From positions 1 to 33,157 of the forward strand of contig ONGB01000007.1 of the NCBI GenBank assembly GCA_900317295.1: a stretch of 33,157 bases of DNA, given 5' to 3'. Below the pieces are notes generated by a model. The model was not told the DNA's origin and did not search any database. It saw nothing but the letters and a program-made list of their open reading frames with translations. Both the position numbers and the translations under genes were made by a program. This DNA comes from an uncultured Erysipelotrichaceae bacterium. GTDB taxonomy: Bacteria > Bacillota_I > Bacilli_A > RFN20 > CAG-826. This document shows, piece after piece, positions 1 through 33,157 of this stretch (within the stretch, counting starts at the first letter, position 1; each line of letters opens with the position of its first letter).

Positions 1-3000
1 ACTTCCTCTTCGCACCATCGACGGCGAAGTGGGTGTCCGCCAAAGGCAGCCCGGTCGCGGTCCGATTCTCACGGCGGTTGATCTCGACGCTGCCTTCATG
101 CCTCTTTTCGAGGTAAGAGGCGCAGAATTCCTTGCCCAGGGCCGATCCTTGCCCTTTGTTCTCGCGGGCGAGGGCCATAGCCTCCTGGAGGCTGAGGCGT
201 TTTTGCTCTTCGGCGGCTTTGCGTTCCTCCTCGGCCTTCCTTGCTTCTTCCGCGGCTTTCTTGGCTTCCGCCTCTTGGCGCGCCTTCTCCTCCGCTGCTT
301 TGCGGGCCTCCTCGGCCTCCGTCTCCTGCCCGGCCTTCTCTACGCAAGCGGGCTTCTCGGCGGACTCGACCGCCTTCCTGCGCTTCCTGATTTTCAGGAA
401 GATGAAGACGTCGGCGGCCACAATAAGCGCCAAGACGACGCCTAAGGCGATCATCGCGGCGATCGCGCCGTTCGAGGCGGCGGACAATACCGCGAGGAAG
501 GGGACGAACAGGGCGGAGCACTTGGCCGCGGCCTGCCCGCGGTTTCCTTTTCCGCCTTCGCGCAGCTTCAGGATCAGATAGACGAGGAATCCAAGGGCCC
601 CGAGGGTCAGCACGGAGAGGATGACGATCCCCGCGACCATGCCGCCGGGGACGCCGCTGATGGCTTCCTGATAGGCGGCTTCGGCGGAGGTGAGTTTATT
701 AAGCATATCCTCGCCGAGGAGGGCCTTTTGTTCCTCGGTGAGAGCATCGTAAGCGGCCCTTGCGGCCTCGATCTTGGTCTTGCTTTGATTGTCTCCTTTG
801 ACTTTGCCGATCGAATCGATCAGGTCTCTCACTTCCGCGGCGGCGAGGTAATTCTCGGCGGCGACGAGCTTTTGATAGGTCTCAGACGAGATGCTCTTTT
901 TTTGCGCTTCGCTTAAAGCGTCATAGGCTTCGCGAGCCGCTTCGATGGCTTGACGGTCGGAGGAAGTGACTTCGTTCCCTTCCGGAAGGGCATTGATGGC
1001 TTCGTTGACTTCGAGGACCGCGATGGCATTGACCGCATCGTCGAGCTTGGTTTTTTGCGAGGCATCGATTTGGCTCTTCTCTTGTTCGCTTAAGGCTTCG
1101 AACGCCTCTTTGGCCGCCAAGACCGCTTCTTTATCCTCTAAGGAGAGATCGTCGAGGGAAGGAAGCGCGTCGATCAAGGCATTGGCCGAAGCGACCGACA
1201 AAGCGGATTCGACGGCTTTGAGTTTGGCGACGAGGTCGGGGTCGACGTTGGCCTTCTCTTCGTTAGAGAGGGCATCATAAGCTTCCCTGGCCGCCTCGAT
1301 GGCTTCGCGGTCGGATGTGGTGATTTCGCCTGAGGAAGGAAGCGCGGCGATGGCTTCGTCGACTTTGAGGACCGCGATGGCGCTGAGCGCTTCGTCGAGC
1401 TTGGCTTTCTGCTCTTGGCTGATTTGGGCCTTTTCTTGCGCGGTCAAAGCCTCATAAGCCGCTTGGGCCGCTTCGACGGCTGCTTTGTCGGCGAGGGTCA
1501 GGGCATCGCCGGCGGGGAGTTTGTCGATCTTATCGGAGCAATCGAGGACGCGGATGACGGATTCGACGGCATTGAGCTTGATGACGAGGTCGGGGTCGAC
1601 GTTGGCCTTCTCGTCGTCGGAGAGGGCGTCGTAGGATGCTCTGGCCGCTTCGACGGCCGCTTTGTCTTCGAGTTTTGCATCCTCGGCGGAAGGAAGGTTG
1701 TTCAATTTCGTGACGGCTTCCCCGACTATGAGGACGGAGAGGGCGTTTTCGGCATCGCGGAGTTTGCCGACGAGGCTGGGGTCGACTTGGGCTTTCTCGT
1801 CGTCGGAGAGGGCGTCGTAGGATGCTCTGGCCGCCTCGATGGCCCCTTTATGCGAAAGGGTGATTTCTTCTGCGTTGGGGAGGCTTTCGATCTTATCGGA
1901 GCAATCGAGGACCCGTATCTTGGATTCGATGGCATTGAGCTTGGAGACGAGGTCGGATTCAACCTTCGCTTTCTCCGCGTCGGTGAGGCCGTCATAGGCG
2001 GTTCTGGCCGCTTCGACGGCGCCTTTATCGCCAAGCGTCAAGGATTCTAGTTCGGGGAGATTGGTGATTTTTTCCACCGCGTCCGCGACCTTAAGCTCGG
2101 AAAGCCTGGCTTCCACCGCTTCGAGCTTGTCGAAGAGCTCGGAGCCTACCTCGCCCTTCTCCTCATCGGAGAGGGCATCGTAGGATGCTCTGGCCGCTTC
2201 GATGGCCCCTTTATTCGAAAGGGCGACGTTTTCCTCGGTGGGAAGCTTGCTGATCCTATCGGTGCAAACCAGGACCCGCATCTTGGATTCGACGGCATTG
2301 AGCTTGGTGACGAGGTCGGGGTCGATCTTGCTCTTTTGGTAATCGGTCAAGGCATCATAGGCCGCCCTGGCCTTCTCGACGGCGCTTTTATTGCTTAATT
2401 TGATCGCCTCCGGCGCAGGGAGCGCCTTCATCATATTGGCGACGGCGGCCGCCTTCTGGAGGTCGTTGATTTCGGCTTCCGCCCGAGTCAGCTTGGAAAG
2501 GACGTCGGCAGTGACTTTGGACTTCTGATAATCGGTCAAGGCGTTATAGGCAGCGCGGGCCGAAGTCACGCTTGCCTTGTCGCTGAGGGTGAGATCGCCG
2601 ACGGCGGGCAGATTATTGATGGCGTCGATGACGGCATTGGCTTTGGCGGTGTCGCCCAATTCCACATAAGTCGCTTCGGCATCGACGAGGATCTGCACGG
2701 TGGCAGCATCGATTTTTTTCTTTTCGCTGGCGCGAAGCTTATCGTAATTCTCGCGTGCGCTTTTGATGGCTTTGTCGCATTCATCGGTATAGGTCACCTC
2801 CCCGATCCCGTTGATGAGGGCGAGGACCTGCTCGGCGGTGACGTCATAGATGTCGTAGCGTTTTGCGGCGATGGGGCCCGTGACTTCGCCGCCGTCGATG
2901 GAAACGGTGCCGCAGCTTGCTCCGTTGCCAGGGCCGATGCAATAGTTCGTTTGTTCCCCCCTGGTCGCGGTAAGCGAACCGACGGTGCTTGCGATGGTGA

Positions 3001-4711
3001 TGTTGCCGCAGTTGCCGCTTTGGCCGCCCCCGATGCCGGCGGCGGCACGGCCGCCGGTGGCGATGATGTTGCCATGGTTGATGACGATGTTTCCGCAAGC
3101 GACGGTCCATCCGCCGCCGATGCCGGCGCCGGTGTTGTGGCCTTGGGCCTCGAGGGAACCATCGCCTTCGATGGTGAGGGTCTTATTCTGGGGAACGAAA
3201 ACGCCGGGGTAATGCGACGAGAATCCCTTGGCGAAGTTCTTGCCTTCGAGCGTGAGGGTGCCATCGCCCTCTAAGGAAATGCCGGCCCAATTGTAGCTCC
3301 CGTCGGCGACGCTTTTGATGGTGACGTCTTTCAGCGTGACGTTGGCGCCGGCGGCAACGGTGATCTTGTAGTTCCCGCTGAGGGTGCCCGTGAGCGTTTG
3401 CCCATCGAGCGCCTTGTAATTGCCTTTAAGGGTGGAGAGGTCGATGATGGGATTGAGTTCCCACTTCGCCCAGAACACCATATCCTCTTTGGCATCGGCG
3501 CCGATCTCCGTTATGGGTTCACCCACGAAGTTTTCGTTATCGTACCAACCCTTAAAAGTATAGAAATCTTTGGTGACGTTCGTGGGAAGGGTCGTGACTT
3601 CGCCCTCTTTATAGCGGGTGATATCGCCTTCTTGGATGGTTCCGCCGTTGGTATTGAGGGTAACCGAATGAAAAGTCGGATAGGCGAACGTGTCGTCCTT
3701 GACGCCGTTAGGATAGACTTCGCCGAGGACGGTAACCGTGCCGAATCTGGCATTAGGGTCGTTGGATTGGCTGGTATAGCCGGCGCCGATGGAGCAAACC
3801 GCTTTGTTCCCCCAGTTATCCTTTCCGCCTTTCTTCGCCACCACCTCTTCGACCGTGTCGGTGATGGTGATGTCTCCGACTTTGGAGGTACCGTCTCCGC
3901 CGGTGCCGATGCCGGCGCCCGTCCTTCCGCCCTGGGCGATTACGGTCCCGCCGGTGATGAGGATGTCTCCGCAGACTTCGTAACGGTCTTTTCCGGCGCC
4001 GATGCCCGCGGCTTTATCCCCGCCGGTTGCCCTTACGGTGCCTTCGGTGATCGTGATGTTTCCGCAAGAATTGAATTCCCCGCAGCCGATGGCCGCGGCG
4101 TAGCTGCCTCCGTACGCGGTGATGTCTCCGCCTTCGATGGTGATGTTGCCCACGGGAGCGTCTTGGTAGCCGGCGCCAATTGCGGCGTGGCTTTGGCCTG
4201 CCCGAGCGACGATCGTGCCTCCTTTGATGGTCACGTTACCGCCGGCCTTCTTGTTGCTGGCGCCAATGGCGCTGCCGTTGCCGGTTACGTTAAGCGAACC
4301 ATCGCCATCGATCGTAACCGTCTTGTTTTCGGGGACGAAAATGCCCGACCGTCGAGAACGATTGCTCGCAATGGTGTTCGCGCCTTTCAAAATGATGTTG
4401 GCATCGCCCTGCAAAGTGATGCCATCCCAGTCATAACTAGAATCATCGACCGTGGTGATCGATGCGTCTTGCAAGGTGACGGTCGCTCCGTCGGCGACGG
4501 AAATCTTATAATGCTTGGTCGAGGGGAGCGTGCCCGTCAAAACGTCGCCATCCTGCGCCACGTAATGGGCGGTGATGGCGGAGAGGTCTACCGTTGCAGG
4601 CCCATCTTCGGCGTAAACGGCCACCGCTTTTGGCGATAGCCCGATCAACGCTGATAGCGATAGCGCGCCGAAGAAAAGCGCCTTCAACATGAATCTTTGT
4701 TTCTTTTTCAT
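1..4711 (-). CDS. Large repeat-containing surface protein, C-terminus off the left edge
   Basis: An open frame of 1,570 codons runs from ATG at 4711 through the window edge without a stop, so the C-terminus is missing. AAGGAGG lies 6 bases before the start. Residues 1-34 are a signal peptide (KKKQR, then a hydrophobic core). Residues ~37-310 and ~424-610 are two Gly/Asn/Ile-rich modules with recurring GNITI/GGxI strands, as in beta-solenoids. Between them (~349-419) is an InlB B-repeat-like unit (TNGG, FKGWYDN, WAKWE). Twelve ~60-residue helical repeats follow. A membrane helix starts at ~1358, another hydrophobic stretch spans ~1398-1440, and a Lys/Glu/Ala-rich tail follows. I see no LPXTG motif, so anchoring appears to be by membrane helices. 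The likely role is adhesin or cell-surface stalk; the ligand is unknown. Long plus-strand open frames across this GC-rich gene are shadows. Confidence 0.88.
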   Translation of the reverse strand, partial: MKKKQRFMLKALFFGALSLSALIGLSPKAVAVYAEDGPATVDLSAITAHYVAQDGDVLTGTLPSTKHYKISVADGATVTLQDASITTVDDSSYDWDGITLQGDANIILKGANTIASNRSRRSGIFVPENKTVTIDGDGSLNVTGNGSAIGASNKKAGGNVTIKGGTIVARAGQSHAAIGAGYQDAPVGNITIEGGDITAYGGSYAAAIGCGEFNSCGNITITEGTVRATGGDKAAGIGAGKDRYEVCGDILITGGTVIAQGGRTGAGIGTGGDGTSKVGDITITDTVEEVVAKKGGKDNWGNKAVCSIGAGYTSQSNDPNARFGTVTVLGEVYPNGVKDDTFAYPTFHSVTLNTNGGTIQEGDITRYKEGEVTTLPTNVTKDFYTFKGWYDNENFVGEPITEIGADAKEDMVFWAKWELNPIIDLSTLKGNYKALDGQTLTGTLSGNYKITVAAGANVTLKDVTIKSVADGSYNWAGISLEGDGTLTLEGKNFAKGFSSHYPGVFVPQNKTLTIEGDGSLEAQGHNTGAGIGGGWTVACGNIVINHGNIIATGGRAAAGIGGGQSGNCGNITIASTVGSLTATRGEQTNYCIGPGNGASCGTVSIDGGEVTGPIAAKRYDIYDVTAEQVLALINGIGEVTYTDECDKAIKSARENYDKLRASEKKKIDAATVQILVDAEATYVELGDTAKANAVIDAINNLPAVGDLTLSDKASVTSARAAYNALTDYQKSKVTADVLSKLTRAEAEINDLQKAAAVANMMKALPAPEAIKLSNKSAVEKARAAYDALTDYQKSKIDPDLVTKLNAVESKMRVLVCTDRISKLPTEENVALSNKGAIEAARASYDALSDEEKGEVGSELFDKLEAVEARLSELKVADAVEKITNLPELESLTLGDKGAVEAARTAYDGLTDAEKAKVESDLVSKLNAIESKIRVLDCSDKIESLPNAEEITLSHKGAIEAARASYDALSDDEKAQVDPSLVGKLRDAENALSVLIVGEAVTKLNNLPSAEDAKLEDKAAVEAARASYDALSDDEKANVDPDLVIKLNAVESVIRVLDCSDKIDKLPAGDALTLADKAAVEAAQAAYEALTAQEKAQISQEQKAKLDEALSAIAVLKVDEAIAALPSSGEITTSDREAIEAAREAYDALSNEEKANVDPDLVAKLKAVESALSVASANALIDALPSLDDLSLEDKEAVLAAKEAFEALSEQEKSQIDASQKTKLDDAVNAIAVLEVNEAINALPEGNEVTSSDRQAIEAAREAYDALSEAQKKSISSETYQKLVAAENYLAAAEVRDLIDSIGKVKGDNQSKTKIEAARAAYDALTEEQKALLGEDMLNKLTSAEAAYQEAISGVPGGMVAGIVILSVLTLGALGFLVYLILKLREGGKGNRGQAAAKCSALFVPFLAVLSAASNGAIAAMIALGVVLALIVAADVFIFLKIRKRRKAVESAEKPACVEKAGQETEAEEARKAAEEKARQEAEAKKAAEEARKAEEERKAAEEQKRLSLQEAMALARENKGQGSALGKEFCASYLEKRHEGSVEINRRENRTATGLPLADTHFAVDGAKRK
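690..2800 (-). repeat. Twelve tandem ~180-bp repeats encoding helical modules
   Basis: Within the surface gene a unit recurs near 748, 923, 1090, 1270, 1450, 1630, 1812, 1993, 2175, 2350, 2540 and 2740, spaced about 170-200 bases. Each encodes about 60 residues with the pattern AA..AYDALSDDEKA.V followed by L..L..AE. Units near 1630, 1812 and 2175 are nearly identical in DNA over about 30 bases, which suggests recent duplication or gene conversion. Outer units are more diverged. Such arrays usually form rigid stalks, and copy number can change by recombination. Confidence 0.85.
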
Positions 4712-4737
4712 AGTATTCCTCCTTATTAGCCTTTAAT

Positions 4738-4765
4738 GAGAAATATTTTCAAAAAAATATTCCTC
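4738..4765. promoter_or_regulatory. Inverted repeat upstream of the surface protein gene
   Basis: A 12-base arm (GAGAAATATTTT) is mirrored by AAAATATTCCTC with one mismatch, around a very short centre. It lies 27 bases upstream of the start codon at 4711, in the leader or promoter. It could be an operator or an RNA hairpin. There is no direct evidence for a regulator. Confidence 0.4.
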
Positions 4766-5017
4766 TATCGATCGGCAACGTTCAAGAAAAAACAGCCCAA
4801 ACTATACTTTTGCGCATTCAAAGTAAAGTTCTTTGGCGGATACGGCGAGATTCCGCGCGCGGATGCGAACTATATGCTTGGGGTTCCAAGGGGGCGAGGC
4901 TCTGCGGCATCGTTGGAATTGGAATGAATGGAGTAGAAACAAATTACTGGATAATGACAACGGTGCCAATGAAAACGCAAGCACCCTCCTCCTTCCTCCC
5001 GCCTCAAAAGAAAAACA

Positions 5018-5026
5018 TGGTATTCT
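5018..5026 (+). promoter_or_regulatory. Extended -10 candidate, possibly giving a leaderless mRNA
   Basis: TGGTATTCT matches an extended -10 element (TG-n-TATTCT). Only 6 bases separate it from the ATG at 5033, so transcription would start at or next to the start codon. No Shine-Dalgarno sequence precedes that ATG, which fits a leaderless transcript. No convincing -35 is visible. Confidence 0.4.
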
Positions 5027-5032
5027 TAATCC

Positions 5033-5674
5033 ATGAAAGCCAAGCAGTTCCGACAAGCCTATCTCTGCCTGGTCCATTTATATGGGGTCGTTTTCGATGA
5101 TGACGCTTATAAGATCCTGAAGGAATACTATCCCGATTTGAAGATCGGGGAATTCCGGAAGGACCTCAAGGAACGCTCCAAAAGATGGACTTTCGAATAC
5201 CTCGTCATCCCCGTGGCCAAGAGCACGCATTTCGTGATCGGCTACGAAGGGATCGGGGAGAAGGAATACAATGACATCTTCGCCTATGGCGCCCAACATG
5301 AATATCATATCCTCCCCTATGAGGAGTTCCTCCTCTACGAGAAGAAGGATTTCATCCCCAATCCTTCCTTATATGAAAAACTCGCCTCCTTCGTCGTGGA
5401 GCATATCCCCGAGGGCAAGCGCGAGCACTTCGGGGAAGATTTCTTCGTGAATTGGTTCTATTGGGCGATCCGCTTCGAGGGATTCGATGCGATCGAGCGC
5501 ATCTTCCTTCAGGAACGCCGCTTCGGCTTCCATGTGGATGGAATTTGGGATGCGGAGCGTTTCCTCAACCTCTTGGTCGAGGCCCATAATTTCACCCGCC
5601 TCCCCCATAATCGGGGATGGAGCCCGAACGAGCTTTGGGAAAAGCATCGGCGCGGGAAGACTTCCCAGGCCTAG
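5033..5674 (+). CDS. Hypothetical protein with C-terminal NRGWSPNEL motif
   Basis: This 213-residue protein is soluble, with no signal peptide or membrane helix. I do not recognise the family as a whole. The N-terminal part is rich in Tyr, Phe, Asp and Glu. The end carries LPHNRGWSPNELWEKHRRG. A similar NRG-(W/H)-(S/T)-PNEL stretch occurs in proteins that carry SEC-C zinc motifs, but the cysteine cluster itself is absent here. It stands alone on the plus strand, divergent from the surface gene and convergent with the ATPase gene. The start is supported by frame length and by the extended -10 just upstream rather than by a ribosome-binding site. Function is unknown. Confidence 0.75.
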   Translation: MKAKQFRQAYLCLVHLYGVVFDDDAYKILKEYYPDLKIGEFRKDLKERSKRWTFEYLVIPVAKSTHFVIGYEGIGEKEYNDIFAYGAQHEYHILPYEEFLLYEKKDFIPNPSLYEKLASFVVEHIPEGKREHFGEDFFVNWFYWAIRFEGFDAIERIFLQERRFGFHVDGIWDAERFLNLLVEAHNFTRLPHNRGWSPNELWEKHRRGKTSQA

Positions 5675-5804
5675 GAAGACATCTTGGAGCGCGATGCGGG
5701 AGGTTCTAATGCGTTAAGTGCCTATTTAACCGATATTACTGGTCATTTTTTGAGTTTTTTAATTTTTCTGACCTGTTATATTGCTTTTGCGAATTCTCCA
5801 AAAA
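5675..5804. other. AT-rich convergent junction, possible terminator
   Basis: Two convergent genes end here. GGTCA (5741-5745) and TGACC (5769-5773) form an inverted repeat around a spacer full of T-runs. A plus-strand transcript would contain several U-tracts after position 5745, but the stem is short and the loop long. This is only a weak terminator candidate. Confidence 0.3.
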
Positions 5805-7109
5805 TCATAACCCCAGAAGGAAATCCGCAATGCCCACCACATAGGTTCCGTCTTGATTCCGGGTTTCGGGAATCGGGTCGCCAATCACAAGGACGTTTTT
5901 CGCTTCTCCGCGCACAAAATCAAATGGCCTGAGTTCTTTCTTCAGCACATTCGGGTCGGTGACGCTTTGACAAATTTGAACGTAAAGAACTTCGTACCCT
6001 TTCCTTGCCACGAAATCGATTTCGTAATCCTTGCGCACACTTTTCCCGTCTTTATCCTTCCCAACCGTTGGAACCATGCCAACATTTACCTGGTACCCAT
6101 TGTATAGAAGCTCGTTATAGACGGCGTTTTCCATCAGCTGTCCAATGTCGGGGAATCCGAAGTTCAGCCTTGCGTTTCTTAGCCCAGTATCGGTGAAATA
6201 GTACTTTCGCCCCGCCCCAATCAAAGATCTGCCTTTCACGTCATAGCGGGAGGCTTCCGAAAGGAGGAAAGCATCGACGAAGGAATCGATGTAACTCTCC
6301 ACCGTCTTCGGATCCAGCGATGTTTTGCCTGCGCTGCGGAGAGTATTTGCGATTTTCTCAGCGGTGATGATTTTCCCGACCAAAGAGGACAAGGCGTCGG
6401 CCAATTCGTCCAGCGCCCAATCCTTTTGGAACCCATGATGCTCCAAGATGTCTTTGAAATAAGTCGTTTGATAGAGCCCTTTTAGATACTCCTCTTTTTC
6501 ACTCCGTTGTTTTAGGACCGCTAAAGGCATCCCTCCGTGGAGGAGATATTCGTAAAGAGCCTCCGACTTGGCCCCACCAACATGGGCGTAGTACTCGGAA
6601 AATGAAAGTGGCGCCACGTGGATCTGGGTTGCCTTGTCGCGAAACTGGGTGACGATGTCGCTGGAGAGCATGCGGGAATTGCTTCCAGTCACGTAAAGAT
6701 CGATGTTTGCGACCGAGGCAAGTCCCATGACCACGTCGACGAAGGAAATCGTCTGGGCGTCCCCCTTCTTGGCTAGGACGATCTGCCCACCGGTCAGTTC
6801 GGGGTTGACGATTTCAAAGACTCGCTGGATCTCATCGAGGACAACATAAAGAGTGTCTTGCGTCCCTTTTGCCTTTTCTCTGACAAAGGCGCTGAGGGTT
6901 AATGGGTTGCGCAGATTCGCGTTGGCGTCGTCGTCTAGTTCGACAAGAAGGAATTGTTCTTCTTTCACGCCCAAAGAGATTAAATGGCTTTTAAAGATCT
7001 CCTTAAGCAAATAGGATTTGCCGCAGCGACGAATGCCAGTAACGATCTTCGGGAATCCATTTCCCATGCCCATTATTAATTGATCTAAATACTTATCGCG
7101 GGGAATCAT
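5805..7109 (-). CDS. AAA-family ATPase with DUF4143 C-terminal domain
   Basis: The 434-residue protein has the two-part structure of the common AAA_14/DUF4143 family. A Walker A motif (GIRRCGKS, residues 25-32) is followed by a Walker B-like VVLDEIQ near residue 90 and a sensor-like TGSNSRML. The C-terminal part contains ENAVYNELL and then DYEIDFVA..YEVLYVQICQS, the pattern of a PD-(D/E)xK-like fold. AAAGGAG precedes the ATG. Members are abundant and mobile in gut bacteria, and their physiological role is unsettled (DNA-associated or toxin-like functions have been suggested). It is a single-gene unit, with a 14-base palindrome just upstream. Length is normal for the family. Confidence 0.9.
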   Translation of the reverse strand: MIPRDKYLDQLIMGMGNGFPKIVTGIRRCGKSYLLKEIFKSHLISLGVKEEQFLLVELDDDANANLRNPLTLSAFVREKAKGTQDTLYVVLDEIQRVFEIVNPELTGGQIVLAKKGDAQTISFVDVVMGLASVANIDLYVTGSNSRMLSSDIVTQFRDKATQIHVAPLSFSEYYAHVGGAKSEALYEYLLHGGMPLAVLKQRSEKEEYLKGLYQTTYFKDILEHHGFQKDWALDELADALSSLVGKIITAEKIANTLRSAGKTSLDPKTVESYIDSFVDAFLLSEASRYDVKGRSLIGAGRKYYFTDTGLRNARLNFGFPDIGQLMENAVYNELLYNGYQVNVGMVPTVGKDKDGKSVRKDYEIDFVARKGYEVLYVQICQSVTDPNVLKKELRPFDFVRGEAKNVLVIGDPIPETRNQDGTYVVGIADFLLGL

Positions 7110-7124
7110 AACTTTCTCCTTTTT

Positions 7125-7138
7125 TGTAGAATTCTACA
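7125..7138. promoter_or_regulatory. Perfect 14-bp palindrome, candidate operator
   Basis: TGTAGAATTCTACA is a perfect palindrome between the ribosome-binding site and the putative promoter of the ATPase gene, 15 bases before its start codon. Size and position suit binding of a dimeric repressor. I see no second copy in the window and no adjacent regulator gene. Confidence 0.4.
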
Positions 7139-7310
7139 TTTTTCAGGAAAATTATAATGTCGTCTCCAGGCTAGCGCAACACAGCGCATCACTTGTTTTA
7201 TAAGCGGTCTTTTTAATTGCTATCATTGCAATTAAATGGCAATTTTTAGATAGTGCTCTACAAGAAAAAGTTCGAAATTCGTGCGGTAATCATGCGGTGA
7301 ATAAACGTAT

Positions 7311-7532
7311 CTATGAAAAAAGTCTCGACGGCGCCGAGACAATTTCGTTTGGTGGAGCACGATGCGGGTACAAGGTCAAACGTTTTTGCTCATTGAACAC
7401 ATATATAAAAGAGCGGTTTTTTGTGTTTTCATCATTTTCCGGGTCGATATCAGGACGGTCTTTCAGGATGCTCTTCACCTCATCCACGCTTTAGGCGTTG
7501 GCGAGCGGCATCCTCATTTCCTCATTGAGCAT
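7311..7532 (-). pseudogene. Possible remnant of a small gene
   Basis: From ATG at 7532, preceded by AGGGGA, the frame reads MLNEEMRMPLANA, meets TAA at codon 14, then stays open for a further 59 codons (SVDEVKSILKDRPDIDPEND..., ending RLFS-stop). The post-stop part looks coding-like, and its last codons coincide with a terminator. This could be a decayed gene, two tiny genes (GTG at 7487 is a possible second start) or chance. I do not recognise the family. Confidence 0.25.
7316..7340 (-). terminator. Intrinsic terminator on the minus strand
   Basis: Read on the minus strand, GTCTCG and CGAGAC form a 6-bp stem with a 7-base loop, followed at once by six Ts. It lies 240 bases beyond the stop of the lipoprotein gene and would end that operon and the remnant. 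Confidence 0.6.
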
Positions 7533-7579
7533 AAAGATCCCCTGTTATTTCATAATGGGTTGTGGCTAGGAACTACTGC

Positions 7580-8767
7580 TTATTGGATGGAGAGGGTGAT
7601 CTTGGGAAGGATCTGCTCCACCAATTCGCCCTCTAAGAACAAGACGAAGTCGGTATGGGAGCCGGTTAAGGATTTCGAGGAGCTTCCTAGGGAAGGGAAC
7701 ATAGGGTCCCCTTTCCAAGGCGATGTCCTGACTCCATCGGTGAATTGGACGTAGCGGATGATTTCCTTGTTGATCGCTTCATCGGAAGTTAGGGCGAATG
7801 TGATGGAATCCTTCCCTTCCACCGAAATCAGATAGAAGGCGGTGAAATCCTGAACTTCGCTTGTGTTTTCCTTTAATCCCCCATGGGGGTCGGCGAAATA
7901 GCTATGGAAGACGGTCCCTTCGAAAAGATCGTCATATTGGAAATCTTCTTCGATGGTCGCGGGCAAGGGGTAGGTTGGGTCTTTGGCCGCATTTCCAGCG
8001 AAGTCATATGCTTGGATCCGAATCGAAGTATCTTCGGTGGCTATGAGGAATTTCCCGGCTTTGCTTTCTTCTTCTTGGTTATGATGGAACACGGCTTCAT
8101 AAGCCCGTCCTAACGCGCCTGGAACCTCGATTGGCTCCACCGCGAGGAGATATTGGCCATAAGATTGGGCTGCTTGGTCATAGAAAGAGAACCCTTCTTC
8201 CCGTTCTGGGGAGCCTAGGATCCCATTTTGGTCTTTTTGGAGATATTGGTTGACCTGATCATTTTGATCGCAGGCATAGAGCTTATATTCCTTCAATGAC
8301 CGGATCGAATCTTCATAGGTTCCATGGAGATAGAAATGCTGGGTTTGACCTGCGTAGCTGACATGGAGATATACCCCTGCTTCGGAGGTGGAAGAATCAT
8401 AGCGGCAACGGAACAAAGCGGAGATATCGGTCCCATCGATATTGGCATGGCTGGAATAGGCCAAACTATGTTCTAAATGGCCCACCGCTTCATCGAGGTA
8501 GAAATAATATGGGAGGGCCACCATATTCCGCATGGTTTCTACTAACGAGACAGGGAGTTCTTCCACTGGCTTTAGGGCTTTCTTCTTCGGAAGGGCACCA
8601 TCAAGCTCATTGAGGACGCCTTCTAAGGCGTCGACGAAGCTGAAGGTCCTTGCTGCATCCCCCGAAGAGGATGGGGTGGAGCTTTCATTGGTCTTCGTGC
8701 AGCCAAAGAGCAAAAACAGGGAAGAAATGGCGAAAAGGGCCTTGGGGAATGAACAACGTTTTTTCAT
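7580..8767 (-). CDS. Lipoprotein of unknown function
   Basis: The preferred start is ATG at 8767, giving 395 residues: a KKR charged start, a hydrophobic core and a lipobox ending LFGC with the lipidated Cys at residue 23. An upstream TTG at 8803 would add 12 residues and spoil the signal peptide. A Ser/Thr/Asp/Gly linker follows, then a long soluble domain rich in Tyr, Phe and acidic residues. I recognise no family. The frame lies 58 bases after the S41 peptidase gene on the same strand, so the two are probably co-transcribed. No good ribosome-binding site is visible; an ATGCC/GGCAT inverted repeat sits directly before the start. It is likely exposed on the outer face of the membrane. Confidence 0.75.
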   Translation of the reverse strand: MKKRCSFPKALFAISSLFLLFGCTKTNESSTPSSSGDAARTFSFVDALEGVLNELDGALPKKKALKPVEELPVSLVETMRNMVALPYYFYLDEAVGHLEHSLAYSSHANIDGTDISALFRCRYDSSTSEAGVYLHVSYAGQTQHFYLHGTYEDSIRSLKEYKLYACDQNDQVNQYLQKDQNGILGSPEREEGFSFYDQAAQSYGQYLLAVEPIEVPGALGRAYEAVFHHNQEEESKAGKFLIATEDTSIRIQAYDFAGNAAKDPTYPLPATIEEDFQYDDLFEGTVFHSYFADPHGGLKENTSEVQDFTAFYLISVEGKDSITFALTSDEAINKEIIRYVQFTDGVRTSPWKGDPMFPSLGSSSKSLTGSHTDFVLFLEGELVEQILPKITLSIQ

Positions 8768-8825
8768 ATGCCTGATTGTCGGGCATAGAAGGGAAAGAAT
8801 CAAGGATGCTTCTTTTCCCCGCGCT

Positions 8826-10958
8826 TTATGCGGCGGATAGGGTTTGCAGCTTCGCGTCGAGCTTCTCTAGGTCGTAGGCATCGGTGAGGGGCATGGCGAT
8901 GTTCGGCTCCACGCCGCATTCGGAATTGACGAAGGAGCCATCGCTCTTCTTCTCGGGGAAGCCGATGTTCCCGTTATATTGGTAATGGTATCCCGATAGA
9001 TCCGCCCTTCTGGCCACGCCGCAGCCGCCGCCGAGGGTCTTTTCGCCGATCGTCTTGGCGTAGCCGCCGTTCTTCGCCGCGCAGGGGAAGATATTCCCCG
9101 CGGAGAAGGAGCCGCTGCCCTGGAGGACGTAATAATGGTATTGGCCCTTCCAGGTATCCTCGGGCTCGCCATATTTGCCGTTGCCGTTAAGATCGACCTT
9201 GTAATGGGCGTCGATCACCGAGCCGGAGACCGAATGCTGATAGATCATGGAGGGGTCATCGGTCATGAAGGCGGACAAGAAGGGAATCAGCATCGCGTAG
9301 CCCCCGCGGTTCAATCCGACGTCAAAGACGACGTTTTCGATATTGGCGTTCTTCTTGACTTGGTTCATCGCGTAGCAGACGCCTTTGACGACGTCTTTAT
9401 TCATCTCGGCGTTGATGAATTTGTCGATGTCCTCGGTGCCCTCGGGGACGACGTAACTCTGAACGCCTAAGAATTTGGCTTTGTAGTCCGCGGTGAAATG
9501 CGGGAGGGAGATCACCGCGGTCTTGCCCTGCTCGTTATAGGCGAAATGGGGCAATTTGGCTTTGGCTTCCCCGGCGGCGGCCATCCCGGTGGCGAAGGCG
9601 TTGACGCGCTCCCCGGCGATATCGCCATAAGCCGCGCCTAAGGAACGGGAGAGGTTATGGGAGGCCACCCCTTCGTGGAGGAGGGTGGTATGGCCATCGC
9701 CCATCTTCCCGCCGTAGACGAAGCGGGTAAGGGCGTCATAATAAGTCGCGTAGCTAGGATCCAATAAGGCGGATTTGAGGTTGAGCCTCGTGAGTTCTGC
9801 ATCAAACGAGGCAATGCCCAAAAGCTCTTTGACCCCGTATTGGTAATCAAAGTCCATGCATAGCTGGTTATACATATAGTTGATCATCGAGGAGGAACGG
9901 GTTTCTTTCCGATAACTGCTCCCTTCGCGTAAATCGATATATTGGGTCTGCTCGCTCCCGGATAACCCCTCGGGGAGAAGATGGGCCTCGATGACGTGAT
10001 TCGCCTCTTTCCAGGTGCCGGAGAAATCGACGGTGCCCATCAAATCCTCGCTTTTGAAGGTGAGGGTGCCGTCAATCTTGAAGATCGCGGAGGCGGGGAC
10101 GTTATCGCCCTTGAAGCCGATGATATTGCCCTCGAAGCGGTAAGATTCCCCGTCTTTGGGGGTTTTCTTTTCGAAATGGGCGCGGTTTTTGGTGTCGCTC
10201 GCGTAGCTCCAGCAGAACCCGGTTTCATTGGAGAATGGGCGGATGCGGTTAGTTTCCGCCATCAAGAGCGTGGAGTTATAGAAATCCCTGCCGTTATAGG
10301 CCAGCGCGTAGCCCATGGGGTTCACTAAGAGGTGGCTAGCTAAGCCAAAGGGCAGATAGATATGGCCATCTTGCTCCACGAGGGACATCTCGTATTTGGC
10401 TAGGTCATAGGTGACGTCGCCGTTCTTGACGAGGTATTTGGTTTTGGGGGAGCCCTGGTTACCGGGGTATTGCATCCCGGGGTCTAGATAGATCCCGTTA
10501 TTGGTCGGGGTGAATTCCCCATAGAAGGCTTCGGTCTCATGCAGGACGATCTTCTGTTCCGTGGGGAATAGGTAGCAATGGCCCCCAAAGGGGGAATATA
10601 GGTCATAGGCCCCGTCATCTAGTTTTACTAGGTTATGGGGCTTCAAGTCGGGGTCGATGCATCTCCGGGCGTGCTGGAATTCGTCTAGTTCGACATAGGG
10701 GACGTCTTCTTTGTCCTTATGGCGGTAGGTCTTTAGATAGGGGGCGTCCCTCTCAATATCATTCACCGCGTAAAGCCTGGATTCTTTGTCATATAGATAG
10801 ATCTTATCCTCGGGCTTGGGCTCGATGGATTCTTCTAAGGATGCCTCGGATTCCTTGGAGGTGTCCGATGTGGCTTCGGGGGTGCTGGAGGGGACCAAAG
10901 GGGTTCCGGCGCACGAGGAAACCGCGAATAGGCTTAATAAGAGGATCGCTTTCTTCAT
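8826..10958 (-). CDS. S41-family peptidase lipoprotein
   Basis: From ATG at 10958 the protein has 710 residues. An earlier ATG at 10973 overlaps the GGAGG that serves the internal start, so I prefer 10958. The signal peptide ends in a lipobox VSSC (Cys16), followed by a Ser/Thr/Glu-rich linker. A middle section (YLVKNGDVTYDL... IYLPFGLASHLL) resembles the stalk domain often called copper-amine-oxidase N-terminal-like. The C-terminal half fits an S41 (tail-specific/C-terminal processing-like) peptidase: GDGHTTLLHEG, KTAVISLPHF, NVVFDVGLNRGG, then a catalytic-serine region QGSGSFSAGN near residue 619. It probably cleaves peptides or proteins outside the membrane. No PDZ domain is evident, as in some tricorn/IRBP-like members. 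Confidence 0.82.
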   Translation of the reverse strand: MKKAILLLSLFAVSSCAGTPLVPSSTPEATSDTSKESEASLEESIEPKPEDKIYLYDKESRLYAVNDIERDAPYLKTYRHKDKEDVPYVELDEFQHARRCIDPDLKPHNLVKLDDGAYDLYSPFGGHCYLFPTEQKIVLHETEAFYGEFTPTNNGIYLDPGMQYPGNQGSPKTKYLVKNGDVTYDLAKYEMSLVEQDGHIYLPFGLASHLLVNPMGYALAYNGRDFYNSTLLMAETNRIRPFSNETGFCWSYASDTKNRAHFEKKTPKDGESYRFEGNIIGFKGDNVPASAIFKIDGTLTFKSEDLMGTVDFSGTWKEANHVIEAHLLPEGLSGSEQTQYIDLREGSSYRKETRSSSMINYMYNQLCMDFDYQYGVKELLGIASFDAELTRLNLKSALLDPSYATYYDALTRFVYGGKMGDGHTTLLHEGVASHNLSRSLGAAYGDIAGERVNAFATGMAAAGEAKAKLPHFAYNEQGKTAVISLPHFTADYKAKFLGVQSYVVPEGTEDIDKFINAEMNKDVVKGVCYAMNQVKKNANIENVVFDVGLNRGGYAMLIPFLSAFMTDDPSMIYQHSVSGSVIDAHYKVDLNGNGKYGEPEDTWKGQYHYYVLQGSGSFSAGNIFPCAAKNGGYAKTIGEKTLGGGCGVARRADLSGYHYQYNGNIGFPEKKSDGSFVNSECGVEPNIAMPLTDAYDLEKLDAKLQTLSAA

Positions 10959-11196
10959 AAATGAAACCTCCATCGGATGGTTAGGAGAATTATGCCATAA
11001 AGATAGAAAGGTGGGGGTGGGAATGGAAAAGAGAAACGAAGGCAGATGCCCTACTGCCGCTCATGAATTGGATAACTTTTGCTCTAGAGTTTCAAGTGAT
11101 GAAACCATCGATGTTTTAGGATAAAAAACGGCAATTGTTCTTTTTTAGAAGGGCGTATCCTTAATGTGGATAGCCACATAAATTAAGGAGATTTTT
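10959..11196. other. Divergent intergenic region at the left edge of the plus-strand island
   Basis: This 238-base region separates the minus-strand lipoprotein operon from the plus-strand block. It contains GGAGG for the peptidase gene near 10966-10972 and a hairpin overlapping the ribosome-binding site of the 11197 gene. TTGTTC (11135-11140) and TATCCT (11155-11160) resemble promoter boxes but are too closely spaced to be convincing. I see no integrase, tRNA or attachment-site repeat here. Confidence 0.4.
11159..11188 (+). promoter_or_regulatory. Hairpin that covers the ribosome-binding site
   Basis: CCTTA-ATGTGG (11159-11169) pairs with CCACAT (11174-11179) and, after a bulge, TAAGG (11184-11188), around a 4-base loop. 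The right arm includes the AAGG of the AAGGAG ribosome-binding site for the ATG at 11197. If transcribed, the structure would hide that site, hinting at translational control. It could equally be a DNA operator. Confidence 0.4.
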
Positions 11197-12159
11197 ATGA
11201 GCAATAAGTCCATAGCAAAGCAGCCGAATCCTCTCGCCTCGGGAAAAGGAAACACTTTTTTGGGGGTACTGTCCATCCTAATGGGCATTTTTGTCATAGT
11301 GCTTGGCATTGTTCAGATTGCCGCTTGGCATAACAACTATGACATTTCCTTTGAAAACGAAGATTTTGTGCTGGCTCTACCCCTACTAATTAACACATTC
11401 GTCAACGGCCCGGTCTTGGTCATCATGGGCATCAGTTTGCTCGTTCGGGCAAATGCTTCCCAGTATTCCTATCCCTTGCCCTTCGGCCCCTTTAAGGAAA
11501 TTAGCGATCGCATCCACGGAACCCTTTATGGTCTCCTGTGCGGTTTCTTCATTGTGGGCATGATTGCCGTAATCATTTTGAATATCATCGGCGTCAACAA
11601 CACTGCCGTCGCCTATGGCGCATTCTCCATTCCCCTTCCCGTTGCACTTATCTTTTTCTACGGCAGACTATTGCTCGAGTATCATTCCAAAAAGGATTAT
11701 CTCGCCATCGAAGAGGTTGAGATTCTTAAGGGACTGAAGGGCGCTCCGGCCCCCGAAGAATCGGCTCCTGAGGTCAAGGAACCCGCTCCTGCTCCTACGC
11801 CCACCCCGACTCCTGAGCCTAAGTCCGCCCCGGCATCAACGCCGAAACCTACGCCGACCTCCGCGCCTAGACCGGCGAGCAAACCCGTCGGAACCACTCC
11901 GACTCCAAGACAAACCGAAACTCATTACAAACCCCAAACGGTCCTTGATTCCAAGGCCCCGAATAAGCCCGCTTCCTTCTTGTCGCGCGGAACGCAAGTC
12001 GTCGCTAAGCAAAACATCACTTTGTCCTCAGGGGAAGTTGTCCCCGCAGGCACAAAAGGCGCCGTCGTTATAGAGAATTCTCACGGCGAACCCGATGTTA
12101 AGTTTGAAAATGGACTTCGCGGCAGAGTTCGCGAGATCAACCTCACCGAAGTGAAATGA
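11197..12159 (+). CDS. Four-helix membrane protein with proline-rich linker and C-terminal SH3-like domain
   Basis: The start has AAGGAG 8 bases upstream. Of 320 residues, four hydrophobic segments lie at roughly 20-43, 57-85, 108-132 and 138-162. Residues ~184-245 are a Pro/Ala/Thr/Glu linker with PTPTPTP runs. The last ~57 residues (GTQVVAKQNITLSSGEVVPAG..., then VKFENGLRGRVREI) look like a small beta-barrel of SH3 or KOW type. The short N-terminus and the linker suggest that the C-terminal domain faces the cytoplasm. I do not recognise the full family. It is the first plus-strand gene of the island, 328 bases before the HIRAN gene, which has the same design (membrane helices, low-complexity linker, small beta domain). 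Function is unknown. Confidence 0.72.
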   Translation: MSNKSIAKQPNPLASGKGNTFLGVLSILMGIFVIVLGIVQIAAWHNNYDISFENEDFVLALPLLINTFVNGPVLVIMGISLLVRANASQYSYPLPFGPFKEISDRIHGTLYGLLCGFFIVGMIAVIILNIIGVNNTAVAYGAFSIPLPVALIFFYGRLLLEYHSKKDYLAIEEVEILKGLKGAPAPEESAPEVKEPAPAPTPTPTPEPKSAPASTPKPTPTSAPRPASKPVGTTPTPRQTETHYKPQTVLDSKAPNKPASFLSRGTQVVAKQNITLSSGEVVPAGTKGAVVIENSHGEPDVKFENGLRGRVREINLTEVK

Positions 12160-12487
12160 ATTTGGTTTCCGTTCTATTCCCCTTTGTTTGGCCAATCTGC
12201 CCAAGATCGAGGCGGTTATATCCGCGTGCTATGGTCTGGAGGCATCCGCCGATTCGTTACAATCGACTGGAAAGCGTCATCACTCAAGTGGCACATCATA
12301 TCCATTTTTTCAATAACGGCGGGAAAGGCCAACTTTTTAACCTTTCTGTTGCGCTAAGAAGCAGTTTGCCGGGCGAAACATTGATTAAGCTCAGCAATGA
12401 ACACTGTACATTTATTTAAGGAAAGTATGTGGGCGCCAAGCCATCGGATGTAAGAGAAAGAAGACTTATTCTTTGTGAGGTTGCTGA
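12160..12487 (+). other. 328-base gap before the HIRAN gene
   Basis: I see no supported gene. A frame at 12156-12419 overlaps the previous stop (ATGA), but its product is rich in Pro, Arg, Ser and His, resembles nothing and lacks a ribosome-binding site. Parts of other frames look faintly coding-like, so this may be decayed sequence. GAGG about 8 bases before 12488 is the ribosome-binding site of the next gene. The operon promoter is presumably here, but I cannot assign it. Confidence 0.4.
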
Positions 12488-13660
12488 ATGCAAAAACCAT
12501 CTACTAATAATGTTCTGGGCTCAGAGACCTTGTTTACTTCTTTGCTGATCGTTGGCCCCATTTCGCTTCTCACCGCCATACCATGCACCATCGTTTGTTG
12601 CGTTTCGCCCTCCAGCGATCCCACCACGCTTACAGCAGCCGTCTTGGGATGGTTGATTTTTTTCGCCTGTCTCATCCTTTTTATCGCAATGGTCGTCTAC
12701 GATCGGTCCCCAAAATACCCCAGAAAAAAGCAAAGTAATTCGGCCTCTTTGTGGGCCTCCCCCACTCATGACACGCTTTATCAGTATTACGTGGATTTCA
12801 AAGTGGCCGAGGCTTCTTCCTCTAGTCGGATGAAGATCACTGAATCGAAGCCCACTGAGGAATCGGTTTCAAAGCCTTTCATGTCCAAAGCCCAACCAAT
12901 ACTTGAAGACGAAAGACCAATGGACTTTTATGATGCCGGAAGAATCAGCCGATTGATGTTTGCGAAAAATGTGAGCCGCGAGCGCATCGTTGAACGAACC
13001 CAATTAGATCCGTTTAACACCCATCTACTTCGCAAAGAAGTCAATGCAATCATCGACTTTCTCGAAAAAGAACCCATTCATGACGCTTCAGCCCCCGCAA
13101 ATGAAGAAATAAGCAATCCTGAAGAGATAAGCAAGCCCATTGAAAACGAGCAGCGAACGGTTGCAAAACCGCCCGTCAAAAAAGCGAAAGCCAAACCTAG
13201 TGGGAGCCAAAACAAAAAGAAGCCTCAAAAGACTGATAACCATAGCAGTCCCAAAAAGACTGATAACCATAGTAGTCCCAAAAAGGCTAACAATCATAGC
13301 AGTCCTAAAAAGCCAGATGTTTCAACCCCGGCAACACAGGCAAGAAAGCTATTGAACGAACACCATATAAAACTCTCTGGGGTAACCTTTGAGGGAAGGC
13401 AAAACAACATCGCTGTTACGAGTGTCGGGACTCCAGTTCGCGTAGTGGCCTCGCTTAATAACCCCTACGACCCTTATGCCGTAGAGATATTTAATGACTG
13501 GAGGACCTTGGGGTTCATCCCTAAGGGTCAAAATCGCAGCATCCACGATGCGATTTTGAGGCAGAAACATGTTTTCGAAGGAAGAGTCGAGAAGATCTTA
13601 GGCGGAGGCTATTCGTATAGCTATGGCTTAATTGTCCATCTATATGAATATGATCGGTAG
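12488..13660 (+). CDS. Membrane-anchored HIRAN-domain protein
   Basis: The 390-residue protein begins with two membrane helices (~15-39 and ~47-70). A helical region follows (~145-195, DAGRISRLMFAKNVSRERIV...), then a Lys/Pro/Ser linker with three copies of a nine-residue repeat (248-274), and a C-terminal HIRAN domain (~296-388): SGVTFEGRQNN, NNPYDPYAVEI, LGFIPKG and a beta-rich end. The NPYDPxAV and LGxIP patterns are hallmarks of HIRAN. In the eukaryotic protein HLTF this domain binds DNA ends; bacterial copies often occur near helicases. Here it would be held at the inner membrane face. The next gene starts 3 bases later, and the helicase gene follows. GAGG lies about 8 bases before the start. 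The HIRAN call is fairly sure; function is inferred. Confidence 0.82.
   Translation: MQKPSTNNVLGSETLFTSLLIVGPISLLTAIPCTIVCCVSPSSDPTTLTAAVLGWLIFFACLILFIAMVVYDRSPKYPRKKQSNSASLWASPTHDTLYQYYVDFKVAEASSSSRMKITESKPTEESVSKPFMSKAQPILEDERPMDFYDAGRISRLMFAKNVSRERIVERTQLDPFNTHLLRKEVNAIIDFLEKEPIHDASAPANEEISNPEEISKPIENEQRTVAKPPVKKAKAKPSGSQNKKKPQKTDNHSSPKKTDNHSSPKKANNHSSPKKPDVSTPATQARKLLNEHHIKLSGVTFEGRQNNIAVTSVGTPVRVVASLNNPYDPYAVEIFNDWRTLGFIPKGQNRSIHDAILRQKHVFEGRVEKILGGGYSYSYGLIVHLYEYDR
13229..13309 (+). repeat. Three 27-bp tandem repeats inside the HIRAN gene
   Basis: Three head-to-tail units encode KTDNHSSPK, KTDNHSSPK and KANNHSSPK in the linker before the HIRAN domain. The DNA copies differ at a few bases. 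This is a coding minisatellite that could change linker length without shifting frame. Confidence 0.85.
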
Positions 13661-13663
13661 GCA

Positions 13664-14287
13664 ATGAAAGTCATCGTGATCAAAGCCAACGAAAAGGACC
13701 GGGAACGGATACGTTCTTCGTATTCTCCTACTGGGGAATTGATCAATTCTTTCTATTTCCAAGGCAGCGGTACGGGAAGCGGAAAACTATATTACGTGAC
13801 CCACGGATCCAAAGAAGGGTATCTCATCGTTAATTCCAACGAGGAAGACGCCGTATTCACCAGCAAAGAATTCTATTTCTACATGAATGGTTTGCTGGAG
13901 TTTTCGGAAAGGATGAAAGGCATTAGCGAAATCGTCACCATTGAATGTTACGGGGGGTTCCATCACAAAGTAGAGCTCCGGCTTTTAGAAAAAACCATTT
14001 TGATGGGCCCCATTTCCACAAAAAAGGCCGTTCTGTGGGCAGGATGGCGATCAAAATATGGGAATGATTACTTCGCCATTTTGAACGCAAGCGCGGAAGA
14101 ACTTACCAGAATCAGCAAAAACAAAACTGGGCTGCCGTCTTTCGACCCAAGGGGCAGCGACATAAGAAAGGTCGAGGCGATCGAAGAATATCTCCAAGGG
14201 CATTTTGCTGATGCCCTCTTTGAAGAAGCAATGAAAAACATAACGGAAGACGTGGATTATTTCGAAAAGGAGATCTCCCTATCATGA
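13664..14287 (+). CDS. Small protein with caspase/CHAT-like His-Cys pattern, function unproven
   Basis: This 207-residue soluble protein sits 3 bases after the HIRAN gene and overlaps the helicase gene by 4 bases (ATGA). I do not recognise a named family. Two segments fit the caspase-hemoglobinase fold: a strand ending KLYYVTHGSKEGYL (His47-Gly48) and, 48 residues later, a strand ending EIVTIECYGGF (Cys95). Caspases and CHAT proteases have His-Gly after one strand and the nucleophilic Cys at the end of the next, with similar spacing. The C-terminal ~60 residues look helical. If the call is right, this is a cysteine protease or an inactive relative, and a candidate effector. The start has only a weak ribosome-binding site, so translation may be coupled to the upstream stop. 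Confidence 0.7.
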   Translation: MKVIVIKANEKDRERIRSSYSPTGELINSFYFQGSGTGSGKLYYVTHGSKEGYLIVNSNEEDAVFTSKEFYFYMNGLLEFSERMKGISEIVTIECYGGFHHKVELRLLEKTILMGPISTKKAVLWAGWRSKYGNDYFAILNASAEELTRISKNKTGLPSFDPRGSDIRKVEAIEEYLQGHFADALFEEAMKNITEDVDYFEKEISLS

Positions 14288-17200
14288 AGTACAGCCTGGA
14301 TCAAATCGAAAACCTAAAGCCGCGAAATGGGGTTAGCTTAGCTTGCTCCCAATTCTTTATCGCCATTTTTTGCGAATACTTAATCAGTTATTGTGGATAC
14401 GGGGTCGAAGGAAATGATTTTTATTCTCTAATCAAAAAGAAGTTCACCTCTTCCGAAATCAGCGAATCCACTTTTCTTTGCAAACTCTATCGCATTAACG
14501 AAGTCGCAGAATTGGGGAAAGTGTTTCCGATATTTAATGTAAGCGGGAAATTTGACCAAGCGGCTCTAGAATCCTTCCTTGCCAGCTCGAGCATCGAAAT
14601 CCAAAACGAAGAAAACGTTTTCGATTTTGCCGGGCACAAATACCGTTGGAAAAGGCTTTTCGTTAACGTAATTGAGAAAGATGGAAAACCTTTCGCGTGC
14701 GCATACGCCTGCCGGTTAGGTAATGGTATATGGCAAAAATGCGGGTCCGCCGCTCCGATGGATAAGGCCGCCTTAGTGGAGTTCGAGAGCCTGAATCCCG
14801 TGGGTGCTGCAGGCGAAAACAAAGTGGTGACCATTTCAGAGGAACAATTCTTTAAATCCCCCGAATCGCCTAGCGATTTACGTGAGCTTGACCGCGAGCA
14901 AAAGGTTGCCGTTTCCGCCCCAATAGATAAAAACGTCCTAATACTTGCCGGGGCCGGCAGCGGAAAGACAAGATGTTTGGTTTCGCGACTTGCCTATTTG
15001 CATTTGGTGAAGGGGGTTCCCCTCGACAAAATTGTATTGCTGACTTTCACGAAAAACGTCGCCTCGGAAATGCGGGAAAGGGCTGCCAACCTTATGCTTC
15101 CCATTTACGCGCAATACTATCCGAATTCGGAACCCACCTTGGATGTGCGAACGATCGATAGTTTCTTTGTCAAAACGATCCGGTCTTTTTATCAAGAAAT
15201 AGGATTTAAAAACGATAGCGAGCCCCTCTTCTTCCTCTCTACCGACCGGGAAGACAAAAGCATTATCGACAAAAAGATTTCCGTTCTCCGGGAAATCGTC
15301 GCCAATAATGGGCTCGAAGCAGTTTTCAGTTATTATTTCACCGAACCTGAAGATGAAGTCGTCGCCCGGGCAAGGCAAAAAAGCCTTTTGAAGAAACTCG
15401 AGAACTACATGATCGGTTTGCCCGTCAATCAATCCGGGATTCAAGAACTGCTGGATCTCTATTTGGACTGGCAGCTGCTTCATAACGAAGTTTTAGGATT
15501 TGAATCCGCCCAAAAGCTGATCCAGAAATCCCTCGAAGATCCCCTCTCCCGGATCAAGGACAAAATCACCTCCCAATACAAATGCATTCTAATTGATGAG
15601 TTCCAGGACATCTCGATCCTTCAAAACAAGGTGTTCTCTTTCTTCTATGATGGGTCGATTCATTTCACGTTCTGTGGGGATGACGACCAAACGATTTATG
15701 GCTTTAGAGGATCCGACAACGCCATTATCCAGGCGATTTCAAAAATGCCGAATGTCATTAATGCCCCTTTGATGACCAATTATCGGAGCGATCCAACCAT
15801 CGTCGAGGCGGCCAATGCCATTCTTAACATCATTGAAGGTCGAGCAAAGACGGTCAAAATGAAGACGGCCTTGACGACGAAAAACAAAATCCACCACGCC
15901 ACATATTCGAATGATTTTTCTGAATTGGTTTCGGAAATCGGAAGGCTCATCGAGTCTGGGACCAAACCGAACGATATCTTGATCCTTTTCCGTTCGAACT
16001 CCACATCTCTAGCCCCTAATGGAAGGAACGAGAGTGAGTCGGAGCTTCTTTATAACGCGCTTACGGCAGCCAACATCCAAGTCAAGAGGCCTGACCCTTC
16101 TTATGAATTGGGGCCAAATTACGATTTGTTTTGTTCAATTTTTTCCATCGTGATTGGCTTTAACACTGTTGAAAGCGTAGCCAAAATCCGTAATTGTCTT
16201 GGTTTGTCCGGAAGCCGCTACAGCGACATTGTCATCCAAAATGTTATTCTTGGGAAAGATGAACCCGACGATAATCTTGCCGTCATCGCCTATTTGGGAG
16301 AAGTGGTTCGCACAGCAAGTGATAAGTCACTGGCTGATGTTATTGATAGATACGCCCTGAAAGCTGGCGAACTCTTCGAAGGGGCTGCAAATAGACTCCA
16401 TTCGGATCCCCTTTTTGAAGAGCTTAGATACGCAGCGATCGACCACAGTATGCCATGGCCGCTCCAACAGGGGCGTTTTAGAAACTTTTTGAAAGCCTTT
16501 GAGGGTAGATTCAGGAAACAAAAAACAAGAGCCAAAAAGTCCTCTGAAAACGGAGTTAGGATCAACACGATACACAAGGCGAAGGGCCTTCAGGCAAAGT
16601 GCGTTTTCATCATCGATCTTGAAGCGGGAAAAATCCCAAACACAACACAAATCGATAAAGATTACGAATATTCAAGAAACGAGCTGAACTCCATAAAATC
16701 CTCAAAGCGTAAGTTTGTCGAACTGAAGCAAACCATCAATGACGCCATTATCGACACAACGATAGAAGAGCTTAAGAGCGCCGGCAGCGACGAAAGGGAA
16801 AAAGAACTACTAGGCGATTTTTCCGAGGTCTTTGATTTTGATTCCAGTTTTCGGAGAAGACTCAGAATCCTCGACAGTTATGCCATTGAACAATTCAATT
16901 ATTCGTTCAAAACAACCGTTTCGTATCTTGATGGCAGATACGAGAGGAAATTAAAAGAAATTGAGACTACTAGCGCTTCGCTCCGTCAAAAGCTCGACAA
17001 TCTCATAGACCAGAAGAAAGAATGTGCTTCTGAAGGCGTGGAATTCTCGCAAGAATCAGCTGAACTCTTGGAAAAAACAAAGGTCTTGATCGACGAAAAG
17101 GAGGAATCCAAAAAAAGATTTATCCTTCGCTATTCGCTTTTCAAAAAATCCACCTTCTCTACCAGGGAATTGTTCAAGATTTGTTCAAGGGCGGCAAGCT

Positions 17201-18159
17201 ATTTGCTCGACATGGGGAGGGAGAATGATCTCGAAAAGTTAGAAGCGGACTTGCTTAGGCGCAAAGAAAAGGCGATCAACGAAGAACGCCGGGTGTTCTA
17301 TGTGGCCGTAACTAGGGCCGAAACCTCCTTGTATTTGATGCACCCGGAAGGAACCAACCCAAGCGAATTCATCACAATGATTCCAAAGAATCTCATCCAA
17401 GATGATAAGTTCCTTACCAAGTCCCAACGAGATGATCTCGGCATCCAAATCAAAGAGGTGAACGAGACCATCCAAGAATCCGATTCGGAACAGATTGCCA
17501 AATCGGATTTGGTCATAAGCATCCAAGACGAAAACGTACAAAGATTCGTGGACTCTTTCATCCAGGGCTTTGTAAAAGAACACCCATACTGTTCTGAACT
17601 CACGGGCGACGCGAAATTCTTGTTTGAGCTGGCCTTAAAGCACGATTGCATTTCAAAAATGACCGGCATCCCAAATGAACTGGCTATCGCAACCTGTTTC
17701 GAAAGGTCCATCATCGAACTTTATAAAGAAAGAATCGGAGGCAAACGGCAGTCTATTCGTATTCGAGATGCGGACAAGCTCAGGGATGCTGTTGGTTTCC
17801 TGTGCGGCGCGATGCGTTCTTGCAAAACGAATCCCCTTGGTAAGAACACGATTCGTTCCATTTTCAATCCGATCGATGAGCGATCTGACGTGTCGAACAC
17901 CCTTAAGGGGCTTTCCGCGATCGCTTTCTATGTAAACTGCAACCCGCACGGGCTCTTCCAAAACGAACGCAGTGTTTGGGGAAACATCTGCAAAACAAAA
18001 GACAGGGCCTCATTCAAGAAGATCTTTGTGGGGTCAATTGATTTGATGAATTACAGGAATTATGTTGTCCACGAAGACCAATCTGGATGGCCTGTAAATC
18101 TTCTTATCAACGTCTTCAAGACCTATCTAGAAGTCGTTAAAAACGTCTTTGGAGGATGA
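14284..18159 (+). CDS. UvrD-like SF1A helicase with coiled-coil insertion and HEPN-like C-terminal domain
   Basis: The 1,291-residue protein carries the SF1A helicase motifs: Walker A GAGSGKT (223-229), LLTFTKNVASEM, DEFQD (438-442), GDDDQTIYGFRGS (465-477), TNYRS (498-502), TIHKAKGLQ (762-770) and FYVAVTRAE (1005-1012). The first ~195 residues are an unrecognised domain. Between motifs V and VI, where the family normally has a short link, about 200 charged, helix-forming residues (~790-998) are inserted. The C-terminal ~215 residues contain RNYVVH (1258-1263), the R-x4-H pattern of HEPN ribonucleases, near a helical end. The length exceeds that of UvrD/PcrA (~700). It shares 4 bases with both neighbouring genes, and AAGGAG lies 11 bases before the ATG. 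Helicase identity is secure; the HEPN call is inference. Confidence 0.92.
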   Translation: MKYSLDQIENLKPRNGVSLACSQFFIAIFCEYLISYCGYGVEGNDFYSLIKKKFTSSEISESTFLCKLYRINEVAELGKVFPIFNVSGKFDQAALESFLASSSIEIQNEENVFDFAGHKYRWKRLFVNVIEKDGKPFACAYACRLGNGIWQKCGSAAPMDKAALVEFESLNPVGAAGENKVVTISEEQFFKSPESPSDLRELDREQKVAVSAPIDKNVLILAGAGSGKTRCLVSRLAYLHLVKGVPLDKIVLLTFTKNVASEMRERAANLMLPIYAQYYPNSEPTLDVRTIDSFFVKTIRSFYQEIGFKNDSEPLFFLSTDREDKSIIDKKISVLREIVANNGLEAVFSYYFTEPEDEVVARARQKSLLKKLENYMIGLPVNQSGIQELLDLYLDWQLLHNEVLGFESAQKLIQKSLEDPLSRIKDKITSQYKCILIDEFQDISILQNKVFSFFYDGSIHFTFCGDDDQTIYGFRGSDNAIIQAISKMPNVINAPLMTNYRSDPTIVEAANAILNIIEGRAKTVKMKTALTTKNKIHHATYSNDFSELVSEIGRLIESGTKPNDILILFRSNSTSLAPNGRNESESELLYNALTAANIQVKRPDPSYELGPNYDLFCSIFSIVIGFNTVESVAKIRNCLGLSGSRYSDIVIQNVILGKDEPDDNLAVIAYLGEVVRTASDKSLADVIDRYALKAGELFEGAANRLHSDPLFEELRYAAIDHSMPWPLQQGRFRNFLKAFEGRFRKQKTRAKKSSENGVRINTIHKAKGLQAKCVFIIDLEAGKIPNTTQIDKDYEYSRNELNSIKSSKRKFVELKQTINDAIIDTTIEELKSAGSDEREKELLGDFSEVFDFDSSFRRRLRILDSYAIEQFNYSFKTTVSYLDGRYERKLKEIETTSASLRQKLDNLIDQKKECASEGVEFSQESAELLEKTKVLIDEKEESKKRFILRYSLFKKSTFSTRELFKICSRAASYLLDMGRENDLEKLEADLLRRKEKAINEERRVFYVAVTRAETSLYLMHPEGTNPSEFITMIPKNLIQDDKFLTKSQRDDLGIQIKEVNETIQESDSEQIAKSDLVISIQDENVQRFVDSFIQGFVKEHPYCSELTGDAKFLFELALKHDCISKMTGIPNELAIATCFERSIIELYKERIGGKRQSIRIRDADKLRDAVGFLCGAMRSCKTNPLGKNTIRSIFNPIDERSDVSNTLKGLSAIAFYVNCNPHGLFQNERSVWGNICKTKDRASFKKIFVGSIDLMNYRNYVVHEDQSGWPVNLLINVFKTYLEVVKNVFGG

Positions 18160-19262
18160 TAAAGGCGAGAAAAAAATGCAGTTTTTCTTCACAAAAAATA
18201 AAAATTCTTATGAACTATAGAGCTTGTTGGCTAACGTTAAACCGGGCATGCAATCTCAGATGCAAATGGTGCTACGCGGCCTCTACAGGGTTTTCTGCCA
18301 AAGACGATATGCCACCAGAATTGGCGAAACAAATAATTGATATTTGCGTTGATCTCAAAATCACCAAAATCATTCTTATCGGTGGCGAACCTACAGTTTA
18401 CCCCCATCTTTTTGACATTATCGATTATTGCCATTCCAGGGGCATTCGTTGTGGAATCGTTACTAATGGCCTGGCTTGCGAAAGATTTGATTTTGCAAAA
18501 AAACTAAAAGAACATGGGATTTCTTCTTTGTCCGTATCATTGAAGGGGGAAAATACTGAGGTTTTTAAAGACATTACAGGAGTCGATGCATTTGAACGCA
18601 CGAAACAAGCGATCACTAATTGCCTAAATAACGGAATTTCGGTCGGGATTTCGATGGTACTCACCGAGGATAATATTCGCTCCTATTTAGATGGCGTGAA
18701 AGAAATGAAGGCTTTGGGGGTTGATCGCTTTCATTTCTCCTTTTGTTACGAATTTGACATTTCAATGGATCATTCCCGCTATCTGCGAAAACACAACCCA
18801 CGCAAGCTAGCTTTGTCCTTTATGAACTCTTTTCCGGAATTGGATAGAATAACGGGCCATCACTTTACATTCCAAAACGGCTTGCCACTTTGTGCGTTCG
18901 AAGACAGTGAGGTTGAAACCCTAAAAAACAGCAAGAACGTATCAACAATTTGCCAATTGTTGGCAAAAAACGGCCTTTTGTTTGATCCTAAAGGGTATTT
19001 GATTCCCTGCAATGCGATGCACGAAGTAAAGCTGGGCCAACTAAATAAAGATTTTTCAAACAGTAGCGAATTATTGGAATTTGTTGGAACTGACGAAATA
19101 AAGAAGACGTACGCGAAACTATGCGGCGTGCCAGACGTAGAATGTTTATCCTGCAAAAAACTGTCCTTTTGTGGGGGCGGATGTGTCTGCCAATGGACGA
19201 ATTATAACTATAAAGAGTTTCGTGAGAGTTTGGCCAAAGAAACAACCGCCAAAAACAACTAA
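18156..19262 (+). CDS. Radical SAM/SPASM peptide-modifying enzyme
   Basis: The protein has 368 residues. CNLRCKWC (Cys32, 36, 39) is the CxxxCxxC site for the SAM-binding 4Fe-4S cluster, and GGEP (76-79) is the usual SAM-contact motif. The C-terminus has SPASM-type cysteines: Cys in GYLIPC, then 323, 330, 333, 339, 343 and 345 (CLSC....CGGGCVC), for auxiliary clusters. This architecture is typical of maturases of ribosomally made peptides. The start overlaps the helicase stop (ATGA) with GGAGG directly abutting, so reinitiation is likely; ATG at 18210, just before the conserved part, is an alternative start. No peptide-recognition domain is visible. Base composition is AT-richer than in the flanking genes. 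The probable substrate is the Asp/Cys-rich peptide encoded 164 bases downstream. Confidence 0.88.
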   Translation: MIKARKKCSFSSQKIKILMNYRACWLTLNRACNLRCKWCYAASTGFSAKDDMPPELAKQIIDICVDLKITKIILIGGEPTVYPHLFDIIDYCHSRGIRCGIVTNGLACERFDFAKKLKEHGISSLSVSLKGENTEVFKDITGVDAFERTKQAITNCLNNGISVGISMVLTEDNIRSYLDGVKEMKALGVDRFHFSFCYEFDISMDHSRYLRKHNPRKLALSFMNSFPELDRITGHHFTFQNGLPLCAFEDSEVETLKNSKNVSTICQLLAKNGLLFDPKGYLIPCNAMHEVKLGQLNKDFSNSSELLEFVGTDEIKKTYAKLCGVPDVECLSCKKLSFCGGGCVCQWTNYNYKEFRESLAKETTAKNN

Positions 19263-19268
19263 CTTTTC

Positions 19269-19309
19269 AAAACCGACCAAGGACACCAAACCTCCATTAG
19301 GTTGGTTTT
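19269..19309 (+). terminator. Hairpin after the radical SAM gene, terminator or attenuator
   Basis: AAAACCGACC (19269-19278) pairs over 10 bases, with one G-U pair, with GGTTGGTTTT (19300-19309), six bases beyond the stop codon. The right arm ends in four Ts but the run is then broken by CGCGG. It may terminate weakly, or set the expression ratio between enzyme and peptide. Confidence 0.5.
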
Positions 19310-19314
19310 CGCGG

Positions 19315-19343
19315 TTTACCTATTGGAACTATTGAAATACAAT
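19315..19343 (+). promoter_or_regulatory. Promoter candidate for the Asp/Cys-rich peptide
   Basis: TTTACC (19315-19320) and TACAAT (19338-19343) are separated by exactly 17 bases, a reasonable match to a housekeeping sigma-factor promoter. Initiation near 19350 would give a leader of about 77 bases before the ATG at 19427. Confidence 0.5.
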
Positions 19344-19426
19344 TCTCATGAACAAGCGCCCTCCTATCGATAGCGTCAGGTCGTCCACGGTTTAAGAACC
19401 CGTTTATGAAGTGCAAGGACTGAAAG

Positions 19427-19771
19427 ATGAATATGATTTCGCTGGATTTTATTAACAAAACAGAAGTTGAAGCTACCTGCCAGTATGTTGGTTTGCAGCG
19501 CTTGTTGGCCGCCGATCACAATGATTGTAATTGTGATTGCAACTGCGATGACAACAACTGCGATTGTGCTTGCGCTTGTGACCGTGATTGTTATGACCGT
19601 GATTGTTATAGCGACTGCTCTTACGATTGCCGCGATTGCAACTGTTCTGTATTCGATTGTGATGATTGCCGCGACGATTGTGCTTGCTCAACCGATTGTG
19701 TCTGCGATTGCAACTGTGGGGAAGACTATGACGATTGCAATTGCCGCGACGATTGCGATTGTGAATGGTGA
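19427..19771 (+). CDS. Asp/Cys-rich peptide, putative radical SAM substrate (RiPP precursor)
   Basis: The peptide has 114 residues. AAGGA lies 7 bases before the ATG, and a strong terminator begins 13 bases after the stop, so the frame is well supported. Residues 1-30 (ISLDFINKTEVEATCQYVGL... LLAAD) look like a leader. From residue 30 to the end there are 26 Cys and 26 Asp, arranged as CDC, CNC, CxxxC and CxxD units, plus some Asn, Arg, Tyr and Ala and almost no hydrophobics; the peptide ends CDCEW. Known precedents are Cys-rich precursors modified by radical SAM/SPASM enzymes, including ranthipeptides in which Cys is linked to Asp by thioethers. A metallothionein-like metal binder is the main alternative. 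Product and activity are unknown. Confidence 0.78.
   Translation: MNMISLDFINKTEVEATCQYVGLQRLLAADHNDCNCDCNCDDNNCDCACACDRDCYDRDCYSDCSYDCRDCNCSVFDCDDCRDDCACSTDCVCDCNCGEDYDDCNCRDDCDCEW
19523..19762 (+). repeat. Degenerate hexamer repeat (GATTGY) in the peptide gene
   Basis: The core region is built from repeated GATTGT/GATTGC and near variants. In the peptide frame these read Asp-Cys. Another plus-strand frame (19467-19832) reads Ile, Val, Ala and Thr and also stays open, as does part of the minus strand. The open alternatives are a by-product of the repeat. Such repeats expand and contract easily. Confidence 0.75.
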
Positions 19772-19784
19772 AACATTGTCACCG

Positions 19785-19818
19785 CAGCGGATAGTTATCG
19801 TCTATTCCGCTGTTTTTT
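19785..19818 (+). terminator. Strong intrinsic terminator after the peptide gene
   Basis: CAGCGGATAG pairs with CTA-T-TCCGCTG (10 pairs, one bulged base) around a short loop, followed immediately by six Ts (19813-19818). It ends the plus-strand island just before the convergent addA gene. Confidence 0.85.
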
Positions 19819-19879
19819 CGGATGCCGGGTAGCAAGAAAGACGAGTCTCGAATCTCATAATAAACTCTGTTCATTCATC

Positions 19880-22800
19880 CTATTCGACTGCCACCGGCTT
19901 GGCCTTCTTATCCAATAACGAAACCAAGAAAAGTTTGATCTTGTCCTTGCTGACCTTGAATAGGCGTTCAACATTCCGTTGATAGGTGTGCAACTGCCCT
20001 TCATAGGCGGAATCCTCAATATCTTTGGTCTTCCAGTCGATAATAGAATAAGTTCCACCCTTATGGGCGATCAGCAAATCAATGAACCCGACGGTCTTCA
20101 GGTCGACATCGTAATAGCCATATTCTGCTAAATACTTATCGTCCTTACTATCTTGGAACAACGATAGCGATAGGACATCTTCTACTAGTTTCCGGTCTTT
20201 GGGATCAGGGATATAAGATACGTCCCTGGTATTCCAATCCATAAGTTCCATCAAGCGATGCAGATAGATACCCCGGTCCAGAACCTCCCTGATCGGAGTG
20301 TCGTCATCGACGGGGGCGGATTTGCTGGCCCGCTTCTTCTGACGGATGACAAAGGGGATATCATCGTCATTGATCTGTTTGGGATCCAAGTCGTCGATCG
20401 TTGGAGACGGGATGATGCTTTCTGTTTCTTCTTCGGACCAGTGATACTCGAGCGTGTGGTCGGGATAAAGCGCGGATGCATAGGACGTCTTGAAGACATA
20501 GCCATAGCCGTCGAGTGCGGAAGCGTATGCATCGAGCAATTGGTCGGCCATTGCCAAGTGGGTTTTCCTTTCCAATTCTTCATCGGTTTTTCCCTTGATT
20601 TCGTCGATGCCAAAGACGGCGTAATCCTCGGTTAATGCGGCGTTGCCGAAGTTGGCGACGAATTCGTGGATCTGGTCGATGGTCGGGACATCCTGTTCCC
20701 GCTTATCGGGGAGCTGCTTATTCGGCGTGGCCTCATTTGATGCAAGGAGGCCGGACACCGGTTTTTCATCGATAATGTCGGATTCATCCACCGCTTCTTC
20801 GTCTTCATCTTCCTCTTCCTCGCATGAGGCGGAGATGGCTTGGCAAAGATCCGCGAAATTCATGATATGGGCATCAGGCATCCTGAACGCCCCGTATAGC
20901 CGGGCATAGAAATCCATGTCCCCTTTATGGTCCTGGGCGGATCCGAGGTAATGCAGATAGAGCTGGAGTTCGATTTTCGTTAAGACCTCAGATACTTCGT
21001 CATTGGTCTTGCCCGTGTAATAGGCTCCAGCTAGGGACGAATAGATGTCATAACGTTCTTTTCCTAGGTCCTGGACGGTTAAAGGCAAGGGGTTATCATA
21101 GATGAATTTCACCAACTCCTGATAACGGTCATATAGGGCTTGGTCCACTACGCCCGACGCCAGCTTTTCTTTGATCAAATCGTCATGGAAAGTGATGTAA
21201 TGGGGCATGTAGTCCAGCATCTCGTACAATGACCCCTCCGTCTGCGGGTCGTCGCCGACGATGTAAATGGCGTTCTGGGCCCTGGTCAGCGCGACGTAAA
21301 GCAGACGGACATGTTCATCCACTTCGGGGTTATGTTTTTTCTTCTCCTCCCTATATAGGCGATAGGGGATGCTATAGGTGGGGGCGGCCCCTTCTTCGGG
21401 GATCAGATAATTGGGTAACAGGATCCCGTATTCTTTGGAAAAGTCATAATCCGGCTTCGTGAGCCCATTTTCTTTGCCTAACGATGTCAATGACGCGGGC
21501 ATCAAAATGATCTTCTGCTCCAAGCCCTTGGACGCGTGGATGGTCATCAAGGTCACCGCGTTATCCACATCGAAATCGCTGTCCACGTTGAGGTCCAGCG
21601 AATACTTCTTGATGCTTTGGAAAAGGCGGACGAATTCGGGTAACCCCTCCCCTGCTTTTTCTTCTGCCAGAACCATCTGGTGCAGGGATTCGATTTTGGC
21701 TATGTTCTCATCGACCCCGCCGATGAGGTAGAGCCTTTCAATAACATGGAACGTGGATAGCAAATCCAAGAAGATGGTGTTGAACGAACTATCCCAATGG
21801 GATTGGCAGAATTTCTCCACCGTCTGCATGATGGGGTCCGCCAGGATTAAGGCCAAATCCCTATCAGGGTTATCCTCATCTTCCCCTGCTGGGGCTTTAT
21901 AGCTAAGCAGGTCATAGATCTGCTCATCGGTATACTGGTAGGCGTAGCTGCGGGCGACCGAAGCGAAAAGATGCTTCACGTCGGCCTTTAGGCCAAACTT
22001 CTTCCAAGCGATCAAAGAGATAAGCGATTGCAACAAAATGATCGCGTCGATTTCCCTAAGGTTCGTGCTGACGGAGATATTGAGGGGGATGCCCGCCTCG
22101 GCGAAGAGCTTCTGATATAAACCGAATTTCGTCTTCTTCCTCGTCAGAATGGCGAAATCCTTATAGTCGCATTTGCGGATCTTCTCGCCTTTCTCTTTGA
22201 GGGAATAGACGTCATAGCGGCCCACCATCTCTTTAATCATCTTGATGATGACGTGGGCTTCCCATTGGGCCTGTTCGTTCGATTTGACTTCGCCATCGGG
22301 GACGACGCGGTAGATGCCAAAGGCAGGATAGGGCAGGTTATAGGGGTTCGCGTCATCGTCATAACGCAACTGCTCTTTCTCGTCCTTATAGTCGATGGCC
22401 CCGTGGTCCAGGCTCATGTAATAGGTGAATATGGCGTTGATCTCTTTTAATAACTGCTTACCCGAACGGTAGTTCCGGTTCATGTGGATGACTTCCGCAT
22501 CCTTGTCTTTTTCATAAGCCGCTTGCCGTGCGCGGAAAAGCGCGACGTTACTGTTGCGGAACGCATAGATCGATTGCTTGGCGTCGCCCACGCAGAATAG
22601 ATGGGCGCGATTTCCTTGTTCGTCGGGTTGGAGCAGGCTATTGATGAACGTTTCCTGGAAATCGTTCGTGTCTTGATACTCGTCGACCATGATGTATTTG
22701 AACCGGCCGCGGATTTCTTTCGCCACATCGGCGAACTCCGGCTCCGTCACCAGTTTCAACGCAAGCACGGAAATATCCGCAAAGGTGAATGCGCTGATCG

Positions 22801-23953
22801 ATTTCTTGTAATCGAACAGGGCCTTTTCCATCTCCTCGACGATTTCCAATAATAGATGGATATCCTCTTTGAATGACAGGATGAGACCGTGGTTTTCCGC
22901 GTCGTCGTTATCCAAGGACATCAGGTCGGACAGGACGGCCTTATCCGTCATGAATAGGGAGCGCATCGGGGTCCAAACCGCCTTGATCTTGGCTTTTTCT
23001 TCGGCGCTCAGGCCGCCTAAGGCGGCGGGTTTGAATTTCAGGATATCCTCATGAAGCGAGGGGAATAGCTTGACGGCTTCGATGAATTCGCCGCCCTCTT
23101 TTTCTAAGACATCCAGGATGGCTTCATATAGTGGTTGGCAATAGACCCGATCCGAGAAGTTGAACGTCCGATAGTCGCGGGTGAAGAAGGCTTTGTCCTC
23201 AAACGCTTCTTTCATTTTCTTGGGGTCGACGGGGCCGTTGGTCACCCCATCGAAATAGGTCTCGATGAAGAAAGCGTGGAATAGGGCGAAGATGATCGCA
23301 TCCTTCTGTTTCTTTAGATAGGCCCCCATAAAACGGGCGTAGCTATCTTCGGATAGGTATCTCTCATCGTAATTGTCGATGAAGTCCCTCCGGTCGGAGG
23401 GCAGCATCTTCTCCAATTGGCGGTCGATGTCGAGGATGATCTTCTTCAGGCGGTTGTCATCGCGGGTATCGAACTTGATGAGTGTGTTCAATAACCGTTT
23501 CTTCAGTTCCGGGTCTTCGTAGTAACGCATCAAAACGGCATCCAATATCTCCGCCTTCTTCGCGTTGATCACCGATTCGTTGGCGATGGATATCTGATTG
23601 GATATCCCTAGACGCCCTGCATAGGAAGAAACCAAATACTGCGAAAAGGAATCGAACGTCTGGATGTGGGCGGATGGCATCTGCTCGGCGAGGGGGGAAT
23701 TCGCCTTTTTGAAGCGAGCGATGATACGTTCCTTCATCTCGTGGGCCGCGTTGTTGGTGAATGTCAAAACAAGCAGTTCGGACGGTTTGATGTCGCCGGA
23801 TTCGATAAGCCGGAAAACGCGCTCGGTAAGCGTGCTCGTCTTGCCCGATCCCGCCCCGGCGGAAATCAGGATATCGTGCTTGCTGTCCGCCTCGATCGCC
23901 TGCCGCTGCTCGGGGTTGAAGGTCGATTTGGGTTTCACTTGGATATTACTCAT
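19880..23953 (-). CDS. addA: ATP-dependent helicase/nuclease subunit A (AddA)
   Basis: The 1,357-residue protein has the SF1A helicase set: Walker A GAGSGKT (33-39), LVLTFTNNAAHEM, VDEYQDTN, GDAKQSIYAFR, NRNYRSG, TIHASKGLE and LLYVALTRAQ. The C-terminal ~130 residues are a RecB-type nuclease: GFIDLL (Asp1292), IIDWKT (Asp1306, Lys1308) and QLHTYQ (1320-1325). With AddB it forms the heterodimer that resects double-strand breaks to load RecA. Length is slightly above the usual 1,200-1,250; an acidic, Glu/Asp/Ser-rich stretch before the nuclease accounts for part of that. The ATG lies inside the end of addB (8-base overlap), so translation is coupled. It is convergent with the plus-strand island. 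Confidence 0.95.
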   Translation of the reverse strand: MSNIQVKPKSTFNPEQRQAIEADSKHDILISAGAGSGKTSTLTERVFRLIESGDIKPSELLVLTFTNNAAHEMKERIIARFKKANSPLAEQMPSAHIQTFDSFSQYLVSSYAGRLGISNQISIANESVINAKKAEILDAVLMRYYEDPELKKRLLNTLIKFDTRDDNRLKKIILDIDRQLEKMLPSDRRDFIDNYDERYLSEDSYARFMGAYLKKQKDAIIFALFHAFFIETYFDGVTNGPVDPKKMKEAFEDKAFFTRDYRTFNFSDRVYCQPLYEAILDVLEKEGGEFIEAVKLFPSLHEDILKFKPAALGGLSAEEKAKIKAVWTPMRSLFMTDKAVLSDLMSLDNDDAENHGLILSFKEDIHLLLEIVEEMEKALFDYKKSISAFTFADISVLALKLVTEPEFADVAKEIRGRFKYIMVDEYQDTNDFQETFINSLLQPDEQGNRAHLFCVGDAKQSIYAFRNSNVALFRARQAAYEKDKDAEVIHMNRNYRSGKQLLKEINAIFTYYMSLDHGAIDYKDEKEQLRYDDDANPYNLPYPAFGIYRVVPDGEVKSNEQAQWEAHVIIKMIKEMVGRYDVYSLKEKGEKIRKCDYKDFAILTRKKTKFGLYQKLFAEAGIPLNISVSTNLREIDAIILLQSLISLIAWKKFGLKADVKHLFASVARSYAYQYTDEQIYDLLSYKAPAGEDEDNPDRDLALILADPIMQTVEKFCQSHWDSSFNTIFLDLLSTFHVIERLYLIGGVDENIAKIESLHQMVLAEEKAGEGLPEFVRLFQSIKKYSLDLNVDSDFDVDNAVTLMTIHASKGLEQKIILMPASLTSLGKENGLTKPDYDFSKEYGILLPNYLIPEEGAAPTYSIPYRLYREEKKKHNPEVDEHVRLLYVALTRAQNAIYIVGDDPQTEGSLYEMLDYMPHYITFHDDLIKEKLASGVVDQALYDRYQELVKFIYDNPLPLTVQDLGKERYDIYSSLAGAYYTGKTNDEVSEVLTKIELQLYLHYLGSAQDHKGDMDFYARLYGAFRMPDAHIMNFADLCQAISASCEEEEDEDEEAVDESDIIDEKPVSGLLASNEATPNKQLPDKREQDVPTIDQIHEFVANFGNAALTEDYAVFGIDEIKGKTDEELERKTHLAMADQLLDAYASALDGYGYVFKTSYASALYPDHTLEYHWSEEETESIIPSPTIDDLDPKQINDDDIPFVIRQKKRASKSAPVDDDTPIREVLDRGIYLHRLMELMDWNTRDVSYIPDPKDRKLVEDVLSLSLFQDSKDDKYLAEYGYYDVDLKTVGFIDLLIAHKGGTYSIIDWKTKDIEDSAYEGQLHTYQRNVERLFKVSKDKIKLFLVSLLDKKAKPVAVE

Positions 23954-26414
23954 CGTCTTCTTCCTCCCCGCTTGATGCTTCCTCGTCCGTCATTAGATGC
24001 GGATAGAAATGGGCTTTTATATCGTTCTCATAGGACACCATGTCTTGCTTGAGGTTCTTATAGCAGATATCCCCATAGGGGCAGAATTTGCAATTGGCGT
24101 TCCGCGGTTCAGCGGAACCGAGGTCGGAGCTCGTCGGGGCGATGGGGAATTCGTTCTTCGTTATCTTCTCAATCGTCTCGACCATCGCTTTCTTCGCTTC
24201 TTCGACCAACTGGTCGAGGTTATAGGGCGGGTTCGTCTCCGCCTTGGGGATGATGCTGACCGGTTCATCCGGCGTGTTGAATAGCAAACCTTTGCCGAAA
24301 TAGGTGCTGCTGTTCTTGGTCACGTTCTTCCCGTCTTTCGTGAGGCCGGTTGGATCAAGGGATTGCCAATAGGGGACATAGTTTCGGCTCACTCCGCGGG
24401 AACGGACGGTTTTCACCACATTAGCAAAGGATGTCTCGCCCCCATCGGCGGCGAATTTTTTCGGCGACGAGGCGAAGGTATGCGATATTCCAAAGCTCCC
24501 AAAGGTGCCTCCGTTGGTAAGCTTGGCCTTATTCGGGGAGTTCTCGATGGCAAAGTAATACAAAGGCAATTGGCAAGAGGGGCCCAAGAACACCTGGGTG
24601 GCCACAAAGTTCTCTTTCCCAGACTTATAGTCGATGATCGTGTAGAACTTCTCCCCTTCGAATTCGGTGAACAAGATCTTATCGATCTTTGCATTAGCGA
24701 AGGTGTATGTCACCCCGTTGTTCCCTTGAAGTTTGAAGGTGACCTTTTCTTCTGCGAGATCGCCGGCATAATGCATGATGGTTTTGGATTTCTGGATCGC
24801 CGATACGACGAACTTGAGCCAGTATTTGGCCATCTCCAGCCACACTTCTTCCTTGGCCGTATAGGTCTGGTTAGAACGAAGCATCGATTGCTTATACTCA
24901 AGGGCGCCATTGGCGAATTCTTTCTCGAAATCGAAATCGTCGTGCAGCACGCGTTCCATCACTGAATGAACCAACGTGCCTAGCCACATTGCATGCTTAT
25001 CCCCGTCTTGATCGGGGACCACATTATTTAGGTAATACTGGAACGGGCATTTGATATAGCCTTCCAGGTTGGTGACCGACCAATTCTTCTTAGGATCAAA
25101 GATAGGTTTCTCGATGCCTTTATAGGAATGGTCATAATTCCGATATTCGCCAAAACGGAACGGATAGAATTGCTTATCCAGTTGATCAGCAAGGTAAAGG
25201 TGCCCCGCTTCCGTCGTATAAACCCCGTCGGGGTTCATCCCTACTTTGACCGCGGAACTCCAGCCTAATTCTTCTAGGAACGGGGAATCATAGATCTTAT
25301 CCGTCAGATGCTGACGGACGCGGGAAAGCATGGCGATGTCGTTATAGAGCAGATAGTTCAATTTCTTCCGACGGTCCATCTTCGTCCGGACATAGCTCGG
25401 ATTGGCGGATACCTTCGTCAATTCTTGGTCGGTTAAGACGTTCTTGTCATCGAATACTTTATAGAACGCGTCGTATTGGAAATTGGTGACGAATATACGC
25501 GCGCTGGGGTCCAGGGTGTAACGATTCTCGATCGTGATGCCTTTGTCATCGATCTGTTCTTTCACCCCGAGGGTATTCGCGATTTCCAACAAGCTCGCGT
25601 AAGCGAAATCGAAGGGCAACGATGGCAGACCGTAGTAATTGACGATGCGCAGCAATTCGCCTAGGTCAGAGTCTTCCTTCTCCTCTTCCGTGAAGACGAA
25701 GCTCTTGGACTGATAGATGTCCGCGGTTTTCTTTTTGACCGCGGGGTTGCTTAGGAACGGGCGGAGGAAAACCGCGAACGACGGCAGCTTGAATAATGAA
25801 GAGACCGTCTTAATGTAATAGAGGTCAGACTCATCGTTGATAAGGATAGAAATGCGCTCCCTTAAGGATTCATCCTCGCGCAGCTCTTTTCTAATCTGCG
25901 AATAGATGTAGAAATACTGGGCGAACTTATTGGGGAACGATAATAGAGGGGGGTGCTCCCCGTCCTTTAGTTTCTTTTCCGCGCCTAATTGTTCAAGGGT
26001 GACATCGGTATAGGCGATGCCTTTCCGCGCCAATAACGCATGGATTTCCTCATCTTCTTGCATTTCAAGCAGGACGACCTTGCTACGAGATAGCTCAACC
26101 GAAGCGAGGGGGTCGACTTTGATGAATCCGTTCGTCTTTAGATCATCATATAAAACTTTAAGGCGTGCGTTCTTCTCGTAGTCCGCGACGCGGAGGAGGC
26201 GTAGGTATTTCTTCCCGTTGGAATAATCGATTTGTTTCCCCATCAAATAGGGAATCGGGTCCTTGGCGAAGGAAAAGGATACGCGGTCAAGGAGGTCATC
26301 TTTTCTAAGGATTTTCCACTCCGCGCCGGGGTGTTCCCCCTTCAGACGGAAGAGGATGGGAAAACACTCATAGTCACAGACTAGTAGGCACTTTTGTTCC
26401 AAAAACTCCGTCAT
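23946..26414 (-). CDS. addB: AddB/RexB-like nuclease subunit, shortened
   Basis: At 822 residues it is much shorter than typical AddB (about 1,150). I see no Walker A motif, so the inactivated helicase half is reduced, as in RexB-like subunits. The nuclease half is intact: LVHSVMERVL (His483), Asp578, IIDYKSG (Asp595, Lys597) and QLPLYYFA. Four cysteines fit the AddB iron-sulfur staple: Cys456 (GYIKCPFQYY) and the C-terminal CKFCPYGDIC (775, 778, 784). The protein ends in a Glu/Asp-rich tail. AAAGGAGG lies just before the ATG, 17 bases after the preceding gene. It partners the AddA encoded directly downstream. Confidence 0.92.
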   Translation of the reverse strand: MTEFLEQKCLLVCDYECFPILFRLKGEHPGAEWKILRKDDLLDRVSFSFAKDPIPYLMGKQIDYSNGKKYLRLLRVADYEKNARLKVLYDDLKTNGFIKVDPLASVELSRSKVVLLEMQEDEEIHALLARKGIAYTDVTLEQLGAEKKLKDGEHPPLLSFPNKFAQYFYIYSQIRKELREDESLRERISILINDESDLYYIKTVSSLFKLPSFAVFLRPFLSNPAVKKKTADIYQSKSFVFTEEEKEDSDLGELLRIVNYYGLPSLPFDFAYASLLEIANTLGVKEQIDDKGITIENRYTLDPSARIFVTNFQYDAFYKVFDDKNVLTDQELTKVSANPSYVRTKMDRRKKLNYLLYNDIAMLSRVRQHLTDKIYDSPFLEELGWSSAVKVGMNPDGVYTTEAGHLYLADQLDKQFYPFRFGEYRNYDHSYKGIEKPIFDPKKNWSVTNLEGYIKCPFQYYLNNVVPDQDGDKHAMWLGTLVHSVMERVLHDDFDFEKEFANGALEYKQSMLRSNQTYTAKEEVWLEMAKYWLKFVVSAIQKSKTIMHYAGDLAEEKVTFKLQGNNGVTYTFANAKIDKILFTEFEGEKFYTIIDYKSGKENFVATQVFLGPSCQLPLYYFAIENSPNKAKLTNGGTFGSFGISHTFASSPKKFAADGGETSFANVVKTVRSRGVSRNYVPYWQSLDPTGLTKDGKNVTKNSSTYFGKGLLFNTPDEPVSIIPKAETNPPYNLDQLVEEAKKAMVETIEKITKNEFPIAPTSSDLGSAEPRNANCKFCPYGDICYKNLKQDMVSYENDIKAHFYPHLMTDEEASSGEEEDDE

Positions 26415-26430
26415 GGGGTCCCTCCTTTTC

Positions 26431-26895
26431 TCATTCGTCCTTCTCGTAGGCGAGTTTCGGGTTCTTCCCCGCGTAGAAGTCCAGATAGAACTCTTCTTTC
26501 AGGCGATAGCCCATGGACCACAGTAATCCGTCGAGCAATTCCGGCTCGCCGACCTTGTCCTCGATGAAAGAATCATAAAGGACCTTGATGAGCGTTTTTT
26601 CGGACTCTTCCTTTTTTAAGCCCTCTTTCTTGTAATCATCGAGCAGCTCATTGAGGCCATGCACTTCCCGATACTGCCTCTTGGCCTCTTCCATATCTTT
26701 GGCCAATTGGCCAGAGAAACGGCGGTCCAGGATTTGGTACATCAGTTTGAGATCGATGAAGCCGATCTTCTGCGCGTTCAACATAGCAAAGCCCGCATCC
26801 AAAAGAGCCTGCTCGGCATCTTGCTTGCTCATGCCTTGGGCCATCTTTTCCTCCACCACCGATTTGGTGGCGGCTTTTATATCTATATATGTCAT
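26431..26895 (-). CDS. Hypothetical helical protein upstream of addB
   Basis: This 154-residue, charged, probably all-helical protein has no signal peptide or membrane segment. The N-terminal ~50 residues (KMAQGMSKQDAEQALLDAGFAML) could form a small helical bundle; the rest is rich in Lys, Glu, Leu and Tyr. GAGGGGG lies about 10 bases before the ATG. It is 17 bases upstream of addB on the same strand, so it is probably co-transcribed, but I recognise no family and no link to recombination. Confidence 0.72.
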   Translation of the reverse strand: MTYIDIKAATKSVVEEKMAQGMSKQDAEQALLDAGFAMLNAQKIGFIDLKLMYQILDRRFSGQLAKDMEEAKRQYREVHGLNELLDDYKKEGLKKEESEKTLIKVLYDSFIEDKVGEPELLDGLLWSMGYRLKEEFYLDFYAGKNPKLAYEKDE

Positions 26896-26978
26896 ATATA
26901 AGTCCCCCTCTTTAGTCCGTTATTTTGCGTTCAAGGAATTATTGCAGTTCCTGCCGGTTCGTCAACACCCCCCAAGCG

Positions 26979-27188
26979 TCATTTTCTTTCCTGAACGATG
27001 GCCTCTTTGAGCATGTCGTATTCAAAGAAATCGTTGATGACGATCTTGAAACTCCTGATCTCGAATCCGTCGGTGCCTTTGGCGGCGTCCATGATCGCGT
27101 TGTACGATCCGCCGATCAGCATTTCCAGGGCGTCTTCCCCCATGATGTTTTCCAAGTATTTGGCGAACTGCTTTGTTTTCTTTGTCAT
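26979..27188 (-). CDS. Small hypothetical protein (69 residues)
   Basis: The product starts MTKKTKQFAKYLENIMGEDALEML and ends FFEYDMLKEAIVQERK. It looks like an alpha/beta or helical small domain, with no recognised family. AGGAGG is present but 13 bases from the ATG, further than usual. It lies between the Sel1 gene and the 154-residue gene on the same strand, with 35- and 83-base gaps. The frame is preferred over overlapping frames on both strands because of start signal and strand. Confidence 0.6.
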   Translation of the reverse strand: MTKKTKQFAKYLENIMGEDALEMLIGGSYNAIMDAAKGTDGFEIRSFKIVINDFFEYDMLKEAIVQERK

Positions 27189-27223
27189 GGATTAATTTAT
27201 GCCTCCTATTTTTGACAGGGCCA

Positions 27224-28975
27224 TTATTTATCAGAATGGTCGTCCCCTTCTTCCGCAGGTAGCGGAATCTCGGCTTTCTTCGCCTCGAATAATTCTCGAT
27301 AATGCCTGGCCTTTTCTTCACTTTTAATATCTTCTGGCCCATCGCGATAAATCCGTTCTAGTTCCTGGTAGGCGATGATTTCGCCTCGCCTAGCTAGGCC
27401 TTTGAGCAAGAAGGTGGCGTCCCTCGCCGACATGATGTCGGGATAGTCCCGCCATAACAGAGCGCGGTAATAGTCTTTGGGGAACTTGGGCTCGACGGGC
27501 GGATCATCTTTCGCGATCTGTTCCCCGAGCGTCATTTGGGCGGGGCGATAACCCCCTTGGGCGAGCTCTTCTAGGAATTGCGTCCCCTGATGGGTCTTTC
27601 CCTTCTCTAATAGGATCTCCGCGTATAAGAGTTGGCAGGCCTCCGGGGTTCGCGCTTCCTCGATGATCGCTTTCTTGATATAGACGGTGGCGAGCCTCAG
27701 GTCCTTCTTCGGCCCATATTCGTGGTTCTGTCGGTAATATTCGGCGAGCCAATAAAGGGCATCACGGCTTCCAAGGGATTCGGCGCGTTGCAGCAGCTGC
27801 AGCCCCCATTCCGCGTATTGATCCTTCGCCCAGAACGAGGCGATCTTCCCCAGGGTAAGCATCGAGAAGGCCGAATGCCGGCGCATGCCATTGAGGGCGA
27901 ACCCCACCGCTTCGGCTAGGCTATTCTTGGAATAGAAGGGATGGCCTTCCTTCGCGTCGCGGTGGCTCATGAGGCAGTCGGCCATCGCGCCGAAGCAATC
28001 GCCGTTGTCTAGTTCTATCCCCATATCCAGGAATAGCCGCGTTTGGACGAGGTCGTCCTTTTCCCGACAGATCCAGGCGGCGAGCCGGCAGGCTTCTCCG
28101 TCTCCTAGCGAAGCCCCCATCATCGCGTATTTCAGCGCGTCGGTGTCATAACCATCCTCATAGTTATAGCGCGCCAATAGCTCGCACCCCTTCGCGGATT
28201 TCTCATCGGCGAGGGCTTTGAGCATCGGATACATCTCCTCGTTCTCTCCGCGACCGCGGAGGAAATGGCAGCCGCGGAGGATCGCCGCCTCCCGGCTCAA
28301 ATTGCCGATAAGGGTTTTGAGGTTTTCTCGGTACGCCGCGGTTTTCACCTTGAGGTAGCACAATAGTTTCCCCTCTAGGGGCGGCAGGCCTTTGCCGTGG
28401 ATCAGCCAGTCGATGAATACCTCGCCCTCTTCTTTAGTTTTCCCGTCCTTGATATAACGGATGGCACGTCTTAACTCTTCGAGGGCGACCCCTTCATAAC
28501 CTTCAGGAATCCGAACGTCGAAGAATTCCTCTAAGAAGCTTTTTCCTAGGGGTTGTTCGGTCTTTCGCTCGCCCCAATCGTGGATGAGCTCGATGAAATC
28601 CAGTCCGCGGATATAAAAGGTCTCCCCCAGCGTGACGATCGTTGGGAGACGCTCACCATTTTCCGGATCGACGAAGAAAGGATTCCCGTCTTTGCCGACG
28701 ACGTCGATCTCCAGGTATTCCTCGTTTAGAGGCTTCTCGATCGAGGGTTTGCGGTTGACCGCGTATTCGGCGAGGGCGTCATAGATCAGGTATAGGCTCC
28801 CACGGTTAATCTTATTGGTCTCGACAAAATCAGGGTTGTCGTCATCGTCATTGAATTGACGAAGCTGCCCTTGATCATCGAGGGTATAGATGAGTTCCTT
28901 CTTCTTCCCATCCTTGGTTTTGGTGTAGTGGGTAAACAGGATGTCGTATCCACGCAGCGCATTGAAATCGGCCAT
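27224..28975 (-). CDS. Sel1-like repeat protein
   Basis: The start is ATG at 28975 (MADFNALRGYD), 7-8 bases after AGGAGG; the upstream ATG at 29050 would overlap the macro gene and lacks such a site. The protein has 583 residues. The N-terminal ~200 residues are an unrecognised domain (EEYLEIDVVGKDGNPFF, FYIRGLDFIELIHDWGERK). From about residue 230 to the end come Sel1/TPR-like helix pairs: KSAKGCELLARYNYEDGYDT, GDGEACRLAAWICREK, SRDALYWLAEYYRQN, and AQMTLGEQIAKDD. Such solenoids bind proteins. It follows the macro gene by 68 bases, within the run of ADP-ribose genes. Confidence 0.8.
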   Translation of the reverse strand: MADFNALRGYDILFTHYTKTKDGKKKELIYTLDDQGQLRQFNDDDDNPDFVETNKINRGSLYLIYDALAEYAVNRKPSIEKPLNEEYLEIDVVGKDGNPFFVDPENGERLPTIVTLGETFYIRGLDFIELIHDWGERKTEQPLGKSFLEEFFDVRIPEGYEGVALEELRRAIRYIKDGKTKEEGEVFIDWLIHGKGLPPLEGKLLCYLKVKTAAYRENLKTLIGNLSREAAILRGCHFLRGRGENEEMYPMLKALADEKSAKGCELLARYNYEDGYDTDALKYAMMGASLGDGEACRLAAWICREKDDLVQTRLFLDMGIELDNGDCFGAMADCLMSHRDAKEGHPFYSKNSLAEAVGFALNGMRRHSAFSMLTLGKIASFWAKDQYAEWGLQLLQRAESLGSRDALYWLAEYYRQNHEYGPKKDLRLATVYIKKAIIEEARTPEACQLLYAEILLEKGKTHQGTQFLEELAQGGYRPAQMTLGEQIAKDDPPVEPKFPKDYYRALLWRDYPDIMSARDATFLLKGLARRGEIIAYQELERIYRDGPEDIKSEEKARHYRELFEAKKAEIPLPAEEGDDHSDK

Positions 28976-29043
28976 AAGAATTCCTCCTATGGCCGAATGA
29001 TATGGCATCGTGATTAATGGGCCTTCCGCGAATGACGGAATCA

Positions 29044-30252
29044 TCACCATCTTTCAGGTCCGTAAGCGCGGACTTTTCTTCGATTCTCTTTATATTCGAA
29101 GATCGATTCCCCTGCCCAGAAATGGTAGGTGCGGAGAATGTCGGTTCCATCGCTGCCCCGGCGAAGTTTCTTCACGCATTCGTTGAAGGCGTTGCCATAA
29201 TCGTCGTACTCGTTAAGCGAATAGTCGCAGAAACTATAGACCTCTACCGCTTCTTCCGCGGTCAGATGCAATGCGACGCAGGTCAAAAGGATCTCGGCTT
29301 TGTTGGGACATTCCCAATGATAGCCCTTCCCATTCCTATTCTTTTGCTTCTTCCAATCATATTGGACGGAGTGGCTCGTCTTGCCTCGCTCCTTTTCGTA
29401 TTGGGACGGCACCCCCGCTTCTTTCGCTTTGATGATGTCATTGAGCGTCTCTTGGAAGGTCTTGGGGTCTTGCTTGATCCCCAATACGAGGGAATTGATC
29501 TCCGCCCAGGCGCTTTCCAACCGATCTTCTTTGACTTTTTGGGATTTGGTGATGTTTTTGGCGAAAACGTATTTCCGGATCATGTTGGCGAACGAATCGC
29601 CGCGGATGACCCCGATGCGCTTCATCAATGGTTTCTTGGGCTCGATTTCCCTACGGGGTCCATCGGTCTCCGCGGAGAGCATGTTTGGCACGCTATGACG
29701 CGCTGGGCCGGTAGCGGAAGAAGGTTTCCTATATTCCCTTACATACCGACGATGGGCCCTTTCCTCTTCTTCGTATCCCGATTCCAAGGTGTAGATGTTG
29801 AGATAGACATCGATTTCCGGATGCTCTTGGGCGAACTGGAAGCAGATGCGCCTGGCGATGGAGGCCACCGTGCCGGTCACATAGCCATTCGCCCCGGTCC
29901 CGATAATCGGGACGGAGATGGTCTTGATCCCGTTATCTAACGCGGTCTGCAATACCTTTTTATAGACCTCGGCGATCATCTCGTTCTTGGGGTCCATGAA
30001 TTTTAGTGGGGTGATGACATGGATGATCTTCTTGCAGGGCAGCCCATAGGAATCGGTGACGAACACCTCCCCGAAGGGGTATTTGGACCATGTCCGCTTG
30101 GCATCCCTAAGGACATCTTCCGGGTTGGCCGATGCGTTTAAGATAGAATCGAAAATGCGGCCGGGGATGACAACATTTTCCCCTTGGCCTAAGGAATTGA
30201 CGATGGCCCCGCCGGGGAAAGAAGCGATGTCGATAGAAATGTTTTGGAACAT
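29044..30252 (-). CDS. Macro-domain protein with helical C-terminal domain
   Basis: The 402-residue protein has GGAGG 7 bases before the ATG. Residues 1-155 fit a macro domain: GGAIVNSLGQG (14-24), GEVFVTDSYGLPCKKIIHVITP (61-82) and PIIGTGANGY (115-124), the loop that holds the ADP-ribose phosphates. The usual NAAN is replaced by NSLG, so hydrolase activity is uncertain and it may only bind. A charged linker leads to a C-terminal helical part; residues ~315-365 (ILLTCVALHLTAEEAVEVYSF) resemble the helical module found after macro domains in other Firmicutes. The gene lies 49 bases after a small gene that follows the ADP-ribosylglycohydrolase, indicating a shared ADP-ribose theme. Confidence 0.8.
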   Translation of the reverse strand: MFQNISIDIASFPGGAIVNSLGQGENVVIPGRIFDSILNASANPEDVLRDAKRTWSKYPFGEVFVTDSYGLPCKKIIHVITPLKFMDPKNEMIAEVYKKVLQTALDNGIKTISVPIIGTGANGYVTGTVASIARRICFQFAQEHPEIDVYLNIYTLESGYEEEERAHRRYVREYRKPSSATGPARHSVPNMLSAETDGPRREIEPKKPLMKRIGVIRGDSFANMIRKYVFAKNITKSQKVKEDRLESAWAEINSLVLGIKQDPKTFQETLNDIIKAKEAGVPSQYEKERGKTSHSVQYDWKKQKNRNGKGYHWECPNKAEILLTCVALHLTAEEAVEVYSFCDYSLNEYDDYGNAFNECVKKLRRGSDGTDILRTYHFWAGESIFEYKENRRKVRAYGPERW

Positions 30253-30301
30253 GAATAGCCTCCCCTGCCCGTGGGCCTGATTTAGTTTAGGTTAGAGTAT
30301 T

Positions 30302-30562
30302 TTAAGCCTCGGCGACCTTTCTTTGAAGGGGCCGCGCCCCCGCTTTTCCATCCAATTCGAGCTGTCGCATCAAACTCTCGTAGATAGAGTCCTCCTCGCT
30401 TTTCTCGATGGGGAACCCTAGCGCTTCCGACATCGCCACAAAATCATCGTCTTCGATCTTGTCGTCGAGCAGTTCCCTGCTTAGCGCGTGGAACGCTTCC
30501 GCGCGGGTTTTGCTTTCCTTCAATAGCGCTTTGGTATGCTCTTGGCGTTGTTTTTCGGTCAT
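30302..30562 (-). CDS. Small hypothetical protein (86 residues)
   Basis: This highly charged, helical 86-residue protein begins MTEKQRQEHTKALLKESKT and has no recognised family. AGGAAGGA precedes the ATG and overlaps the end of the ADP-ribosylglycohydrolase gene, whose stop is 3 bases upstream, so translation is probably coupled. It could be a partner or regulator of the flanking ADP-ribose enzymes; that is only contextual. Confidence 0.68.
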   Translation of the reverse strand: MTEKQRQEHTKALLKESKTRAEAFHALSRELLDDKIEDDDFVAMSEALGFPIEKSEEDSIYESLMRQLELDGKAGARPLQRKVAEA

Positions 30563-30565
30563 GGG

Positions 30566-31384
30566 CTATTCCTTCCTGACGCTTTCAAGGGCATCTTTGA
30601 TATCCTGTGGCAAGCGCTTCTGCGCCTCTATCAGGTATTCCTCGGGGATCTCCTTGTAATAGGCCTCGGCGATCGGACAGGCGATGGCCGCGAGGGTGTC
30701 CGCGTCCCAGCGGATCGACAAACATAGCCTCAGGCAGTCGTCGAAGGAGTCGCTGTGGAGGAAGCACCAGATGGCCTGCGGGACGGTGACCTGGCAGGTC
30801 TCGTCCCCGTGGGAGAGCTCCGCCATCATGCCCTCGTAGTTAAGGTTCAGGTCATAACGCTCGGACGCGTATGCCCGGATCTCCTCCCGACTCGCTCCAT
30901 GGAGGGCCATATAAATGCAGACGGCGATCACCACCGCTCCTCTGATGCCCTCGGGATGGTTATGGGTGCATTCGGTAACCTCCTTCGCGAGCCTCTCGCA
31001 TTCCTCGAGGCTCTGGGCGTAATAGGCGACGGGGGACACCCGCATCGCCGATCCGTTGCCAAAGGAGTTATAGGGCTTGGGGTCTTCTAAGTAGATCCAG
31101 GAGTTAAAGCGCCCGCCGTAGCCGGCCTCGGAATAGGCCCTGGCCCACTTCTGGAGGTAATGAGCGACCGGCTCACCCTCTCCTTTGTGGGCGCAGTAAT
31201 CCGCGACGGCCGCGGTCAGGACGCTGTCGTCGGTGAAGGTCGATTCATCGTGAATCTGGATGTATTGCTTCGGAGTCTTAGGCCCGTGCTTGAATTCGTA
31301 GTAGGAGCCATAGATGTCCCCGATCGCGGCCCCGTAGGTGCCTTTGTAGTCCTTGATGCTGACCATGTTTTTATATTGATCCAT
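30566..31384 (-). CDS. ADP-ribosylglycohydrolase-family protein
   Basis: The 272-residue protein has AGGAGG 7 bases before the ATG. Motifs of the ARH/DraG fold are visible: GDIYGSYYE (22-30), TFTDDS (49-54; the two Asp are metal ligands), HNHPEG (141-146) and WDADT (226-230), which stands where most members have GGDxDT. The binuclear-magnesium residues are therefore kept, but the glycines before the last motif are replaced by Arg-Trp. The family removes ADP-ribose from proteins or small molecules. It precedes a small gene and a macro-domain gene on the same strand. Confidence 0.88.
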   Translation of the reverse strand: MDQYKNMVSIKDYKGTYGAAIGDIYGSYYEFKHGPKTPKQYIQIHDESTFTDDSVLTAAVADYCAHKGEGEPVAHYLQKWARAYSEAGYGGRFNSWIYLEDPKPYNSFGNGSAMRVSPVAYYAQSLEECERLAKEVTECTHNHPEGIRGAVVIAVCIYMALHGASREEIRAYASERYDLNLNYEGMMAELSHGDETCQVTVPQAIWCFLHSDSFDDCLRLCLSIRWDADTLAAIACPIAEAYYKEIPEEYLIEAQKRLPQDIKDALESVRKE

Positions 31385-31411
31385 AGATAGTCCTCCTTGT
31401 TCGTCGGCAAC

Positions 31412-31452
31412 ATTATATAAACGGCGTGAAAATGGTGTTTCCGCGTTTCACG
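31412..31452 (-). promoter_or_regulatory. -10 box and inverted repeat before the ADP-ribosylglycohydrolase gene
   Basis: A perfect TATAAT lies on the minus strand at 31417-31412, about 27 bases before the start codon, without a good -35. Just upstream, CGTGAAA (31425-31431) and TTTCACG (31446-31452) form an inverted repeat; TTTCCG/CGGAAA offers an alternative hairpin sharing bases. The site could combine termination of the upstream gene with an operator. Confidence 0.4.
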
Positions 31453-31472
31453 GAAAAATCTTTGTCTATGGC

Positions 31473-32546
31473 TCAAAGATAGACCCGTTTGTTTATCTCG
31501 ATCATGATGGAACGAACCTTCTTTCCCTCTATCGGGGGGACGGTCATTGACCCCTTATATGGGAAGTTCCTGGCGTGGGAAAGGCCTTTGGCTTCGCAAA
31601 ACCCCTCAACCAATTCGACGAGCAGTTCATCGTGGTCTTTATTGAAACCGATGCACACGTCGGGATAGGGCCCATGGCTTGCCACATCCGCCATCGCGGT
31701 GTTGAAGGAATGCAGGTCGATGAGCAAAACATCGCCCTTTTGATTCATGATTGTCTGCCTCAGCCTCTTATGGTGGGCGTCGTAATATCTTTTCGCCCAA
31801 GCCATGTATTCTGGATCCAGAGAATGGCGAAGCGTCCGTCCGAGGTAGTCCTTGGTATAGAGGGCCCCCATTCCGTATTTGGCCATCTCTTCCTTTTCAT
31901 TATCCCAGTATTTCTCAACATCCACATAAAGCCTTGAATACTCCGCGGCCACCGTCGGGTAATACAGGTTTTGTACGATCTCAAGGAGCAACACATCAGA
32001 CATCTTGATGTTGGTCAGCGCCAATTCCGTCGCTCGGTTTTCCTTGTCGTAATAACCGAGTTCGCCGCAATCGGGTCCCGTTTTGAACCCCGGCGGCAAC
32101 TTCGTGCTTGCGTGAGGAACATGGAAGACGATGCTTCCGAAAAGGTGGTAAAGATCATCGAGGAATTGGGCGATGGTGAGGTCTTGCGAAGCGAAGTATT
32201 TGCCCATCGCGCGCTTTGCGGATTCCCTTTGCCTTTTTAGGTGTTCCTGAATGTCATACTGGGCGATGAACTCGTCAAGGCAATACCAGATCCTTGCCCC
32301 CTTCGCGCGCAAATGAACGAGATAGATTTCAAACCACCTTCCCGAGAAAATGGGCGCATGCCCATCCGCGTAAATCAATCCGGCATAGCCTTTGAAACCC
32401 CTTGAATGGACGCGAAGCTCTTCCCGAGGGAAAACCTTTTTCAAGAAGGCTTTGTATCTTTCCGCCTCTTCTTGGTTGGCGAGGAGAACAACATCAAGAT
32501 CATAGGGGTTCTCCCAATCGCGAAACTCGGAAAACAAACTGTTCAT
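31473..32546 (-). CDS. N-formylglutamate amidohydrolase-family protein with extra N-terminal domain
   Basis: Of 357 residues, the C-terminal ~225 match the N-formylglutamate amidohydrolase fold (related to zinc carboxypeptidases): IVFHVPHAST, SRLYVDVEKYWD, LLIDLHSFNT and RSIMIEINKRVYL at the end. The His in PHAST and LHS and the acidic residues fit metal and substrate binding. The first ~125 residues (SEFRDWENPYDLDVVLL..., RWFEIYLVHLRAKGARIWY) form an extra domain I do not recognise. AAAGGAG lies 8 bases before the ATG. No other histidine-degradation genes are nearby, so the substrate may be another N-acyl amino acid or peptide. The ADP-ribosylglycohydrolase gene follows after 88 bases. Confidence 0.82.
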   Translation of the reverse strand: MNSLFSEFRDWENPYDLDVVLLANQEEAERYKAFLKKVFPREELRVHSRGFKGYAGLIYADGHAPIFSGRWFEIYLVHLRAKGARIWYCLDEFIAQYDIQEHLKRQRESAKRAMGKYFASQDLTIAQFLDDLYHLFGSIVFHVPHASTKLPPGFKTGPDCGELGYYDKENRATELALTNIKMSDVLLLEIVQNLYYPTVAAEYSRLYVDVEKYWDNEKEEMAKYGMGALYTKDYLGRTLRHSLDPEYMAWAKRYYDAHHKRLRQTIMNQKGDVLLIDLHSFNTAMADVASHGPYPDVCIGFNKDHDELLVELVEGFCEAKGLSHARNFPYKGSMTVPPIEGKKVRSIMIEINKRVYL

Positions 32547-32759
32547 ATTTTCTCCTTTCCATGTTCTAGAAAGAGAAGAAAGGCTCCCATCGCCATGATA
32601 GGAGCCGACATCCGTTTATTCTCGTTCCCATCATGCAAGCTTTGGCACCTTGCCCGATATTCGGGCAGGTTGTCGGTGGGTCGACGGGCTTGTCCCTCGC
32701 CACTCTCTTTATGGACGGCAATTATTATCCTGGTTCGTAAATCCGCTTTCAACTGGCCA
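32547..32759. other. Intergenic region with two hairpins
   Basis: Read on the minus strand, GGCTCC/GGAGCC (32582-32606) forms a stem followed by T/C-rich sequence, a weak terminator candidate for the HD gene. Nearby, TGCCCGA (32651-32657) and TCGGGCA (32661-32667) form a 7-bp stem with a 3-base loop. The frame at 32543-32830 overlaps both genes, is Arg/Lys-rich and is unsupported. Confidence 0.45.
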
Positions 32760-33157
32760 TCAATCCGCGCCTTGGTTCGCTTTGAATTCCTTAAGGTAGG
32801 CTTGGATGTTCTCCACGAAATGGTAAACATGGTTGATCATATAGATGTATTGGAGATAACCGATGGCCCGGTCATAGGTGTGCTCATTAAACTCCACGAG
32901 ATCCAAAACCTGCAGGTTATCTTGGAGGTCCATCATCTTCACGATGGCGGAGATCGGATTTTGAAGGACGATCCCGATGTATTCTTCGTATCCGACCGAC
33001 TTATCGTGGGTGATGCGGCGGAGAGGGTCTTTTAAATAAAGATCGAAATAGGTTTTGAACCCGCAGTCATAGAAGATGCCTTGGACATCTTCGAAGGACA
33101 GCTCGGTGTCCTCCACCACATCATGGAGCAGGCAGAGTTCCTGCACCCCATCGAATG
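32760..33157 (-). CDS. HD-domain phosphohydrolase-like protein, N-terminus off the right edge
   Basis: The frame is open to the right edge; the last 131 residues are present and end in NQGAD. LLHDVVEDTELSFEDV is the HD signature shared by the hydrolase domain of (p)ppGpp synthetase/hydrolases and related nucleotide phosphohydrolases; the first conserved His would lie beyond the edge. Further along, IVKMMDLQDNLQ supplies the second Asp region (KxxDxxxN type). GTG at 33146 could serve as a start but lies inside the conserved domain, so the gene is partial. The small size suggests a stand-alone HD hydrolase rather than full-length RelA/SpoT. Confidence 0.8.
   Translation of the reverse strand, partial: FDGVQELCLLHDVVEDTELSFEDVQGIFYDCGFKTYFDLYLKDPLRRITHDKSVGYEEYIGIVLQNPISAIVKMMDLQDNLQVLDLVEFNEHTYDRAIGYLQYIYMINHVYHFVENIQAYLKEFKANQGAD

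Follow-up and report, generated by a model that had tools for sequence, protein, structure and literature searches.

The question raised by this locus is how a modular surface protein is held at the cell, and what the tail at its C-terminal end does. The window, meaning the whole stretch of 33,157 nucleotides that was analyzed, is one complete contig (G000:C59) of an uncultured Erysipelotrichaceae genome (1.6 Mb, 91 contigs, 91% complete). At its left edge lies a single open frame on the minus strand (4711..2), which encodes 1,570 amino acids before it is cut by the contig end. The protein was found to consist of a signal peptide, a beta-solenoid, an InlB B-repeat, a second beta-solenoid, 12 repeats, a hydrophobic region, a linker rich in lysine, glutamate and alanine (K/E/A) and the start of a new domain, an anatomy that we regard as secure. 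The initial annotation had proposed the same modular layout (two solenoids, an InlB B-repeat, 12 units and hydrophobic segments), and the open frame, the Pfam matches (Beta_helix_3 among them, at E 1.4e-11) and the hydropathy profile agree with it. The features are as follows.

4712..4855 (-): upstream stretch in common with the orthologue L010, 89.7% DNA identity
within 4712..4855 (-): Shine-Dalgarno-like AAGGAGG before the ATG, by eye
4607..4711 (-): signal peptide, residues ~1-35, hydrophobic from residue 7, after MKKKQR
3677..4591 (-): beta-solenoid 1, residues 41-345, predicted Cthe_2159-like fold (PF18889 repeats, model, 4peu alignment)
3464..3670 (-): InlB B-repeat PF09479, residues 348-416 (E 1.1e-11, 45.1 bits, cut-off 27)
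2852..3451 (-): beta-solenoid 2, residues 421-620 (sequence and modelled strands)
659..2839 (-): stalk of 12 repeats of 58-66 aa, residues 625-1351 (unit alignment and profile), putatively helical
383..667 (-): membrane region, residues 1349-1443, hydrophobic runs of 36 and 50 residues (hydropathy), probably three helices
203..376 (-): K/E/A-rich linker of ~58 aa, residues 1446-1503 (sequence)
2..202 (-): first half of YjbR domain 1, residues 1504-1570 (identity to L003 and L004)

Elsewhere on the contig, we noted an AAA_14/DUF4143 ATPase (5808-7109), an S41-peptidase-like protein (8829-10973), an ADP-ribosylglycohydrolase (30569-31384) and a HIRAN-domain protein (12488-13657, in the ORF 12488-13660), inside whose ORF lies a 27-base tandem repeat (13227-13312; 3.2 copies, 88% matches).

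Repeat stalk and solenoid tip

The 12 repeats had initially been described as near-identical and recently expanded, and neither description held. Over the 66 pairs among the 12 units, amino acid identity averaged only 40.8% (range 25-61%). As repeats, the 12 units stand well clear of chance: a profile built from 11 of them found its own 11 sites at E 9e-22 to 5e-29, as it would by construction, and recovered the left-out first unit at E 1.7e-6. The orthologue at locus L010 (Bacilli bacterium RGIG5035, from roe deer rumen) also carries 12 units, so that the comparison of repeat number across strains suggested earlier gave 12 in both proteins. It was noted that the L010 unit in the same position was the nearest one for 12 of the 12 window units (70-88% identity), with a narrow match for unit 6 (70 vs 69). 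Because of this positional pairing, the array appears to be older than the split between the window protein and L010, which contradicts a recent expansion. A collapse of the repeats during assembly, also considered at the outset, was not indicated, given 12 distinct units here and 12 in L010, where one frameshift falls between units 7 and 8.

The repeats are probably helical, judging from their sequence. Comparison by sequence with solved structures gave no credible match (best E 0.073), and DUF3106 fell just below its Pfam cut-off (24.0 vs 24.3 bits). Two units of the same repeat were also observed in another surface protein encoded by this genome (L112:1002-3887, on G000:C66), which has a bare C-terminal transmembrane segment (TM).

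Residues 32-640 were modelled from two sequences, with a mean pLDDT of 72.7 that was better in solenoid 1 (80-96 over most of its length). The solenoid 1 model aligned with Cthe_2159 (4peu) over 211 residues at Z 22.5 and an rmsd of 2.4, and the next row stood at Z 16.0. Foldseek alone placed 4peu 31st for the solenoid model (E 2.2) and returned no match at E <=0.001. PF14262, the Cthe_2159 family, was absent from the Pfam scan of the window protein at E up to 1, and no solved relative of either solenoid was found by sequence at E 0.01. Because the PF14262 match is absent, solenoid 1 is said here to fold like Cthe_2159 and not to be one; it further differs in being part of a multi-domain membrane protein. 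Cthe_2159-type proteins bind celluloses and polygalacturonic acid, according to the available text of PMC6712302, and by analogy the solenoid tip may bind plant cell-wall polysaccharide.

Membrane anchoring and the tandem YjbR tail

The hydrophobic runs of the window protein span residues 1349-1384 (36 residues) and 1394-1443 (50 residues). With a 19-residue hydropathy window, only two segments are seen in this protein and in L009, L010, L012 and L024, as would be expected if the membrane region had two helices and the YjbR pair described below lay outside the cell. We consider that topology highly improbable: the second run, at 50 residues here and 50-71 in the relatives read as having three helices, stands against 33-35 residues for the sole run of L034, L037 and L056, where the tail follows a single TM; the tandem YjbR proteins L013-L015 have no hydrophobic segment; and a cysteine is invariant in 104 domain copies. 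The long second run is more probably a hairpin, and hydropathy thus suggests three helices with the C-terminus inside.

Membrane rather than LPXTG anchoring had been proposed at first, and our results agree with that view. In addition to the membrane region seen by hydropathy, a sortase motif was absent from the last 50 residues of all 47 YjbR ORFs of relatives with a closing stop codon (the set includes some fragments and L023_7, which ends at an in-frame stop, and excludes the cut window protein), so that the downstream motif that would have spoken for sortase did not appear in these relatives. The LPxT/S-like words were only internal ones. Similarly, a sortase gene was found in 0/23 carrier genomes, the window's own included, by a search whose control was positive in 3/14 known genomes. 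An LPXTG/sortase-anchored surface protein was rejected on these two counts. Sortase was present in 4 of the 279 genomes of the window's order, and its absence was dismissed as a special mark of tail genomes, as 275/279 order genomes also lack it. Because the absence is general in the order, it fits membrane anchoring and not specifically YjbR.

We sought the identity of the tail in its relatives. The initial annotation had described a long Lys/Glu/Ala coiled-coil tail with, possibly, a further domain beyond the window. The K/E/A stretch stood (~58 aa), but beyond it the tail is globular in the model of the relative L009, and the further domain was confirmed as tandem YjbR in close relatives, the first copy of which begins within the window. 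Relatives of the last 67 residues of the window protein were found in 4/196 genomes of the family, its own genome included. At the protein level, residues 1504-1570 are 93% identical to L003 and 66% to L004, and both of these frames continue through two domain copies of ~135 aa before a stop.

Pfam placed the L003 domain in YjbR (E 3e-14, two stretches) and listed no such match for L004 and L005. Among 14 scanned relatives, PF04237 scored above the cut-off in four (L003, L010, L019, L020), below it in two (L028, L039) and was unlisted in eight; since only 4/14 pass, the tail is read as a divergent PF04237 branch. The six domain copies of L003, L004 and L005 align with 30 invariant columns, and their profile matched E. 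coli YjbR (2fki) in the PDB at E 1.8e-5.

The window holds only half of one domain. The domain pair of L009 was modelled (AlphaFold2, 26 sequences; pLDDT 91.8, pTM 0.65). Its four top structural alignments were all to PF04237 proteins, namely 2a1v, 3h9x, 2fki and 2kfp (Z 11.0, 10.2, 8.8 and 8.0). The next rows were VP1028 (Z 6.4) and the DNA-binding domain of T4 MotA (Z 5.7); unrelated proteins appear at around Z 5, several of which match the tail as well as MotA does. Likenesses to T3S chaperones and MotA (Z 3.5-5.7) were set aside as too low to rest on. In Foldseek, 2a1v (E 1.3e-3) came ahead of 2fki (E 1.1e-2) at the top of the list, with no PDB match below E 0.001 for this model. The L009 pair is predicted to have the CyaY-like, or double-wing, fold of YjbR/MmcQ, and the YjbR fold of the close relatives' tail is shown at the level of this model.

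The likeness to the YjbR/MmcQ proteins E. coli YjbR (2fki), PSPTO_3016 (3h9x) and DR2400 (2a1v) lies in the fold, and in the sequence over the second half of the domain. Unlike these proteins, the tail copies sit in tandem at the C-terminus of a membrane surface protein and have extra N-terminal helices and a conserved TGLPLADTHY, and many members fall below the Pfam cut-off. The full tail domains are near neutral (mean net charge -1.5, pI 6.6). Invariant K, D, H, C, Y and W positions were found in the 104 full copies; some of these positions belong to the two motifs by which the loci were found.

Recurrence, exchange and constraint across loci

A two-motif scan of genome contigs, which favors domains that keep both motifs, identified 49 loci of the tail family. 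Taxa given in the locus titles are Bacilli, Bacillales, Clostridia, Clostridiales, Christensenella, Ruminococcus and Erysipelotrichaceae, with a single mention of Gammaproteobacteria (L023). Rumen or reticulum appears in 15/49 titles and RUG isolate names, which we take to denote rumen genomes, in 8 more; the closest named relatives came from goat and deer rumen. By profile, the domain was detected in 7/279 genomes of the window's order and in 28/297 of L018's Clostridia order, where weak matches may be ordinary YjbR.

The family's 50 ORFs hold between 1 and 6 copies of the domain each, which adds up to 112 copies, 104 of which are full. Six of the 34 ORFs closed at both ends combine an ectodomain, a membrane region and a C-terminal YjbR part (L018, L019, L020, L025, L028 and L034; 1,835-3,286 aa, with ectodomains of 1,270-2,785 aa), and four more fusion ORFs, open at the N-terminus, have 254-952 aa before the membrane. 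The ectodomains differ, with GLUG, MBG or InlB repeats and, by eye, solenoid-like and helical-repeat parts; the same tail is thus attached to unrelated large ectodomains. A separate TM-YjbR gene overlaps an upstream large gene by 8-77 nt, taking first-ATG starts, in seven loci (L042, L043, L045, L046, L051, L052 and L057), where the upstream protein has 1,918-2,218 aa and hydrophobic segments near its N- and C-termini. These seven are among 11 rows with an ORF of at least 700 aa upstream on the same strand; L022, L023, L026 and L055 make up the rest. Parts that are fused in some loci and encoded by overlapping genes in others usually function together. The rest of the ORFs were short YjbR membrane proteins, tandem YjbR proteins that lack hydrophobic segments (L013-L015) or cut frames. 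A single ancient tandem duplication behind all tails was only partly borne out (15/22 two-domain ORFs). The adhesin-membrane-YjbR layout recurs in many gut bacteria.

Several further features of these loci were noted. Two YjbR domains are followed in L034:1358-11215 by a ribosomal-protein-L15-like domain (PF00828, E 1.2e-9; TIGR01071 below cut-off), and by eye L016 and L017 resemble it there. L049:9533-11944 (Candidatus Fiminaster equi) carries two copies of a ~125-aa domain after its YjbR pair, with no Pfam match at E 5. L020:1888-7587 has a duplicated stretch between the membrane region and YjbR, with a sub-threshold DUF1508/YegP match (20.8 bits vs 22), and similar stretches were seen by eye in L019, L022, L037 and L039. 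A small membrane-protein gene, cohesin-like by eye, lies upstream of the large surface-protein gene in L042, L044 and L046. Single in-frame stops, which may reflect an error, a pseudogene or a switch, occur in L022 (9293, TGA), L026 (9674, TGA) and L023 (8106, TAA) and cut the gene within or past the membrane region, or within a YjbR domain.

Besides recurring in this way, the gene resembles a cassette that has been exchanged horizontally, since the identity between related copies ends near the gene borders and the surroundings barely match. The 89.7% DNA identity reaches 144 bases before the ATG (window 4855, L010 5236) with none beyond. L010 matches L009 and L011 to 42-46 bases past the stop, L009 matches L011 to ~75 bases past it, and a hairpin of -19 kcal/mol lies just 3' of the stop, where the L009/L010/L011 matches end. 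In L009 and L010 a hairpin after the stop is read as a putative terminator. The other matches of L010 (20 kb) in the window's genome were 16 patches of 37-456 bases at 66-92% on other contigs, with 40/110 candidates scored. Similarly, 12 kb of the window shared only 366 bases at 70% with G243, the 61%-complete genome of the L010 gene. The cassette picture is complicated by a 1.1-kb stretch downstream of the YjbR gene that is 89% identical between L010:11419-12502 and L012:4812-5895, two loci whose YjbR genes reach just 65-72% in their main alignments; this stretch is possibly another recent exchange, and because of it exchange does not appear to be confined to the YjbR gene. Among plasmids, phages and IMG/VR contigs, no match to the gene was found.

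We assessed selection along the gene between window and L010 (Nei-Gojobori), where whole-gene values rest on one pair of full-length copies. The dN/dS was 1.77 in solenoid 1, 0.97 in the InlB repeat, 0.81 in solenoid 2 and 0.73 in the repeats, compared to 0.25 and 0.19 in the linker and the YjbR part, respectively (constraint on linker and YjbR, p 7e-6; solenoid 1 vs linker and YjbR, p 4.5e-5). Between L009 and L010, the two YjbR domains gave 0.16 and 0.13. Positive selection on solenoid 1 was not accepted, as p 0.055 against neutrality is suggestive only. Synonymous divergence varies within the gene, from 0.07 to 0.41, and internal recombination may therefore play a part. The ectodomain looks like the fast-evolving, variable part and the tail like the constrained, constant one.

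These rates bear on whether the protein is a plain membrane anchor whose tail is an accidental or ancestral fusion without a function of its own. Such a tail would fit a gene that is single-copy in the window's genome and is interrupted by stops or frameshifts in L010, L022, L026 and L023, although each interruption is an isolated event in a metagenome assembly and could be an error. The tail dN/dS of 0.13-0.19, the invariant polar residues and the recurrence of the tail with unrelated ectodomains and in overlapping genes make this reading improbable. Furthermore, since the surface protein at L112, which also belongs to this genome, has only a bare TM and a short basic tail at its C-terminus, the YjbR tail is likely more than an anchor. 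Its use as a general anchor of the surface proteins of its own genome was rejected, with one tail only in that genome and the bare end of L112.

Candidate functions of the adhesin and its tail

With its length of at least 1,570 aa, its stalk of 12 repeats, its surface anchor in the form of a membrane region seen by hydropathy and its N-terminal solenoid, a candidate distal adhesive domain with the predicted fold of a polysaccharide binder, the window protein resembles the fibrillar adhesins of Gram-positive bacteria as set out in the available part of PMC9210967. It differs in that its anchor is a membrane region with tandem YjbR and not a known anchor domain or sortase motif, which according to that part only 846/1,666 training fibrillar adhesins possess. 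We give about even chances to the protein being a membrane-anchored fibrillar polysaccharide adhesin or receptor whose YjbR tail binds an intracellular partner, possibly nucleic acid. The solenoid tip would grip plant cell-wall polysaccharide and the repeat stalk would carry it out through the cell wall. The odd number of membrane helices, probably three here and one in some relatives, would leave the C-terminus inside, where two YjbR domains would hold the partner, so that binding outside would be physically coupled to the inside.

Judged from the fold, nucleic acid would be the best candidate for the partner, with the protein acting as a nucleoid or mRNA tether or as a one-piece membrane sensor. 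Nucleic acid is favored because of the fold and of the published inference that YjbR is a likely DNA binder (PMC7641849, in the text available). The near-neutral charge of the domains counts against non-specific DNA binding by the tail. Alternatively, the partner might be a protein, with the tail serving as a scaffold or localization module that clusters or places the adhesin in the membrane. Because of the near-neutral charge and the variable copy number (1 to 6 copies per ORF, as an avidity scaffold would predict), this protein module keeps a real though minor share of the probability. The tail's structural likeness to chaperone-like alpha/beta folds would also suit it, but this is weak, at a Z of 4-5 that merely common arrangements reach, and the inference published for the family, as far as the accessible text of PMC7641849 goes, is DNA binding.

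The fusions of MmcQ/YjbR with EVE described in the available text of PMC7641849 resemble the tail described here, as YjbR is a fusion module in Firmicutes there too and lies at times near histidine kinases and response regulators. The fusions listed in that text (EVE, DUF1831, nucleases, TerB, acetyltransferases and a transposase) differ from ours, none of them having a surface ectodomain or membrane region. By eye, histidine-kinase-like and response-regulator-like genes adjoin the YjbR gene in L014, L018, L019 and L020, a weak hint of signalling. ToxR and CadC are membrane-bound one-component regulators whose DNA-binding domain is an N-terminal winged helix. Their likeness to the window protein is one of layout only, with a sensor-like part outside and a DNA-binder-like fold inside in one protein; unlike in ToxR/CadC, the inner part here is YjbR, C-terminal and tandem, and Pfam scans of the window protein and 14 relatives found no winged-helix DNA-binding domain.

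A broader proposal is that giant, swappable polysaccharide-binding ectodomains are wired through the membrane to a multivalent YjbR double-wing part that keeps nucleic acid, be it chromosome or mRNA, at the membrane. Such a one-piece transmembrane signal or tether, of a new kind, would have spread by horizontal transfer among Bacilli and Clostridia of the gut, either in cis or divided between two overlapping genes; we regard this as rather unlikely. No published account of YjbR-tailed surface proteins was found in a full-text literature search that covered titles and abstract openings, mostly outside subscription journals. The layout amounts to a recurrent anchoring arrangement in bacteria without sortase. 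Because the inner domain is conserved, adhesins of this kind may, besides holding on, pass information to the inside of the cell or be tethered there, and the YjbR family, whose functions are only predicted in the available text of PMC7641849, gains a setting where function can be tested.
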